DNA from: Syntrophobacterales bacterium
GTDB taxonomy: Bacteria; Desulfobacterota; Syntrophorhabdia; Syntrophorhabdales; Syntrophorhabdaceae
DNA: 64,000 nt
Direction: 5' to 3'
Assembly: GCA_031274925.1 (NCBI GenBank)
Contig: JAISPL010000041.1
Span: forward strand, 1 to 64,000
Below the pieces are notes generated by a model, which ran no database searches, was not told where the DNA came from, and was given only the letters and a program-made list of their open reading frames with translations. Below are positions 1 to 64,000 of this stretch, in pieces. Both the position numbers and the translations under genes were made by a program. Numbering within the stretch: position 1 is the first letter of the stretch; each line of letters starts with the position of its first letter.

Positions 1-90
1 GGGTGAGGGCATCAGAAACATCCCTGTAGTCGGGGGTGCAAAGGGTGAAATAATCACCGCCGCTTTCGCCGCCTAATACCTGAATGGGGG

Positions 91-972
91 TTAGCGACCA
101 GTAATGGTCCCATCGCCCAGCTGACCACCACTATTACTTCCCCAGCCCCATACCGTACCGTCGTCTCTAAGGGCGAGGGAACGAAAGAGTCCCGCAGCTA
201 TGGTCTTCACATCGGATAACGCCTGCACGGGGATGGGATGAGAGAAGAAATCAGAGATCCCGTTGCCGAGTTCACCAAACATATTAAATCCCCAAGCCCA
301 CACTTTCCCGTCGCCTGCCAAGGCGAGAGTATGCTCTTCTCCTCCAGCCAGAGCAATCACGCCGGTGAAAATCTGCCCGCTGGAATCCAACATCTGCACT
401 GGGGTAGGTTGATTAGCAGTATGCCCGTCGCCTAGTTCGCCGTACTCATTGTGCCCCCAGGCCCACACCGTGCCGTCGCTTGCAAGGACGAGAGAATGAT
501 CGTATGCAGCAACCAGAGCCTTCATGCCGGATAAATAACCCACGCCATCTTTGCCCTTCACACGCACAGGGGTCGAATGAGGGAGTCTATCAATGCTATT
601 GTTGCCGAGCTGACCGTAATCATTGTGTCCCCAAGCCCATACCGTGCCGTCTCTGTCAAGGGCAAGGGAATGATCGCCTCCATCTGCAAGAGCAATCACA
701 TCGGATAAATAACCCACATTATTTTCGTCCTTCACCTGCACGGGTGCAGAGCGATTATTAGCGGTCCCGCCCAAACCGTTACCTAACTGACCGTATTCAT
801 TGCTTCCCCAGGCCCACACCGTGCCGTCGCTTTTTAAAGCTAGAGTATGTCCGTTTCCCCCAGCCAGCATGGGCGTTACGGAGAATGCTGGAGTCGCCGT
901 CATTGGGGTAATGGTCAGCATGAGCACCGCAGAAATTAGCATCACCAAAAATACGTTTCTTCCGGTTTTCAT
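91..972 (-). CDS. Exported RCC1-repeat protein, cut short by a frameshift
   Basis: The protein opens with a clear signal peptide (basic MKTGR, a hydrophobic core to about residue 30). At least five RCC1/BNR-type repeats of about 55-60 residues follow, each with a core like SDGTVWAWGSNEYGQLGNG. Such proteins form beta-propellers; the function of this one is unknown. I chose the ATG at 972 because AAGGAGGG lies just upstream and the signal peptide begins there; a longer ORF to 1065 adds nothing recognisable. The stop at 91 falls in mid-repeat, and another frame continues the repeat as TPIQV to the window edge. One extra base before the stop would restore it. It is therefore a frameshifted gene or holds a sequence error. 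Confidence 0.8.
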   Translation of the reverse strand: MKTGRNVFLVMLISAVLMLTITPMTATPAFSVTPMLAGGNGHTLALKSDGTVWAWGSNEYGQLGNGLGGTANNRSAPVQVKDENNVGYLSDVIALADGGDHSLALDRDGTVWAWGHNDYGQLGNNSIDRLPHSTPVRVKGKDGVGYLSGMKALVAAYDHSLVLASDGTVWAWGHNEYGELGDGHTANQPTPVQMLDSSGQIFTGVIALAGGEEHTLALAGDGKVWAWGFNMFGELGNGISDFFSHPIPVQALSDVKTIAAGLFRSLALRDDGTVWGWGSNSGGQLGDGTITGR

Positions 973-1789
973 CTTGAAACCCTCCTTTTCAGAACATTCA
1001 ATCCCTGATATTGTGTGTTTCGTTTTTGAGTATTGTTTCACCCTGTATGCATAGAGTCTTGTCATATACCATAAGCCAATAGTATCAGCACGCTATAGGA
1101 AAACGCGTGCAAAGATATAAAGTGAAAGGTATCGGACTTGATCATCTGCAGATAACAGGGGTTTACCTCATTCTCCAATACGTGTTGTCCCGTCCGCTTC
1201 TCACGGGAAACCCCCATCACTACCTTGAATACCAGTTATTTGACCAAGGACTGCCAAAAAGTTGAATTGCCTGACGGTCCCCCTCCCTATATATTTTACA
1301 TAAAAATTTCCGTACAGTAAAGGTTGGTTTGTGAATTTTGACGTTTTTAAAAATGTTTTCAAATTTTTCATTTCAATTATAACTCGAATGCAATGTGTTT
1401 TAACACATTCGAAAAAGTTCACTTGACAGAATAAAGAAACCTTTTGCGCTCAAAAGAACGCAGCGCTTTTCCTCAATTTTGTTATCCGCAGGTCCGGCAT
1501 AACAAAACGACATACCTACGGCGGTGCGTTCATTGTCGTTAGTAGTAAGCGAAAAGATCCTCCGAGATATAGCAATAGAACAAAATTCCAGGAATATGCT
1601 GCTTTAAATACTGCCCGTCCACGTTCCCCGCGCAGGTAGCTTGCAATCCTTAAAATTGTGCGGCGCAGTTCCGCCCGCTCCTGTGCCTTTTATTATCAAC
1701 CATATTTGGTTTTCTTTTTTTGGTCCTGTCGTTTTTAAGCTGTGAAGCGTTAGTGGTGAGCCATGCTCGGTCTGATCGTTTAACGCCTT
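973..1789. other. Intergenic stretch, no supported gene
   Basis: No convincing gene is visible here. The only ORF of note (73 codons, minus strand, around 1201-1422) has no recognisable domain and no ribosome binding site. Part of the stretch, about 1300-1440, is AT-rich. It separates two minus-strand genes, so it presumably holds the promoter of the RCC1 gene, but I could not place one with confidence. Confidence 0.5.
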
Positions 1790-2806
1790 CTATTTGTCCG
1801 TTAACCCATAAGAACAGTAGGGCTCCTCTTCCATAATGTCGTTTTTCGATTCATAGGCCCTCGCCCTGCAACCGCCGCATATTTTGAGATATCCGCAGCC
1901 GCCGCACTTGCCCTTGTACGATGCAAGCGTTCTCAGCGCGGCAAAAACGGGTGAGTCTTCCCACACAGCCTTCACTCCCGACTTCCGTACATCGCCTGAT
2001 GCGGCCTCAAGATAACCGCAGGGCTGCGCTATACCTCTGTGAGAAATGAACATGAAACTTTTCCCCGCGAGACAGCCTGCGCTTTTCGGCATACCGCCTT
2101 TCTCCTTCACAATCCTGTAATAATGAGGAGCACACGTCACCTTCAGTTCCATTTCGTCTCTTTTCTCAATTTCATAGAGGCCTTCGAGAACGGACTCGTA
2201 CATCATTGCGCTCAGCTCTTCGTTTTTGAGTCCCTCGCCCCGCCCTACCGGTACAAGCAAAAAAACATGCCATCCCACTGCACCGGTCTCCTTGGCCAGG
2301 CCGTATATACCCTCAAGGTTTTCCATGTTCAACCGGGTAACGGTCGTATTTATCTGGAAGGGAATTTCTATCCTTTTCAGGATCCTAGCGCCTTCCATCA
2401 CCGCATCAAAGGATCCCTCAACCCCTCTGAAGCTGTCGTGGGCTTCTCTGTCTACTCCGTCAAGGCTCATGCTCACCCTCTTGATCCCCGACGCCTTGAG
2501 TTTGCACGCCTGTTCCTCATCAAGAAGGGTCCCGTTTGTGGCGATGACCATTCTGAGGTCCGATTCCGCGCCATAGCTAATTATATCGAAAATATCTCCC
2601 CTGAGAAGAGGTTCCCCGCCCGTGAGAATAATGGTAGGGTCAGAGAAGGATCGAATCTCGTCCATAATACCCACGCATTCGGAGAAGGTCAGTTCACCTT
2701 TGTAGGGACCTTTTGTTGCCGAAGCCCTGCAATGCACACAGTTCAAATTGCAGTTCCTCGTAAGCTCCCATGCTACCATTCTTAAAGGGAATTCTCTTTG
2801 AGCCAT
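1790..2806 (-). CDS. ahbD: AhbD-like radical SAM haem synthase
   Basis: This is a radical SAM protein of 338 residues with a SPASM-type C-terminus. The SAM cluster ligands are C19, C23 and C26 (CNLNCVHC), followed by GGEPLLR. The C-terminal Cys-rich block (CGGCGYLKICGGC, with a last Cys near the end) would bind an auxiliary 4Fe-4S cluster. In the alternative haem pathway AhbD oxidatively decarboxylates the two propionates of iron-coproporphyrin III to vinyl groups, giving haem b. The assignment rests on linkage: hemB overlaps its start by 25 bp and an AhbC-like gene lies upstream in the same operon. NirJ-like or other SPASM maturases are the main alternatives. Confidence 0.82.
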   Translation of the reverse strand: MAQREFPLRMVAWELTRNCNLNCVHCRASATKGPYKGELTFSECVGIMDEIRSFSDPTIILTGGEPLLRGDIFDIISYGAESDLRMVIATNGTLLDEEQACKLKASGIKRVSMSLDGVDREAHDSFRGVEGSFDAVMEGARILKRIEIPFQINTTVTRLNMENLEGIYGLAKETGAVGWHVFLLVPVGRGEGLKNEELSAMMYESVLEGLYEIEKRDEMELKVTCAPHYYRIVKEKGGMPKSAGCLAGKSFMFISHRGIAQPCGYLEAASGDVRKSGVKAVWEDSPVFAALRTLASYKGKCGGCGYLKICGGCRARAYESKNDIMEEEPYCSYGLTDK

Positions 2807-3774
2807 GCGCTTAAATCCTTCGCAAAATAGGTGATAATGATGTCAGCTCCGGCTCTCCTGATACTTACGGTGGATTCAAGAACCGTCCTCTTGAGATCGA
2901 CAAGACCCTGCGCCGCAGCGTTTCTGATCATGGAGTATTCACCGCTCACCGAATAGGCGGCCAGAGGCATGTCGAAAGCATGCCTCGCCGCTGAAATTAT
3001 ATCGAGATAGAATAAAGCCGGTTTGACCATTATAATATCCGCGCCCTCTTCTATGTCTAATTCTATCTCACGGAGCGCTTCTCTCCGGTTGGGAGGGTCC
3101 ATCTGGTAGTCCTTCCGGTCGCCGTACTGGGGGGCAGACTCCGCCGCATCCCTGAAGGGATTGTACAGACTTGATGCATACTTCGCTGCGTAACTCATAA
3201 TAGGAGTGGAGTAATACCCGTTGTCGTCGAGAGCTTCCCGTATGGTCTTGACCCTTCCATCCATCATATCGGAGGGAGCCACCATGTCCGCTCCAGCCGA
3301 AACATGGGAAAGCGCACTCCGAGCAAGGAGCTTCAGAGTCTCATCATTGTCCACCACGCCGTCCTTCACGGCACCGCAATGGCCGTGGCTTGTATACTCG
3401 CACATACAGACATCGGTGATGACGAGGATGTCGTCGCCGAAGAGCTTCTTTACCGCTTTTACTGCTCTCTGGACGATTCCTTTCTCGTCAAAGGCCCCGC
3501 TTCCCATATCATCTTTTTTTTCAGGAATACCGAAAAGCAGAACTGCGGGTATGGACATGCTCACCACATCCTCCACCTCCCGTATCAGCCCCTCCACGGA
3601 GAACTGGAAAACACCGGGCATGGAAGGTATGGGGACCCTATCCTCCGTCATCTCCTTCACGAAAAGAGGATATACAAGGTGCTCCGGAGATATGGCAACC
3701 TCCCGGACAAGCCCCCTCAATTTATCATTCCGTCTCAATCTTCTCGGCCGTGTTACAGGAAAGGACACGTACAC
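2782..3774 (-). CDS. hemB: Porphobilinogen synthase (delta-aminolevulinate dehydratase)
   Basis: HemB condenses two 5-aminolevulinate molecules to porphobilinogen, the first common step of tetrapyrrole synthesis in the cytoplasm. The sequence has the usual length (about 330 residues), the Cys-rich metal site CMCEYTSHGHCG, and the two active-site lysine regions (PIMSYAAKYAS and DIIMVKPA). The start is GTG. The GTG two codons further in, at 3768, is better placed after the AGGGGGG run and may be the true start. The gene sits between two radical SAM haem genes, overlaps ahbD by 25 bp and follows ahbC by 43 bp, so all three are probably co-transcribed. Confidence 0.95.
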   Translation of the reverse strand: MYVSFPVTRPRRLRRNDKLRGLVREVAISPEHLVYPLFVKEMTEDRVPIPSMPGVFQFSVEGLIREVEDVVSMSIPAVLLFGIPEKKDDMGSGAFDEKGIVQRAVKAVKKLFGDDILVITDVCMCEYTSHGHCGAVKDGVVDNDETLKLLARSALSHVSAGADMVAPSDMMDGRVKTIREALDDNGYYSTPIMSYAAKYASSLYNPFRDAAESAPQYGDRKDYQMDPPNRREALREIELDIEEGADIIMVKPALFYLDIISAARHAFDMPLAAYSVSGEYSMIRNAAAQGLVDLKRTVLESTVSIRRAGADIIITYFAKDLSAWLKENSL

Positions 3775-3817
3775 CCCCCTTGCGAGTATCGGACATACTC
3801 CTGTGGTCTATTTCGCT

Positions 3818-4999
3818 TCAGACGATCTCCTGTTCAGCGAGAAAGCATTGAGGATCCTCAGCCCATATGTCTCCAGTCATAGCCTCAGCCCTCACCCTGA
3901 AATTGCCTCCGCAGATAGGGAGCCATCTACACCTGGCACATCTTCCCTTCACGTGGCGTTTCTTCTCTTTTAGTCTTGCCATGAGAGGGTCTTCTGTATC
4001 CTCCCAAATCGTGCTAAACGGGCGATTCCTCACATTACCGAACGTATAATGCCTCCAGAACTGGTCGGCATGCACGTTCCCCTCTTCATCCACGCAGCCG
4101 ATCCCCACGCCGGAGGCGTTCCCCTCATTCATCATGAGGAGTTTATAGACTTCGGCTGCCCGCTCTCTGTCTTCCTTAAGGAGCCTGAGATAAATGAAAG
4201 GACCGTCTGCGTGATTGTCAACGGTGAGCACTTCAATTTCTCTTCCTCTGTCAAAAGAACTCTTTGTCCGGTCCAAGATATAATCTACCACATTTCTCGT
4301 CTCGTCATGGGAAAGGTCTTCTTCCATAAGCTTCGAGCCCCTTCCGGCATACACAAGATGGTAGAAACAGACCCTGTCGATCCCCTCTTTCTCGATAAGG
4401 TCGAAAATAGCGGGGATTTCCTTATAGTTTCTTTTGTTTATGGTGAAACGGAGGCCCACCTTTATTCCTGCTCTCTTTGCGTTCCTTATACCTTCAATGG
4501 CCCTTTCATAGGCCCATTTTACACCCCTGAACGCATCGTTGACCTCTCCAATGCCGTCAAGGCTGACCCCTATATAGGAGAGGGAATGCCGGGAAAAAAT
4601 CCGTGCTTTCTCTTCAGTGATGAGAGTCCCGTTGGTCGAGATAACAGCCCTCATTCCAAGCTTCACCGCATAATCAATAAGCTCAGACAAATCCTCGCGT
4701 AACAACGGCTCTCCACCTGAAAAGAGGATCACGGGGACTTCAAAGGCGGCAAGATCCTCAAGGAAAATTTTCCCTTCTTTTGTGGAAAGCTCCCCCTTTC
4801 TTTCTTGTTCCCCTTCGGCATGAGCATAACAGTGGATACATTTTAGGTTGCACCTCTTCGTTACATTCCAGACCACCACTGGTTTCTTGTCCTTCGAGAA
4901 CTGAAGGAGATGAGAAGGCAGTCGTGAGGATTCACGTCCGTACCGCAATGGGTCAGAGGTTTCAACCGTACCGCAATATAGTTTTGAAACACCGATCAC
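3818..4999 (-). CDS. ahbC: AhbC-like radical SAM protein (12,18-didecarboxysiroheme deacetylase)
   Basis: This radical SAM/SPASM protein has 393 residues. The N-terminus (KLYCGTVETSDPLRYGR, then LPSHLLQFSKDKKPVVVWN) is the signature I associate with AhbC/NirJ1 proteins. The SAM cluster ligands are C50, C54 and C57 (RCNLKCIHC). A C-terminal CARCRWLPICGG block supplies auxiliary cluster ligands. AhbC removes the two acetate side chains of 12,18-didecarboxysiroheme to give iron-coproporphyrin III, the substrate of AhbD. It is first in a minus-strand operon with hemB and ahbD. AhbA/B and the siroheme genes are not in the window. The start is GTG with no strong ribosome binding site. Confidence 0.85.
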   Translation of the reverse strand: MIGVSKLYCGTVETSDPLRYGRESSRLPSHLLQFSKDKKPVVVWNVTKRCNLKCIHCYAHAEGEQERKGELSTKEGKIFLEDLAAFEVPVILFSGGEPLLREDLSELIDYAVKLGMRAVISTNGTLITEEKARIFSRHSLSYIGVSLDGIGEVNDAFRGVKWAYERAIEGIRNAKRAGIKVGLRFTINKRNYKEIPAIFDLIEKEGIDRVCFYHLVYAGRGSKLMEEDLSHDETRNVVDYILDRTKSSFDRGREIEVLTVDNHADGPFIYLRLLKEDRERAAEVYKLLMMNEGNASGVGIGCVDEEGNVHADQFWRHYTFGNVRNRPFSTIWEDTEDPLMARLKEKKRHVKGRCARCRWLPICGGNFRVRAEAMTGDIWAEDPQCFLAEQEIV

Positions 5000-5209
5000 G
5001 CTGATATTTTGGCTTGAAATACGTAAAAAGTCAATGGTCCCCTGGGCGGACTCGTGTTGAGCTTTGATTTTATCGTTTGCTTGTCCGGATCAAAGCATGA
5101 AGACAAAAACATCCTGTGTGCAAGGAGAAGTAACTTCCGTCAGCTAACTCCAACTATCGGCAGCGTCTCTGTCCATAGCCATCCCTGGGGTTTTGCCCGG
5201 CCTTATACC

Positions 5210-5497
5210 CTAATCATCTCCAAGCTCGGATTCAAAATCTTCCTGATCATCTTCATCTCCCGATTTGCTACTGTCCTTATGGGTTGCTTTTGGAACCGGC
5301 GATGTCTGCGATTGTTCAATTCCGCTCGCCCCGGGGGTGACGGTCCCAGACTGCAGTGTGTCTTCCTGCGTCACATCACTCCCTTCATCGCCGGTTCTCT
5401 TGGAGCAACCGACAGACATAAAGACCATGAGAAAGACAACCAAGAGCGTCGCAACTACTTTCCGTGTCCTCAATTTGCTCTGTAGAGATTTATCCAT
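5210..5497 (-). CDS. Small acidic lipoprotein
   Basis: The 95-residue product starts MDKSLQSKLRTRK. A hydrophobic segment (VVATLLVVFLMVFMSV) follows and ends in a lipobox-like MSVGC near residue 31, so the mature protein should be lipidated on that Cys. The rest is a short, polar tail rich in Asp, Glu, Ser, Gln and Thr that ends ELGDD, with no fold I recognise. It is probably a tether or spacer lipoprotein in the envelope. A 143-codon ORF on the opposite strand looks like a shadow because only this reading gives a signal sequence and lipobox. Function unknown. Confidence 0.65.
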   Translation of the reverse strand: MDKSLQSKLRTRKVVATLLVVFLMVFMSVGCSKRTGDEGSDVTQEDTLQSGTVTPGASGIEQSQTSPVPKATHKDSSKSGDEDDQEDFESELGDD

Positions 5498-5577
5498 AAA
5501 ATAAGTTTCTCACCATTCTGCCGTATTTGCAACAAAAAAACCGCCTGATAAGGATAGGAGGTCCACGCTGAAACTGC

Positions 5578-5606
5578 TGGACTTTTTCGAAAATTTTCTA
5601 TAGAAT
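5578..5606 (+). promoter_or_regulatory. Candidate promoter of tRNA-Pro
   Basis: TGGACT (5578-5583) and TAGAAT (5601-5606) are separated by 17 bases and end about 10 bases before the mature tRNA 5' end. This resembles a sigma-70 promoter for the tRNA. The -35 match is only partial. Confidence 0.4.
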
Positions 5607-5615
5607 GTTTGTCAT

Positions 5616-5689
5616 CGGGGCGTAGCGCAGTTTGGTAGCGCACTTGTATGGGGTGCAAGTGGCCGCTGGTTCAAATCCAGTCGCCCCGA
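5616..5689 (+). tRNA. tRNA-Pro (anticodon GGG)
   Basis: The 74-base sequence folds as a cloverleaf. The acceptor stem CGGGGCG pairs with CGCCCCG, the discriminator base is A, and the D arm is AGCGC...GCGC. The anticodon stem CTTGT/GCAAG has one G-U pair and closes the loop ATGGGGT, which gives anticodon GGG. The T arm GCTGG-TTCAAAT-CCAGT has one wobble pair. The CCA end is not encoded. The C1-G72 pair with CGGGGCGTAGCGCAG is typical of bacterial tRNA-Pro, and the gene reads proline codons CCC and CCU. Confidence 0.95.
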
Positions 5690-5768
5690 TTTATGATGAT
5701 AAGCGCTGCATAATGCCCTTTTCTTTTAATTTTAGCCTTTCCGCCGCTAAATTTTCAACAGGTGATCT

Positions 5769-6518
5769 GTGTTGATCCTTTTATCGAATGACGATGGCGT
5801 CCACTCCGCCGGTCTCACCGCCCTGAGGGATGTTTTCCGCGACAAGCACACAGTCTACGTGATAGCCCCCGACCGAGAGCGGACATGTGTGGCCCATGCC
5901 ATCACCATTCACAAGCCCTTGAGGGTAAATGACCTTGGAGACAACGTGTTTTCCACCAGCGGCACTCCGGCAGACTGCGTATATATCGGGGTAAGGACAT
6001 TGCTTCCAAGGCCGCCCGACCTTATCATCTCGGGGATCAACAGCGGGGCGAACATGGGACAGGACGTCAACTACTCCGGAACCGTTGCCGCCGCAAAGGA
6101 GGGTGCCTTACTCGGGATCCCTTCCGTTTCCGTCTCAATGAATGGGAGAAGCAATTTTTTCTTCACCGAAGGGGCGAAAATTATAGAGGAGATAGCTGAC
6201 CTCATCATGCGCCGACCGCCGCCGGAAGGTACGTTTCTCAACATCAATATCCCTAATATCCCCCATGGGCAGATATCTGGTTTTATGGTGACAAGGCTCG
6301 GAAAAAGAATATATAATGATAAAGTGACGGTGCGAATTGATCCAAGAGGAAGCAGGTATTACTGGATCGGAGGAGACGGAGAGAACTACGAACCCATCGA
6401 CGGCACCGACTTTTTGGCGATAGAAAAAGGCTGTGTCTCCATTACTCCTCTGGGTCTCGATACTACGAGCGAAAGCTCAATTGAGATATACAGAACATAT
6501 TTTAGAAGGCACGGATGA
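5769..6518 (+). CDS. surE: 5'/3'-nucleotidase SurE
   Basis: SurE is a metal-dependent survival nucleotidase that dephosphorylates nucleoside monophosphates and short polyphosphate in the cytoplasm. The 249-residue protein has the metal-binding SNDDG near the N-terminus, the SGTPADCV loop, and SGINSGANMGQDVNYSGTVAAA, all diagnostic. The start is GTG at 5769, or TTG one codon later, behind AGGTGAT. It opens a plus-strand run, and its stop overlaps the start of the following fructose-bisphosphatase pseudogene (ATGA overlap). Confidence 0.95.
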   Translation: MLILLSNDDGVHSAGLTALRDVFRDKHTVYVIAPDRERTCVAHAITIHKPLRVNDLGDNVFSTSGTPADCVYIGVRTLLPRPPDLIISGINSGANMGQDVNYSGTVAAAKEGALLGIPSVSVSMNGRSNFFFTEGAKIIEEIADLIMRRPPPEGTFLNINIPNIPHGQISGFMVTRLGKRIYNDKVTVRIDPRGSRYYWIGGDGENYEPIDGTDFLAIEKGCVSITPLGLDTTSESSIEIYRTYFRRHG

Positions 6519-7033
6519 AGACGACTTTATCCATCATTAAAGCTTATACCAGCAACATCAGGGGACCACATCAAACCGAACCCCCGTTTGTTCAGGATAG
6601 TGGAAGGGTACATGAGGAATGAGAGAAGAGAGCCTATCTGCGACTTTTTCGTCTGCCACACCGGAGATAACATCGCCGCACTCTTCAATTATAGCCTAGA
6701 AACAGAGGATGAGGGAGTTCATAAACTCACCTGGAACGCTTTTACCGCTCAGGCTAAGATCGCTAAGAAGCAGGGTTTTTCTGGCGCAGGTCAAGACCTT
6801 CTCAAAAATTCCTTCTTCGGCAATATGAAAGGTATGGGACCCGCCACATTAGGCCTTACCCTTTCGACAGATATGGCCAATGAGTTCAAGTTCGTCATGA
6901 TGAATGCTAATTATACGGAAAGAGACCTGTTGATTGAGCGAACGTCCCTGAAGAGATGTACGACATATACGACATGTTGCCCTATTCCGAGCTCAAATAT
7001 AGAAGGATCGCAAAGAAGATGGAAAGGCTTTAG
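6515..7033 (+). pseudogene. Decayed class V fructose-1,6-bisphosphate aldolase/phosphatase
   Basis: Three frames together spell an archaeal-type FBP aldolase/phosphatase. Frame 1 from ATG 6515 gives MKTTLSIIKAYTSNIRGP. A shift near 6580 leads to RREPICDFFVCHTGDN...GAGQDLLKNSFFGNMKGMGP. A second shift near 6945 leads to PEEMYDIYDMLPYSELKY and the stop at 7031-7033. The family's central block between MGP and the C-terminal part, roughly 80 residues, appears deleted. The metal-binding HTGDD motif reads HTGDN. The enzyme would make fructose 6-phosphate in gluconeogenesis, but this copy cannot be active as read. The start overlaps the stop of surE, so it was once in that operon. Confidence 0.8.
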
Positions 7034-7131
7034 CCTCAATTCAAAGTGAGGGGTTTAAAGCCTGTAAAAAATGAGGCCGAAGTGGTGAGGCGGCAGGTTC
7101 CCTCACCACTTGCCGCTTTGGGGAATAAAGA

Positions 7132-8457
7132 ATGAGGTTCTACATAGAGACTTTCGGGTGCCAAATGAATGACCATGACATGGACAAGATGGCTTCCATT
7201 CTTATAAACGACGGCTACGAACGCATTGGCAACCTGAATAATGCCGATGTGGTAATTGTAAACACATGCGCCGTACGCGAAAAAGCGGAACAAAAGTTTT
7301 ACAGCCTCATGGGACGTTTGAGGCTCATGAAAAAAAAACGTAAAATGCTCTTAGGTATTACCGGATGCATCGCCCAGATGGAAAAAAGCGGCATAAAAGA
7401 AAGGTTGCCTTTCATCGACTTTTCACTAGGTCCGTCAAATATCCACAGGATCGGGGAGGCCATTGAACACGCCTCCAGAAAGCATACCTTTCTTGATTTT
7501 TCCGATAATGAACATACAGTCCCTCTGTTTTTCAAAAACGGTCATATAGATGGCGGCATAAAATCATATATTACCATCATGAAAGGGTGCGACAATTTCT
7601 GCAGTTACTGCGTAGTGCCCTATGTGCGTGGACGAGAGACGAGCAGGGAGAGCAAAGACATCATTGAGGAGATACAAGACGTAGCCGGACGAGGTGTAAA
7701 AGAAGTGACCCTTCTGGGACAGAATGTGAACTCCTATAATAAGGGGCAAAACGATCTCTCCTTTCCTCAACTCCTGGAAGCCATAAATAATATTCTGGGG
7801 ATCCAAAGGATCAGGTTTGTCACGTCGCACCCCAAAGACCTTTCCCATGAACTAATTAGATGTTTCGGCTCTCTGGAAAAACTCTGCGAGCATATCCATC
7901 TTCCATTCCAGTCAGGCTCCGACAGAATCCTTAGCCTTATGAACAGGAGTTATACCGCCCGAGAATATGTGGATAAAATAGACCTGCTCAGGGATAAATG
8001 TCCCGGGATCGCGATAACCGCAGACTGTATCGTAGGATTTCCAGGTGAAGATGAGGCGGCATTTGCCGACACCATGAAACTGGTGGAAGAAGTGAAGTTC
8101 GACGGTATATTCTCCTTTGCCTATTCGCCAAGGAAGTCGACAGTCGCGTCGACCCTCCCTGACGCGGTGCCCAGGGATGCGAGCCTTGAGAGGCTTGCCG
8201 CCTTGCAAGATCTGCAAAAGAGAATAACATTGAGCAATAACAAAGCTCTGGAAGGGAAGAGGGTGGAGGTCCTCACGGAAGATGTCAGCAAGAATTCAGA
8301 TGAAGACCTTATGGGAAGAACGAGAACTAACAAGATCGTCAACTTTAAGGGAGACAAGAAAAGTATGATAGGTAAACTGGTCATGGTAAGCGTGGTAGAA
8401 GGCTACGCAAATTCCCTGAAAGGTGAAAAACCGGAAATAGAAGGAGGTATAGAATGA
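7132..8457 (+). CDS. miaB: tRNA methylthiotransferase MiaB
   Basis: MiaB converts N6-isopentenyl-adenosine 37 of tRNAs to the 2-methylthio derivative. The 441 residues show the N-terminal UPF0004 domain with cluster cysteines C10, C46 and C79. The radical SAM motif CDNFCSYC lies near residues 153-160, followed by VPYVRGRE. A C-terminal TRAM domain (about residues 370-430) contains the family-type GRTRTNKIVNF. The start ATG matches the usual RFYIETFGCQMN beginning. The 3' end overlaps the next gene by ATGA, indicating translational coupling. Confidence 0.95.
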   Translation: MRFYIETFGCQMNDHDMDKMASILINDGYERIGNLNNADVVIVNTCAVREKAEQKFYSLMGRLRLMKKKRKMLLGITGCIAQMEKSGIKERLPFIDFSLGPSNIHRIGEAIEHASRKHTFLDFSDNEHTVPLFFKNGHIDGGIKSYITIMKGCDNFCSYCVVPYVRGRETSRESKDIIEEIQDVAGRGVKEVTLLGQNVNSYNKGQNDLSFPQLLEAINNILGIQRIRFVTSHPKDLSHELIRCFGSLEKLCEHIHLPFQSGSDRILSLMNRSYTAREYVDKIDLLRDKCPGIAITADCIVGFPGEDEAAFADTMKLVEEVKFDGIFSFAYSPRKSTVASTLPDAVPRDASLERLAALQDLQKRITLSNNKALEGKRVEVLTEDVSKNSDEDLMGRTRTNKIVNFKGDKKSMIGKLVMVSVVEGYANSLKGEKPEIEGGIE

Positions 8458-8951
8458 TGAAGGAGATGAGAGTAGCGGGAATCACCGTAGATCCTTTCAC
8501 CAATACGCCGATCGTGATCCTGAAAGATATTGAGGAAAACGAAGCCCTTCCGATCTGGATAGGCCTTCTCGAAGCATCAAGTATCGCGACCGTTATTGAG
8601 AATATTCAAACCCCAAGACCCATGACCCACGATCTTTTGAAGAATATTCTAGACAGGCTTGAGGCGGAGGTGGTCAAGATAGAGGTGAATAACCTGAAAG
8701 ACCACACATTTTATGCACTGCTCCATGTGAAGGCGAGGGATGAGAAGTTCACTATCGACTCGCGGCCCAGCGATGCTATTGCCATTGCGCTCAGAACCGG
8801 AGCGCCTATATTTGTGGCAGAGAGCGTGATAAAGAAGGCGACAAAAACAGACTTCCAGCAAAAAGGTGACAAAGTGGTCACAGAAAGTACGGATTTAGAA
8901 GACCTTCTGGAAGGCCTTTCGCAGGAAGATTTCGGCAATTATAAGATGTAA
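8454..8951 (+). CDS. Bifunctional nuclease family protein (DUF151/BFN domain)
   Basis: The 165-residue product matches the bifunctional nuclease (DUF151) family: RVAGITVDPFTNTPIVILKD, then LPIWIGLLEASSIA, and SRPSDAIAIALRTGAPIFVAE. Members have been linked to DNase/RNase activity, but in most bacteria the role is not established. The start ATG overlaps the miaB stop, and downstream genes follow closely, so it belongs to the same transcription unit. The C-terminal tail (QEDFGNYKM) is a common ending in this family. Confidence 0.88.
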   Translation: MMKEMRVAGITVDPFTNTPIVILKDIEENEALPIWIGLLEASSIATVIENIQTPRPMTHDLLKNILDRLEAEVVKIEVNNLKDHTFYALLHVKARDEKFTIDSRPSDAIAIALRTGAPIFVAESVIKKATKTDFQQKGDKVVTESTDLEDLLEGLSQEDFGNYKM

Positions 8952-8955
8952 TGCT

Positions 8956-9612
8956 ATGATAGATCTCCATACCCACTCACTCTTAAGCGACGGCGAACTT
9001 GTCCCTTCGGAACTAATCAGGAGGGCAAAGGTAAAAGGATACCGGATGATCGGCATTTCGGACCATGTGGACATCTCAAATATCGAGAAAGTGGCCGGAT
9101 CCATGCTCAAACTATCTGAAAAGATTGAGAATTATGAGGATATTACCGTCTTGCCAGGGGTCGAGATAACCCATGCACCAAAGAGGGTGATAAAAGATCT
9201 GATAACCTTCGCTAGAAGACTAGGCATATTATACGTGGTAGTCCACGGAGAGACTATTGCGGAACCGGTGGAAGAGGGCACAAACAGGGAGGCTATAGAA
9301 GGCGGCGCGGACATCCTTGCCCACCCAGGCATTATATCCGAGGAAGATATGGAGCTTGCCAGAAAGCATAACGTCTTTCTCGAAATAAGCGGAAGAAAAG
9401 GTCATTCTTTTTCGAACGGTCATGTGGCGCACCTAGCGAAAAAAATAGGAGCAAGATTGATCTTCAATACGGACGCCCACAGTCCTTCCGATCTGGTGAC
9501 GGAGGAACAGGCCAGAAAGGTGGTAATGGGCGCCGGGCTTTCAGCGGATGATTTTTATGTAATGCAGGAAAACGCAATGGAACTTGCGAAAAGGACACTT
9601 GGTAAGAAATAA
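8956..9612 (+). CDS. PHP-domain phosphoesterase, histidinol-phosphatase-like
   Basis: The 218-residue protein is a compact PHP domain. It starts MIDLHTHSLLSDGE, the first metal-binding motif (HxH). It also has ISDHVDI, LPGVEITH, DILAHPGII and FNTDAHSPSD, which carry the remaining His/Asp ligands of a trinuclear metal site. Such proteins hydrolyse phosphate esters. The position directly before hisC, whose start overlaps its stop, suggests a link to histidinol phosphate, but family members are diverse and the substrate cannot be fixed from sequence. Confidence 0.85.
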   Translation: MIDLHTHSLLSDGELVPSELIRRAKVKGYRMIGISDHVDISNIEKVAGSMLKLSEKIENYEDITVLPGVEITHAPKRVIKDLITFARRLGILYVVVHGETIAEPVEEGTNREAIEGGADILAHPGIISEEDMELARKHNVFLEISGRKGHSFSNGHVAHLAKKIGARLIFNTDAHSPSDLVTEEQARKVVMGAGLSADDFYVMQENAMELAKRTLGKK

Positions 9613-10688
9613 TGAGTTTATTTATCGACAATACCATAAAGAAGATACCCCACTACCCCAAGGCAATGATGTACGGTCTCGAAGAGGGTTGGACACGACT
9701 TGCATCAAATGAGAACCCCTATCCCCCTTCTCGGAAGACTCTGTCTCGCATCCTTGACGCACTCCTTGATATAAACAGGTATCCCGGCGGAGAGGAGAAT
9801 CTGAAGAGGTCCATAGCCGAGTTTTATAAGGTCAGACCTGATCAGGTAGTCCTAGGCGACGGGTCAGATGAACTCATAGAAATGATTCTGAGGGCGCTGA
9901 AATACAAGGAAAAGAGCAAAGTAATCATCTCCAATCCCTCATTCCCCTTCTATGCCATCGCATCGGCCATTTACGGCTACGAGGTGGAAAAAGTCCCCCT
10001 TGTAGATATGAAAATTGATCTCCCCTCCATAAAGAAGGCCATTGACAAACGGACGAGGGTCATCTTCCTCAATAACCCCCTTAACCCTACAGGTACCGCC
10101 TTTGAAGAAGAATCGTTCCGGATTTTCTGTCATGACCTACCTTCGGACATCCTGATAGTAGTCGACGAGGCTTATGCGGAGTTTTCGGAAAACCCTAAGT
10201 TTCCCGATACTTTCTCCTACATCGGTAATCATCAGGTGCTCGTGCTTCGCACGTTCTCAAAAGCCTATGCCCTTGCCGGACTCAGAGTCGGTTATGGAGT
10301 AGGCGAGGCACCTCTCGTTTCATACCTTGAGCGGACCAGGCAACCATTCAGCGTGAACGAGCTTGCCCTAATCGGCGCAAAGGCGGCACTGGAGGACAGG
10401 GGCTATCTCGCGAAAATCCTCATGAATAATCGAAAAGGTAAAGAGTTTCTGCACAAGGCATTGCAGGGCCTTTCGCTGGAATGTGTTCCCACGGAAGCGA
10501 ACTTTATCCTTTTCAAGATAGGAGATCAGGCGGAAAGTACTGTGAAGAGGCTGTTTGAAGAAAAAATTCTGGTAAGGTGGATGGGCGCATACACACTTCC
10601 CGGTTACGTCCGAGTATCAATCGGCACGCCGGAGGAAAATACCCGTTTTATAGAAACCCTTAGCCGGATACTGAAGAACGGGAAGTAG
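9612..10688 (+). CDS. hisC: Histidinol-phosphate aminotransferase
   Basis: This is a fold-type I PLP aminotransferase of 358 residues. It begins with the HisC-like IKKIPHYPKAM and has LASNENPYPPS and LGDGSDELIEM. FLNNPLNPTG and VVDEAYAEFS bind cofactor. The Schiff-base lysine lies in RTFSKAYALAGLRVGYG, and the C-terminal part ends YVRVSIGTPEENTRF. It converts imidazole-acetol phosphate and glutamate to histidinol phosphate. The start overlaps the PHP gene by one base, so the two are co-translated. Some HisC-like enzymes also transaminate aromatic amino acids. Confidence 0.92.
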   Translation: MSLFIDNTIKKIPHYPKAMMYGLEEGWTRLASNENPYPPSRKTLSRILDALLDINRYPGGEENLKRSIAEFYKVRPDQVVLGDGSDELIEMILRALKYKEKSKVIISNPSFPFYAIASAIYGYEVEKVPLVDMKIDLPSIKKAIDKRTRVIFLNNPLNPTGTAFEEESFRIFCHDLPSDILIVVDEAYAEFSENPKFPDTFSYIGNHQVLVLRTFSKAYALAGLRVGYGVGEAPLVSYLERTRQPFSVNELALIGAKAALEDRGYLAKILMNNRKGKEFLHKALQGLSLECVPTEANFILFKIGDQAESTVKRLFEEKILVRWMGAYTLPGYVRVSIGTPEENTRFIETLSRILKNGK

Positions 10689-10731
10689 GAATCTCCATTC
10701 TTCATAAATTCCATTGGACAAGTTGACGGAC

Positions 10732-11403
10732 ATGGCGGACGGAAAGAGTAAAGACCTGATTATCACCATAGATGGACCGAGCGGGTCCGGGAAAAGTACT
10801 GTCGCAAAGATGCTTGCAAAAACACTCGGCTATACGTATATTGACACGGGCGCAATGTACAGGGGTGTGGCATATGCATACATGAAGGCCGGGGAACCGA
10901 CAGATCTGAAAGTATTTCTCGATGACCTTCCTCTAAGGTTCGAGTTCGGCGATGGGACAAAAGTATCGCTCAACAACATTGATATTAGCCGTGAAATCAG
11001 AGAGCCAGGCGTCTCCCTGAGTGCGTCAAGTCTTTCCAAGGACAGGGTAGTAAGGGAATATCTATGGCATATTCAAAACAAGCTAGGACGGAAAGGCAGC
11101 GTTGTGCTGGAAGGAAGGGACATGGGCAGTGTCGTGTTTCCTGACGCTCACATAAAATTCTACCTTGATGCAAATCTTTCCGAACGCGCGAGAAGAAGGT
11201 ATCATGAACTCTCTTCAAAAGGCATGGAGCAGGATTCCGGTTCCGTGGAAACTGAAATGGTCAAGAGAGACAGGAGCGACTCAGAGCGGGATATCGCTCC
11301 TCTTGTAGTGCCGGATGGAGCGATCCTTATTGATAGTACGGGAATTAATGCGGAACAGGTCGTGAGCCTGATGATAGACCGTATCCCTGGGGCAGGCGCT
11401 TAG
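10732..11403 (+). CDS. cmk: Cytidylate kinase
   Basis: CMP/dCMP kinase supplies CDP for nucleic acid and phospholipid synthesis. The N-terminus carries the P-loop GPSGSGKST, then YIDTGAMYRGVAYA. GRDMGSVVFPDAHIKFYLDA and RARRRYHEL form the lid and nucleotide-binding regions. I prefer the ATG at 10732; a TTG at 10714 would add six residues with no better ribosome binding site. The stop abuts ispH. The cmk-ispH-rpsA order is common in bacteria and supports the call. Confidence 0.93.
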   Translation: MADGKSKDLIITIDGPSGSGKSTVAKMLAKTLGYTYIDTGAMYRGVAYAYMKAGEPTDLKVFLDDLPLRFEFGDGTKVSLNNIDISREIREPGVSLSASSLSKDRVVREYLWHIQNKLGRKGSVVLEGRDMGSVVFPDAHIKFYLDANLSERARRRYHELSSKGMEQDSGSVETEMVKRDRSDSERDIAPLVVPDGAILIDSTGINAEQVVSLMIDRIPGAGA

Positions 11404-12228
11404 GTGGAGGTCACTAAGACTGAGCACTCGGGATTCTGCTTCGGTGTGAAAAGGGCCATCAACATGGTAATCAAGGAACTTGACGGCACTCCCGGAGGTC
11501 TCTATACGATCGGTCCCATAATTCATAATCCCCAAATGGTCAAGATGCTTGAGGAAAAGGGCGTAGTCCCCATTCGCGATATTTTTGGAGTAAAGGAAGG
11601 TACGGTGCTCTTCAGGACTCACGGGATCAGCAAAGAAGAAGAGGATTACATAAAGAAGAACGGAAAACTGAGGGTAATAGACGCCACATGTCCTTTCGTG
11701 AAACGGGTGAGGAAGCACGCCCTCTACCTGGAGAAGAACGGCTATACTGTCGTAATCGTTGGGGATAAAAACCATCCTGAAGTGAAAAGTGTGTTGAGTT
11801 ATTTACATAATGATGGTATTGTATTACATCAATCAATGCCAGTCCGAGCGAAAAAGATCGGTGTAGTGAGTCAGACTACACTAGACGCAGAGACCTTTAC
11901 TGGCGTGGTGAGCGGACTTGTAGAAGGGACTGAAGAAATTAGGGTTTACAATACAATTTGCGAGAGCACACAGATCAGGCAAAAAGAAGTGGCGGCCCTT
12001 TCGTTATCTGTCGATGTTATGCTGATTGTGGGCGGCAAGAACAGTTCCAACACAACCAAGCTTTACAATATAGCAAAGCAGATTCAGTCCGGCACATATC
12101 ACATAGAGACTGAAGAAGACTTGAGGCCTGAATGGTTTTCATGTGCGAAGAAAGTAGGGATAACAGGGGGAGCATCTACTCCTGACCTTATAATAGATTT
12201 GGTGGAGAGGCGTGCAAAAAACTTCTAG
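11404..12228 (+). CDS. ispH: 4-hydroxy-3-methylbut-2-enyl diphosphate reductase (LytB)
   Basis: IspH is the last enzyme of the MEP pathway, an Fe-S protein reducing HMBPP to IPP and DMAPP. The 274 residues keep the three cluster cysteines (GFCFGVKRA at C12, DATCPFVKR, and NTICESTQIRQ) and the substrate histidines in GPIIHNPQM and RTHGISKE. GGKNSSNTTKLY and GITGGASTPD are also typical. The start is GTG directly after the cmk stop, so the two are coupled. It shows that this organism makes isoprenoids by the non-mevalonate route. Confidence 0.95.
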   Translation: MEVTKTEHSGFCFGVKRAINMVIKELDGTPGGLYTIGPIIHNPQMVKMLEEKGVVPIRDIFGVKEGTVLFRTHGISKEEEDYIKKNGKLRVIDATCPFVKRVRKHALYLEKNGYTVVIVGDKNHPEVKSVLSYLHNDGIVLHQSMPVRAKKIGVVSQTTLDAETFTGVVSGLVEGTEEIRVYNTICESTQIRQKEVAALSLSVDVMLIVGGKNSSNTTKLYNIAKQIQSGTYHIETEEDLRPEWFSCAKKVGITGGASTPDLIIDLVERRAKNF

Positions 12229-12236
12229 GGGGTCAT

Positions 12237-13961
12237 ATGGTAGAGACAGATACTCTTGATACATCAGCTCAGTGCGAGAACACCATAGAGGAGATGAAGG
12301 AACTCTACGAGACTTCCCTTAAGAGTCTGCAGGAAGGTAATATCCTTAAAGGCAAGATAATAGATATAAACGGCGATGCGGTCATCGTGGATGTTGGATT
12401 GAAATCTGAAGGTAAAGTTTCTACTTCCGAGTTTACCGCGAAACCGGGCGAGCCGGAAGTACAGGTGGGGGATGAAGTCGAGGTTATGGTCGTGGGCAGA
12501 GAAAGGGAGTTTGGCCTTCTGCTTCTCTCCAAACAAAAAGTGGACAGCATCAGGGTCTGGACCAATCTGGATAAGGCGGTCGAAGACGGTACTCCGGTTG
12601 AGGGAGATATTATATCGGAGGTAAAGAGCGGATTCATGGTCGACTTGGGTGGCGTGCACGCTTTCTTGCCCATCTCTCAGGTCGACGTGAAACCGGTAAA
12701 GAACCCTGCGTCTTTTGTGGGAAGGAGCCTGAAATATAAAGTACTTAAAGTTAACAAACGGAAAGGGAATGTAATCGTCTCAAGAAGAATATTGATGGAG
12801 GAAGAAAGAGAAAAGAAGAGACAGGAATTCTGGAAAAACATTAAAGACAGTCAGGTCATTTACGGTTTCGTCCGGAATATCACCGACTACGGGGCTTTCG
12901 TAGACTTGGGGGGCGTTGATGGCCTCCTCCATCTCAACGATATCACATGGGGCAGAATAACTCATCCCAAGGAATATCTGAGGGTCGGGGACGAAGTGAA
13001 GGTAAAGGTGCTTACCATTGATCACGAAAAAGAGAGGATATCGGTAGGCGTCAAGCAGCTTAAGGTGGACCCGTGGTTGAATATTGAAGAGAAGTACCCC
13101 GATGGAGCGAAAGTGAAAGGCAAAGTGGTCGGGATAGTAAACTACGGCGTTCTTGTGGAGCTTGAGCAGGGTGTCGAAGGACTTCTCCACGTGAGTGAAA
13201 TGAGCTGGGACAAAAAATTCAAGAACCCAGGTAAACTCGTGAACAAGGGAGACTGGGTAGAATTGGTCGTTTTGGGCTTTGACAAAGAAAGAAAGCGTAT
13301 TTCCCTGGGAATGAAACAGTTGCTGCCCGATCCGTGGGAGGAACTGTCCGCAGAATACCCAGCAGGCTCTACGGTAAATGGGAAGGTAAAAAATTTCACC
13401 GACTTCGGTATGTTTGTGGGTATAGGGAATGGCATCGACGGACTGGTCCACATATCTGAGATCTCGTGGTCCAGAAGAAAGAAAATCGTTTCCGAGACTT
13501 ACAAAAAAGGGATGCCGGTGGACGCTCTCGTCCTCAGTGTGGATAAGGCAGCCAAAAAGTTTTCCCTCAGCATAAAAAGATTGAAAGATGACCCCTGGAA
13601 AGGGTTGGTGACGCGATACCACACCGGAGATGTAGTTGAAGGGTACGTCACAAGTATCACCAGCTTCGGCGTTTTCGTGGAAATAGAAGAGGGAGTGGAA
13701 GGTCTTGTACACCTCTCTGAAATAGAAGATTTTCAGAACAAAGACTTGGGGGACATCTTCAAGCTTGATGATACTATAAAGGCTGGCATCCTGAGTATTG
13801 ACGAGAGAAATAAAAGGATCGGTCTCAGCATAAAGGTATTGAACAAGACTGAGGAAGAAAAGACGACAGAAACCTATACCAAGGAAGAGACGGCATTCTC
13901 AACTCTTGGGGACGCATTTGTACGGGCAATGAACAGAGATAATCCGGATCATTCCTTATAG
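12237..13961 (+). CDS. rpsA: 30S ribosomal protein S1
   Basis: The 574-residue protein contains six consecutive S1 (OB-fold) RNA-binding domains, visible as repeated G-x-V-x-x-I/F-x-x-(F/Y)G-x-F/L-V-x-L/I followed by EGLLHVSE or DGLVHISE motifs. Domains 3-6 are the best conserved, as in other S1 proteins. S1 binds mRNA leaders on the small subunit during initiation. The gene follows ispH by 8 bp with GGGGG before the ATG. The C-terminus (about residue 540 on) is short and charged. Confidence 0.95.
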   Translation: MVETDTLDTSAQCENTIEEMKELYETSLKSLQEGNILKGKIIDINGDAVIVDVGLKSEGKVSTSEFTAKPGEPEVQVGDEVEVMVVGREREFGLLLLSKQKVDSIRVWTNLDKAVEDGTPVEGDIISEVKSGFMVDLGGVHAFLPISQVDVKPVKNPASFVGRSLKYKVLKVNKRKGNVIVSRRILMEEEREKKRQEFWKNIKDSQVIYGFVRNITDYGAFVDLGGVDGLLHLNDITWGRITHPKEYLRVGDEVKVKVLTIDHEKERISVGVKQLKVDPWLNIEEKYPDGAKVKGKVVGIVNYGVLVELEQGVEGLLHVSEMSWDKKFKNPGKLVNKGDWVELVVLGFDKERKRISLGMKQLLPDPWEELSAEYPAGSTVNGKVKNFTDFGMFVGIGNGIDGLVHISEISWSRRKKIVSETYKKGMPVDALVLSVDKAAKKFSLSIKRLKDDPWKGLVTRYHTGDVVEGYVTSITSFGVFVEIEEGVEGLVHLSEIEDFQNKDLGDIFKLDDTIKAGILSIDERNKRIGLSIKVLNKTEEEKTTETYTKEETAFSTLGDAFVRAMNRDNPDHSL

Positions 13962-13979
13962 GGTTGGGGGGGTGAGCGT

Positions 13980-14156
13980 ATGCCTGTCAGTAAAGAGTTG
14001 CTTGATATATTGTGCTGCCCGAAATGCAAGGGAGACATACGGCTTAATGACTCAAAGGATGGACTCATATGCGAGTCGTGCAGACTTCTTTATCCCATAA
14101 AAGACGATATACCCGTTATGCTTATTGACGAGGCAATATCCATTGACCAGAAATAG
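13980..14156 (+). CDS. Trm112-like zinc-ribbon protein (UPF0434/YcaR family)
   Basis: This is a short gene of 58 codons. The product begins MPVSKELLDILCCPKCKGDI, has ICESCRLLYPIKDDIPVMLIDEA, and so shows the CPxCKG and CxxC pairs plus the YPI(xx)DIPVML signature of bacterial Trm112-like proteins. Such proteins bind zinc and in other organisms activate methyltransferases; the bacterial role is unclear. A strong GGGGGGTGAG ribosome binding site precedes the ATG. It lies 18 bp after rpsA and directly abuts the acyltransferase gene; next to lipid A genes this family is often found. Confidence 0.85.
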   Translation: MPVSKELLDILCCPKCKGDIRLNDSKDGLICESCRLLYPIKDDIPVMLIDEAISIDQK

Positions 14157-15044
14157 TTGCATGTGTTAGTAGATTTATTTCTCATCTTTGTTATCAAATC
14201 GTTTCAGCAGCTTCTCCGCCATCTGCCTGAACGCTTTCAGCGTGGGGTCGGTCTAGCCATGGGACGGGGGGCCTATTTTTTTCTCGCGAAGAGGCGCCAT
14301 GTGGCGATTTCGAACCTGAAGAAAGCCTTTCGTCATCTCAATGAGAAACACGCATCCCGTCTGGCGAAGAGATGTTTCGAAAACCTCGGCATCAATTTCG
14401 TGGAGTCTCTGATCCTGCCTTTCATCCCTAAACAGGAGCTTGTCCGTCGCTTCGCCATCAAGGACCGGTTCTATGTAGATGAAGTTTTGGCCTTGAACAA
14501 AGGCATGATGGCTCTTGTGTTTCATTATGCAAACTGGGAGATCATGGGTGTTGCGTCCCACTTCCTGGAAAGGGACATCATCGTCCTTGCGCGGCCCCTT
14601 AAGCGGCACCAGCGGATCAATGAATACCTTAACAAACTTCGTGGAGAAACGGGCCTTACCGTCATCCCCAACGCAAATACAGGCAAAGATGTAATGAGAT
14701 ACCTCAAAGAAAATAAAATAGTGGCAATCCTCGGGGACCAGAGAGAAAAGCGGTCAAGAGGTGTCTTTGTGGAATTCTTCGGCGAAAAAGCCCCTACATC
14801 CAAAGGCATAGCGATGATCGGAATGAAAACGCGCACTCCAGTCGTTCCTTTCTATTTCAGAAGAGATGGGTTTCTCCGGTATACGATCGTATGCTCGCCT
14901 GCTATAGAAATGGAACGGAAAGGCAACATAGAAGACCTGATATACAAAAATACAAGGAAAATTAATGCATTTCTTGAGAACCTTCTCCGGGAGAGGCCGG
15001 AAGACTGGTTTTGGCTTCACCGACGTTGGGCCAGAAAAAAATGA
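14157..15044 (+). CDS. Lipid A biosynthesis acyltransferase (LpxL/HtrB family)
   Basis: The 295-residue protein has a hydrophobic N-terminus (membrane anchor, about residues 1-20) followed by a lysophospholipid acyltransferase domain. HYANWE supplies the catalytic HX4E motif; ARPLKRHQRIN, GDQREKRSRGVFVEFFGEKAPTSKG and PEDWFWLHRRW are typical of the family. It would transfer a secondary acyl chain from acyl-ACP to Kdo2-lipid IVA at the inner membrane, which marks the organism as Gram-negative. The start is uncertain: TTG at 14157 directly after the previous stop, or a GTG two codons later. Which acyl chain or position is used cannot be told. Confidence 0.88.
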   Translation: MHVLVDLFLIFVIKSFQQLLRHLPERFQRGVGLAMGRGAYFFLAKRRHVAISNLKKAFRHLNEKHASRLAKRCFENLGINFVESLILPFIPKQELVRRFAIKDRFYVDEVLALNKGMMALVFHYANWEIMGVASHFLERDIIVLARPLKRHQRINEYLNKLRGETGLTVIPNANTGKDVMRYLKENKIVAILGDQREKRSRGVFVEFFGEKAPTSKGIAMIGMKTRTPVVPFYFRRDGFLRYTIVCSPAIEMERKGNIEDLIYKNTRKINAFLENLLRERPEDWFWLHRRWARKK

Positions 15045-15607
15045 TATACCCTTCCATAAACAAAATTTCCTCCCTGTCCATCCCCTTTTGAGTAACGGTG
15101 CATATAATACCTCACTTAAGAAGGGAAAAACTAGAGATTTTGTCCAATCGGAACCGAAAGTCATCCTAAGAAGCTGCGGTTGTGACATTCATGATCTTCA
15201 CACAGCTGTCTGTATTAGCTGCAGCATCTAGACACGTTCATCCCTGCAGAGTTTCATGTGGATATACCTAGGTGCAATTGGAAGAAGGCAGACAGAACAT
15301 CAAAGTTTGCATACGACGAAGAGCTTAAGCCCAAGAGTTTTCCGAAACACGGATAACGGCATCCGTGATGCTATCTGCCTGAACATTACTGACCAACCGG
15401 AGTTACCATTATGGCAGCCATAAAGAACACCTCAATGCACTTCTAATGGCGTACAATCTGGCAATCGTTTGAAAAGCTTATAAGGAAAATCTCCTTATGT
15501 GATTTCATCAGAGATATATGGACGTTTGAGCCTAGAAGGTTTACAGGTAACCCAAACCACTTTAATGTGGGGGTAAACACCTAACCACCAGCGATGAATA
15601 ACTGTTT
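15045..15607. other. Intergenic stretch between convergent genes
   Basis: No gene is supported. Short open stretches occur (for example around 15430-15570), but they are split among frames and match nothing I recognise. They may be remnants of a lost gene. The flanking genes converge, so terminators are expected; I see only an imperfect hairpin near 15555-15580 without a clear T-run. Confidence 0.4.
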
Positions 15608-16423
15608 TTAAAGCTGGCGATTGCTTCTACGGTTGTTGTAGAGTAAACGTTCAATGAACCATCCCAGCCTTGAGGTAAACTTTTTCGTTTTTGCCTTTTT
15701 TTCTACTTCTAGAATGATGTCAAATCCGGAAAGCCTCTGATAGGCCCTTAAGAAGAGCATCCGTTCTCTCATGGTGAAGGTGATGATTCCGTCTTTCTCC
15801 ATCTTCTCGGCATACCTGTTCAGGCGGAAAATCATGTTTGTCACTTCCTTTTTTGTCACGTTTCCTCTACTGCTCCTGTCGAAGTCGAGGAACTTCATCT
15901 CCTTATCATCTCTCGCGATAAGTACATTGTTAAGATGAAGGTCGGGGTGATAGATCCCAAGGACCTCAAGTTGTCTGATATGCTCCGCCAATTTCCTGAT
16001 TTTTCTGTATCTCGCCATCCTGCCCGACTCGGCGAGAAACTTGAGCAGGTCGGTAGCCTCTTCCTCGAAAACGGTGATAAAATAGAGGCGTTTTGTGAGT
16101 ATCCGGTCCTCAACGATGACCGCGAAAGGGTCAACGACGGGAAAACCCATCTCACGAAGATAAGATGTTATCTCCATTTCCTTGAGCGCCCTCAGGCCGG
16201 AAAGGAACATCTTCCCAGTCACGGCCCTGAGCACTCCGCCGTGGACATATTTCCTGCAAGCAAGGGTCACTGTCCCGGCATCCAGAATCATGATCCCCCC
16301 CCTGCCTTTCCCTCTTATGGTCAGGGCAGAGTCCAGTTGCCGGGTGAGCAGAGCCGGGTCCATACTTTCCCCAGCGAAGTAGACAGAAAATGGTCCATGG
16401 ACGGTTTTTACAGACTTTGTCAT
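15608..16423 (-). CDS. Lipopolysaccharide kinase family protein (Kdo kinase/WaaP-like)
   Basis: The 271-residue protein has a small kinase fold. RKYVHGGVLR resembles the glycine-rich and lysine region of Kdo kinases. The catalytic loop reads GIYHPDLHLNNVL (HxDLHxxN), and LDFDRS supplies the metal-binding Asp. Family members phosphorylate Kdo or heptose in the lipopolysaccharide core at the cytoplasmic face. It lies convergent to the lipid A acyltransferase gene, which fits an LPS role. There is no membrane segment; the C-terminus is basic (KKFTSRLGWFIERLLYNNRRSNRQL region), which could aid membrane contact. Confidence 0.82.
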   Translation of the reverse strand: MTKSVKTVHGPFSVYFAGESMDPALLTRQLDSALTIRGKGRGGIMILDAGTVTLACRKYVHGGVLRAVTGKMFLSGLRALKEMEITSYLREMGFPVVDPFAVIVEDRILTKRLYFITVFEEEATDLLKFLAESGRMARYRKIRKLAEHIRQLEVLGIYHPDLHLNNVLIARDDKEMKFLDFDRSSRGNVTKKEVTNMIFRLNRYAEKMEKDGIITFTMRERMLFLRAYQRLSGFDIILEVEKKAKTKKFTSRLGWFIERLLYNNRRSNRQL

Positions 16424-16543
16424 AACGATCGTATATGACTCTAAACGATATTCACAATTTTTCCAAGATCTTATTTACCGTGAACTGGCTTCTTCTGCAA
16501 ATTATTGTCTTGTCTGTCGAGAATATGGTAAAGGTAAGACAAC

Positions 16544-17470
16544 GTGCCAAGAGAATATCATACTGTTGTCGAACCCGTGACAAACCTCAAAAAAGTCCCG
16601 CGGGAAAGAGTTCCTTCCTATGCTAAGGACGATCTCCTTTTTTCCCAACTCCTCTTCGGTGAAAAAGTCCTAGTCCGTGACGAACATAACGGATGGGCTC
16701 TTGTGGAGGCAGTAGAACAGCAGATGTTCCAGATGCACGAACAGTGGGAAGGTTATTCTGGTTGGGTTCAAAAAGAGTCGATCAAGCCATGTGGGGCGAG
16801 GCAGACGGAAACCGGAGCAACGGTGAAGACCAGAACAGCTCTTGTCTATAGTATGCCTGATTGCAACAGCGCCACTCTATTCAATCTTTCCATAGGAACG
16901 AGAATAGACGCCTGTCAAACATCAGCTGAAATCGAAAGGTTTTACCCGGTCTGCCTGGCAGGAGGAGGAACCGGTTGGATTGATAAAGAGAAGCTGCGCA
17001 TGACAGACCAAGAGGCGGCGTGGTGGCAAGACAGGGAGGATGTCCTTGCTACCGCGCTTTTTTTCATGAGAGTACCTTATCTCTGGGGGGGGAGGAGTAT
17101 GCATATGCCCGACCTGCAGGCAACGGCTACCGGGGTCGACTGCTCTGGCCTCGTTAATATTGTCTTCCGGGTCCACGGTATTGATCTTCCAAGAGATGCC
17201 CATGAGCAGTGGATGAAGGCGACCCCTGTGTCCGCGGACAATTTGAGGCCATGCGATCTTATCTTTGTGGCTAACGGCGAAAACACAGTGACTCATGTTA
17301 TGTTATTCGTCGGCGGGGAGAGTTTTATCGAAGCCCGTGAGACTGGAGCCAACGTGACTATGGGTACCTTCAAGGAAAGATTCGGCAAGAACCTAGCCGC
17401 CTTTTGCGGAGAAGGACCAAAGATATACATCGGCGACCATGTGGTCTTGTTCGGAAAGGTGCTGCCATAG
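16544..17470 (+). CDS. ykfC: YkfC-like SH3/NlpC-P60 endopeptidase
   Basis: The 308-residue protein has two SH3-like regions (about residues 10-80 and 90-150), then an NlpC/P60 cysteine peptidase domain. PYLWGGRS and GVDCSGLV provide the catalytic Cys, THVMLFVGG the His, and a polar residue follows. This layout matches the gamma-D-glutamyl-L-diamino acid endopeptidases (DPP VI/YkfC) that cleave murein tripeptides to L-Ala-D-Glu. No signal peptide is visible, so it probably acts in the cytoplasm on imported peptides. The dipeptide epimerase gene overlaps its 3' end, which is the YkfB-YkfC pairing and strengthens the call. Confidence 0.85.
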   Translation: MPREYHTVVEPVTNLKKVPRERVPSYAKDDLLFSQLLFGEKVLVRDEHNGWALVEAVEQQMFQMHEQWEGYSGWVQKESIKPCGARQTETGATVKTRTALVYSMPDCNSATLFNLSIGTRIDACQTSAEIERFYPVCLAGGGTGWIDKEKLRMTDQEAAWWQDREDVLATALFFMRVPYLWGGRSMHMPDLQATATGVDCSGLVNIVFRVHGIDLPRDAHEQWMKATPVSADNLRPCDLIFVANGENTVTHVMLFVGGESFIEARETGANVTMGTFKERFGKNLAAFCGEGPKIYIGDHVVLFGKVLP

Positions 17471-18522
17471 CAGATGACCGAATAAAAAACATCCGTCTCC
17501 ATGAGGTTACGCGGTCCCTCAGGATGCGATTCGCCACCTCACTCGGTTCAAAGGACGTCCTGAAAAGCATCGTCGTGCGTGTGACTCTTCACGACGGCTC
17601 GTTTGGACTCGGGGAGTGCCCCACCAGCTTGGCATTCGCAAATGAGACCATACCCGTCATATGGACACGTCTCACAGAGTGGACACCCAGGTTTGTCGGA
17701 ACATCTGCGGGAGAGTGGAAAGAGAGGATAGCACAACTCAGGCGAGACAACCAAGCCTATCCCATGGCCATTTCCGGCCTTGAAATTGCACTTTTCCGGG
17801 CATGGTTAACAGCAACGGGGCTTTCGGAGCATTCTTACTGGGGAGGAAAGTCAAAAAAAATAGAGACCGACATCACCATTCCCTTCATTCCTGGCAATCC
17901 GGCTCTTTTCCGCTGGATCGACTATGCCGCAAAAAAAAGATTTACGATTTATAAGATCAAGGTGAGCGGGGACCTGACAGAGGACAAGAGATTTATCTCA
18001 ATCCTCTGGCGCACGCTCGAAGAAAAGACTCCAGACTTTACCGTCCGTCTCGACGGCAACCAGGGTTACACGTCGCATTCGTTTCTGCGCATGGTCGATT
18101 ATCTTCAAAAAAAGGCTTACAAGCTAGAGCTTTTCGAACAACCTCTTCCCAAAGGCGACTACCGCGGACTGGCAGAGATCAAGAAGCACTCTCCCATACC
18201 GGTGGTCCTTGATGAGACTGTGGAAACCGAGGAACAGATGAAAAAAGCTGTAGACATGGACCTCTGTCACGGGGTCAATATAAAGATCGCCAAGAGCGGC
18301 ATTCAGGAGTCGTACAATATCATGCGCATTGCCCGGGAATCAGGCCTTAAACTGATGATCGGATGTATGACGGAGACAATGGTCGGCCTATCGGCCGGCA
18401 TCTGTCTTGCCGCCGGGTCGGACGCATTCGATTACATTGACCTGGATGGAATACATTTCCTCCATCACCGGAACAGGTACGGTGCCTTAGAAATCCAAGG
18501 CCCCATGTTCGTTATTGGCTGA
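17404..18522 (+). CDS. ykfB: L-Ala-D/L-Glu epimerase (dipeptide epimerase)
   Basis: This enolase-superfamily enzyme has the lysine motif YKIKVSG, metal ligands in VRLDGNQGY, LFEQPLP and VVLDETVE, and the second lysine in NIKIAKSG. These match dipeptide epimerases that convert L-Ala-D-Glu to L-Ala-L-Glu for catabolism. The ATG at 17404 overlaps the endopeptidase gene by 67 bp. The conserved part begins only near residue 25 (IKNIRLHEVTRSLRMRFAT), so the first 20 or so residues may not be translated, but I find no better in-frame start. Product length is about 350-372 residues, usual for the family. Confidence 0.88.
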   Translation: MRRRTKDIHRRPCGLVRKGAAIADDRIKNIRLHEVTRSLRMRFATSLGSKDVLKSIVVRVTLHDGSFGLGECPTSLAFANETIPVIWTRLTEWTPRFVGTSAGEWKERIAQLRRDNQAYPMAISGLEIALFRAWLTATGLSEHSYWGGKSKKIETDITIPFIPGNPALFRWIDYAAKKRFTIYKIKVSGDLTEDKRFISILWRTLEEKTPDFTVRLDGNQGYTSHSFLRMVDYLQKKAYKLELFEQPLPKGDYRGLAEIKKHSPIPVVLDETVETEEQMKKAVDMDLCHGVNIKIAKSGIQESYNIMRIARESGLKLMIGCMTETMVGLSAGICLAAGSDAFDYIDLDGIHFLHHRNRYGALEIQGPMFVIG

Positions 18523-18971
18523 AGATCATGCAGGTCGAGGGCCCCTGTGGCCGGTCGCCTTCTTTTTTTCACCAAATCCCCCATGAACAACATGCGCTTT
18601 ATATTCAGTTGAGAGAATTACCCGGGTTCTAATCAGTGTCACCACTGTAGGCCAGCTTGCCTGTTAAGAGTGCTACGGAATGCAATTTCAGTTCTTGGTC
18701 GTCTTTGACTCACTTACAAAATAATACCGCCCATACCAGGCATATCAATTGGTGAACGCTATCATATATTTAAGCAAGCTCTATCTGAATTTATTATGTA
18801 TTACTTATCAATCAATTGGGTACAGCCGAAACGGGAGGGGAAGGATGGATAGAATTGATAGGATATAAGGGTGCATCAAAGAGATTCCCGGCCTTAGCTA
18901 TTACAGAGCGCAGAACGAATAACGAAGAGCATGGAGTCAGAGAAAAAACAGAAACGAGACCATGCGTTTTT
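18523..18971. other. Intergenic stretch between convergent genes
   Basis: No gene is visible. A GGCC-CCTGT-GGCC element with a downstream T-run (about 18540-18568) could end the epimerase transcript, but it is weak. The middle, roughly 18700-18815, is AT-rich. Confidence 0.4.
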
Positions 18972-19712
18972 TCACCTGTCGGAGCGCTGAGGGCGAAGCA
19001 CAACTATTCCCGGCTTGGCCGCCATGTAAGATCTGAAATCTTGGTCGACCACTTTTCTCTTCTCGTCAGCGGACGATGCGTGTCTCAGGGAAGCGCCATT
19101 CTTTCCACGTATGAATATTCCTACATGAGAGACATCCAGCCCGGTCGTCATGGAGTAGACCCCAACATAATCCCCTGTCTCCAACCTCCCCTCTATTGAA
19201 TGATCGATAAGCGAAGACGGAATATAGTGCACATCCTTCTTTTTCGCAATGAGACCTGGAAGGAATAAGGCGCCATCCTCTTTCTGATTGAAAAATTTTG
19301 CCATGTGCCGCGAAGCAGTCTGTCCTATCTTGTCCGTGACATCACAGACAAGGGAGCTGTTGGATTCAATCCAGTCTAAAAAGAAATGATTCCTTCCCTC
19401 GTACGCAACGAGACCCCCTCTGTATCTCACCTTCGCCAGATTTGTCTTGAATTCGGAATAGGAAACGGAGATACGCATCGCCTCGACATAGTCGATGAAG
19501 GTGAAGCAGTCCACCTCTTCCAAGTCAATCACGAATGTTTCGATAGTATCGCTGCCACCGACGAGCGTGAACCCGCAGTATGGAATACCGAGAAATTCCC
19601 TTGAAATCAACTCTATCCTGGGACCTGGATCGGGTATCAGGGAGGCCCGGCGGATAAGCTGGTCAAGACTCTCCTCAGACCATTTTCCAAGACGTATGAG
19701 CACTTCTTTCAT
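18972..19712 (-). CDS. DUF1460 N-acetylmuramoyl-L-alanine amidase-like protein
   Basis: The 246-residue protein fits the DUF1460 family, an NlpC/P60-related fold. It has LGIPYCGFTLVGG, DCFTFIDYVEAM with the likely catalytic Cys, RYRGG, GDYVGVYSMTTGLDVSHVGIFI with the His, and LRHASS near the end. Family members with known structure resemble cysteine amidases acting on cell-wall peptides. There is no signal peptide here, which suggests a cytoplasmic recycling role. The neighbours (YkfC-like peptidase, dipeptide epimerase, NagA) support this. Substrate is inferred only. Confidence 0.78.
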   Translation of the reverse strand: MKEVLIRLGKWSEESLDQLIRRASLIPDPGPRIELISREFLGIPYCGFTLVGGSDTIETFVIDLEEVDCFTFIDYVEAMRISVSYSEFKTNLAKVRYRGGLVAYEGRNHFFLDWIESNSSLVCDVTDKIGQTASRHMAKFFNQKEDGALFLPGLIAKKKDVHYIPSSLIDHSIEGRLETGDYVGVYSMTTGLDVSHVGIFIRGKNGASLRHASSADEKRKVVDQDFRSYMAAKPGIVVLRPQRSDR

Positions 19713-19791
19713 GACTTGATTATATCATTCCGGAGAGACCCGTCTCCACATTCTTTTTTCTTTCTCATTTTTCTGGTATCATTCAGAGAAG

Positions 19792-20655
19792 ATGAAAGTC
19801 ATTGACATCCATATCCACGGCGGCGGCGGTTATGATACACAGACAGTCGACCCCGGAGACCTGCTCCGAATAGCAGAGATTCAGGCCTCCCGCGGTGTCT
19901 CTGCCATTATCCCTACCATATATCCCGCCAAGATAAACAAAATGAGGACCCATATAGAGGCAGTAAAAAAGGCCATGGAAATCCAAGCCCGTGAAGAAAG
20001 CCACGGGTCCAAGATACTCGGAGTTAACCTTGAGGGACCGTTTCTAAACCCGTCTTTTCCGGGGGCACTAGATCCGCAAGTTTTCCTTCCGCCTGCGGAG
20101 CGCCATTACCGAGAGATTACCGAAGGTTTCGAAAATATTATCAAGGTAGTCACCATTTCCCCGGAACTGAAGGGTGCACTAGCACTAACAAGACTCTTGT
20201 CTGACCGGGGCGTGGCGGTAAGCCTGGGCCACACAAACGCCACATTCAGTGAGGCCGAGAGGGCTTACCAGCAGGGGGCCCATTGTATCACACATCTTTT
20301 CAACGCCATGCGGCCTTATCACCACAGGGAACCGGGGATTGCCGGTTTCGGTCTCCTCAATCCCCACATATATGTGGAACTGATCGGTGATCAATTTCAT
20401 CTTCATCCAAGGACTTTAGATCTTGTATTCAGGGTAAAGAATCCCTCTAAGATCATAATCGTGTCGGACTCTGTGAAAGAAACCCCGGACCATGAGAGTC
20501 CGACCACGGCAAACCTGGAAAACGGGACTGGCAAACTCATGGGTGGAGCCATTGACGTGGTAACGGCGGCAACGAAACTCATCAAGGCAGGTTTTAACAG
20601 GGAATTGATCCTGCCATGCATCAGTTTCAACCCAGAAAGATATCTATCCTCCTGA
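19792..20655 (+). CDS. nagA: Short N-acetylglucosamine-6-phosphate deacetylase (NagA-like)
   Basis: This amidohydrolase-superfamily protein starts directly at the metal site IDIHIHGGGGYD. It has LEGPFLNPSFPGA, SLGHTNATFSEA, CITHLFNAMRPYHHREPG, VELIGDQFHLHP and IIVSDSVKETP, all NagA motifs. NagA converts GlcNAc-6-P to GlcN-6-P. At 287 residues it is about 90 shorter than typical NagA: it lacks the N-terminal beta-sandwich, and the C-terminus ends soon after NPERYLSS. It is divergent from the DUF1460 gene and adjacent to murein-recycling genes, so it may process amino sugars from the wall. Confidence 0.82.
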   Translation: MKVIDIHIHGGGGYDTQTVDPGDLLRIAEIQASRGVSAIIPTIYPAKINKMRTHIEAVKKAMEIQAREESHGSKILGVNLEGPFLNPSFPGALDPQVFLPPAERHYREITEGFENIIKVVTISPELKGALALTRLLSDRGVAVSLGHTNATFSEAERAYQQGAHCITHLFNAMRPYHHREPGIAGFGLLNPHIYVELIGDQFHLHPRTLDLVFRVKNPSKIIIVSDSVKETPDHESPTTANLENGTGKLMGGAIDVVTAATKLIKAGFNRELILPCISFNPERYLSS

Positions 20656-21640
20656 TGCACCGAGAAGCAAGGGGGTAATTGGAGTATCCGCTCGTTTCCA
20701 ACATATTTGTTTAGTAATTGAAATACTTCTTTATTCGTTAAGGATATACTGCCTCTTAATTTGTGGGATAGCTTTACCAGGAAAACTCATGTGGACTTCT
20801 GCTATGTGCCTCGTCAAGAATTTCGCGGTGTTACTCCGGATGGATTTCTTCGTGACCTTTATTCATCCATGGGGTACTCCACCTTCAGGCTGATCGTATT
20901 AGAGCAGGATAGCCTCATCTTCGAGAACACTGTAGAGGCCCTCGGTGGCTGCTTCGTTGCAGTCCGCTTTCTCCTTCTTTAGTCCTTAAGTTCAGTCGTT
21001 CTCCCCGTTTTGCCCTCTAACTACCAGCCACCAGGATATATTCAAGCGAGGTACATCCTTCAGGGGACGCCTTCATGCCGCTTATCCCGCTCGCCCCTAT
21101 GGGCGGAATGGGATTGTTGAGCCATTCATATTTGAGCAGCTATCTCCGTAGTCAGACACAAAAGCGATACGCATTGCCAAAATTGGCATTTCGCGCCGCG
21201 TTAAATACGATCTGTAACATCAGCTTCCCCGGGTTCTCCAAAAATGATAGTCTTTCTCCGAGAAGACGAGATATTTCTTTGCCCTTTTTGTTATTGTATC
21301 CATCTTTCAGACAGGAGAACCAAGGTATGACCTAAATCGTTAAAGGGCGGTCAAAGTATTGGCCGGAAAGGCTGGCCAGTATCTTGAAGGGATTGTGGCT
21401 GCCCTCATACATCCATGTCTGCTAAATATTTTGGAAAGCATCATTGTCGAGGGATACCAGCTCCACCAAAAATTATCCGCAATTTCGCTTAGTTCGGCCA
21501 GTAGCCCGAAGACAGTGCACAACGCCCTTCTCATTAATCGTAACTCCCCAAAGGCGCTGTGGCACTATTTTCAGAAACAATATCCCCAATCAAAAACAGG
21601 TGTTCGGGTTTAGGACTTAGTATCGGTCGAACGGAGAGGA
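20656..21640. other. Long intergenic stretch, no supported gene
   Basis: Several ORFs of 60-86 codons exist on both strands. None shows a recognisable domain, good ribosome binding site or conserved motif. The density of short broken frames suggests decayed coding DNA, but I cannot name its source. Confidence 0.4.
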
Positions 21641-22564
21641 TCACGCTTTGTTGTAAATCTTCATGGCCTCCTCAATGCTTGCATCTTCGACCGTGATCGC
21701 GTACACGGCATTGCACATCCGGACTGCCTCCGCCAGCGATTTCTGATGGATGTTTCTCCCCGTGGCATTTCCCGCTGCTCCGCTCACGTGGATTTGGTCG
21801 TAGAGTTGCCCCAGGAACTTATCGACCGATTCGCTTCCACCGCCTGCGCAAACCACTTTGGTGCGGCCCGCAGCAAGTATGGCTTCCTTGAAGACCTCCT
21901 TGGACTCGGCCCCTTCCTTCTTTGGGTAGTTGACCTTCACGAAATCCGTTCCAAGACATGCGGCGGCTCCTGCTGCCCCTGCAATCAGGTGAGGATCTTT
22001 CTCATCTTTTACGGCTTTGCCTCGTGGATACACCCAGAGAACGGTTATGAGGCCGTTCAGATGAGCATCGTAGACCAGTTGAGCAGCCTGGAGGAGCATA
22101 TCGGCCTCGTATTCACTGCCAAGATACACCGTGTACCCTATACCAAGGATGTTGAGTCCGCTATTATCCTTAAATTCCATTATCTGGTCGACATCAAACC
22201 ACTGAAGGCTCACCGGGTCGTCCTGCGCCGTGCCCACCAAGTGGGTCTTGGAGTTGATTTTGACCAGATACGGCACATCGGGATAGTCCATCCCGTATCT
22301 CGCTATGAGTCCAAGCTGGGCGGCGAATACACCGATCTTAGACTGGGAGGCAATCCTGAACAAATGGTCGGGGACATTGTCATCGGCGTGAATCCCTTTA
22401 CTATAGAAATCATCATTCAAATGCTCAAGTTTCTGGTCTCCGGCGAAAAGCATTAACCTCCCGCTTGACCTCGTTATTGCCATATAATTGTCAATATAGG
22501 TATCGCGCATTACCCTCGGCACATCCAACGGAACGATCACGTCATCTCTCGTAATGACTGGCAT
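21641..22564 (-). CDS. Class I fructose-bisphosphate aldolase, archaeal (DhnA/DeoC-like) type
   Basis: The 307-residue protein resembles the DhnA/FbaB-type class I aldolases. It has RLMLFAGDQKLEHLNDDFY, VPYLVKINSKTHL, the Schiff-base-type strand TDFVKVNYPKK, and VVCAGGGSES followed by HVSGAAGNATGRNIHQ, a phosphate-binding C-terminal loop. It would interconvert fructose 1,6-bisphosphate with triose phosphates; the related 2-amino-3,7-dideoxy-heptulosonate synthases are an alternative. GGGAGGGAG precedes the ATG. It may supply the aldolase step of gluconeogenesis, all the more because the bifunctional aldolase/phosphatase at 6.5 kb is broken. Confidence 0.8.
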   Translation of the reverse strand: MPVITRDDVIVPLDVPRVMRDTYIDNYMAITRSSGRLMLFAGDQKLEHLNDDFYSKGIHADDNVPDHLFRIASQSKIGVFAAQLGLIARYGMDYPDVPYLVKINSKTHLVGTAQDDPVSLQWFDVDQIMEFKDNSGLNILGIGYTVYLGSEYEADMLLQAAQLVYDAHLNGLITVLWVYPRGKAVKDEKDPHLIAGAAGAAACLGTDFVKVNYPKKEGAESKEVFKEAILAAGRTKVVCAGGGSESVDKFLGQLYDQIHVSGAAGNATGRNIHQKSLAEAVRMCNAVYAITVEDASIEEAMKIYNKA

Positions 22565-22940
22565 ACTGTCTCCCTCCCTTTATGATTTTATGCTACAAAT
22601 TTTACGCGAAGATAAGCGCATATGCAAGACTAAGCCCAAACTTTTCACAGGAAAACTGAAACTAGTGCATGCCTCTGCTGTATATAACGGTACGCCCGAA
22701 GTCATTTTTGGCTCCTTCTCCCGCTGCCGCCACTACGTTCACCACATCTCCAGCCGCAAATTTAGTATCTCGATATCATGATAGCATCATGGAGAGGAGT
22801 ATTGATGCTTAAAAAACTCCCGCAAACCTCCGTATTAATCTAAGTAATCGAATTTCTCTTTTATCTTTTTTAAACATTCACAGATATCGAATAAATAAGG
22901 CTGTATATTGGAATACATATTTGGTAGTATTTGATAGGTC
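22565..22940. other. Intergenic stretch between divergent genes
   Basis: This region must carry the promoters of the minus-strand aldolase and the plus-strand LuxR regulator. It becomes AT-rich towards the regulator (22830-22935). I could not assign clear -35/-10 pairs. No gene is visible. Confidence 0.4.
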
Positions 22941-23639
22941 ATGTTGGGGGAAGACAATATTACCAGTCAGCCTTTAGATGTCGCCTTAAAGATCATCAAT
23001 ACTCTCTTTGAAGGTATTAATGATGTAGGCATAAATCTTGTATCTAATGACTATACTGTTGTCTGGACCAATAATGCGATGTCCGCAGGTGTTAAGAAGC
23101 CGGTAAGCGAAATGATCGGAAAGCCCTGTTACGAGGCATTCCGACACAGAAATAGTCCCTGTCCTACTTGTTTACTCAAGACAGTTTCTGAGACAAAGGA
23201 GCCATTGATAGCAGAAAGATGGTTAGATTTACCTAATCAGAAACGTCAGTATGCAGAGGTAAGACTGTATCCTATTCTTGACAGTCACGAATCCGTTCAA
23301 TATATTTTTGAGATGCTTACGTTTATCACCAACAAGAAAAAGGGTGAAAAAGAAAGAACACGATATATTCAGGTACTCGAAAGAACGCTCCGAGAATCAA
23401 GGATACAGAATTCCGAGACGAACCTAAAACAAGGCAATTCTAATAGCGAACAGCTAACACCCCGAGAGAGAGAAATCCTTTGTCTCATCGGAAGAGGTTT
23501 TTCAAATAAACAGATAGGGCTTTCTCTTAATATCAGCATAGAAACTGTAAAGACTCACATCAAAAGCATATTCTGGAAAATAGATGTTGTCCATAGGGCA
23601 GAAGCAGCCACCTGGGCGGCAACCCACGGCATTCTTTAA
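22941..23639 (+). CDS. PAS-domain LuxR-family transcriptional regulator
   Basis: The 232-residue protein has an N-terminal PAS-like sensor (about residues 20-130: INLVSNDYTVVWTNNAM, then GKPCYEAF and NSPCPTCLLKTV), a short charged linker, and a C-terminal LuxR/GerE helix-turn-helix (LTPREREILCLIGRG, then SIETVKTHIKSIFWKI). The PAS part carries three clustered cysteines (CYEAF...CPTC) that may bind a cofactor or sense redox state. It lacks a response-regulator receiver domain. Its target is unknown. Divergent genes are the aldolase and, downstream, the broken glcD. Confidence 0.85.
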   Translation: MLGEDNITSQPLDVALKIINTLFEGINDVGINLVSNDYTVVWTNNAMSAGVKKPVSEMIGKPCYEAFRHRNSPCPTCLLKTVSETKEPLIAERWLDLPNQKRQYAEVRLYPILDSHESVQYIFEMLTFITNKKKGEKERTRYIQVLERTLRESRIQNSETNLKQGNSNSEQLTPREREILCLIGRGFSNKQIGLSLNISIETVKTHIKSIFWKIDVVHRAEAATWAATHGIL

Positions 23640-24656
23640 ATCGATAGGTTATCACCATACAGTCAGAGGGATTTATGGGAGTACAAAGAATGGCACATAC
23701 GCGAGATGAAGCGTCCGGCTTGAGAGGAGCACTTTCAGTCTTTCACTATCCTGTTCTGTATGCCAGTTCCTCCTTAAGCTTGAGACGGTCAAGATTTGCC
23801 CGTGGAACGTTTCTTATTCCTCAATCCAATCTACACACACACAGCATGTTTTAGATCGTCCCAGTAAGCCATGAGCAGATCAAGATAAGAAACTTACTTA
23901 TTATATTAGGACAGCATAGTATTCTAAGAAGAAAGACATAAATCTCATGACGGGCGGCGGCATTATTCTGCTCGGCTAATACTTGCGCCATTTACCCATA
24001 TATTCGGTTTTGTGACCTTGCAGCAATCCATTCCGCAAAGTCAATCTTGCCTATACGGTGATAAACAATTTCAACCTTTTGTCGGCGGTCGCCCCGCGTT
24101 TGTTCCGTCTCATGGATAATAACTTTGTCAAATAAAATACTCCTGGTCAATCTTCGTCATGTTGGCCGTTGCGGCCGTTTATATGTCCGGTGTCAATAAC
24201 CCGATAGTCTCTACGTTTGTTAAGCCAGATGAACACAACTACCGGCATGTGATGGAAATTGAAACTGTAAAGGACCTAAAAAATATCCTTCTTCGTGACC
24301 TGCTTATTTCGTTGAAGGTTTTACAACAAGACCTGCAGCATCATGTTCACAGTAGAATAGCGGGCTATAGAATCATCAGCCGCATGATATTCCTGGTATG
24401 AGGGTTAGCGGAAAATAACATAGAAAAACAAGGTTGTCTTTGTTTAACTTCCTCGCTTTTCTATCCCATCCCATCTGTCAGTCGTTATTTTAGTGTTTGT
24501 TAGGTGCTTCCTTATATGTACTGTCCATTCTCGCAAGAATTTAAACAAATACCTCACATGAGTGATTGTTTTATGGACTTTCTCTGGGTATAAGAAACAC
24601 AGAATAAGAGAAGCATTAGGATGGAGACAGAAAACATAAAAAATTGGAGGCGTCAT
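23640..24656. other. Long AT-rich intergenic stretch
   Basis: No gene is supported. An 80-codon plus-strand ORF around 24159-24401 has no recognisable domain or ribosome binding site. The region is AT-rich throughout and probably contains the upstream control region of the glcD-like gene. Confidence 0.4.
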
Positions 24657-26026
24657 ATGCTCAATGAACATCTGCTCAAACAGTTTCGCGGAATTGTGGG
24701 TCCAGAAAAGATACTTTCTGAAAGAGAAGACTTAAAGGCCTATTCCTATTATGCTACAACCAATTGGATACGCGAGCCTGATTTGGTAATATTTGCAGAC
24801 AAGGCGGATGAAATAGCAGAGATAATGAGGATCGCCAATGCCAATAAAATACCGGTTACACCGCGAGGCGGAGGTTCATGCTTAAGCGGAGGTCCAGTAC
24901 CCATCCAAGGCGGCATCGTTCTTTGCACCTCAAAAATGAACAAAATCCTTGAGATCGACAAACAGGGAATGACGGCCACGGTGGAACCAGGCGTTGTACT
25001 TTTTGATCTCAATGCCCAGAGAACCTTTTCTTCCCTCCTGATCCCCAAAGCTTTCTTAGTGCAACGATGGGTGGGGTAATCGCGGAGAACGCGGGAGGAC
25101 CAGCTTGTGTAAAGTACGGAGTGACAAAACAATATGTACTTGGACTGGATATAGTGCTCCCAACGGGAGAGATGATCACTTTAGGCGGGAAAACGTTAAA
25201 AAGCGTGGTAGGTTATGACCTGCTTCATTTATTCATCAGTTCAGAAGGTACGCTTGGCGTAATAACAAAGGCAATCGTAAAGATAGCCTTGTTGCCAGCA
25301 GACAGAAAGACAATTCTTGCCGTGTACAATGATGTCGCCACAGCCGGGGAAAACGTTTACCGTGTACTTGAAAATGGAGTAATACCGAGCAAAATTGAAC
25401 TCATCGACAATTGGGTAATTAATCGATTTGAAGATATGATGCACATAGGTTTGCCCCGTGATGCGGATGCAGTCCTTCTCTTTGAGGTTGATGGAGCACC
25501 GGAAGCAGTTGCAATGGAAACTGAAACAATTATACGTATAGCGACGCAATACGGGGCAAGAGACGTCAGGGCGGCAAAAGATATGGATGAAGCCAATAAG
25601 TACTGGGCTGGCAGGCGGGCGGGTTTTGCTGCTGTTTTCGGTGCGGCTGCAACAGTAATGGCTGAAGACGTGACAGTGCCTAGGGGGCAAATTCCTGCAC
25701 TAATAAGCAAATGTAAAGAGTTAGCAAAAAAACACCAGGTGGAAATCGTAATCTTGGGACATGCAGGAGACGGCAATTTACATCCTTCTATCCTTACTGA
25801 CATAAATAATAAGCAACATTATGATCGGGCCGCTGCCGCTATGGACGAGATATTTGAAATGGCCATAACCTTAGGCGGCGTTATTTCAGGAGAACATGGG
25901 ATAGGTCTCGAAAAGGCTAAAGCCTTTAATAAGAGCGTCGACCCAATTGCAGTTAATATGATGAAGCAAATCAAATCACTCATCGACCCAAACAATATAA
26001 TGAACCCGGGCAAGATTTGGTCGTGA
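24657..26026 (+). pseudogene. Frameshifted FAD-linked oxidase, glycolate oxidase GlcD type
   Basis: Two frames together encode a GlcD/D-lactate dehydrogenase-type flavoprotein. The first part (GGAGG, then ATG at 24657) holds the FAD-binding motif VTPRGGGSCLSGG and ends in frame at 25079. The family sequence LFFPPDPQSFLSATMGGVIAENAGG continues in another frame from about 25030 and runs to 26026. It includes KSVVGYDLLHLF, EDVTVPRGQIP, LGHAGDGNLHP and EHGIGLEKA. Between LNAQ and LFFPPDP a few residues are missing, which suggests a short deletion of about 14 bases. The enzyme would oxidise a 2-hydroxy acid. As read it is inactive, unless the shift is a sequencing error. Confidence 0.82.
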
Positions 26027-26152
26027 ATTTAAGCATTGCGAGGTGACGTAAGAAAACCGGAATCAGCCGGAATTGAATTGCTTCAATAAAAAGAGGCAGA
26101 CGAGAAGAGGGATCGTAAACAGGCATCACTGGATCGCTTGGGATATATTATT

Positions 26153-26254
26153 GTTTAATCTTTACGGGTCTAATTCCCTGCCCCTTAGGGCGTCCTAATA
26201 GTCAGCCGTAAACCCCGCCGGGATACCCCGCCGCTTGCGGCGGAGAGGTTCATT
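26153..26254 (-). repeat. Dispersed repeat, copy A
   Basis: Read on the minus strand, this runs from AATGAACCTC through CCGCAAGC and GTATCCC to GGGAATTAGACCCGTAAAG and ends GATTAAAC. The same order of blocks occurs at 50776-50880 on the plus strand. It includes an inverted pair CCGCCGC-TTG-CGGCGG. No coding potential. The spread and structure suggest a small mobile or REP-like element. Confidence 0.7.
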
Positions 26255-26339
26255 TGTGATCTTATGTATGCTTTGATGGTAATGCCTCTAAGATATATAC
26301 GCCATTAAAGGAACTATATATCAGGAGGGGTCTTTAGCA

Positions 26340-26597
26340 ATGGCAATTCTATATACACGGCCTGCTTATGGCAGATTGCCGGACCGACTTCCCTTGGCAG
26401 GAGGTGCTTTGGCTTCGGACACCACGTTCTACGATAGGTCTGACGGCCTTATCAGATTCAGAAAAACGAAAGACCCCTTATCAGAGACGGAGGCTGTTGA
26501 TTGCACCATGGAAGGTATGACGGTCTCTGTCTCCAAGACAGGTCGGGTGTATCTTCTGAGACAAACTGTCGCGCAATTTGAAAAGACAACAAATTAA
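26340..26597 (+). CDS. Small hypothetical protein
   Basis: An 85-residue product (MAILYTRPAYGRLPDRLPLAGG...) with no domain I recognise. AGGAGGGG lies nine bases upstream of the ATG, which is strong support for translation. It is soluble, mildly basic, and has no signal peptide. It stands alone, upstream of the DUF39 operon and separated from it by a leader of about 220 bases. Confidence 0.55.
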   Translation: MAILYTRPAYGRLPDRLPLAGGALASDTTFYDRSDGLIRFRKTKDPLSETEAVDCTMEGMTVSVSKTGRVYLLRQTVAQFEKTTN

Positions 26598-26643
26598 GGA
26601 AGTGAAGAAAACTCTCTAGACTTCTGTCTGCCGGTTAAGAAAC

Positions 26644-26674
26644 TTTCAAAATCAGGCCCGAATTGGTGTATAAT
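26644..26674 (+). promoter_or_regulatory. Candidate promoter of the DUF39 operon
   Basis: A perfect TATAAT lies at 26669-26674. The upstream TTTCAA region (from 26644) is a poor -35 match at 18-19 bases spacing. The predicted transcript would start about 140 bases before the DUF39 gene. Confidence 0.45.
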
Positions 26675-26678
26675 ATTG

Positions 26679-26807
26679 CAACGGTTGCGAATCCTTTCCG
26701 GTCCGCACATCTAGCCAGGGAAATATCTCTCATAAGAGCGGGAATACAATTGATTCCGCGCCGGACGCCTGAATCGGCAAACCGTTCATAGCAGACCTGT
26801 GCTGCTT
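26679..26807 (+). ncRNA. Candidate structured leader of the DUF39 operon
   Basis: AACGGTT (26680-26686) can pair with AACCGTT (26780-26786), extended by GC/GC past one bulge, closing an about 100-base loop. Just downstream AGCAG-ACCTGTG-CTGCT forms a hairpin immediately before the AGGAGG ribosome binding site. Such a layout fits a cis-regulatory RNA. It does not match the conserved motifs of the SAM-I, SAH or cobalamin riboswitches as I know them. The structure is predicted by eye only. Confidence 0.35.
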
Positions 26808-26820
26808 GCTAGGAGGAACA

Positions 26821-28029
26821 TTGAAATCAATTGAAGAGATAAACGAAAAAATAAAAACCGGCAAGGTGGTAGTAGTCACAGCCGAAGAGATGATTGAAAT
26901 TGCAAAAGATAAGGGTGTCAAGAAGGCATCCGAGTACGTGGATGTCGTGACCACTGGCACTTTCGGCCCCATGTGCTCAAGCGGGATGTTCCTGAGCGTA
27001 GGCCATTCCAAACCGAGGATTAAGATTGGAGGAGGAAGATGTTATCTAAATGACGTCCCGGCGTACTGCGGACTCGCCGCAGCAGACGTATATATCGGTG
27101 CCACAGCAACACCCGATGATGACCCCCGCAATACAGTATATCCCGGAGCATTCAAGTATGGCGGCGGACATGTTATAGAGGAATTTGTAAGCGGGAAAGA
27201 TATAAAACTCGTGGCAACCGCATATGGCACGGATTGCTATCCGCGTAAAAAAATAGAGACCTATATCAACAAAAACAACACCAACGAGGCTTATCTGTAC
27301 AACCCGAGAAATGACTATCAGAATTACAATGTGGCCGTCAATCTCACCTCAAGGATCATTCACACATACATGGGCACCCTGAAGCCCAACATGGGAAGTG
27401 CAAACTATTCGAGCGCCGGGCAGCTCTCCCCTCTGCTGAAAGACCCGAACTACCGGACCATAGGCATCGGGACGAGGATTTTTCTCGGAGGCGGAACAGG
27501 CTACGTTGCGTGGCATGGGACGCAGCATAATCCTGACGTCCCTCGAAACCCCAACGGCATACCAAGAGCCGGTGCCGGGACACTCGCAACTATCGGTGAC
27601 GCAAAACAGATGAGCGGGGAGTTCCTCAAGGGGGCAAGCTTCATCGGCTACGGGGCCACAATGTTTGTGGGTATTGGCGTCCCCATACCGATACTTGATG
27701 AGGAAATGGCCTATCTCACCTCGAGAGGTGACGAGGAGTACTGGGCACAGGTGGTGGACTACGGCAATGATTATCCACAAAGGGAGCCGCGAAGCCTTGG
27801 AGAAGTTAGCTATGCTGAATTGAAGACAGGCAAGATAAGCTTCAATGGCAAGGAGATACCATCCTTTCCCATTTCAAGTTATTCCAAGGCCGTACAGATA
27901 GCCACTATCCTGAAAGGATGGGTGACAGAGGGAAAATTCCTCCTCACCATCCCGGTAGCGCCTCTTCCCGGCGTGGACGCCGGCATCAAGATGAACACCC
28001 TTGATGAGAGACCTTCCGGGGCAACGTAG
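26821..28029 (+). CDS. DUF39 homocysteine biosynthesis protein (aspartate semialdehyde sulfurtransferase type)
   Basis: The protein of about 402 residues fits the DUF39 family, which in methanogens helps form homocysteine from aspartate semialdehyde and sulfide. It shows TGTFGPMCSSGMFLS and GTDCYPRKK, with conserved cysteines that could carry persulfide, and LGGGTGYVAWHGTQHNP and the APLPGVDAGIKM ending. I chose the TTG at 26821 because AGGAGG lies directly before it. No CBS domain is fused. The ferredoxin-like NIL partner of methanogens is not adjacent. Downstream genes for a PP-loop ATPase, a metallo-hydrolase and a zinc ribbon suggest a sulfur-handling operon. Confidence 0.85.
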   Translation: MKSIEEINEKIKTGKVVVVTAEEMIEIAKDKGVKKASEYVDVVTTGTFGPMCSSGMFLSVGHSKPRIKIGGGRCYLNDVPAYCGLAAADVYIGATATPDDDPRNTVYPGAFKYGGGHVIEEFVSGKDIKLVATAYGTDCYPRKKIETYINKNNTNEAYLYNPRNDYQNYNVAVNLTSRIIHTYMGTLKPNMGSANYSSAGQLSPLLKDPNYRTIGIGTRIFLGGGTGYVAWHGTQHNPDVPRNPNGIPRAGAGTLATIGDAKQMSGEFLKGASFIGYGATMFVGIGVPIPILDEEMAYLTSRGDEEYWAQVVDYGNDYPQREPRSLGEVSYAELKTGKISFNGKEIPSFPISSYSKAVQIATILKGWVTEGKFLLTIPVAPLPGVDAGIKMNTLDERPSGAT

Positions 28030-28056
28030 CCACGGGATTCAGGACCAGAGCACTAT

Positions 28057-29061
28057 ATGAACAGAAAAGCAATATCCCTCATATCAGGGGGGCTCGACAG
28101 CATACTTGCCACGAAACTCGTTATGGAACAAGGTGTGGAGGTGGTAGGCTTCCATTTCACGTCGCCCTTCAGCAGCAGAAAAGATAAAGAAGGGGGCGCA
28201 CGGGCAATAAAAACAGCCTCTGAGCTCGGCATAGACCTCATCACCCGCCACAAGGAAAATGACTACCTTGAAGTATTGAAGAACCCAAAGCACGGTTACG
28301 GTAAGAACATGAACCCCTGTATTGATTGCAGGATATATATGTTGAAAATTACCACAACCCTCATGGAGGAGACAGGCGCCTCCTTTGTGGTAACCGGGGA
28401 AGTCCTCGGCCAGCGACCCATGTCCCAACGGAGAGAGACCATCCGCCTGATCGAGAAGGAAAGCGGGCTTGAGGGCCTTATTGTGAGACCTCTTTCCGCC
28501 ATGCGTTTTACACCAACCATCCCGGAGTTGGAAGGTCTGCTGGACAGAGACAAGCTCCTTGGCATAACAGGTCGGTCGAGAAATACCCAATACAACCTCG
28601 CCCGCAAATACAACCTCCAAGAGTTCAGTAAACCCGGCGGAGGATGCCTTCTCACTGATCCGATATTTTCGGTAAAACTAAAAGAGCTTTTTCGAGAAGA
28701 AAAAGATTTTACCCTCCGGGACATTGACCTTCTGAGCATCGGCCGCCACTTCAGACTAATGGAAGGGACGAAACTCATCGTGGGAAGAGACAAAGAGGAA
28801 AACGAGAAGCTCCGAAATTTGTGTTCGTCACCATACATATTCTTTTCTCCTGTCGATTTTAGGGGCCCCGAGGCGATCTTGAAAGGCCCACTCAATGACG
28901 AGATCATAAAAATGGTCGGCAATATTATTGCATTTTACGGAAAAAATACGTCCCCTGCCTTTTCCGTACAATCCGACAACGGCACGATAGAGACACATAT
29001 AGTAGAAAAGACGGGGGAAAATTACGAAAGGTTCCGGATTCAAGAAAGAGGGTCAATATGA
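28057..29061 (+). CDS. PP-loop ATPase, MnmA/ThiI-like thiolation family
   Basis: The 334-residue protein begins with the adenylating PP-loop SLISGGLDSILA. NPCIDCRIYML holds a CxxC pair. VVTGEVLGQRPMSQ and the FSKPGGGCLLTD region follow, then a C-terminal domain with FRGPEAILKG. PP-loop enzymes of this type activate tRNA bases for thiolation or related sulfur insertion. The partner tRNA or substrate is not known. It lies 27 bp after the DUF39 gene and overlaps the next gene's start by ATGA-type coupling, so it is in a sulfur-linked operon. Confidence 0.78.
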   Translation: MNRKAISLISGGLDSILATKLVMEQGVEVVGFHFTSPFSSRKDKEGGARAIKTASELGIDLITRHKENDYLEVLKNPKHGYGKNMNPCIDCRIYMLKITTTLMEETGASFVVTGEVLGQRPMSQRRETIRLIEKESGLEGLIVRPLSAMRFTPTIPELEGLLDRDKLLGITGRSRNTQYNLARKYNLQEFSKPGGGCLLTDPIFSVKLKELFREEKDFTLRDIDLLSIGRHFRLMEGTKLIVGRDKEENEKLRNLCSSPYIFFSPVDFRGPEAILKGPLNDEIIKMVGNIIAFYGKNTSPAFSVQSDNGTIETHIVEKTGENYERFRIQERGSI

Positions 29062-29747
29062 GAGTATTTAAGGATTTTTATGCCTATCCGTGGGTATCCT
29101 ACAGAGAGAACAACTGCAATACCGTGTTTATCGACGGAGAGGTGCCCCTTATTATAGACCCCGGCCACACTCATCTGTTTGACCAGGTGGCTCAAGGCAT
29201 GGCCAGGGACGGCAAATCGGTGGATGCCGTAAAAATGGTGTTCTGCACTCATGGCCACCCCGATCACATAGAGGCGATGGATCAGTTCGACGAAAGCGTC
29301 ATAAAGGGGATAAGCAAAGAGGAATGCGACTACCTCACGAACGGATACAGGGAGCTTTTTCTTGCGACCGGTTGTCAGTCTCCTGCGCAGTCTTTCAAGG
29401 TGTTCCTCAGGGAGGGGAGGATACGAATCGGAGATAAGACATTCAAAGTTTTCTTGACGCCAGGCCATGCACCGGGGGCAATCTGCCTGTACTGGGAAGA
29501 GAAAAAAGTTCTTATCTCCGGAGATACGGTATTTTATATGGGAGTCGGTAGGACCGATCTCTACGGCGGAGACACGGCCCTGCTCGGTGAAAGCATCCGT
29601 CGCCTGTCCCAGCTTGACGTGGAATATCTCATCCCGGGTCACGGAGAGATGGTACAGGGAAAGGTGACAATAGAGAAGAACTTCAAGACTATACTTGACG
29701 ATTACTTTCAATCCTCGCCCTTTGGACGGGATGAGCGAACCCTGTAA
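29058..29747 (+). CDS. MBL-fold metallo-hydrolase
   Basis: The 229-residue protein shows the metallo-beta-lactamase fold motifs: NNCNTVFIDGEVPLIIDPG, then the metal site THGHPDHIEA (HxHxDH), LTPGHAPGAICLY, SGDTVFYMGVGRTDL and IPGHGEMV. It resembles the glyoxalase II and persulfide dioxygenase side of the superfamily; the exact substrate is not determined. It is translationally coupled to the PP-loop gene. A role in thioester or persulfide chemistry is an inference from the neighbours. Confidence 0.85.
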   Translation: MRVFKDFYAYPWVSYRENNCNTVFIDGEVPLIIDPGHTHLFDQVAQGMARDGKSVDAVKMVFCTHGHPDHIEAMDQFDESVIKGISKEECDYLTNGYRELFLATGCQSPAQSFKVFLREGRIRIGDKTFKVFLTPGHAPGAICLYWEEKKVLISGDTVFYMGVGRTDLYGGDTALLGESIRRLSQLDVEYLIPGHGEMVQGKVTIEKNFKTILDDYFQSSPFGRDERTL

Positions 29748-29955
29748 TAGGCTTGTGCATATTTCAGGAATTTATGGTACAATATTGCGATGGCAGAGGG
29801 GGTGATTCCTCGCCTGTCTCAAATAACACGGAAAAGTGGATATTGACGAAGCATCATGTCCTCATCCCAACAATTCTGTGCCCACAGGACCCGGTAGATC
29901 GTTCATACAAGATATATGGAAGATCCAGGGTACAGGGAAAAGAGGAGGAAACGAT

Positions 29956-30144
29956 TTGAGAATACCTGACGAGTATCTATGTGACTTGTGCGGTTATATG
30001 TTTCTGGACGGGGAAGTGCCGAGCAATTTCTGTCCGAATTGCGGCAGCAGTATGGTCACAAAAGAGCTGACCTATGATGAATTCCTTGACGACGAGGCAT
30101 TTATCAGCATTCTCAACTATCATACGACCAGGGGAGGTCTTTAG
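29956..30144 (+). CDS. Rubredoxin-like zinc-ribbon protein
   Basis: The gene is short, 62 codons. A TTG start at 29956 follows AGAGGAGG at 29941-29948. The product reads MRIPDEYLCDLCGYMFLDGE and then NFCPNCGSSMVT: two CxxC knuckles that would bind iron or zinc, similar to rubredoxin/rubrerythrin C-terminal domains. The tail (TYDEFLDDEAFISIL) is acidic. A longer ORF to 29836 has no such start signal. It ends the DUF39 operon or stands just behind it, about 210 bp after the metallo-hydrolase. Confidence 0.65.
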   Translation: MRIPDEYLCDLCGYMFLDGEVPSNFCPNCGSSMVTKELTYDEFLDDEAFISILNYHTTRGGL

Positions 30145-30234
30145 TTGGCCTCTGAAACAGCAACATGGAGCATGTTTAAATTTTAAAACAGGGTTAAAGA
30201 ATCCTTTTGAATTTCTAAAACCAGGGGTCATTGA

Positions 30235-30867
30235 TCAGTCTACGACTATGTGATATTTCATCCCATACCGGTCCAGGGAAGGTTGAATTGTTGCCTTGGC
30301 CCTTCCCGGCAATGGGCTTCGCAATGCGTTCTTACGGTTAATTTCGCTATGAGGAAACTCGAAACCGGAATTTATGGCCTTCGTCGAATAAAACAGTAAA
30401 AATAGCGTTTCAATGTCATCGGCCCAAAGAAAAATCCACTTATTGAATATCTGAATTTTGCCCATGAAGGGAGGTATGGTTTCCCCGCGCGAAGAGATTC
30501 TGGTTAGGAGATCGGCATGATCCACCGCCTCCATGCCATTACTGATTAGACAGTAAAACAGATACTCCAGTTCACGGGGGCACCCGTGGCCGAAAGGCCA
30601 ATACCCTTAAAACAGATCCTCCCGCCGGAGTCTTCAGGCGACTCCCTTGATCAATTCCCGAAAGAAAGCCTTACAGACGTGGAACTCTTCATTCGCCTCT
30701 ATGTGCTTCGCGCCTATATTCGGTGAGCACACGAGAAACCTCCTGTCCATACCGACTCTAAAGAAAAACTCGAACCATTCCACCCGCACTTTCTTCAGAA
30801 ACCAAGGCGCACGCTCACTTCCAAGTATTATTCTTGCTTTCCGGGAATGCCGTAAAATATATTGCAA
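30235..30867 (-). pseudogene. Unrecognised decayed coding region with in-frame stops
   Basis: Two minus-strand ORFs (30634-30867 and 30235-30534) share one reading frame, interrupted by a TGA after GVA and a TAA after REDLF. The joined translation (about 210 residues, including VEWFEFFFRVGMDRRFLVCSPN and ELEYLFYCLISNGMEAVDHADL) reads like a globular protein, but I recognise no family. Another short open piece (GLSPGRYGNDEKLVQLCDKIG) lies upstream, 30897-31025, in a different frame. I take this as a degraded gene. Nothing else is seen in the 30145-31064 gap. Confidence 0.35.
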
Positions 30868-31064
30868 AAATAGTCCGCTAATTCGTGCTTCCCTACAATA
30901 AAGACTTCCGCAAGGGAACCAAGAATATGGAGGTTTTCACATCAATCCCTATTTTATCGCAAAGTTGAACCAATTTTTCATCGTTTCCGTATCTGCCAGG
31001 AGATAACCCCACCACGCATGTTATACTTACAAATAATGCATGGTTCTAGAGGTATCAAAAACCA

Positions 31065-32975
31065 TCAGGGAGACCTGTCCGCCAGTCTTGTAGGAAGTGT
31101 GGCCGACTTATCGAGCCTGTCTAAATCTTCCAGTTTATCCTCGAACTCCCGCATCTTTTCGTAGTGTTCCGAAGAATATGTTTCCAGTTCCTGGAAAGCG
31201 AGATCAATCTCTCTTTTTTTGTTATGGATGGACATTGACGTCTGGGCGATCAGCTTGCCATCATTATTCTCCGACGCCCTGATGAGAATTGCATTCTCTT
31301 CTTCCATTTGTTTCTCGAGAGCGATGATCCTTCCTTCCAAACGGGTGATATGCTCATTGAGAGGAGTAAGCGCCCTGGACCGATTTGCTATAATATCAGC
31401 CTTGAGACGTTTAAACTCTTTCCGGTCAAGCGCCCTTTCCCTGCCAGGCTTTCCCTCGCCCCGGTCCTTGCGATTAAGATCCTCGCTCTCCCATCCTACC
31501 CGATCCAGAAAGTCCTGGTAAGAACCGTCAAAAAGGGTGACGGTTCCCCTGTCAAAGACAATAAGTTTTGTGGCCAGTATCTGGAGGATCATCTCGCTGT
31601 GAGTCGCTATAAGGACAGCGCCCTTGAATGTCTCAAGGGCCTCGACCAGCGAGTCTATGGATTCCATATCAAGGTGGTTGGTCGGCTCGTCAAGAAGCAG
31701 AAGATTCGCGGAACTCGCGAGTATTTTGCCTAACATCACCCTGCTCCTCTCACCGCCCGAGAGAACGCCAACCTTCTTAAGGGCTCTATCTCCATCAAAC
31801 ATCATTGCACCACAGATGTTACGGACCGTATTGTAACCTCCATCGTGGAATACTGACCCTATCTCTTCTTCGACCGTGTTCTCAGGATTGAGGCGGTCGA
31901 TATTTGTCTGGCCGAAGTAACCTACCTCCACGTGGTCGTGTCGGACTATAGAACCGGACAACGGGCCAAGTTCTCCGGCTAACAGCCTGAGAAGTGTCGT
32001 TTTTCCTTTGCCGTTCTTACCTATTATGCCAATTCTATCTTTCTTGCCGATGGAAAAGGTAAGACCGCTGATAAGGGGAATTCTTGAAGGGGTGAATGAA
32101 AATGAAAGCTCCCTCCCCTCCAGAAGCCATTTGCCGTGGAAGGGGGCTGAACTGAATTCAAACTCCAGATTCCTCTCCCCGGTCATCTTCTGGAGCTTCT
32201 CTTTTTTCTCAAGGGCTTTGATCCTGGACTGGACGGCTCGAGCCTTCGTAGCCTGCGCCCTGAACTTGTTCACGAACTGCTCTATTTCCTTCCTCTTCTT
32301 TTCATCATTTATCCTGGTCTGCTCGTATACTTCTTCTTCCTGCAGAATCTGCTGGTAGAGTTTATGGGTCGAGCCTTCCATCTTCCTAAATGATGTGCGG
32401 TGAATCGCCATAGTATGGGTCGTCACGCTATCCATAAAATCACGGTCATGAGTAATAAGGATAAATTCTCGCTTCCATCCCCTGAGGAACCTGGTGAGCC
32501 AGCGAACCGAGAGTATGTCGAGATAGTTTGTCGGCTCGTCAAGAAGGAGCATGCGCGGCTCTGATATGAGAAGCCGTGCAAGATTAAGTCTTATCTGGTA
32601 TCCTCCAGACAGTTCCTCTGGCCTTCGAGAAAAATCAACCAAAGAAAATCCGAGGCCGGAAAGGATTTCTTTCGCGATGTAAGTTCGGTCAACGCCGTCA
32701 TCGTCAGTTTTCAGACCGATGCAGGCTTCTTTTAATACGGTATCGTGTCTGAAGGAAATGTGCTGGGAAAGAAAACCGATGGGGTAGTTTTTTGGAACGT
32801 GAATGGCCCCGCCATCTGGTTCCTCTTCCTTGAGGATCAGTCGGAACAGGGTGGTCTTGCCGCTTCCGTTTCGCCCCACCAGCCCGACCCGTTCCCCTGC
32901 ACCGACGGCAAACGACGAGTTCTCAAAGAGCGTCTGCAAGCCGTATGCTTTGGTCAGTCCTGTTACTGTTATCAT
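31065..32975 (-). CDS. ABC-F family ATPase
   Basis: The 636-residue protein has two ABC ATPase domains and no membrane segments, the ABC-F layout. Domain 1 has Walker A GRNGSGKTT, signature LSGGYQIRL and LLLDEPTNYLDI. Domain 2 has GKNGKGKTT, LSGGERSRVML and LLLDEPTNHLDM. The linker of about 80 residues between them (charged, coiled-coil-like, with KFRAQATKARAVQSRIKAL) is the tRNA-contacting P-site motif region. A C-terminal coiled coil (about 540-620) follows. ABC-F proteins act on ribosomes. It resembles Uup/YheS-type housekeeping members rather than a known resistance protein. Confidence 0.9.
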   Translation of the reverse strand: MITVTGLTKAYGLQTLFENSSFAVGAGERVGLVGRNGSGKTTLFRLILKEEEPDGGAIHVPKNYPIGFLSQHISFRHDTVLKEACIGLKTDDDGVDRTYIAKEILSGLGFSLVDFSRRPEELSGGYQIRLNLARLLISEPRMLLLDEPTNYLDILSVRWLTRFLRGWKREFILITHDRDFMDSVTTHTMAIHRTSFRKMEGSTHKLYQQILQEEEVYEQTRINDEKKRKEIEQFVNKFRAQATKARAVQSRIKALEKKEKLQKMTGERNLEFEFSSAPFHGKWLLEGRELSFSFTPSRIPLISGLTFSIGKKDRIGIIGKNGKGKTTLLRLLAGELGPLSGSIVRHDHVEVGYFGQTNIDRLNPENTVEEEIGSVFHDGGYNTVRNICGAMMFDGDRALKKVGVLSGGERSRVMLGKILASSANLLLLDEPTNHLDMESIDSLVEALETFKGAVLIATHSEMILQILATKLIVFDRGTVTLFDGSYQDFLDRVGWESEDLNRKDRGEGKPGRERALDRKEFKRLKADIIANRSRALTPLNEHITRLEGRIIALEKQMEEENAILIRASENNDGKLIAQTSMSIHNKKREIDLAFQELETYSSEHYEKMREFEDKLEDLDRLDKSATLPTRLADRSP

Positions 32976-34151
32976 CCTATAAATAATCCGTTTTTGTCAG
33001 GGGAATTAATCGGTAATTCCTGATATTTTAGCGCAGTAGTCCGGTAGTGTCAAATTGGAAGGAGGAATGTTGTGTAATATTGAAATAGTTAGGATATAAA
33101 CCATCAGGATAACGCCTAAGAGACAGCGCTCCATGGAAATAAGCAGAGACCGGGTAGTTCTGGCTCTCGGCGAAAAAAGCACGGACGGATATGTGCATTC
33201 AGAGCCGTCACTACAAGGTAGATGCTGTCGTCAGAGACTCCAGACGTACCCCATTGGCAAGGCATATGGTGGCTACCCGTCTCCTCATTCAATCTGTGAT
33301 GGTATCCTATATCACACTCGAGGCATATTTTTCAGAGCGAGGTATTGATCTGTCTCGGGCTTTGGACACATCTTGAATATATGGTGCCTCACAAGACCTG
33401 GAATGGTACCACCTATCGAATCCACGGCAATAACGACCCAAAACATCGCCCCAAGCGACCGTATTTGTCAAGCTTGTTCGAATCCGGCAACGTGAGCTGC
33501 GTGCGGTAGAAATCGAGAAATGAACCCCACTCTCCCATCTCATGTAGTCGTGATGGCAATCTGCCGTTCATTCAGCTCCAAAGATTTAAAGTCTACGTCA
33601 AAAAACTGGAGTTGCCCATGTCCACACGATCAGAAATAAAAGAGCCTTATCCACTTTGAAGGCAGGAACTGACGCCGTTCGAGACAAGACGAACCAAACC
33701 GGCGGACTGCAACACCTATACACAGCAGAAACGGAACAAAAAGCGAAAGACCGAGTTTACGCATCATGTTTCCCGCTTCGCTAAGGCACATTACACAACC
33801 GTCCCCGAGCATAGCAGTGGACACGCTTTATCGGCAATAATCTCTATTTTCTTTAATATATTATGCAACGAAAGTCTCTATTTCAAAATTAGCTATCCCT
33901 GATCTGAATAATGGCGGTCGCTTTGAGACATGGCAGAAGAAGCAAACACCTCCCTCCTGCCATAAATTGCAGTGCTGCATATGTCAGGGAATATGTTCGC
34001 ATAACGCCGTCTTTCCCGAGGCGGAGCGACGACGTGGGGAGGAGACCGGAAAGGCCACCAACCGATTATTTTTTGATTTGCAATAGGTAGTCTATTATGG
34101 CAAAATATATAGAGAAAATCGAATTATTCACTCCAGAGGTGTAATGACATC
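32976..34151. other. Long intergenic stretch between divergent genes
   Basis: No gene is supported. ORFs of 60-78 codons occur in several frames without recognisable domains, and some sections read like broken coding DNA (for example 33160-33370). The last 120 bases before ilvE are AT-rich and probably carry its promoter. Confidence 0.4.
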
Positions 34152-35207
34152 ATGAATATTTGCAAAATAGATCAAAGCAACATAGGGTCCGTCGATTTCG
34201 ATAACCTCGCGTTCGGCGAGGTCTTTTCGGACCACATGCTAAGTATGGATTACGAATACGAACATTGGCTTGAACCCCAAATAAAGCCTTTCGGGAAGAT
34301 AGAAGTATTACCCTCCCTGTGCTCCCTACATTATGGTCAGGTGGTCTTCGAGGGCCTTAAGGCCTTTTATGCAGGAGGAGATACAATCAATCTATTCCGT
34401 CCCAAAACATACCACGAGCGATACAACAGGTCATGTCAGAGGCTCTGCATTCCGGGAATGAGCTTAGAGCTTTTTGTCGACGGCATCAGGGAACTGGTTG
34501 CTCTTGACAGAGACTGGGTCCCGAGACGAAAAGGCTGCTCCCTCTACATCCGACCATTTGTCTTCGCCACGGACAGCTACATAGGGGTAAGGGTATCAAA
34601 ATCATATTGTTTCATGGTCCTCACTTCTCCTGTGGGAGCGTATTACAAGGAAGGTATGAACCCTGTGCGACTCATGACCTCGGGCGAGTACGTCAGGGCG
34701 GTTCAGGGAGGGCTTGGCATGGCCAAGACACCGGCAAACTACGCCGCGAGCCTGCTGCCCACGGAAGAGGCTCACAAGAGAGGGTTTACCCAGGTACTCT
34801 GGCTTGACGGGGTAGAGAGAAAATATATAGAAGAAGTTGGTACCATGAACATTTGTTTCGTAATAGACGATGAGTTGGTGACACCAGCCTTGGAAGGGTC
34901 CATCCTTGCGGGAGTCACGCGAGATACGGTAATACAGGTGGCGAGAGATTGGGGAATCAAGGTAACGGAGCGAAAGATATCAATTGATGAAGTGCTCGCC
35001 ATGTGGAAGGAAGGAAGACTCAAAGAAGTCTTCGGAACAGGTACCGCGGCAGTGATCTCGCCTGTGGGAGAGATCCAGCACGGAGATACGCTCATAAGGA
35101 TTAATGATGGAAAGACAGGAGATCTCTCCCAGAGACTCTACGATGAAATAACAGGAATCCAGTATGGAGATCGGCCAGACAAATTCGGATGGTGCCATAA
35201 AATATAA
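34152..35207 (+). CDS. ilvE: Branched-chain amino acid aminotransferase
   Basis: This fold-type IV PLP enzyme has 351 residues, the BCAT type with a longer N-terminus. SLHYGQVVFEGLKAF, SLYIRPFVFATD, LGMAKTPANYAASL (with the Schiff-base lysine), LWLDGVERKYIEEVGTMN and LAGVTRDTVIQVA, plus FGTGTAAVISPVG, are typical. It interconverts leucine, isoleucine and valine with their 2-oxo acids using glutamate. It stands alone with large gaps on both sides. Confidence 0.93.
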   Translation: MNICKIDQSNIGSVDFDNLAFGEVFSDHMLSMDYEYEHWLEPQIKPFGKIEVLPSLCSLHYGQVVFEGLKAFYAGGDTINLFRPKTYHERYNRSCQRLCIPGMSLELFVDGIRELVALDRDWVPRRKGCSLYIRPFVFATDSYIGVRVSKSYCFMVLTSPVGAYYKEGMNPVRLMTSGEYVRAVQGGLGMAKTPANYAASLLPTEEAHKRGFTQVLWLDGVERKYIEEVGTMNICFVIDDELVTPALEGSILAGVTRDTVIQVARDWGIKVTERKISIDEVLAMWKEGRLKEVFGTGTAAVISPVGEIQHGDTLIRINDGKTGDLSQRLYDEITGIQYGDRPDKFGWCHKI

Positions 35208-35863
35208 GAGACTCCCACTCTAAAAAGGGTTTTGGCAATGCAGGCTCCGATGCAGTTTTAGAAGGCGAACATCTCGCAGCGAACAGGCTTGTACACTCCT
35301 TCTTCGGTTTTAGATGCGGCGTACATTGACGGTTGAAATAGTTGCGCATCTCCTCAAACATCGTGCAGACAGTTGTGCAAGTTCACATTGAGCGGCATGG
35401 ATTCGCGCCTTTTGATCTCACCATAGAAACAAATAGGCTGTCTCACTTTGCAGACAAAGTAATATTTCCTCTTATGCAGGCTTGTACGCGAAGTTGCAGG
35501 TGATCTGCATCATATGTCTATTGGCGACTCCAGCTTTTACTCCTGAACAGAGCAACTGTAAGCCTTCTCATCCGTCTGAAGAGAGAGGCAAGCTGTCGTC
35601 CCTCTGAATTCACAACCAAATCACACATACCGTGTGTACCCTTGGTACAAGAGAATTCGGCATATCCCTAGTCCCTCGTAAGAAGTACACCCTCCTCGTT
35701 TTTCCGTAAAAAACGGGTTATGGGCGCGGGTGTGCATCAGTTAGCCGGTTTGTCCCCGCATTATCCGTCAGAGCCACTCAAATGCGGATAGCACCCACTG
35801 TCTTTGGCAAAAACAAAATACCGGATGCCGGAGACGAGCAGGAAATCGTTACCATCATACATT
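35208..35863. other. Intergenic stretch downstream of cas7, no CRISPR array
   Basis: I looked for regularly spaced repeats of about 30 bases and found none. No gene is supported either. The stretch separates the convergent ilvE and cas7 genes. Confidence 0.55.
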
Positions 35864-36688
35864 CTACATACCATCAAGTTCTTCCAGGCGGAGTCCGTCA
35901 AGCTTGTCAAGCTCAAGCTTGTATGTCCCGTCGGCATTGACCGTCAGGCTTCTGTGCACTTCCGCCGATGAGAGCGTGGTATCCGTATGGGTCCACCAAA
36001 TGACCTTTAAAACTTCCATACTCCCTGCGGGGCGCGCCGTTGATTCATCGTTTTCAAACAGCCGCAGCATTGCTTTCTTAAGCGTTTCCGCATCGCTGTC
36101 TGAGAAACCGGTCTTTTCGGCGAGCTGGCGGTTGATGCTGCCAAAGGTCATATAAACCCCGCGGTCAACGCGGTGTTTCATACCCATTGTATCGCTGGAT
36201 TTTTTGGCCGGATCTTTTTTGTTCGTCGTGAGGTTCACACTTTTTGTGATTTGCAGGCTTGCAACATCTACCGGTTCGACGGAAAACGCGCTCTGTACGC
36301 TCACCGGCCCACGGATGGCTATAGAAGCGTTTTTCTTATCCACGCCCGCAAACACCTGCCCGAATGCGCGAACGTCAAACCATATTTTACACGCTTCACT
36401 CGCTTTTTCTTCTCCGTCTTTACTTTTTGAAAGATGCTCCATCTTTTTATCATACCGATCTTTAATACTGCGGCAATTATCATTCCGATAGTCATCCGAT
36501 TGTACGAGGATCGCCTCGCCGGCATCCAGTAGACGGTTACGGATCTTTCGTTTGATACACACATCAGAAATCTCGCCATACCCCTCATAATTCGTTCTGG
36601 GGCGGTTGCCGTTTAGCGGGTCACCGTTGGGATTGGCGTTCTTCACGCTAATGATGATCGCGAAATCAATTTTCTTAGTCAGGCTCAT
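35864..36688 (-). CDS. cas7: Type I-C Cascade backbone protein Cas7 (Csd2)
   Basis: The 274-residue protein is a Cas7c/Csd2 RAMP protein. It starts KKIDFAIIISVKNANPNGDPLNGNRPRTN, the family's N-terminal signature, and has SDVCIKRKIRNRLLD, FDVRAFGQVFAG, GPVSVQSAFSVEPV and MGMKHRVDRGVYMTFGSIN. Multiple copies coat the crRNA spacer in the I-C complex. Its start overlaps the stop of cas8c by ATGA. It is the last gene of the cassette; cas4, cas1 and cas2 usually follow here in type I-C but are missing. Confidence 0.95.
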   Translation of the reverse strand: MSLTKKIDFAIIISVKNANPNGDPLNGNRPRTNYEGYGEISDVCIKRKIRNRLLDAGEAILVQSDDYRNDNCRSIKDRYDKKMEHLSKSKDGEEKASEACKIWFDVRAFGQVFAGVDKKNASIAIRGPVSVQSAFSVEPVDVASLQITKSVNLTTNKKDPAKKSSDTMGMKHRVDRGVYMTFGSINRQLAEKTGFSDSDAETLKKAMLRLFENDESTARPAGSMEVLKVIWWTHTDTTLSSAEVHRSLTVNADGTYKLELDKLDGLRLEELDGM

Positions 36689-38556
36689 TGGCTTCTTCCC
36701 CTCTTTTTGTTTTTGGGTCGCAGTCGCAGGGCTCTGCGTTGCAGTGAATATCCGAGCAGGTATTTCCCAGACAAAGTGCTGTCGGTAAACTCCTCCTGGT
36801 CGAATAGGCTCATAATTTCATCAATTTGCTGCTGATACCACTCCGCACCGTTCATCCGCTGCATGTACGGATTCAGCTGATCGAAAATAAGCTTCCATGT
36901 CCGCACCGGCTTTGCCGCAAAGGCGGGCATATACCGCACAGCGTTCGTTGGGCGCTTGTCTGTATCGTCGTCTCCATTCGTCTGACACTTGTCCGTGTCG
37001 TTCTTGTCAATGTCGTCGTCTCCTTTTGTTTGCAGATGCTGCAGGTGCCGCGCGTGGCTTTCTAGCCTGTCGGCAACCGCGAGAAGCCTGCCAAAGAGAT
37101 AATCCCGGTCAGCGCGTTCCTTCTCGAGTTCCAATGAAAATTCCTCCTTTTTTTGGCTGTAATATTTTCGCACGACAGCGCATGTAACGCTTACCGCGTC
37201 TTCCCACTCACTCTTGTCCCAACCGCTGCCGCCCTTATCGTAGGAAAACGGATTGCTCACCCGTGCAACAGTGGCTGATACCCAGCCACGATCAATTGGT
37301 TCGCCACATACGATACAGTGCAACAGTTTTTCACGGGCCTGTTTCTGAATTTTCTTATAACTCGTACCCTTTGGCTCACCGTATACCGCCGCTATGATTC
37401 GGTCTACGCTCGGCGCAGAGATATAGTCTCGGTTTTCCCAGCGAAACCACCAACAGCAGGACTCGTGCCAAGTGATCACACGCTCAATGTATTCGTTTTC
37501 GGGTAGTTCCTGATAGAAGGTGATCCCCATGCGCCCTGTCGTCGCGGCATCCACCGCCATAACCGCAACAAGTCGCACCATGTTTTTGTTATCAATGTTT
37601 TTGGCGCTGCCTTTGCCGCGCAGTGCGGCGCCCAATTTCTTAGCGTAGTCAGTCGCAAGTTTACTGTGTATTTCTATACACTTGTCCGATTCGGTTTCAT
37701 TACTATTCGCATATATACCATATAAATCTTTGGAATTTTTAAATGGATCCGGCTGTGTGCTTCCATCACCAATCGCCCAGGCGACAACAGCTTGCGTGTC
37801 ACATTTGCTCCTCTGCGTGGAAATCAGGTACTTCAACATGGCGTGCGCCTTATGGCTTGCATCCGCGCTGATAGCGTTGGCTTGTTCCGGTTTGTTGAAA
37901 CGCCCTTTGTACGTATAATTTATTTCATCATTGCAGCTGATGAGCTTTGCTCCGTTCACAGACGGATTGATGCCTTTTGGGTGTTTGTATATCGGACGGG
38001 CAACCTCGCCTGTCGCATAACATAGTGTATTGTCTTCCGATTGTGTGTCGGCTAAATAATTCCGCCATGCCCTTGCGACACTTCTATCTTTCCATAGGTC
38101 GGGTGTAAAATCATCCGAAATTTCCACTCTGAAGCGGACGAACAGTTTATCTTCCGTTTGGATTCCTGTGTTTTGCAAATCGTTCAGCAAAGTCCCGCCC
38201 AAGATGTATTCATATACCGCCGTGACTTTTGGATGACAATCGCTCCACTTCTCCAGTTGCGTAAGATACTTTTCACGCTTTTTTGCGTTTAATGCAAGGT
38301 AGCCAAGCTGGTCGTGAAGCGGGTGCGGCTCAATGCCAGATGTTCGCACGGATGAATCTTCTGTACGCGGAATCATGATCGTCTGGGAAGACTTTTCCGC
38401 CCGACGAAAATGACCATTTCCATCAAGAGTAACGCAAATGTCCGTCTTTGCCGCCATGTGGTTCGGCGGTAACAGAACATTTCCCTTTCCATCCGCCGCA
38501 CCGACGATATCCAAGACCCCTTCATACGTTTCGACTAAATTACTGAACCAACTCAA
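36685..38556 (-). CDS. cas8c: Type I-C Cascade large subunit Cas8c (Csd1)
   Basis: The product of about 623 residues matches Cas8c/Csd1 in length and placement, with features such as HDQLGYLALNAKKREKYL, KLISCNDEINYTYKGR and a Cys pair HCIVCGEP. Cas8c recognises the PAM and, by internal initiation, may also yield the small subunit. I chose the TTG at 38556 (M-SWFSNLVETYEG) because GAAGGGGAG lies before it and it overlaps cas5c by only 17 bp; an ORF to 38652 is possible. A D/N/K/T-rich tandem insert lies near residues 515-550. Confidence 0.88.
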   Translation of the reverse strand: MSWFSNLVETYEGVLDIVGAADGKGNVLLPPNHMAAKTDICVTLDGNGHFRRAEKSSQTIMIPRTEDSSVRTSGIEPHPLHDQLGYLALNAKKREKYLTQLEKWSDCHPKVTAVYEYILGGTLLNDLQNTGIQTEDKLFVRFRVEISDDFTPDLWKDRSVARAWRNYLADTQSEDNTLCYATGEVARPIYKHPKGINPSVNGAKLISCNDEINYTYKGRFNKPEQANAISADASHKAHAMLKYLISTQRSKCDTQAVVAWAIGDGSTQPDPFKNSKDLYGIYANSNETESDKCIEIHSKLATDYAKKLGAALRGKGSAKNIDNKNMVRLVAVMAVDAATTGRMGITFYQELPENEYIERVITWHESCCWWFRWENRDYISAPSVDRIIAAVYGEPKGTSYKKIQKQAREKLLHCIVCGEPIDRGWVSATVARVSNPFSYDKGGSGWDKSEWEDAVSVTCAVVRKYYSQKKEEFSLELEKERADRDYLFGRLLAVADRLESHARHLQHLQTKGDDDIDKNDTDKCQTNGDDDTDKRPTNAVRYMPAFAAKPVRTWKLIFDQLNPYMQRMNGAEWYQQQIDEIMSLFDQEEFTDSTLSGKYLLGYSLQRRALRLRPKNKKRGRSQ

Positions 38557-39253
38557 GGCTGAAATTCTCCCCTTCCTTAAACTGTTTGAAACTGTATCCA
38601 TGACCGTACTCGCGGACGACACGGCGCCTCTCGACACTTTCGGGCATTTCAAATTCGATCACACCATCTGTCATGGACTGCCGCCAAAGCCGCACGCCAA
38701 GTTCATTCCTGCCGGTTTCGTCCGGATAGTCAAAACCGTGAAACATCATCCCAAAGTCGATCAAGCCATAGCGGTCATAAAAGCCCTCACCCTCGCCGAA
38801 CGCACACGGTTCGACGTATGCCTGACACTCTCGCGTGCCGAGAAACACATCGCGGCGTCCGCCCTGCTCAACACAGCGCCGCGCAATGTTGTGGTGCTTG
38901 TGCTCATCCCGGTCATTCACCAAATCGAGACGATGTACATTCCACTCGAAATGCGCCGAAACCTGATACTCAACGTCTCGAAGGTAGGTGTAGTACGCGA
39001 GATCATTGCCTCCGTTCATTTTGATTGGACGGATCCCCTTACTCTCGGTTTGAATGCGCTTTATAACGCGCACTGCGTCGATGTACCAGATAAACGTCGG
39101 CTTCCAGTACACACTTTCGGTAATCCCTTTCAGCGCCTGGTATGTCGGTGCCTGATAACTGAACTTCTCGCCGCCAGGGCGGGTTATGGGGTCTGAGAAC
39201 AGCGCATACCTGCCATAGACCTTGAATTGCACCGTGTTTCGCCTTGCTTCCAT
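38540..39253 (-). CDS. cas5c: Type I-C crRNA-processing protein Cas5c (Csd5)
   Basis: The 237-residue protein is Cas5c/Cas5d, the subunit that in type I-C replaces Cas6 as pre-crRNA endonuclease and then caps the crRNA 5' end. It has FKVYGRYALFSDPITRPGGEKFSYQAPTYQAL split over the usual N-terminal motif, a central RDVEYQVSAHFEW, and FLGTRECQAYVEPCAFGEGEGFYD. The gene lies between cas3 and cas8c, the standard order. The presence of a processing enzyme implies an array elsewhere in the genome or relic status. Confidence 0.93.
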   Translation of the reverse strand: MEARRNTVQFKVYGRYALFSDPITRPGGEKFSYQAPTYQALKGITESVYWKPTFIWYIDAVRVIKRIQTESKGIRPIKMNGGNDLAYYTYLRDVEYQVSAHFEWNVHRLDLVNDRDEHKHHNIARRCVEQGGRRDVFLGTRECQAYVEPCAFGEGEGFYDRYGLIDFGMMFHGFDYPDETGRNELGVRLWRQSMTDGVIEFEMPESVERRRVVREYGHGYSFKQFKEGENFSLELVQ

Positions 39254-39280
39254 GCCATCACCCCTCAGACAAGTAAAAAA

Positions 39281-41557
39281 TTATGAACCCTCCAAGTCAA
39301 CACCGCATTCTTTGTCGTAAAACCAGCATGCAAGCTCTGCGATACCCCCGCGGTCAAGAAGCGCACCGCGGCGTAACAGCTCGTCCAGTTGATACTGATA
39401 CAATGAGACACTGTATTGTCCCAGCTTACGCAACAACTCGCGCTTTACCGCAATGTTATCCGCGGCTAGGAATTTCGCCATAAGTTTATCACTCTCTCCG
39501 TACGGAACGATAACCTCTGTACGCCCCCTTTCAATGACGTAAAATGCGTCAGAGGCCGAGTGGATTGCCGAATGCAGGGAAGGCGGGGTAACATCCCTCT
39601 TATCCTTGCGGTCTCTGTATGCGCCACAACCATGTCTATTATCAGACAACAAGTCATATACCGTCCTCCCCTCGTCGCCATTGATTGGGTAATCCATCAT
39701 CGTGCGCCGCTCGTGAAAATAGTATCGATAATACAGGTCAATGTCAAGATTCCCGTCGTCAAACAACCACTTCGTAATTTCCGCACCTTTTTTGATGTCG
39801 GGTAGTCTGCTTAGGTTTTCGTCTTTGATGTTGACGACATAAACATGCTTTACTTCGCCAAACTCACCGTGCCGGTTACATCTGCCTGCCGCCTGAAATA
39901 CGCTATCAAGTCCCGCGACATCGCGGACAACGCATTCGAGTGAAATATTGACGCCTGCCTCAATCAGTTGCGTGGAGACGCATATGACAGGTTCCTTTTT
40001 TTTCAGGCGGCAGCGCAGTTTTTTAATCACCTTATCGCGGTGCGCAGAACACATATTTGTACTGAGGTGTAGCGCCGGGGCACCAACCTTTCTTAGCTCA
40101 TCATATAGCGATCTCGCCGCAGCTTTTGTATTGACGATCACGAGGGTTGAATTTGTATGCTTTGCCAAAATGAATGCGGCTAAGTCCGTATATGAATACC
40201 CGCCAGGTATCATCGCATTTTCGATATGATAACGCTCCGGTACAGGACCGCAGTCGGCGATGGATGGATTTTCCGAAAAAATGAGCGGTCGGCAGACCTT
40301 GTCAAGGAGCGGCTGCGTTGCGGAACAAAGCAAAATCGTGCTTCCGCAGGCGCGGTGCAGAAAACTTACCGCACCGTTAAAGAGATGTACGCATTTTATC
40401 GGCAGACTCTGTGCCTCATCAAAGATCAGCACGCTGCGAGACATATTGTGAAGCTTACGCAGATCGCTGCCTTTTGCGGAAAAGATGCTTTCCAGAAATT
40501 GCACTTGTGTTGTCAGGATAACCGGCGCATCCCAGCGGTTCGTATGCAATTTGTAATTCTCTTGGGTATCCGGCAGGAAATTCGAGTGGTGTTCAAGTAC
40601 AGTTTTGTCATCAGCCCCGAGTGCAAGGCGAATTTCGCGTGCCGTCTGGCTCAATATAGAGAGATAGGGTATGATGTAGATAATCCTGTCCAGCCCATAC
40701 AGCCGCGCGTGTTCAAGCGCGAATCGAAGACTGGACAGTGTTTTCCCGCCCCCTGTCGGTACTTCCAGCTTATAGATGCCAGGCTCCCGCAATCCGGCCA
40801 CCGCGCAGTCATCCGATACGCGCCTCCGCAATGCCCCCATCTCTGATCGCGAGTCAAATTTGGAGAGCCTGCGCGCAAGCTGTGAGAGCATCTTGTCCCA
40901 GTCGGGGTTTTCGGGTGAATACTGTTGGCCGCTATCGGAAAGATAGGCATCCAGGCGGTCGGCGTCAACCAGACATGAATAAATGAATTTCGTCAACATG
41001 GAGATCCAGAACGGTTTATCATATTCAGACGCTGCCATGAGTATGGTAGCAAGCTCATTTTCTAACGCCTTGATATCAATGAAGGGGCAATCCGCAGACG
41101 TTGGAAAGTCCGTGATGTCCGACAATTTATCAAGCAACGGCGTATCTCCATGGGGAGCTATACTATCATAGAGCCCCCCATGGTGCGCCGCGATGGCGTT
41201 ACTAAGGATTTCGGCAACAGGCGGGTATGAAAATGTTTCATTATAAGCTCGTTTTGCGCCAAAAACGCTGTGTTTTATGGACCCGCGCTTAGCGTTATCA
41301 TTGGATAAATACTTCTGAAAATCAGGTGATATTTTACCGAAATCATGAAAAAAACCGGCTATACGCGAGAGCTCTGCCGCGCCGCATTTGCCTCCAAATA
41401 GGGACGCAAGCGCAGACACCTTCGCAGAGTGCTCGCTCAGAGATTGTCCTGGACGCGCCAACATCCCATCCCAAAATGTGGAATGTTCTGCCGTGGTTTC
41501 CATCATCCCACGTACAATGTGTAACCCGTACAGATATATAGCGTTATAGTCTTTCAT
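39281..41557 (-). CDS. cas3: CRISPR helicase-nuclease Cas3 (HD plus DExD/H)
   Basis: The product has about 758 residues. The HD nuclease domain comes first (SLSEHSAKV, GFFHDFGKISPDF with HD near residue 71, AIAAHHGGLYD). The SF2 helicase follows: EVPTGGGKTLSS (motif I), LIFDEAQSLP (motif II, DEAQ), CSATQPLLDK (III), and QAAGRCNRHGE (VI). All catalytic motifs appear intact. Cas3 unwinds and degrades target DNA after Cascade binding. I chose the ATG at 41557 behind AAGGGAG; a GTG at 41572 overlaps that ribosome binding site. It is the first gene of the cassette. Confidence 0.93.
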   Translation of the reverse strand: MKDYNAIYLYGLHIVRGMMETTAEHSTFWDGMLARPGQSLSEHSAKVSALASLFGGKCGAAELSRIAGFFHDFGKISPDFQKYLSNDNAKRGSIKHSVFGAKRAYNETFSYPPVAEILSNAIAAHHGGLYDSIAPHGDTPLLDKLSDITDFPTSADCPFIDIKALENELATILMAASEYDKPFWISMLTKFIYSCLVDADRLDAYLSDSGQQYSPENPDWDKMLSQLARRLSKFDSRSEMGALRRRVSDDCAVAGLREPGIYKLEVPTGGGKTLSSLRFALEHARLYGLDRIIYIIPYLSILSQTAREIRLALGADDKTVLEHHSNFLPDTQENYKLHTNRWDAPVILTTQVQFLESIFSAKGSDLRKLHNMSRSVLIFDEAQSLPIKCVHLFNGAVSFLHRACGSTILLCSATQPLLDKVCRPLIFSENPSIADCGPVPERYHIENAMIPGGYSYTDLAAFILAKHTNSTLVIVNTKAAARSLYDELRKVGAPALHLSTNMCSAHRDKVIKKLRCRLKKKEPVICVSTQLIEAGVNISLECVVRDVAGLDSVFQAAGRCNRHGEFGEVKHVYVVNIKDENLSRLPDIKKGAEITKWLFDDGNLDIDLYYRYYFHERRTMMDYPINGDEGRTVYDLLSDNRHGCGAYRDRKDKRDVTPPSLHSAIHSASDAFYVIERGRTEVIVPYGESDKLMAKFLAADNIAVKRELLRKLGQYSVSLYQYQLDELLRRGALLDRGGIAELACWFYDKECGVDLEGS

Positions 41558-42414
41558 ACAAACTCCCTTCACAAGAACTTCATCTACATCAATGGCTATA
41601 ACAAAGTCCTCATGGATACTGCCTCTTCTCTTGCGGCAGCTTTAAGGAAGTATAAATTTAACTGATTATATTATCTGAGGTTGAAATATGCAATTGCATT
41701 CTCAATCTTCCACAGTTCTTCGAGTTCCGTCCACTTGCAGTGTTTCGAGAGATTTTTGAAACTGTGATGGATACGGCTATGTCGCATTCCACCCGCCATT
41801 TGGTAAGTGTAAATGTTCCGTTGTAGATCGGATGGGCGGTTCACCTACAAGCCCGAAACGGACAGAAAGGGACGCGCCGCATCCTCCCGCCCAACGTTTT
41901 AGTGTTCCCAAAAAAACTGAGCGCACTGCAATCTGGCCAATCTATGAATTCTCAAAAAAAAACTTTCCGTCGAAATGCCCATGCCCATAGATCATTGGTT
42001 TATCATTGCCCGCCGTGGCTGTCCTGCAAAAAGGCAGTCGCTTTTTTATTCACGGAAAAAGTTTGTGCAATTTGGCCGGTTGACTTTGGGCCCTCAAGAT
42101 GACCGAGTTAATAAATACCATGCAGTTTGCTGCAGGAGACTTTCAAGCTAGAGTAAGGGATCGTGCCAGCAAGACACAGAACGAAAGCTTTTTATGACGT
42201 GCTCTACATCATGCCTCTTACGCCATGTGGTTCCGAGGCAAAGGCGGTATATTGGCCCCGCAAAACCGGCACTTCGTTCTATTCATGTTTTTCGCTTGCT
42301 TTGATCATCTGTTCTCTTTTGCATAGAGTGCATATCCTCCGAAGCTTTATGAAGGAAACAAAAAATTGGTTCGTCGCTCCTGCTTTTTTCCGCCGATGCA
42401 CCGCTATCCGCCTG
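41558..42414. other. Intergenic stretch upstream of cas3, no array or adaptation genes
   Basis: No regularly spaced repeats and no gene are visible. It should contain the cas promoter. ORFs of 66 and 117 codons on the plus strand have no recognisable motifs. Confidence 0.5.
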
Positions 42415-44370
42415 TCAGATGTGTCCCGTCTCTATATACGCGATCGCAGCCTTCATATCCTTCCTCATACCCATCAGGGTGAGAATATCACCTTCATTGA
42501 CTTTGAAAGAAGGTGATGGAATTTCATATACCGTCTCTTTCCGTCTTATAGAGACCACCGTGATGCCGGTTTTGGCCCTGAGATCAATCTCTGCAAAGGT
42601 ACGGCCGGATATGTATGACCCCTCCTTCACAAGGTATGTCTCCATGCGGGGTGTCAGGCTAAAATGGACCGTTCTCAGCGCACGATAGCCGTCAGCCCTG
42701 ATAGTATCGATGTTTTCCTTTATTGCCTCCATGGGTACATGGTAATAGTTAAGCACCTTGGAAAATATCTCGACCGAGGTTTCGAACTCTTCGGGGATTA
42801 CCTCGCTGGCTCCTATCTTTACCAGTCCGTCTACTTCAGACACGTACCGTGTCCTTGCAATAATATAGAGGTAAGGATTGTTCATACGTGCGACCTTTAC
42901 AATCCTCCTGGTAGCCGACGGGTCCGAGATAGCCACCACAAGGACCTTGGCCGACTGTATGCCTAATTTGTGAAGCACGGTAATACTGGTCCCATCGCCG
43001 TAATAGACAGGCTCGCCCCGCCTCCTGGCCTTACGGACCGTCTCACTGTTGAGTTCCAGTACAATATAGGGTATGCTGGATTGGCTGAGTACCTTAGCGA
43101 GATTTCCCCCGTTAACACCAAAACCGACAATCACCACGTGTCCGTCCAACTGCTCTGGGTAGTATTCCTGAGGTACGTTCCTGTCCGCCCCCAACACGCG
43201 AAGCCCGGGAAGCCGTGCGATGGAGGGTGATATCTTGGGAGACCAAGAGATAATGAATGGTGTAGCCATCATGGTGAGAACCGCTGCGGACAGGAAGACT
43301 TGATACTCGTTTTCCGCCATGAGACCCGCCCGTTTCCCCGCCACAGCGACTACAAAGGAGAATTCACCGATATGGGCCAGGCAAAGGCCCGAGCGGACCG
43401 AATTTTCCACGGTCTGTCCGGTGATGTATTCTGGTATGGCAGCGGTGAGCAATTTTAGTACAACCATTATCAACACCACGATTGCCACAATACTGAGTCT
43501 CCCTATGAGGATGTCGAAATTCAGGAGCATTCCGATGCCGATGAAAAAGAGGGCGCTGAAAGCCTCCTTGAGTGGAAGGATGTCCGAGACGGTCTGAGAT
43601 GCGTACTCCGATTCCGAAATGACGACCCCAGCAAGAAAAGCTCCCAATGCCAGGGAAAGACCCAACATGGAAGTGAGTACAGCGGTCCCCAAACATAATA
43701 CTATTATGGTGATGATGAAAAGCTCTCTGCTCCTGGTCCTGACTATTTCCCTCAAAAGCCACGGAATGATCCATCTCGCAGACAAGAGGACGCCTCCCAC
43801 CACCAAGCCGGCTTTGACAACGGTAAACGCTATCATGCCCGGTCCGGCTTCTTTCCCGGCGAGGATTGGCACGAGAAGCAAGTAAAGCACTGCACAGAGA
43901 TCCTGAAATATGAGGACCCCTATGGTGGCCCTTCCGTATGGCGTATGCATCTCGCCCCTGTCCATGATCATCTTGAGTACGATAGCCGTGCTGCTTAGAG
44001 AAAGGACGGTTCCAAAAAAAATCGCCTTGGGAACTGATTCGATAAATAAGAAGTATGAAAGGAACGCCGTGGTTGTAACGGAAAGAAGGACCTGAAGCGC
44101 CCCGCCGCCAAAGACTGGAACCTTCATTTCGATAAGGCTTTCCAGGGAGAACTCTAAGCCTATGGTGAACATGAGCATGATGATTCCAATTTCAGCCAGG
44201 ATCTCAATTGCGTTGGCATCGGTGATGATATTGAGGCCTGACGGCCCTATTATGACACCGCCAACAAGAAAACCAGCGATGGATGGTATACGTGCTTTAC
44301 CCAAGAAATAGATGGTTATACCGGAGATACCAAATACGGCAATCAGCAAATAGAGATATTCGGTTATCAT
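42415..44370 (-). CDS. CPA2-family cation:proton antiporter with TrkA domains (KefB-like)
   Basis: The 651-residue protein has an N-terminal Na+/H+ exchanger domain of about 12 membrane segments (residues 1-385; GFLVGGVIIGPSGL, MLMFTIGLEFSLESL, FQDLCAVLYLLLVP, LGAFLAGVVISESEY). A cytoplasmic TrkA-N Rossmann domain follows (HVVIVGFGVNGGNLA, about 410-530). A TrkA-C domain ends the protein (about 565-650). The layout fits KefB/YbaL-type K+/H+ or Na+/H+ antiporters gated by nucleotides. The intact glycine-rich loop suggests NAD(H) or similar binding. It stands alone. Confidence 0.9.
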   Translation of the reverse strand: MITEYLYLLIAVFGISGITIYFLGKARIPSIAGFLVGGVIIGPSGLNIITDANAIEILAEIGIIMLMFTIGLEFSLESLIEMKVPVFGGGALQVLLSVTTTAFLSYFLFIESVPKAIFFGTVLSLSSTAIVLKMIMDRGEMHTPYGRATIGVLIFQDLCAVLYLLLVPILAGKEAGPGMIAFTVVKAGLVVGGVLLSARWIIPWLLREIVRTRSRELFIITIIVLCLGTAVLTSMLGLSLALGAFLAGVVISESEYASQTVSDILPLKEAFSALFFIGIGMLLNFDILIGRLSIVAIVVLIMVVLKLLTAAIPEYITGQTVENSVRSGLCLAHIGEFSFVVAVAGKRAGLMAENEYQVFLSAAVLTMMATPFIISWSPKISPSIARLPGLRVLGADRNVPQEYYPEQLDGHVVIVGFGVNGGNLAKVLSQSSIPYIVLELNSETVRKARRRGEPVYYGDGTSITVLHKLGIQSAKVLVVAISDPSATRRIVKVARMNNPYLYIIARTRYVSEVDGLVKIGASEVIPEEFETSVEIFSKVLNYYHVPMEAIKENIDTIRADGYRALRTVHFSLTPRMETYLVKEGSYISGRTFAEIDLRAKTGITVVSIRRKETVYEIPSPSFKVNEGDILTLMGMRKDMKAAIAYIETGHI

Positions 44371-44416
44371 ATTTTTGTTCTCCCAAACACCTAAGCCCGC
44401 TAAACCTGACGGGTCT

Positions 44417-44841
44417 TCAACGTGTCGCTATAAACACCAATATGCCCCACGCGAAGTGAGTTTTTACCGGATTGATCAGATCAACCGTGTATCCAGTGGA
44501 AACAGGTTTATTCAGATATATATAGCCTAAGGCCGCCTGGTTGACTCCGGTTATTAGTGCCAAGCGCCGTCAATACCGAGATGAGGACATATACTGCGGC
44601 ATATAAGGCGATAATCGGGCCAAACGAACAGGTAGAGCCTGATGGCGAAGAGGCGACCGCTCGGAGAGCCAATTCCGAAGGCATAAAGATATCAGTCTGG
44701 TGCACCACTACCAGGCCCCCATCCCTGGAAGGCCTGGGGTCGTGGCGAAATAAACTCTCCAGTCCACGAGAGAGCGAAAAAAAGAAAAACATCGTCGCCG
44801 ACGCGCAAAAAAAGGGTGATCTTTTTCAGGAACATGGTCAT
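44417..44841 (-). pseudogene. Possible remnant of a membrane-protein gene
   Basis: Minus-strand frames look coding in pieces. MTMFLKKITLFLRVGDDVFLF starts at 44841. VVVHQTDIFMPSELAL and FGPIIALYAAVYVLISVLTA lie in a second frame. LITGVNQAALGYIYLNKP and NPVKTHFAWGILVFIATR follow in a third, ending at 44417. Together they could be the end of a polytopic membrane protein broken by two shifts. I do not recognise the family. The adjoining 44842-45251 stretch holds a 75-codon ORF at 45052-45279 of unknown nature. Confidence 0.3.
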
Positions 44842-45251
44842 GACAGAATATAGTACACTATTCAGTCATGTTCCTCAAGCGAGCGAAGCCCCGGGGCAAT
44901 GCCAATTCTATTCGTCACTATAAAAACAGGGTACATCTCTTTTGACCTCCCGTATAGCCATCCTCATGTTCCGCCGGTTTAGCACACCGTTATTGGTCAG
45001 AGGGATACTGGATCACCGCATAGCCAAATAACCTTCGTCATTTAACAATGTTTGTCGAAGGGAATCATTGATTTTTACAAAAAGCGTCTGAATGAACTTT
45101 CACAATCGGGCGTTGATTTTTACATTTTTATCGTTGTTGATAATAAAAATGAATCCTATATGAAAAATTTACAGCTCATTCGTGCACACCATTTGAAACG
45201 CACGGTATATTATTATATGATAAATGATACAAGATTATGGAGGTGTTGGAA

Positions 45252-45513
45252 ATGGCCGAAACAATCAATGTTACCATAAGGCTCGATAAAGAGGTTAAAG
45301 AATAGGCAGAAAAAATGTTCCACGATTTTGACATGAATTGTCCACAGCGTTCAATATGGTTGCACGGCCAAGCCTTGCATCAGAGGAAAATACCGTTTGA
45401 GATATACTACCCGTTTTGCAACGAAAAAACCAGCTGAATTAAGACGCAGGATCGCTGATACTGAAACGGGCAAAAATCTCACGGATTACAATTTCATTGA
45501 TGGTGAAAAGTAA
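45252..45513 (+). pseudogene. Decayed RelB/DinJ-family antitoxin
   Basis: The start MAETINVTIRLDKEVKE is a textbook RelB/DinJ N-terminus (ribbon-helix-helix). An in-frame TAG then replaces the expected Gln or similar codon before AEKMFHDFDMN. Frame changes give STAFNMVAR and next GQALHQRKIPFEI. The end AELRRRIADTETGKNLTDYN-FIDGEK lies in another frame and stops at 45511-45513. All pieces match the family in order, so this is a single gene ruined by several mutations. No RelE/YafQ toxin gene is seen beside it. Confidence 0.8.
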
Positions 45514-45554
45514 ATAAGATACGGCAAAATTGATTATACGAACAGGATGATTTT

Positions 45555-47174
45555 ATGAAATTATTTCGCGTATTAAAAGAAACTTTTTTAGCTTCTCTGC
45601 CTCTTGCCGCGATCATAATAATCGTGTGTTGTTTCGTCGCACCCATGACCGATTCGTTCGATTATATTAAGCTGATCATCGGTTACGCTGGGGTTGTGGT
45701 CGGACAGTCAATATTTTTAGTCGGACTTGACATCAGCATCCTGCCTATCGGAAAAGCGGTTGGAGAATCGCTAAGCAAGTTAAAAAAAGTCGTATTTATA
45801 GTCTTTTTTGGTTTCTTATTCGGTTTTATTGCCGAATCTGCAGAACCGGCACTTACAGTGTTTGCCCGGCAGACCAGCCATGTAATGAGCGAAATAAGCG
45901 AAAAGGTACTGATCGTGGTTATGGCTGCCGGAATAGGCGCATTGGCTGGGTTCGCACTGTACAGAATATTAAAAGATATAAGCATAAAAGTGGTTTTTGC
46001 CGTCCTATACGCTGTGGTATTTCTTCTTGCGATCTTTATTCCATCAGAATTTGTCGGGATAGCCTTTGACGGCAGCGGCGCGACAACAGGCGATATATCG
46101 GTACCGTTTATGCTTGCGCTTGGCTTCGGCGTAGCCGCAACAGTGTCTAGGCACAAATCAAACGACGATTCTTTCGGCATAGTAGGGCTTGCCTCGATAG
46201 GCCCCATACTTTCAGTTTTCATTTACGGGATAATCTTCAAGGTTTCTCGCGGCGGCGTGATCCCAGAGGCAGGCTCATATACACCGGAAGCAGTGGAAAG
46301 CTTTGCATCTGTAGCATTGTTTAATCTGCACGGCGTTTTCTTCGCCCTTGCCCCGATAATTCTCGTATTCCTGCCTTTTCAATTCTTTTTGATAAAATTG
46401 TATAAAAAAGATTTCGTCAAATTGTTATTAGGAATGATCCCTGTTTTTGCAGGTTTGTTTATATTCCTTACGTGCGTCGATTACGGTTTTGCTTATGCGG
46501 GGAAGTACATTGGCACGGTATTTTTTGACGCCTCCCGCCCCGAATGGTTCAAATGGCTGCTGCTGGCTGTAGGATTTGTGCTTGGCGGCGGAATAACGCT
46601 TTCGGAACCAGCTGTGACAGTACTTGGCCATCAGCTTGAAGAAATAACGAACGGACACATCAAACAGATGACAATACGTCTAACGCTTGCAATCGGACTT
46701 GGGTTCGCTTCTGTATTGGCCATTATTAAGATGATAACGCAAATAAATCTTCTTTGGTTCTTGATCCCACTCTATATCGTAGCAATTTGTATGATGAAAT
46801 TTTCTTCCAAAATGTTTGTAGGATTGGCCTTCGACTCAGGTGGCGTAACAGCCGGAGGTCTGACGTCGGCATTTCTGACACCGTTCGCTCTCGGCATAGC
46901 TCTGGCGGTTCGAGATCTTGTTATCGCGGCAGGGGGCACGCCCCAGTCGATCCTGATAAACGGATTCGGTATTATCTCATTTATGTCTGTGGTGCCGTTG
47001 ATTGCCGTACAAACGCTGGGGATAATCTACGAGTCACGTTATAAAAAACAACAAATACTTGCTGATCAATATGAACTCGAAACACTCGAAACATTAACAC
47101 CCCTATACAACGAAGCTGCAAACGGTGAATTGGACAAAAGCGACATACTGGGACAAAACCAAAAAGGAGAATAA
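45555..47174 (+). CDS. DUF1538 double-domain membrane protein
   Basis: The 539-residue polytopic protein consists of two homologous halves (about residues 1-240 and 275-515). Each half has a SAEPALTV/SEPAVTVL motif and then VGIAFDGSGATTGDISVPF or VGLAFDSGGVTAGGLTSAF, so it is an inverted or tandem repeat of DUF1538. I predict about 12-14 membrane segments. The duplicated E-P and D-x-G-x-T/A-T-G motifs suggest an ion or small-solute transporter, but the function is unknown. The next genes encode two PII-like proteins, which points to regulation by a nucleotide-binding signal protein. Codon and base usage are more AT-rich than in neighbours. Confidence 0.88.
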   Translation: MKLFRVLKETFLASLPLAAIIIIVCCFVAPMTDSFDYIKLIIGYAGVVVGQSIFLVGLDISILPIGKAVGESLSKLKKVVFIVFFGFLFGFIAESAEPALTVFARQTSHVMSEISEKVLIVVMAAGIGALAGFALYRILKDISIKVVFAVLYAVVFLLAIFIPSEFVGIAFDGSGATTGDISVPFMLALGFGVAATVSRHKSNDDSFGIVGLASIGPILSVFIYGIIFKVSRGGVIPEAGSYTPEAVESFASVALFNLHGVFFALAPIILVFLPFQFFLIKLYKKDFVKLLLGMIPVFAGLFIFLTCVDYGFAYAGKYIGTVFFDASRPEWFKWLLLAVGFVLGGGITLSEPAVTVLGHQLEEITNGHIKQMTIRLTLAIGLGFASVLAIIKMITQINLLWFLIPLYIVAICMMKFSSKMFVGLAFDSGGVTAGGLTSAFLTPFALGIALAVRDLVIAAGGTPQSILINGFGIISFMSVVPLIAVQTLGIIYESRYKKQQILADQYELETLETLTPLYNEAANGELDKSDILGQNQKGE

Positions 47175-47494
47175 TGATGATTAATGAAACAGATAATAAA
47201 ATATCATTTTTAACCATAATAACCGGGAGAAATAAAAAAGACGCCCTTTTGACAGCGCTATTGGATTCGGACATACACCTGATAAATACCATTTATGGCA
47301 AGGGAACCGTAAAAGCGAATTTTTTGAGAAATGCGCTCGGTCTTGTCCCGGAAGAAAATAAAGTGGTGATAACCTGTATATCTACTTGCGTGAAGAATGA
47401 AATCGTTTTAAGGATGCTTGAGGAAAAATTTGGATTTAACAAACCGAATACAGGTATCGCCTTTACCGCTCCTATAGACAAGGTATCATATTAA
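47174..47494 (+). CDS. PII-like signalling protein 1
   Basis: A 106-residue protein with a PII/ferredoxin-like fold judging by pattern: LTIITGRNKKDALLTALLDSD, a loop with YGKGTVKANFLRNALGLVPEENKVV, then CISTCVKNEIVLRMLEEKFGF and a closing IAFTAPIDKVSY. It is too divergent to be GlnB; the tyrosine of the classical T-loop is not evident. It overlaps the stop of the DUF1538 gene, so both are co-translated. Likely role: ligand-dependent control of that membrane protein. Inferred from context. Confidence 0.75.
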   Translation: MMINETDNKISFLTIITGRNKKDALLTALLDSDIHLINTIYGKGTVKANFLRNALGLVPEENKVVITCISTCVKNEIVLRMLEEKFGFNKPNTGIAFTAPIDKVSY

Positions 47495-47519
47495 GATTAA
47501 TCGCGGAGGGAAAAATAAA

Positions 47520-47849
47520 ATGGAGAATAATATGAAGGCGCTTATGATTGTCGTAAATGCTGGTTTTGCCGACGATATTATAGACGCGACGCGTGAGGTT
47601 GGCGTCAGAGGCGCGACAATATTTAACGCACGCGGAGAAGGTGCGCACCACAAATCAATACTCGGTATCACCGTTGATACCGAAAAAGATTTAATCCTCT
47701 GCGTCGTTGACACAATCACGGCGGAAAAGGCTATGGATGTCATAAAAGAAAAATTCGGGATAAAGACTCCCGCTCACAGCATTTGTTTCACCATGCCAGT
47801 AGATAAAATTGTTGGAATAAATATTGAACCTTTGATTTATAAACCATAA
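47520..47849 (+). CDS. PII-like signalling protein 2
   Basis: A 109-residue protein closer to PII: MKALMIVVNAGFADDIIDATREVGVRGATIFNARGEGAHH, which resembles the PII beta-strand plus the VRGATxxxARG signature before the T-loop, then LGITVDTEKDLILCVVDTITAEKAMDVIKEKFG. A GGAGG-containing ribosome binding site precedes the ATG. It forms an operon with the first PII-like gene and DUF1538. It may form a trimer binding ATP/ADP or a similar ligand. Partner choice is inferred. Confidence 0.8.
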   Translation: MENNMKALMIVVNAGFADDIIDATREVGVRGATIFNARGEGAHHKSILGITVDTEKDLILCVVDTITAEKAMDVIKEKFGIKTPAHSICFTMPVDKIVGINIEPLIYKP

Positions 47850-47873
47850 ACAAAGGAAGGACAAATATCATTG

Positions 47874-48073
47874 ATGAACCATTATCGAGATACTTATGAA
47901 AAAGTAATAAAAGACTTCAATTCGAACGAAGCGGGCCTTTCACAGGCCAAAGCCGAAAAACAGCTTTTGGAAAACGGCAAAAATAAGTTAACAAAAGCAG
48001 AAAAAAGCATACTCCGTCGCTTTATCTAAGAACTTGCTAACCAAATGGTATTGATATTGCTGGTTGTGGAGCA
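47874..48073 (+). pseudogene. Truncated start of a cation-transporting P-type ATPase
   Basis: The first 51 codons (MNHYRDTYEKVIKDFNSNEAGLSQ...NGKNKLTKAEKSILRRFI) match the N-terminal Cation_ATPase_N domain of Ca2+/Na+-type P-type ATPases. A TAA at 48027-48029 interrupts. The same frame then continues ELANQMVLILLV, the expected first membrane helix. After about 48070 similarity ends and a fragment of an RCC1 gene begins. So the ATPase lost both its frame and its 3' end. It follows the DUF1538-PII-PII genes by 24 bp and would have been in their operon. Confidence 0.75.
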
Positions 48074-48074
48074 A

Positions 48075-48183
48075 TTAAAAGAGAGGTGTCTCGCCGAGTT
48101 TGCCGCAGCGATTCCACCCCCAGACCCACACCGTCCCGTCGCTTTTAAGCGAGAGAGAATAAAAGCCCTGCGGCCACTATGAG
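48075..48183 (-). pseudogene. RCC1-repeat gene fragment
   Basis: Read on the minus strand this gives one RCC1 repeat: VAAGLLFSLA, a one- or two-base deletion, then SLKSDGTVWVWGWNRCGKLGE and a stop. It is about 60 % alike in DNA to repeats of the gene at the left edge of the window. The remaining 48184-48470 stretch up to the acyl-CoA synthetase shows no gene that I can support. Confidence 0.75.
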
Positions 48184-48470
48184 TGCCGTTGTTTGGATCC
48201 GGCAAAGAAAGTGGACCCGGTATCTGAAAAAACCCATTGCGGCTTTTTCTGTTTATCTCCAGAGAATTGGAGAAACTCCTGACCTGATTGTGTCCAGACC
48301 ATCCCTTATGTTGGCTTTTATGGGGAATGCCTGTGCAAGGCCCAGACAGGCGTTGATGTTGACAAGGAGGGTGGAAGGATTCGGAGAAGGTCTTGGTCGG
48401 CCTCATCCGTGCTATCACGGGTGAGACAAGTCGGTGGTTGTAAGAAACAGATATGGTATGCGGGTATAAA

Positions 48471-50516
48471 TCACAGATCTATCTCCATTTTCACATCCAC
48501 AATCGTTGCTCCTTTGCCGTCTTCATACACGATGAGAGGGTTGATATCGATATTCTTTATTGCGGGATATTCAGTAAGCAGCCGCGATACCCATGTGAGC
48601 GTCTTCCTCAGGGCCGCCATATCGGCAGCAGGTTTACCCCTCCATCCTTTGAGGACCGAGGCAGCCCGGCTGTTTTCGATCATGGCTGCTGCCGTATCGT
48701 CGTCGACAGGCACGAGACGGATTTCCGGTTCTCTGAATACCTCAGCAAAAATGCCGCCGAGACCAAAAAGAAGGGCATGACCAAACTCCGGGTCGCGCCG
48801 TCCGCCAACTATTATTTCGTACCCTGCCGGGGCCATCGTCTGAAGGAGACATTCTTTCGCCTTCATCAGTTCCCAGGTCTTTCTTAGGGCATCCTCGTCA
48901 GTTACATTGAGCGCAACACCTCCGTTCTCCGTCTTATGGAGCATAAATGGAGATTCGACTTTCACTGCCACCGGATACCCTAATTCGGTGGCGCAGCACA
49001 AGGCGTCATCAATGTTCTTCGCGACCCTGTAAGACTCAATGGATAGGCAGTACTTCTCAAGAAGGGCAAACGCTTCACCGGAACTCATCAACCGCGACGC
49101 CGTAGCAAGACCTACGGTGGGTTTTCTAGTTCCTTTCAAACGAGAGGCCACAGCAACCCTTCCAGGTCCTGACTCGAGGTGGTCTACGGACCGTCTGAGA
49201 GCCTTCAATGCATTATCAACATCAGTGAAGATAGGAAAACCAGCCGCCTCCCTTATGGGGAGCCACTGCTCTCTGTTGGTCACCACGCAAAGAGCAACGG
49301 GTTTATCGTAAGAGAGCGATTTTTTACCGGCATCGTTCAGGAATCTCTGCACACTGACGCCATCGGTCTCGGAACTGTACGTAATCACGAATACTACGCC
49401 GTCGACGCCTTTCTCCTCCAGCGCCCACGTAAGTATATCTGAATAGGAGTCGAGGTCATATACGTCGCCCACATCAAGCGGGTTCGTAGCCCTTATGACA
49501 TTGATCTTCTTTCCCTTCGCTGCCGTGAAGAAATTTTCGGAGAGTTCCGCCAGCTCAAACCCGTAGCGGAATGCCGCATCGCCCGAGAGGACGCCATGAC
49601 CTCCAGACCTAGCAATGAGGGCTAGTCGTTTACCTTTTATAAGCGGGAGGCTGAAGGCCTTGTATACATCCATCATTTCGGCCAAACTATCAACCTGATG
49701 GATACCCGCCTCCTTTATGGCAGCCTGCGCGATAAGGTTGTCACCCGCCAGCGCCGTGGTGTGGAACCGGGCTATTTCTCTGCCCGAAGGGCTTCTGTTG
49801 GCTTTAAGAAGAACAACAGGTTTTTCCGTGGCTGAAGCTGTAACGATGAGGCGTCTGCCGTCGGAGAAGCTTTCCAGATAGAGTCCTATTGCACGGGTGC
49901 CAGGATCGGAAACGAGGTATTCAAGACAATCGTTCTCACCGGTGAGCAGTTTGTTTCCCACGCTGACAAGCTTGTTGAGGCCTATGTTCTCTGAGGAGGC
50001 AAGCATGCAGGTGTCGTAAAGGATCCCGCCGCTCTGTGATATAAGGGAAATATGACCCGATCTCATATAGACCGGATTGAGAATAAAAAAAGGAAGGACG
50101 AGATTTGCCTCAAGGTTGATCACACCGAAACAGTTGGGACCGACCACTTTGATGCCCCATCTGCCGCTAATCTCACGGACCTCGTCTTCAAGGGTCTTTC
50201 TCTCGTCGCTGAACTCCGAAAAACCTCCTGACTCGACGATAGCGTGGCGAATACCTTTTCTACCACATTCCTCAAGGGCTTGAGGCACCCATGACGCAGG
50301 GATAAGGAGGATCGCAAGGTCCGGGATTCCTTCCACAGAGTCAAGACTGACGGCGATCTTCCTTCCTGCCACGGTTCCCTCCCTAGAACCCACAGGGTAT
50401 ACCTTCCCTTTAAATTGGAACCTTTCAAGATTCTCCACTATAATTCGCGCCAAATTGGATGAGGTATCGGAAACACCGAAAACCGCTACGGCTTCTGGAT
50501 AAAAAAACGTCCTCAT
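48471..50516 (-). CDS. ADP-forming acetate/acyl-CoA synthetase
   Basis: The 681-residue protein fuses the alpha and beta parts of NDP-forming acyl-CoA synthetases: a CoA-binding Rossmann domain (FFYPEAVAVFGVSDTSSNLARI), a ligase-CoA domain (GIKVVGPNCFGVIN, SGHISLISQSGGI, and RFHTTALAGD with the phospho-histidine) and a C-terminal ATP-grasp domain (from about residue 465; YPVAVKVESPFMLHKTENGGV, FGHALLFGLGGIFAEV). It makes ATP from acyl-CoA and ADP, or activates an acid, and is common in anaerobes that ferment amino or aromatic acids. Substrate range cannot be told. Confidence 0.9.
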   Translation of the reverse strand: MRTFFYPEAVAVFGVSDTSSNLARIIVENLERFQFKGKVYPVGSREGTVAGRKIAVSLDSVEGIPDLAILLIPASWVPQALEECGRKGIRHAIVESGGFSEFSDERKTLEDEVREISGRWGIKVVGPNCFGVINLEANLVLPFFILNPVYMRSGHISLISQSGGILYDTCMLASSENIGLNKLVSVGNKLLTGENDCLEYLVSDPGTRAIGLYLESFSDGRRLIVTASATEKPVVLLKANRSPSGREIARFHTTALAGDNLIAQAAIKEAGIHQVDSLAEMMDVYKAFSLPLIKGKRLALIARSGGHGVLSGDAAFRYGFELAELSENFFTAAKGKKINVIRATNPLDVGDVYDLDSYSDILTWALEEKGVDGVVFVITYSSETDGVSVQRFLNDAGKKSLSYDKPVALCVVTNREQWLPIREAAGFPIFTDVDNALKALRRSVDHLESGPGRVAVASRLKGTRKPTVGLATASRLMSSGEAFALLEKYCLSIESYRVAKNIDDALCCATELGYPVAVKVESPFMLHKTENGGVALNVTDEDALRKTWELMKAKECLLQTMAPAGYEIIVGGRRDPEFGHALLFGLGGIFAEVFREPEIRLVPVDDDTAAAMIENSRAASVLKGWRGKPAADMAALRKTLTWVSRLLTEYPAIKNIDINPLIVYEDGKGATIVDVKMEIDL

Positions 50517-50775
50517 TTTCCGCCTCTTTATTCTCCCTCTTTCACGAGATTAGTATATATTGAGGAACTTTTGAAACACAAGAGTTATGAAGGTTCCATT
50601 CTTTTCATCATCTTTTTCGTCTTTTTCATCATACAGCTCAAAAACTTTACATTTCAATTTAATGTACTATGCATTATGATATCGTTTGAGGACAACAGAT
50701 AAACATATTCAGACCCAACACCGCATCAGTGGTCTCCATTTCCCTTGTCATCCTGTTTCCAATGGCCCTCAGGCC
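50517..50775. other. Intergenic stretch with AT-rich start
   Basis: This is upstream of the minus-strand acyl-CoA synthetase and leads into the dispersed repeat. The part at 50570-50690 is AT-rich and may hold the promoter. No gene seen. The stretch after the repeat, 50881-51064, is also empty. Confidence 0.4.
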
Positions 50776-50880
50776 AATGAACCTCCAGCCGCAAGCCAAG
50801 GTGTATCCCAAGGTTTACCCGACTGGCTATTAGGCAAGCACGCACCAAGGGGCGGGGAATTAGACCCGTAGAGATTAAAC
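50776..50880 (+). repeat. Dispersed repeat, copy B
   Basis: Same ordered blocks as the element at 26153-26254, in the opposite orientation: AATGAACCTC, CCGCAAGC, GTATCCC, GGTTTACC, CTATTAGG, GGGAATTAGACCCGTA and GATTAAAC. The last 35 bases are nearly identical in the two copies; the 5' parts differ by several indels. Noncoding. Confidence 0.7.
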
Positions 50881-51064
50881 AGTGAAAGTTCAAAGACGGC
50901 TGAAAACAAGTACTCCAAGTTCCGATATACAAAAGTCAAGCTCTTCCCGACCGGTCAGTTCTTCTCGGGATTACAATATCCATGCCACTTCTTTCGCCAT
51001 CTCTTCTTTATCTTTTATTGATGGTTAACGACGAACTACTGCCTATAAGTTGACGATTAACGAC

Positions 51065-51097
51065 AAAAAAAGGGTGGAAATCTTTCGATTCCCACCC
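51065..51097 (-). terminator. Intrinsic terminator of the Lys/Ala-rich protein gene
   Basis: Minus strand: GGGTGGGAATC-GAAA-GATTTCCACCC (one mismatch) followed by seven T residues, 13 bases after the stop codon. A textbook rho-independent terminator. Confidence 0.85.
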
Positions 51098-51109
51098 GGC
51101 TCGACGAAT

Positions 51110-51358
51110 TTACTTCTCAGGAGCCGCCTCAGGTGCTTTCTCTTCGGCAGGCTTTGCTTCTTTTTTTGCTTTTGCTTTTTTTGCTTTCTTTTTTGCTTTC
51201 TTGGTCTCTTTTGCAGGAGCTTCGTCTTTCTTCTCAGGGGCTGCTACTGCTGCCTTGTCATCGGTGGCGGGTGCAACTGCCTGATCTTCCGTAAAACCGG
51301 TTGTCGCAAATACTACACTGATGATGACTGCCAAGACTAACAATGCTACTTTTTTCAT
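51110..51358 (-). CDS. Small exported Lys/Ala/Pro/Glu-rich protein
   Basis: The 82-residue product has a signal peptide (MKKVALLVLAVIISVVFATTGFTE). The mature part is low complexity: acidic and Ala/Pro-rich at first, a strongly basic KAKKKAKKAKAKKEAK run in the middle, and an acidic Pro/Ala end. It resembles histone-H1-like or PG-associated small proteins of Gram-negatives, with no defined function. It has its own intrinsic terminator and stands alone, so it is a real gene. It probably acts in the periplasm. Confidence 0.7.
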   Translation of the reverse strand: MKKVALLVLAVIISVVFATTGFTEDQAVAPATDDKAAVAAPEKKDEAPAKETKKAKKKAKKAKAKKEAKPAEEKAPEAAPEK

Positions 51359-51652
51359 TTGTTCACCTCATGTTGGGTTATTTAACTTCATCAGTAAAAG
51401 ATACTTGCATTTACGGTGCCAAATCTTTCATTTTGTCTAACATAGCGATATTAATGAATGTCATGTTTTCTGTGTCGTGGTAGGATTCGTGAATTAAAGA
51501 ATTTATCTAGAATTGATTCGTCAAATCAAGAATAACTCCGTTTCCTATCACCTTCCTGCACTCCACTCTCTCATAGTGAAAAAAGTGGATATCCATGACT
51601 CCTCGTGGTATATAACGGATGATAAGCAATTTGACATAAAGGTGATTACGCC

Positions 51653-52243
51653 ATGGAAATATCGTCTGACTTTCAAAATGGAAAAGAGGAGATCGTCAGA
51701 GTCGCCAGGCGAGCGGTGGATATGGGGCTCCAGTCCGGAATGGGCGGAAACATCAGCCTGCGCTGGGGTTCTCACTTTCTCATGAAAGTGAGCGGGAGAT
51801 CGCTCTATGGTCTCACCGATGCCGATATCGTGGTGGTGGACGCGAACGGGAAGGTCCAAAGCGGGGTCGGTATCCCTACCAAAGAGGTTCGGCTCCATCT
51901 GGGTATCTATAGGACCCGGGGAGACGCAAACGGTATCGTGCACTACCATGCCCCTTTTGCAACTGCGTTCGCTGTGAAGGGTATACCCATCACAGCTCTT
52001 ACCATCCATGCAAGAAAAAACTTCCCGGCCATGCCTGTAGTACCGGAACTTGAAGATGGCTCCGAAGAACTGGCGGCCCAGGCGGTGGGGGCCTTTTCGG
52101 ATCAAGAGATCAACCTCGTTCTCTTGGCCGCTCACGGGTTGGTGGCTATCGGTAAAACACTCGACGATGCGGAAGCCTTGGCAGAACTTGCGGAAGAGGC
52201 TGCCAAAATAGCTCTTTTTGCAAGGCTTCTGGGTCTACCATAA
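51653..52243 (+). CDS. Class II aldolase/adducin family protein
   Basis: The 196-residue protein follows the L-fuculose-phosphate aldolase/adducin fold. VRVARRAVDMGLQSGMGGNISLR is the N-terminal phosphate-binding part; DANGIVHYHAPFATAFAV carries the metal-binding HxH; LVLLAAHGLVAIGKTLDDA has the third His. It would cleave or epimerise a sugar phosphate or act as a decarboxylase. The catalytic Glu region is not conspicuous, so the substrate is open. The start ATG follows GGTGATT. No obvious partner genes adjoin. Confidence 0.85.
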   Translation: MEISSDFQNGKEEIVRVARRAVDMGLQSGMGGNISLRWGSHFLMKVSGRSLYGLTDADIVVVDANGKVQSGVGIPTKEVRLHLGIYRTRGDANGIVHYHAPFATAFAVKGIPITALTIHARKNFPAMPVVPELEDGSEELAAQAVGAFSDQEINLVLLAAHGLVAIGKTLDDAEALAELAEEAAKIALFARLLGLP

Positions 52244-53215
52244 ACTTTAGCCGTCTAAATAGACTATGGGATGGATGTACCAAGCTTCGGCCTGTCCTGT
52301 CTCACTTCAACCTTTTTTGAAAAATCCTGCATGTTCCTGCTTCATACATCTGCCCAGAATGAAGTCTATGCCGCTACGTTCACAACAACCGTTGTTTCTT
52401 CGCTTGCAACGCTCAGTTGAAACCAAATGCACTCTGAAACAAATGCACCTCGGCCTTATCATCACGACCCCCTTGACTACCAGAAGCAGCTTATCAGTTC
52501 TCATGAATATATCCATCACATCGGTCTTTTCCGGTATATCGGAAACGAACTTTTAAAATTTTTCGCCCAATATCTCCTCGTACCATGAATTTATAAGGAT
52601 CGCCATGCGGTATGCTCTTTAGGTTTTGGGAAACTCTGTTCTTCTCCCATACCGTTTTCCATGTCGTCTCGCGTTTTTTTGGACTCAAGCTGCCTCTTTA
52701 GCTGTCATTTGGATTCACCATATCCATGTATGAAAAAATAGACATTTTTCAAAAATAATACACAGATGTAGCGACTTGGCCCCCTTATCCTGTAGGCGGC
52801 ATTTTCAGTGGATGATTCCCCATCCTTTAAGCTTTACCAATTTTTAAGCTCATATCATAAAAGTATTGAGTCTCGCCTAATATGTGTATCCCTTATGGAA
52901 AGCCCTTGAAACCATCCGTAAGAGCCATACCTTCTAGCCGAGCCGCTCATGGAGCTAGAAGATAAGATCCCACTCTTAAGAAAAGTGTATGACATACTAT
53001 TAGACGAAACGAGAGAAAGCCCATGCATTTGATATAGATGCAAGAGGGGTACGGAGACAGGCAACCAGAAAAAATGGGGAGCGGTGAGAGAAAGGCGGGA
53101 GGGGGTTGCAACCTTGCTTTGATTTCTTTATAATTTTATTTAATTAGGAAAAATTATAGCATGGTCATAGCATTAGGAGCATGAAGAATATTTCTAAGTT
53201 AAGGAGATAAATATT
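52244..53215. other. Long AT-rich intergenic stretch
   Basis: No gene is supported. ORFs of 64-96 codons on both strands lack domains. The last 100 bases before the DUF362 gene are AT-rich with a clear AAGGAGAT ribosome binding site, and should hold its promoter. Confidence 0.4.
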
Positions 53216-54970
53216 ATGCTGGATATAACGCTGAAGAAAGGCAAACTTTCCGTAACTTTCCGGAATGTCGTGGATGGCTATTACGCAAAAATACCGGACA
53301 TTGGGCATGCCTGTGTCGAAGCGCAATGGAACCGATGGAAGAACAGTCCTGACATTGTTGTCTATCTTTTGGGAAGGGGGAGTAAGACCGTCGGCTGGAT
53401 CATTTATAACAAAGCCACCAGCGCCATTGAGGAGGTATTACTGAACCCAGGGGATGATAAGCCGGAGCTTCGCACTCAGGCCGTCGACGCGCTCATTGCA
53501 CGGGAAAGCCTTATCTCCGCCGAGATATTGGAGAACGACAAGGAAAAGCTTGACTGGCTCGTAGACTATGGTTTTCGTCCTGCAAGGAAAATTAAGACCT
53601 GCGGCAGTTCCTTCGTTAAGATGGAATTGAGCACGTCAGTCTTCTTTCAGCGATTGAAGGAACAAAGGCCATTCAGGGTTTACCGCAGGAAAGAGAAAGT
53701 GGTCGTTCAAAAGGTTGGGAATGCCCAAGCCGAAGAAGACATCAAGGCAGCGCTCCAGGCTCTCCTGGACAAGCTCGGAGGCATAGGAAAGTATGTAAAA
53801 CCAGGGCAGACCGTGGTCCTCAAACCAAATGTGGTAGCCGATCATGGTATGATAGGGGGCAAGTATACCGGTGGCGTGGTTACAGATATTCGTATCCTGA
53901 AGGGCCTTATTGAGCTGCTACTGCCTGTTGCTGACAGGGTGATTGTAGCCGAAGGATCGTCTATTAACCGGAGCGCCACCAGCAAGATGTTCGAGATTTA
54001 CGGATATCCCACGTTGATCGATATAGATCCAAAGAAGGTAAGCCTTGTCGACCTGAATACCGATGCGCTTGTGGAAAAACCTGTTCCAGCAGGAAAAAGG
54101 ATGAAGTCCAGGAAAATCCCGCGCACTATTGAAGAGGCTGATGTGATCATAAGTCTTCCTGTGATGAAAATGCATTTTGCCGCAGGAGTCTCCCTGGCGG
54201 TCAAAAATCTTCAAGGCGCCATGCCCCCCATTGAGAAGTATATGACCCATTTTTTCGGGTTATGGCAGAACCTTGTAAATATTCATCACATCGTGAAACC
54301 CGATCTTCATATTATTGACGGCATAGTGGCACAGGAAGATTTCGGGCCTGTGGCAGGAAGACCGAAAACCATGAATCTCCTCATAGGAGGCGAGAACCCG
54401 GTGACGGTAGATGCTGTTACCATGCGGGTCATGGGCCTTGAGCCCCTTACATCTCCCCCGGTATTAATGGCATATCTTCAAGGATTGGGTCCTGTTGAAC
54501 CAGAAAAGATTCAAGTCCTCGGCGCCTCCATAGATGAGGTTGCAAGCCCGTTCAAGGAGCCCATCCTTAACTTGGATAGCGGCCAAGATTTCAAAATCCA
54601 CGCGACAAATGCCTGCATCGGCTGCAGAGGATACCTGCACTTCGGTCTCGCCAAACTGAGAAGGCCCGACCCCGCTGACCCCGGCAGATTACTGATCGAC
54701 CGTCCTTTTGAGTCGAAGGTCAATATCTTTCTCGGTCCTGATGACGGAGCCGACGCAGATCCAAAAGAGACTAACATTTTCATGGGCATATGCCAGCTCC
54801 ATCATGCCGGCAAAGGTACCACGCTCGCCGGCTGCCCTCCCCACGCAGAGGTAATCATGAACGGAATATTCCAGCTTTTCCCAGATGTCGAGAGGCCCAG
54901 GTATGCCGATGATACGGCGGAAGCCACGCTGGAAAAAATGTTGAAGGATGTCTTGAAGGCCCTTGAATAG
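53216..54970 (+). CDS. DUF362-domain protein with N-terminal GNAT-like region
   Basis: The product has 584 residues. The first ~140 (DITLKKGKLSVTF... SAEILENDKEKLDWLVDYGFRPAR) have the look of a GNAT-like acyltransferase tail, which is tentative. Residues 150-480 form a DUF362 domain: KPGQTVVLKPNVV, GGVVTDIRILKGLIELL, VIVAEGSS, DVIISLPVMKMHFAAGVSLAVKNLQGAM, and VTVDAVTMRVMGLEP. DUF362 proteins often carry ferredoxin clusters; here only CIGC remains. A strong AAGGAGATA precedes the ATG. The function is unknown, though the family is common in anaerobes. Confidence 0.82.
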   Translation: MLDITLKKGKLSVTFRNVVDGYYAKIPDIGHACVEAQWNRWKNSPDIVVYLLGRGSKTVGWIIYNKATSAIEEVLLNPGDDKPELRTQAVDALIARESLISAEILENDKEKLDWLVDYGFRPARKIKTCGSSFVKMELSTSVFFQRLKEQRPFRVYRRKEKVVVQKVGNAQAEEDIKAALQALLDKLGGIGKYVKPGQTVVLKPNVVADHGMIGGKYTGGVVTDIRILKGLIELLLPVADRVIVAEGSSINRSATSKMFEIYGYPTLIDIDPKKVSLVDLNTDALVEKPVPAGKRMKSRKIPRTIEEADVIISLPVMKMHFAAGVSLAVKNLQGAMPPIEKYMTHFFGLWQNLVNIHHIVKPDLHIIDGIVAQEDFGPVAGRPKTMNLLIGGENPVTVDAVTMRVMGLEPLTSPPVLMAYLQGLGPVEPEKIQVLGASIDEVASPFKEPILNLDSGQDFKIHATNACIGCRGYLHFGLAKLRRPDPADPGRLLIDRPFESKVNIFLGPDDGADADPKETNIFMGICQLHHAGKGTTLAGCPPHAEVIMNGIFQLFPDVERPRYADDTAEATLEKMLKDVLKALE

Positions 54971-55036
54971 CCAGCATAGCATAAGCGCAACCTCCGGCTG
55001 CCTGCACAGCATGGCCCGCGGCAACCGTTACGGAAT

Positions 55037-55070
55037 AAAAAACCACCGTCTTGAAGGCGGTGGTTTTTTA
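55037..55070 (+). terminator. Bidirectional intrinsic terminator
   Basis: AACCACCG-loop-CGGTGGTT (55041-55065), preceded by a run of A and followed by a run of T. It can stop the DUF362 transcript from the left and the molybdopterin operon from the right. Confidence 0.85.
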
Positions 55071-55142
55071 TTGGGGACTACTAGCTTGTAGCTTTATAGA
55101 CGATCGGCGGTCTCACATGCCGCAAGATCAGTAGTAAAGCAT

Positions 55143-57218
55143 TCAAGAGATATTTTCGGGGGCCGCCTTTGATATTCGGCAGAGAAGAGCCTTCATCTCC
55201 GTATAGCCTGTCACAGGATCTCGCGGCTCAAGCTCTGTCAGTACATTCGCATTTGCCTTTGACCATCCGTGGGGAATGGAGAGTACCCCGCGGACCAAGG
55301 CATCCGTCGTCTTTACCTTCATCGCAATCTTGCCCTTTGTGGTCTCGATATTCACAATGTCACTGTCAGCAATGCCGTATTGGGCTGCTGTATCAGGATG
55401 GATTTCCGCCACGGGCTCGGGCGCGGTCTTGTGCACGTACGGCACTCCTCTTAGCTGGGTATGGGTATACTCCGGGATCCTTGCTCCTGTGGTAAGGATC
55501 ACCGGGTACTTCTTGTATATCTCAGGCGCACTTATGGGACTCTTGCTCGGCTCCACAGGGAATGGTAGCGGATCGTAGCCATTCTCCTCCAAGGTCTGGG
55601 AATAGAGCTCAATCTTGCCTGAGGGGGTGTTGTAGCGTTTCTGCTGTACATACTTCATTTCTGTATAGTAGGCGCCTTCCGGGTATTCTGTGGTCAGTTG
55701 TTCTCTGTTCAGTCCGCTCGGTTTCAGGAAGAAATCGATGATCTCCTCTTCCGTGTTCCATGGGAAAAACTCACCGTAGCCCATCCTTCTGCCTATCTCG
55801 GTCCATATCTTCCAGTCAGGCCAGCATTCTCCAATAGGATCAATCACTTTCTTCCGCACCATGGCATAAGGGATGCAGTTGGTGACGCCGTAGACATAGC
55901 CCACACCGCTCTTCTCAAGGAAGGAACATGCGGGTAGCACGATATCGGCAAGCTCGGCGGTTTCTGTCATGAAGAGCTCGGATACCACCACAAAGTCCAG
56001 TGCTTTTATTGCTTCCTTGATTTTTTTTGAATCAGGGAGAGTAACGGCAGGGTTGCCGCCGGTGCAGATGAGTCCCTTGATGGGGTAAGGTTTACCTTTG
56101 AGTACTGCGTCGGCAAAGAGCATCTGTTGGCCGTAGGGAGAAGTCCTTCCCCAGAAACGGCGGAAGAGAGGATGCTCATCGGTGCCGATGGGGTCGCTGA
56201 TTTCGGTGACTCTCATGTCTCCCAAGCGGATAAAGGGGATATTCACCCACCCGCCGGGGACGTCAATATTGCCGGTGATGGCCTGCATGATGGCGTGGAT
56301 GCGGTTACCCTGGAAGCCATTTATGTGCTGGTCAATAGAACAGGTCCCAGGAACAATGGAGGACGGCCTAGAATTTGCGAAAAGGCGGGCAATCTGCCGT
56401 ATCTGATCCGCAGGCACCCATGTAATCTCTGACATCTTCTCAGGCGTGAACTGTTTCACGTGCTCCGCCAATTTGTCAAAACCGAGGCAAAATTTATCCA
56501 CGAACTCCTTATTATAAAGGTTCTCTTCAATGATTATGTTGAGCATACCGAGGCAAAGTGCGGTGTCTGTTCCCGGCCTGATCTGGACATGAATACCCTT
56601 CTCCGCCATGGGGATTCTCTTGGGATCGACGATGATCACATGTTTCAGCGTCCCGGCATCCATGGCTTTGTATATCTTCCGGCCCACGGTGATCCTTGAA
56701 TTGTCCATGTTCTGACCGAAGACGATGATGCACTCGGCATTCCAGGGCTCTTCAATAGGATAACCGCCAAAGGTCATCTGACGAGCCATGATGCGCGAGC
56801 GGAAACAGTTGCCTTCCACCGAGAGCAGGTTAGGTGTTCCGTAAACACCGCGGAATCTCTGGGCATAGGCCGCAAGCTCAATATTCTCCGTTCCCAGGGA
56901 ACCGGTATACACAGCCAGAGCTCTGGCACCGTATTTATCTTTTATCTCCTGAAACTTCTCGGCTATAGTGTCCAGGGCATAATCCCAGGTAATACGTTCC
57001 CATCCACCGTCGGTCTTCTTTTTCATGGGGTAGGTCAGCCTGCCCTTCGAATAGACCCACTCCGGCAGAGCCTCACCACGGGGGCACAATTCTCCTAAGC
57101 TTATGGGGTGTTCCTTCATACCCTCCACTTTCACAAGCTTGCCGTCTTCAACATACGCATTTATTCCGCAACTATTGATGCACATGATACAGTCTGACTT
57201 AATTACTTGCGTCGCCAT
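55143..57218 (-). CDS. Molybdopterin oxidoreductase (formate dehydrogenase-like)
   Basis: The 691-residue protein is a DMSO-reductase-family enzyme. It begins with a 4Fe-4S site (C10, C13, C17 and C45; CxxCxxxCG...CPRG). Molybdopterin-binding signatures follow (GQNMDNSRITVGR, VDPKRIPMAEKG, and near the end TTGARIPEYTHTQLR). Cys138 in SVEGNCFRS is a candidate metal ligand. There is no in-frame TGA, so it is not a selenoenzyme. As last gene of a run with MvhD and NuoEF-like subunits, it may oxidise formate or another donor. Tungsten or molybdenum cannot be told from sequence, and the substrate is open. Confidence 0.85.
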   Translation of the reverse strand: MATQVIKSDCIMCINSCGINAYVEDGKLVKVEGMKEHPISLGELCPRGEALPEWVYSKGRLTYPMKKKTDGGWERITWDYALDTIAEKFQEIKDKYGARALAVYTGSLGTENIELAAYAQRFRGVYGTPNLLSVEGNCFRSRIMARQMTFGGYPIEEPWNAECIIVFGQNMDNSRITVGRKIYKAMDAGTLKHVIIVDPKRIPMAEKGIHVQIRPGTDTALCLGMLNIIIEENLYNKEFVDKFCLGFDKLAEHVKQFTPEKMSEITWVPADQIRQIARLFANSRPSSIVPGTCSIDQHINGFQGNRIHAIMQAITGNIDVPGGWVNIPFIRLGDMRVTEISDPIGTDEHPLFRRFWGRTSPYGQQMLFADAVLKGKPYPIKGLICTGGNPAVTLPDSKKIKEAIKALDFVVVSELFMTETAELADIVLPACSFLEKSGVGYVYGVTNCIPYAMVRKKVIDPIGECWPDWKIWTEIGRRMGYGEFFPWNTEEEIIDFFLKPSGLNREQLTTEYPEGAYYTEMKYVQQKRYNTPSGKIELYSQTLEENGYDPLPFPVEPSKSPISAPEIYKKYPVILTTGARIPEYTHTQLRGVPYVHKTAPEPVAEIHPDTAAQYGIADSDIVNIETTKGKIAMKVKTTDALVRGVLSIPHGWSKANANVLTELEPRDPVTGYTEMKALLCRISKAAPENIS

Positions 57219-57290
57219 ATATGCTCCTCCTTGTCAACACTATCTTTTCTCCGTTTAAGATTCATCTGTAATGTTTCAACGTAACGGCAT

Positions 57291-57896
57291 CTATTCCTTC
57301 CATACGGCATCCGTCGAAAGCGAGAGGCCTTCAGTCAGAAAGTAAGCCGCTTGTAAATACGATGTAGGGCAAAGAGGAAAACATTCTTTACAGTTCCAGC
57401 ATTCCTTTATTGCGATTTCAGGAACAAAGCTTATGATCCGCTTACCTCCATTCTCAACAAACCCCACTGCATTCTTCTTTTTGATCTCGGCGCAGTATCG
57501 CACACACAGGCCGCAAAGAAGGCAGAATGAGGACTCCCTTCTGAACCTCGACGGGTCGGCTCCATATTCTCTGGCCAATTCATCAAGGATGGGCGAGTCC
57601 GGAGCGTGAGAAAGCAGAAATTCCACCAGCACTTTCCTGATTTTGTCCACCTTCTCGGACCTTGTCCTGACCAGCAGGCCCTGCTCTACCGGGTAGAGAC
57701 ATGCGGCCACAAGGCTCGTTCTGCCCCGGCTTTCAATCTCCACCGTGCAGATACGGCAACCCCCGTATGGTTCCAGCATCTCGTGATGGCAAAGGGTAGG
57801 TATGCGTATACCCGCCTCCTTCGCCGCCCGAAGAACAGTCATCCCCTCTTGCGCCGTCACTTCTGCTCCATCGATATGTAAGCGTATCTCACTCAT
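57291..57896 (-). CDS. NuoG/HoxU-like 2Fe-2S and 4Fe-4S electron-transfer protein
   Basis: The 201-residue protein has an N-terminal 2Fe-2S ferredoxin domain (LCHHEMLEPYGGCRICTVEI...AACLYP). It then has a NuoG-like Cys region (CLLCGLCVRYC) and CWNCKECFPLCP, likely 4Fe-4S sites. It lacks the molybdopterin-like rest of NuoG. It would carry electrons between the NuoF-type flavin and the molybdopterin subunit. Its start overlaps the nuoF-like stop by 4 bp. A 73-bp gap precedes the oxidoreductase. Confidence 0.85.
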   Translation of the reverse strand: MSEIRLHIDGAEVTAQEGMTVLRAAKEAGIRIPTLCHHEMLEPYGGCRICTVEIESRGRTSLVAACLYPVEQGLLVRTRSEKVDKIRKVLVEFLLSHAPDSPILDELAREYGADPSRFRRESSFCLLCGLCVRYCAEIKKKNAVGFVENGGKRIISFVPEIAIKECWNCKECFPLCPTSYLQAAYFLTEGLSLSTDAVWKE

Positions 57897-59551
57897 CTTT
57901 TCTCACTTTCTTCGACAATCTTCGCTTCAAACTCATCTCGGAAGTAGCGTAAAGCGCTCATCAACGGATCGGAGGCGGTTCTTCCCAGTGCGCATAGAGA
58001 GGCTGCTTTCGTAACCTCGCATATCTCCTCAAGAAGTTCGATATCGCTTTTCTTTCCCCTCCCATCGCATAAATCGTCCAGTATATGAAGCATCTGTTTT
58101 ATGCCTTCGCGGCAGGGAACGCACTTCCCGCAGGACTCGTTCGTAAGGAAATTAAGAAAGAACCTTGTCATGCTTACCATGCTGGTGTCTTCGTCAATGA
58201 TCAGCAGTCCGCCCGCTCCTATAGCAGCTCCCAACTTCGAGAGCGCGTCGAAATCAAGCGGCGTATCAAGGAACTTCTCGGGTATCGAACCTCCCATGGC
58301 CGAGCCGAAATGGGCCGCCTTCAGTCTTTTTCCTTTCGGTATTCCCCCGCCGATATCGTAGATGATCGTTCTAAGGGGCATACCGAAAGGTACTTCAACG
58401 ACACCGGTGTTCACGATATTGCCCGACAGGGATATGCATTTCGTTCCCTTGCTGTTCTCGCTGCCAATACCCGCATACCACTCCGCGCCCTTGTCGATTA
58501 TCAGGGGCACATTGGCCCATGTTTCCACGTTGTTGAGGTTGCTGGGCCTTTCCCAAATGCCCCTCACAGAGGTGCGAATGTATTTCGGCCTCGGCTCCGG
58601 CGGCTTGCCCTCGATAGATCTCATTAAAGCGCTCGACTCGCCTGAGACGAATATTCCCACATCAAGATGTACTTCAACCTTGAAATCGAAGCCCGAGCCA
58701 AGAATATTTTTTCCCAAGAATCCGTACTCCTCAGCCTTGGCAAGGGCCTCCGAAATGTTGGCCCTCAATTCGAGAGAGTCATGGCGCGTGTAGATAAAGC
58801 CCTGATGAGCTCCTATTGCGTAGCCGCCTATAATAAGACCCTCCAGTATCCTGTGGGGATTTCCCTGGAAGAGCGCCCTGTCCATATACGCTCCCGGCTC
58901 TCCCTCGTGACCGTTGACGATCACATATTTCTCTTCACCTTTGGCATTACGGGTGGTCTCCCATTTCGAACCGACAGGGAATCCGCCGCCGCCTCTCCCT
59001 CTCAGGCTCGCCTTCTTAATCTCCTCAAGAACTTCCAACGGACTCATCATGGAGAGCGTCTTCGCGAGGGCGGCATAACCACCGATGCCTATATAATCTT
59101 CAATCTTCTTTGGATCTATTCTTGCATTGTCGCCTATGAGATTTTGTACCTGGTTGCTGTAAAACGGTATCTCATTCCGGTATACTTTCTTTGCTCCGTT
59201 GGCATCAGTGTACACCAAACGGTCTATGATTTTTTTTCCGATCACTGTTTGAGAAAGAATGTCTGCCGCATCCTCCGGCTTCACCTGAACATAGCAGATC
59301 TCTTCCGGATAGATGACGATGTTGGGACCCTGCGCACAGAACCCGTGGCAGCCCGTCACCTTCACATCGATATTATCCGCCTGCTTCTTGTTCTTGATCT
59401 CATCTTGAAAGGCTTTGATCACGCCTTGGTTGCCTAAACCCAGGCAACTCGTTCCCCCGCATATGGCGATACAGGGTCTACCAGGATTCTTCTTCGATAA
59501 AATTTCTTTTCTCAGGTCTTCTAACTCACCAGCCGAATTTATCCTTGACAT
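57893..59551 (-). CDS. NuoF-like NADH-binding flavoprotein
   Basis: The 552-residue protein resembles HydB/HndC-type NuoF. An N-terminal thioredoxin-like 2Fe-2S region (CGGTSCLGLGNQGV...GCHGFCAQGPN) precedes the FMN/NADH core (RGRGGGGFPVGSKWE, YVIVNGHEGEPGAYMDR, GIFVSGESSALMRSIEG, and the later AFGMP/ITYDIGGG-like region). A 4Fe-4S site closes it (ESCGKCVPCREG). The C-terminal double-ferredoxin tail of some homologues is absent. It would pass electrons to or from NAD(H). The gene follows the NuoE-like gene by 9 bp. Confidence 0.9.
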   Translation of the reverse strand: MSRINSAGELEDLRKEILSKKNPGRPCIAICGGTSCLGLGNQGVIKAFQDEIKNKKQADNIDVKVTGCHGFCAQGPNIVIYPEEICYVQVKPEDAADILSQTVIGKKIIDRLVYTDANGAKKVYRNEIPFYSNQVQNLIGDNARIDPKKIEDYIGIGGYAALAKTLSMMSPLEVLEEIKKASLRGRGGGGFPVGSKWETTRNAKGEEKYVIVNGHEGEPGAYMDRALFQGNPHRILEGLIIGGYAIGAHQGFIYTRHDSLELRANISEALAKAEEYGFLGKNILGSGFDFKVEVHLDVGIFVSGESSALMRSIEGKPPEPRPKYIRTSVRGIWERPSNLNNVETWANVPLIIDKGAEWYAGIGSENSKGTKCISLSGNIVNTGVVEVPFGMPLRTIIYDIGGGIPKGKRLKAAHFGSAMGGSIPEKFLDTPLDFDALSKLGAAIGAGGLLIIDEDTSMVSMTRFFLNFLTNESCGKCVPCREGIKQMLHILDDLCDGRGKKSDIELLEEICEVTKAASLCALGRTASDPLMSALRYFRDEFEAKIVEESEKR

Positions 59552-59560
59552 AATCTCTAC

Positions 59561-60013
59561 CTATTCATAATTTTTCAGCACTTCTTCAATGTTATCAGGG
59601 GTCAGCCTGCTATGGTGATTTCCGTCGATCACTACCTCAGGCCCCAGAGCGCAACAACCCAAACAGCTGCCCGATTCCAAACTAAACCTTGAATCTGCCG
59701 TCGTCTCACCGGGCTTGATGCCCGTCAAATCCTGGACTTTATCAAGGAGATCCTGGGCACCATGCAGATGACACGAAGAACCCATACATACATGAATCTC
59801 ATGCCGCCCTTTGGGATTCAGACTGAACGTCTTGTAAAAAGTAACGATATGCAAAATGTCGCTCAACGGCACGTTGAGTTTTTCGCTGACCGTCTGCAGC
59901 ACCTCCCTCGGGAGCCAGTGATTCTCATGCTGAATATCCATGAGCACCTGTATTAACGAACGTTCTTCGCCGTTATATTTACCGATAATCCGGTCAATCA
60001 TGTCCTTATCCAT
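59561..60013 (-). CDS. NuoE-like 2Fe-2S subunit
   Basis: The 150-residue protein has a NuoE fold: an N-terminal helical part (QVLMDIQHENHWLPREVLQTVSEKL) and a thioredoxin-like domain with 2Fe-2S ligands in CMGSSCHLHG and SCLGCCALGP. It partners NuoF in NADH-linked hydrogenases, formate dehydrogenases and bifurcating complexes. It sits between mvhD (30 bp) and nuoF-like (9 bp), which shows that the operon links the Hdr/Mvh module to an NADH module. Confidence 0.92.
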   Translation of the reverse strand: MDKDMIDRIIGKYNGEERSLIQVLMDIQHENHWLPREVLQTVSEKLNVPLSDILHIVTFYKTFSLNPKGRHEIHVCMGSSCHLHGAQDLLDKVQDLTGIKPGETTADSRFSLESGSCLGCCALGPEVVIDGNHHSRLTPDNIEEVLKNYE

Positions 60014-60042
60014 AACGCTTGCGCTGACCCTCCATATTTCCC

Positions 60043-60834
60043 TTATACCCTCGCCTGTCTTCTTATCCTGGGCGGGAGCGTGAACTTTTTATTTTCGTCC
60101 AACATCAGAAAACCCTGTCGTTCAGATCTGTTTGTATATTTCACCACATCAGAAAGACTAAGGCCCAGCCGTTCCGATATCTCGTCGCACGAAAGAGGAC
60201 CATCCTTGAGGAGAAACAGGATACTGTTCATCTCCAGCTTGTCGACGATCATCTCGCGGAATACCAGGTCAACATCATCACTGGCGAAGAACTGATTATA
60301 TTCCTCAACTGTGTTAAAAGGCACTCTTAGCCTCTCCCTTTCAACCAGCTTGATATAGGGAAGCAAATTCACCACTGTGTCAAGCCTGACCTTCAGTGCC
60401 TTCTCATCTATCCCTTCACCAGCTCCCAGGGAACCCATTTCCTTAATCTTTCCGGAAACCTCATTCATTGCTTCCGCAAACTGTATCCCTTCTGAGGCCC
60501 CCACCCATTCAAGTCTCAGTCTGTCTGGGTTGATACCTATGTACTTCATAATTCTCTTACATAGAAGCGACATACCGAGGGCATGATAATTTCCTTCGGT
60601 AACGTAATGGCATTCACCGGGGTGGCAACCGCCGACATACACCCCATCCGCACCGTTCGAGAATGCCTGGAATATGAATGCAGGGTCCACTCTGCCTGTG
60701 CACATAACTCTGACAAGCCTTATCTCAGGCGAATATTGCAGTCTGGAAACTCCAGCCAGATCAGCAGCGCCGTACCCTCACCAGAAACAAATGAAGCCCA
60801 GGATCCTCGGTTTAAACTCAAATTCCATACCCAT
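60043..60834 (-). CDS. mvhD: MvhD/FlpD-type electron-transfer subunit, probable selenoprotein
   Basis: The reading frame continues 43 codons upstream of the ATG at 60705, through one TGA (60778-60780), to an ATG at 60834 behind AGGAGAT. The added part reads MGMEFEFKPRILGFICFW-U-GYGAADLAGVSRLQY and fits the MvhD N-terminus, where family members have CxWC. The TGA falls exactly on that second Cys (residue 19), so selenocysteine is likely. The remaining cysteines lie in VMCTGRVDP and GGCHPGECHY. The 2Fe-2S subunit shuttles electrons between HdrA and a partner. Residues 202-250 look like an added winged helix (SILFLLKDGPLSCDEISERLG). Total 263 residues. Confidence 0.85.
60742..60780 (-). promoter_or_regulatory. 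Candidate bacterial SECIS element behind the UGA of mvhD
   Basis: Seventeen bases after the TGA, TCTGG pairs with CCAGA around the loop CTGGAGTTT, which has G near its start. The distance and loop fit the usual bacterial SECIS rules. The stem is only five base pairs. Lower pairing GGCG/CGCC is possible. Judged by eye. Confidence 0.5.
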
Positions 60835-60877
60835 TCTTATCTCCTGCTAAATTCGTTAATCCCCGTTCCCTTGCAAC

Positions 60878-63800
60878 CTAACTCCTCGCAACCGCCTGAA
60901 CCGCCTCGTTCACCTGCCTGGCGATCTCCTCGTTCGTGAAATGTTGGAGCGAAATTGCCCCGCTTGGACATTTCGGGTTACACAGACCGTCTCCTTTGCA
61001 AAGAACAGGGTTAACTCTGGCTTTTTTGCCCTGCGGCGTATCATAAAAGTCTATGGCGCCATATTTACAGACTGAAATACAAGCCCCGCAAGACACACAA
61101 TCACTCTCTTTAACCGCGCACACCGCGCCCGAAGCCGTCACCGAATCTTTTGAAAGAATGGTCACAGCCCGGCCTGCCGCGCCGTATGCCTGACTAATTG
61201 CCTCCGATATATGCTTAGGGTAGTGAGCGGTTCCGCACAAGAAAACCCCGTCTGCCGCAAAATCAACTGGCCTCAGCTTTACATGGGCCTCCTGGAAGAA
61301 TCCGTCAGGATTAACTGCAACCTTGAAAAATCTCGACATTTCATTGTTTGAGGCGGCAGGTACAACGGCAGCAGACAGGGCCACTATGTCCGCGTCCAGC
61401 TTGATCTTCTTTCCGAGCACATAATCAACAGCGGTCACCTTTAGCACCATTCGCCCATCATCAGCCTCGCCAGGTTCAACTACCGGTTCGGCGCCTTGCT
61501 CATATCGGATGAATCTCACACCCTTATTTGCTGCTTCCCTGTAAAAATCCTCCCGTAGTCCATAGGTCCTCATATCCCTGAATAGCATGTAGATATCCAC
61601 GTCAGGCTTCGACTCTTTCAGCTTCAAGGCGTTCTTTACAGCCTCGCTACAGCATATCCTGCTGCAGTAATTCCTTTCCTTATTTCTGCAACCCACACAC
61701 TGGATCATAACAACGCTCTGTGCGTCGGTCACCTTCTCCGCGCCTTTAAAAATCATCTCCTCCAGCTCAAGTTGAGTTACAACCCTCTCGTCCTTGCCGT
61801 ACAGATATTCTTTCGGCTTGTATTCTTCGGCGCCGGTAGCTATCACCGCCACTCCGTGCCTGATCTCTCTTTCCATTTGTCCGACTTTCAGCTTAGTGGT
61901 GAAATTGCCTATATATCCGCCCGCCTCAGTGATCACAGTATCGGTAAGGGCGTGGACCATCGGGTGCTGATACACTTTTTTCACAAGGTCATTCACATGG
62001 GCCTGAACATCGAGGCCATCCAGCGTATAATAAATTAGGCGGGCCATACCGCCCAGTTCGGACTCCTTCTCTACCAAGAACACTTCAAAACCCTGATTCC
62101 CCAAGCTAAGCGCGCTCGTCATCCCTGACACGCCTCCACCGATCACCAGTCCTCTTTTGTCGACCGGCAACTGGAATTCCTCCAAAGGCTTCAACAGTGC
62201 AGACCTTGCCACCGACATACGGACGATATCCTTTGCCTTTTTTGTGGCTACTTCTTTCTCTCGAGAATGTACCCAGGAACAATGCTCCCTGATATTAGCC
62301 ATGTCGAAGAAGTACTGGTTGATCCCGCCTTCACGGAGCGTGTCTCTGAAGAGAGGCTCGTGGGTCCTAGGCGTACATGCCGCCACGACCACCCGATTGA
62401 GTCCTTTTTCCTTGATCGCGTCCGATATCTGACGGGCATTGTCGGTGGAGCACGCGAACAACGCCTCCTCGGCATGGACGACATTTTTTAGACCAGACGC
62501 ATATTCCACCACCGACGAAATATCCACCACCCTGCCTATATTGGCCCCGCAGTGGCAGACAAAGACTCCGATCCTGGGCTCTTCTTTAGACACATCGCGT
62601 TCCGCAGGATATTCCCTGGCCTTTGCAAGCTTGTCCCTTCTTTTCGCAAGAAGCTGGCCGCAAAGAGCATCCGCCCCACTCGCCGTCACAACCGACTCCG
62701 GAATATCTACAGGTCCCTGGAACGCCCCACTTACGAACACTCCTGGACGCGTGGTCTCCATAGGATTTACAGGGTTAGTCTTGCAGAATCCCTTATCATT
62801 AAGTTCAATACCGAAGGTTTCGGAGAGCTCTTTGAAATCATCCGGAGGGTTCAGTCCCACCGACAGCACTACCATGTCGAATTCCTCTTCTTTTACCCCG
62901 TCATCGGTAGTGGAATATCGTATCGTAACGCTCTTGTTCTCAGGATTCTCTTTTCCGATAGACACGTAACTTCTTATGAATCTTATCCCGGGAAGATTCT
63001 CTGCCCTTTGGTAGAAGCGTTCAAAGTCTTTCCCATAGGCTCTGATGTCGTTGTGAAATATGGTGCACTCCGCATCCGCATCATGGTCTTTCGTGAGGAT
63101 CACCTGTTTCTGTGTGTAGGCACAGCAGACCGCAGAGCAGTAGCTGTTGCCTCCTTCCAGCACCTGCCTTGATCCCACGCACTGAATCCATGCGATCTTG
63201 TGGGGATATTTCCTATCGGAGGACCGCAGTATCTCGCCCTCATACGGGCCGGTAGCGCAGAGCAGACGCTCGTATTCGAGACTTGTAACTACATTTTCGA
63301 AGAGCCCGTAGCCGTAATCATTTCTCATCAATGGATTGAAGGGCTCAAAACCTGGAGCAAGAATGATTGCCCCTACCTCTATTTCCATCTTTTCTTGCTT
63401 CTGGAAGAGATCAATGGCCTTATTTTTACATACCCCCGCGCAAATCGTACATTTTTCGTTCTGCAGGAAATGGCACTTACCGCGGTCGATGTATGTCACG
63501 AGAGGTACTGCCTGCGAAAAATAGATATGTACTGCCTTGCTCAGACAAAGATTCTGATTGTATTCATCCTGGATTTGGGCAGGACAGAACTCAACGCAGA
63601 TACCGCAACCCGTACATTTATCCTCTTCAATGTATCTCGGTTTTTTGATCAGGGTTACCTTGTATTCGCCTGCTTCACCTTCAATCTTCTCAACATCTGT
63701 ATAAGTCAGGATCTCGATATTGGGATGTCTGCTGCATTCAATGAACTTCGGAGATTCGATGCACATGGAGCAGTCGTTTGTAGGGAAGGTCTTATCAAGC

Positions 63801-63991
63801 TGCGCCATATGGCCGCCGATCGCCGGCGCCTTATCAACGAGGTATACCTTAAAGCCCGAGGAGGCAAGATCAAGAGAGGCCTGGATGCCGCTTATCCCTC
63901 CGCCAACAACCATTACGTCTCCGGCGTTGGTCATCCCCAAGCTTTTGCGAAGTTGCTCAAACTGTTCTTTATCGACTATTCCTTTTTCCAC
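60878..63991 (-). CDS. hdrA: Double HdrA-type flavoprotein, may run past the right edge
   Basis: The protein of at least 1037 residues has two FAD-binding HdrA-like halves. The first has VVGGGISGIQASLDLA, a DCSMCIESP cluster, and CTGCGICVEFCPA. The second has HCGANIG, ACTPRTHEPLF, VIGGGVSGMTSALSL and CVGCRNKE, then C-terminal ferredoxin sites CVSCGACISVC and CNPKCPSG. HdrA is the bifurcating flavin subunit of heterodisulfide-reductase-like complexes. All redox Cys codons are ordinary. The GTG at 63991 has a weak ribosome binding site, and the frame stays open to 64000, so the 5' end may lie beyond the window. mvhD follows after 43 bp. Confidence 0.88.
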   Translation of the reverse strand: MEKGIVDKEQFEQLRKSLGMTNAGDVMVVGGGISGIQASLDLASSGFKVYLVDKAPAIGGHMAQLDKTFPTNDCSMCIESPKFIECSRHPNIEILTYTDVEKIEGEAGEYKVTLIKKPRYIEEDKCTGCGICVEFCPAQIQDEYNQNLCLSKAVHIYFSQAVPLVTYIDRGKCHFLQNEKCTICAGVCKNKAIDLFQKQEKMEIEVGAIILAPGFEPFNPLMRNDYGYGLFENVVTSLEYERLLCATGPYEGEILRSSDRKYPHKIAWIQCVGSRQVLEGGNSYCSAVCCAYTQKQVILTKDHDADAECTIFHNDIRAYGKDFERFYQRAENLPGIRFIRSYVSIGKENPENKSVTIRYSTTDDGVKEEEFDMVVLSVGLNPPDDFKELSETFGIELNDKGFCKTNPVNPMETTRPGVFVSGAFQGPVDIPESVVTASGADALCGQLLAKRRDKLAKAREYPAERDVSKEEPRIGVFVCHCGANIGRVVDISSVVEYASGLKNVVHAEEALFACSTDNARQISDAIKEKGLNRVVVAACTPRTHEPLFRDTLREGGINQYFFDMANIREHCSWVHSREKEVATKKAKDIVRMSVARSALLKPLEEFQLPVDKRGLVIGGGVSGMTSALSLGNQGFEVFLVEKESELGGMARLIYYTLDGLDVQAHVNDLVKKVYQHPMVHALTDTVITEAGGYIGNFTTKLKVGQMEREIRHGVAVIATGAEEYKPKEYLYGKDERVVTQLELEEMIFKGAEKVTDAQSVVMIQCVGCRNKERNYCSRICCSEAVKNALKLKESKPDVDIYMLFRDMRTYGLREDFYREAANKGVRFIRYEQGAEPVVEPGEADDGRMVLKVTAVDYVLGKKIKLDADIVALSAAVVPAASNNEMSRFFKVAVNPDGFFQEAHVKLRPVDFAADGVFLCGTAHYPKHISEAISQAYGAAGRAVTILSKDSVTASGAVCAVKESDCVSCGACISVCKYGAIDFYDTPQGKKARVNPVLCKGDGLCNPKCPSGAISLQHFTNEEIARQVNEAVQAVARS

Positions 63992-64000
63992 TTTTCTATG

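What the first reader, a model, noticed from the sequence alone, without database searches (positions are those of the whole stretch)
35864..41557. Type I-C effector set without adaptation genes or array
cas3, cas5c, cas8c and cas7 are present and look intact, while cas4, cas1 and cas2 are missing and no repeats are seen in the flanks (35208-35863 and 41558-42414). It could work with an array elsewhere, be a minimal or repurposed system, or be a relic.
Basis: seen in the sequence. Interest (0 to 1): 0.6.

Follow-up and report, generated by a model that had tools for sequence, protein, structure and literature searches.

The report
Type I-C CRISPR effector lacking adaptation

Summary
The effector genes are real and intact: cas3, cas5c, cas8c and cas7, plus the internal Cas11c start inside cas8c with a perfect ribosome-binding site. 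cas1, cas2 and an array are absent from the whole 68-kb contig. But the flank called empty (35208-35863) holds a decayed cas4: about 200 of 223 residues align to the Cas4 of the closest relative, only with about 11 frameshifts and 2 stops (score 296; shuffles at most 36). So this was a complete Clostridia-type I-C locus that lost its adaptation end. The 5.7-kb effector has no lesion and does not evolve faster than its relatives, which argues that selection kept it after cas4 died. Elsewhere the genome has a second, divergent I-C locus (cas3-5-8-7-cas4-cas1, cut by a contig end), one I-C array (9 repeats, another contig) and a type II-A locus. The array's repeat is used, letter for letter, by complete loci of both effector lineages in other genomes. 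Best reading: an interference-only I-C module taking crRNAs in trans; that use is inferred, not shown. It is a new member of a known kind (adaptation-deficient CRISPR loci), uncommon in I-C: 1 of 40 loci sampled in the phylum lacks cas1.

The parts
39281..41557 (-). cas3 (HD nuclease plus helicase, 758 aa)
   Evidence: NCBIfam cas3_core and cas3_HD; HD, GGGKT, DEAQ, SATQ and QAAGRCNR motifs present in the alignment; SD before ATG 41557
38540..39253 (-). cas5c (crRNA-processing endonuclease, 237 aa)
   Evidence: TIGR01876 248 bits; closest solved structure BH0337 4f3m, E 6e-89, with the Tyr and Lys-His of the known active site aligned to identical residues
36685..38556 (-). cas8c/csd1 (large subunit, 623 aa from TTG 38556; the listed ORF starts at 38652)
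   Evidence: TIGR01863 268 bits, PF09709 334 bits; start and SD
36685..37134 (-). cas11c (small subunit, 149 aa) from an internal TTG start in cas8c; AGGAGG at 37143-37148
   Evidence: perfect SD and aligned start kept in relatives L032-L035 and most I-C loci examined; internal RBS described for D. vulgaris Cas8c (PMC7684278)
35864..36688 (-). cas7/csd2 (backbone, 274 aa), start overlapping the cas8c stop
   Evidence: TIGR02589 310 bits; 76-79% identical to L032-L035
35253..35859 (-). cas4 pseudogene, residues 3-204 of about 223, about 11 frameshifts and 2 in-frame stops
   Evidence: tblastn pieces; frameshift-aware alignment 296 vs 30.9 +/- 3.0 for 20 shuffles, max 36; reversed-sequence control 28
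41558..42414 (.). upstream flank between a kefB-like gene and cas3; no array, no adaptation-gene trace

Best explanation
This is an interference-only type I-C CRISPR-Cas module. It descends from a complete Clostridia-type cas3-cas5-cas8c-cas7-cas4-cas1-cas2-array locus acquired by horizontal transfer. cas1, cas2 and the array were then lost and cas4 decayed (the relic is shown; order and timing are inferred). The effector (Cas5c, Cas7, Cas8c, Cas11c and Cas3) was kept by selection and is probably functional. Most likely it uses crRNAs transcribed from the I-C array now on contig C3: Cas5c cuts at the repeat hairpin, Cascade assembles on the crRNA, and Cas3 degrades the target. New spacers would come from the adaptation genes of the second I-C locus (C4). 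Use of the C3 array in trans is inferred from repeat identity, not shown.
For: Cas4 relic directly after cas7, in the canonical position, matching the Cas4 of the closest relative far better than that of the other I-C locus (296 vs 62). Relatives L033 and L034 (76-77% in cas5 and cas7) carry the complete locus and array. Effector: no stop or frameshift in 5.7 kb, while the relic has about 13 lesions in 607 bp; pN 0.12-0.30 with saturated pS; window branch no longer than those of relatives. Cas11c SD and start kept although third codon positions are only about 40% identical. One I-C array in the genome, 9 repeats on C3; the same repeat is used by a complete window-type locus (L147) and by two complete C4-type loci (L113, L141). 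GC3 like that of host genes, so not a contaminant.
Against: No direct evidence of expression or of loading crRNA from C3. The C3 repeat is not the repeat of the closest relatives (edit distance 4-6 for L033-L035). The C4 effector may monopolise the array. The assembly has gaps just where the C4 cas1 and the start of the C3 array should be, so the inventory is incomplete. Three C3 spacers gave no exact viral match.
Confidence: 0.66

Rival explanations
1. The whole locus is a recent relic: the effector stopped working when the array was lost, and there has not yet been time for lesions.
For: No array or adaptation genes in cis; two related loci are decaying: L035 with cas3 split by an inversion and frameshifts in cas8c and cas1, and L030 with truncated cas8c and a cas4 remnant.
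Against: cas4 is heavily decayed while 5.7 kb of effector has no lesion, including the internal Cas11c start and the overlapping cas8-cas7 junction; window branches are not lengthened. Simultaneous release from selection would give about 120 disabling lesions. The rival survives only if the effector was released much later than cas4.
Confidence: 0.18
2. It is an ordinary complete system in pieces: its own cas1-cas2 and array lie in an unassembled gap.
For: Draft of 57 contigs at 97% completeness; contigs C3, C4 and C29 break at CRISPR loci.
Against: cas7, dead cas4 and a host aminotransferase gene are continuous on one contig, so the canonical position is already read and empty; only one I-C array is found; the C3 break is more simply explained by the C4 locus, whose cas1 is cut by its contig end.
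Confidence: 0.12
3. The effector has been repurposed, for gene regulation or for RNA-guided transposition (I-C CAST).
For: Effector without adaptation genes; I-C-derived CASTs exist (PMC12669027).
Against: Cas3 with its HD and helicase motifs is intact, whereas most CASTs have inactivated effectors; no transposition genes were recognised among neighbouring ORFs.
Confidence: 0.04

Closest known systems
Complete I-C loci of Clostridiales MAGs (L033 JAAYHB010000018, L034 DURE01000032)
   Same: same effector lineage and gene order, 57-77% identity
   Different: they keep cas4, cas1, cas2 and an adjacent array
Bacillus halodurans type I-C (BH0337 Cas5c, 4f3m; Cas4-Cas1-Cas2 complex, PMC6519985)
   Same: Cas5c of the same lineage with the same active-site residues
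   Different: has a working Cas4-Cas1-Cas2 complex
Pseudomonas aeruginosa I-C on pKLC102 with frameshifted cas1 (PMC7913775)
   Same: effector kept, adaptation broken; interference was shown to work there
   Different: array retained in cis; here array and cas1-cas2 are gone and only cas4 remains, as a pseudogene
Adaptation in trans, Flavobacterium columnare VI-B with II-C (PMC8092290)
   Same: a locus without its own acquisition genes served by another CRISPR locus of the same genome
   Different: different types, array in cis, shown by experiment
Subtype III-G, suggested to recruit crRNAs in trans (PMC12669027)
   Same: effector locus with neither adaptation genes nor array
   Different: a different type, and array-less as a rule
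I-C locus L145 (genome G342, same phylum as the window)
   Same: I-C effector that lost cas1-cas2, with intact loci in two species of its genus
   Different: there the deletion joins a truncated cas4 directly to a retained array of 26 repeats

Membership tests
CRISPR-Cas subtype I-C | Cas8c/Csd1 signature large subunit | tested here: met
   TIGR01863 268 bits over cut-off 219
CRISPR-Cas subtype I-C | Cas5c that processes crRNA (no Cas6) | tested here: met
   TIGR01876 248 bits; active-site Tyr and Lys-His identical to BH0337 in the alignment; the catalytic role of these residues is from general knowledge; activity not tested
CRISPR-Cas subtype I-C | Cas7/Csd2 and fused HD-helicase Cas3 | tested here: met
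CRISPR-Cas subtype I-C | Cas11c from an internal start in cas8c | tested here: met
   AGGAGG and TTG aligned with the start in relatives
CRISPR-Cas subtype I-C | cas4-cas1-cas2 adaptation module in the locus | tested here: not met
   cas4 is a pseudogene; cas1 and cas2 absent from the contig. The locus is a reduced I-C locus (effector module only), not a canonical complete one
CRISPR-Cas subtype I-C | CRISPR array next to the cas genes | tested here: not met
   no repeat pair on C41; the only I-C array is on C3
Adaptation-deficient CRISPR-Cas loci served in trans | intact effector without own adaptation genes | tested here: met
Adaptation-deficient CRISPR-Cas loci served in trans | compatible array in the same genome | tested here: met
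   C3 repeat identical to that of a complete window-type locus, L147
Adaptation-deficient CRISPR-Cas loci served in trans | crRNAs actually taken from the other array | not testable with these tools
   needs RNA data or experiment
I-C CAST (RNA-guided transposon) | Tn7-like transposition genes and loss of target cleavage | tested here: not met
   cas3 intact; no transposition genes recognised in ORFs around the locus, though not all ORFs were scanned with profiles

The most novel reading that the evidence does not exclude
Two I-C effector complexes of different lineages (B. halodurans-like and D. vulgaris/N. lactamica-like, Cas5 about 29% identical) share one CRISPR array and one adaptation module in the same cell, so that the same spacers are enforced by two effectors with different surfaces, for instance as insurance against anti-CRISPR proteins.
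Probability: 0.35. Interest if true: 0.55.

Novelty: new member of a known kind. Interest (0 to 1): 0.36.

Why it matters
The locus carries its own control: in one operon the adaptation gene has rotted while the effector has not, which argues that an effector can stay under selection after losing its memory-making half. If the trans use is real, it is a natural test of whether two divergent I-C Cascades can read one array. It also shows that a flank scored as 'empty' by ORF reading can hold a decisive pseudogene.

Tried and rejected
Degenerate array in the flanks: rejected, no match to three I-C repeats with up to 11 mismatches in the window. cas1 or cas2 remnants in either flank: rejected, scores at shuffle level. 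Contaminant contig: rejected, GC3 of the cas genes 0.54-0.63 vs 0.53-0.59 for neighbours. Empty-site test by synteny: failed, the flanking kefB-like gene has only 27-31% relatives in the genus. Effector-only loci in G265 and G428: withdrawn, cas1 and the array lie further along the same contigs. Array-less I-C in G342: withdrawn, an array with the variant tail GTGGATTGAAG is present; this prompted a looser array search of the window's genome, which again found only C3. Viral carriage of this effector lineage: none found. C3 spacers against viral contigs: three tried, no exact match. No structure prediction was run: sequence matches to solved structures were already decisive for the families.

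Full report
Observation. On the minus strand, cas3 (41557-39281), cas5c (39253-38540), cas8c (38556-36685) and cas7 (36688-35864) are each a single open frame with a Shine-Dalgarno-like sequence before the start and no internal stop. All match I-C models and Pfam families. Cas5c is closest, among solved structures, to BH0337 of B. halodurans, with the aligned Tyr and Lys-His pair identical. Cas3 keeps HD and helicase motifs. Inside cas8c a TTG at 37134 is preceded by AGGAGG and would give the 149-residue Cas11c; the same signal stands at the same codon in L032-L035 and in most I-C loci looked at. An internal ribosome-binding site for the small subunit is described for D. vulgaris Cas8c (PMC7684278).

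The flank is not empty. Between cas7 and the convergent aminotransferase gene lie 656 bp without a long ORF. Cas4 proteins of the closest relatives hit it in pieces. A protein-to-DNA alignment that allows frameshifts aligns residues 3-204 of the L035 Cas4 to 35859-35253 with a score of 296. Dinucleotide-preserving shuffles gave 30.9 +/- 3.0 (20 shuffles, maximum 36), the reverse complement 25 and the other flank 33; reversed sequence gave 28. The best path needs 11 frameshifts and 2 stops, with 94 identities in 204 columns. The Cas4 of the genome's other I-C locus scores only 62, so the relic descends with its own operon. No trace of cas1 or cas2 remains; the relic ends about 45 bp before the aminotransferase gene.

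Where it came from. A scan of 84,980 species genomes found four close relatives of this Cas8c, all in Clostridiales or Oscillospiraceae MAGs (56-64% identity). L033 and L034 are complete, with cas4, cas1, cas2 and an array. L035 has all genes, but the block cas3 C-terminus-cas5-cas8-cas7 is inverted with respect to the rest of cas3 and to cas4-1-2, and cas8c and cas1 are frameshifted. L032 has an unrelated gene after cas7, and no I-C cas1 was found in its genome, which has a short I-C array on another contig; that is a MAG on short contigs, so it is only suggestive. In the window's own family and phylum the nearest Cas8c proteins are only 35-38% identical, so transfer from Clostridia is the natural reading. 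GC3 of the operon now equals that of its neighbours.

Selection. Between the window and its relatives the effector genes have pN 0.12-0.30 and saturated pS; third positions are 34-47% identical. The window is at least as close to each relative as relatives of different lineages are to each other (cas8c: window-L034 61%, L032-L034 55%; cas5c: window-L034 77%, L032-L034 69%), so its branch is not accelerated. For cas4 the pattern is reversed: relic-L035 46% at best, intact L033-L035 52%. About 13 lesions in 607 bp of cas4 would scale to about 120 in the 5.7 kb of effector; none is seen. This argues that the effector was kept after cas4 died. It does not date the loss of cas1-cas2, and it cannot exclude a recent release from selection.

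The rest of the genome. Contig C4 ends with a second I-C locus: cas3, cas5, cas8c, cas7, a 593-bp gap, an intact cas4 and about the first 29 codons of cas1, where the contig stops. Its Cas5 belongs to the N. lactamica/D. vulgaris group and is about 29% identical to the window Cas5. Contig C3 starts inside an I-C array with 9 repeats GTCGCCCCCCACGCGGGGGCGTGGATTGAAAC; a looser pair pattern found no other I-C array, with 0 control matches. C29 starts with a type II-A csn2-cas2-cas1-cas9 set. All three breaks fall at CRISPR loci, so the inventory is a draft one. The simplest join is C4, then the missing cas1-cas2, then C3; that is inference.

Could the window effector read the C3 array? Repeats from 39 loci with their own effector were compared. 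The exact C3 repeat occurs in L113 and L141 (C4-type effector) and in L147, a complete locus of the window type with 41 repeats. All but a few of these repeats share the GTCGC start, and all share the GTGGATTGAA tail; four that were folded form the same hairpin. So the repeat is compatible with both lineages. Actual use is not shown.

How unusual. Of 40 I-C loci fetched from the phylum (from 86 genomes with Cas8c among 394; chosen for long contigs and high scores, so not a random sample), 39 have cas1 on the same contig, two of them several kb beyond cas7; one, L145, lost cas1-cas2 by a deletion that joins a truncated cas4 to the array, while two species of the same genus (L165, L166) are intact. 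Outside that set, L030 is a decayed window-type locus with a cas4 remnant, in a genome with a complete C4-type locus, and L031 ends too close to a contig end to judge.

Known ground. Adaptation-deficient loci, cross-use of adaptation genes, and I-C systems with broken cas1 that still interfere are described (PMC8092290; PMC7913775; PMC12814883). Cas4 works with Cas1-Cas2 in I-C spacer capture (PMC6519985), so losing it should not touch interference.

Noticed in passing
L035 7225-13700 (WRAV01000016): I-C locus in which the block cas3 C-terminus-cas5-cas8c-cas7 is inverted relative to the cas3 N-terminus and cas4-cas1-cas2; no clear long inverted repeat at the breakpoints. Misassembly not excluded.
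   Followed up: partly
L145 11772-13800 (genome G342): cas4 truncated after about 115 codons and joined directly to a 26-repeat array (variant tail GTGGATTGAAG); cas1-cas2 deleted, while two species of the same genus keep them.
   Followed up: partly
L030 (G113 contig C111): Window-type I-C locus with truncated cas8c and a cas4 remnant, in a genome that also has a complete C4-type I-C locus: the fully decayed counterpart of the window case.
   Followed up: partly
L002 78-6266 (G000 contig C29): AT-rich type II-A locus (csn2, cas2, cas1, 1417-aa cas9) at a contig start; its array is cut off. An unusual companion for two I-C loci.
   Followed up: no
L023 7901-8493 and 4186-4519: The C4 I-C locus has a 593-bp gap between cas7 and cas4 and a 334-bp gap between cas3 and cas5 that holds a lone GTGGATTGAAA on the minus strand.
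   Followed up: no
L048 and L047 (G000 C57:33431, C47:2268): Lone repeat-like tails (GGGAGCGTGGATTGAAAC and GGGGGTGGATTGAAAC) outside any array.
   Followed up: no
window 36955-37032: 48-bp in-frame imperfect tandem duplication (GDDDIDK.../GDDDTDK...) in the Cas11c part of cas8c; relative L035 has a single short copy.
   Followed up: no
window 24621-26026: FAD-binding oxidase (glcD-like) read as two overlapping ORFs in different frames, so probably frameshifted.
   Followed up: no
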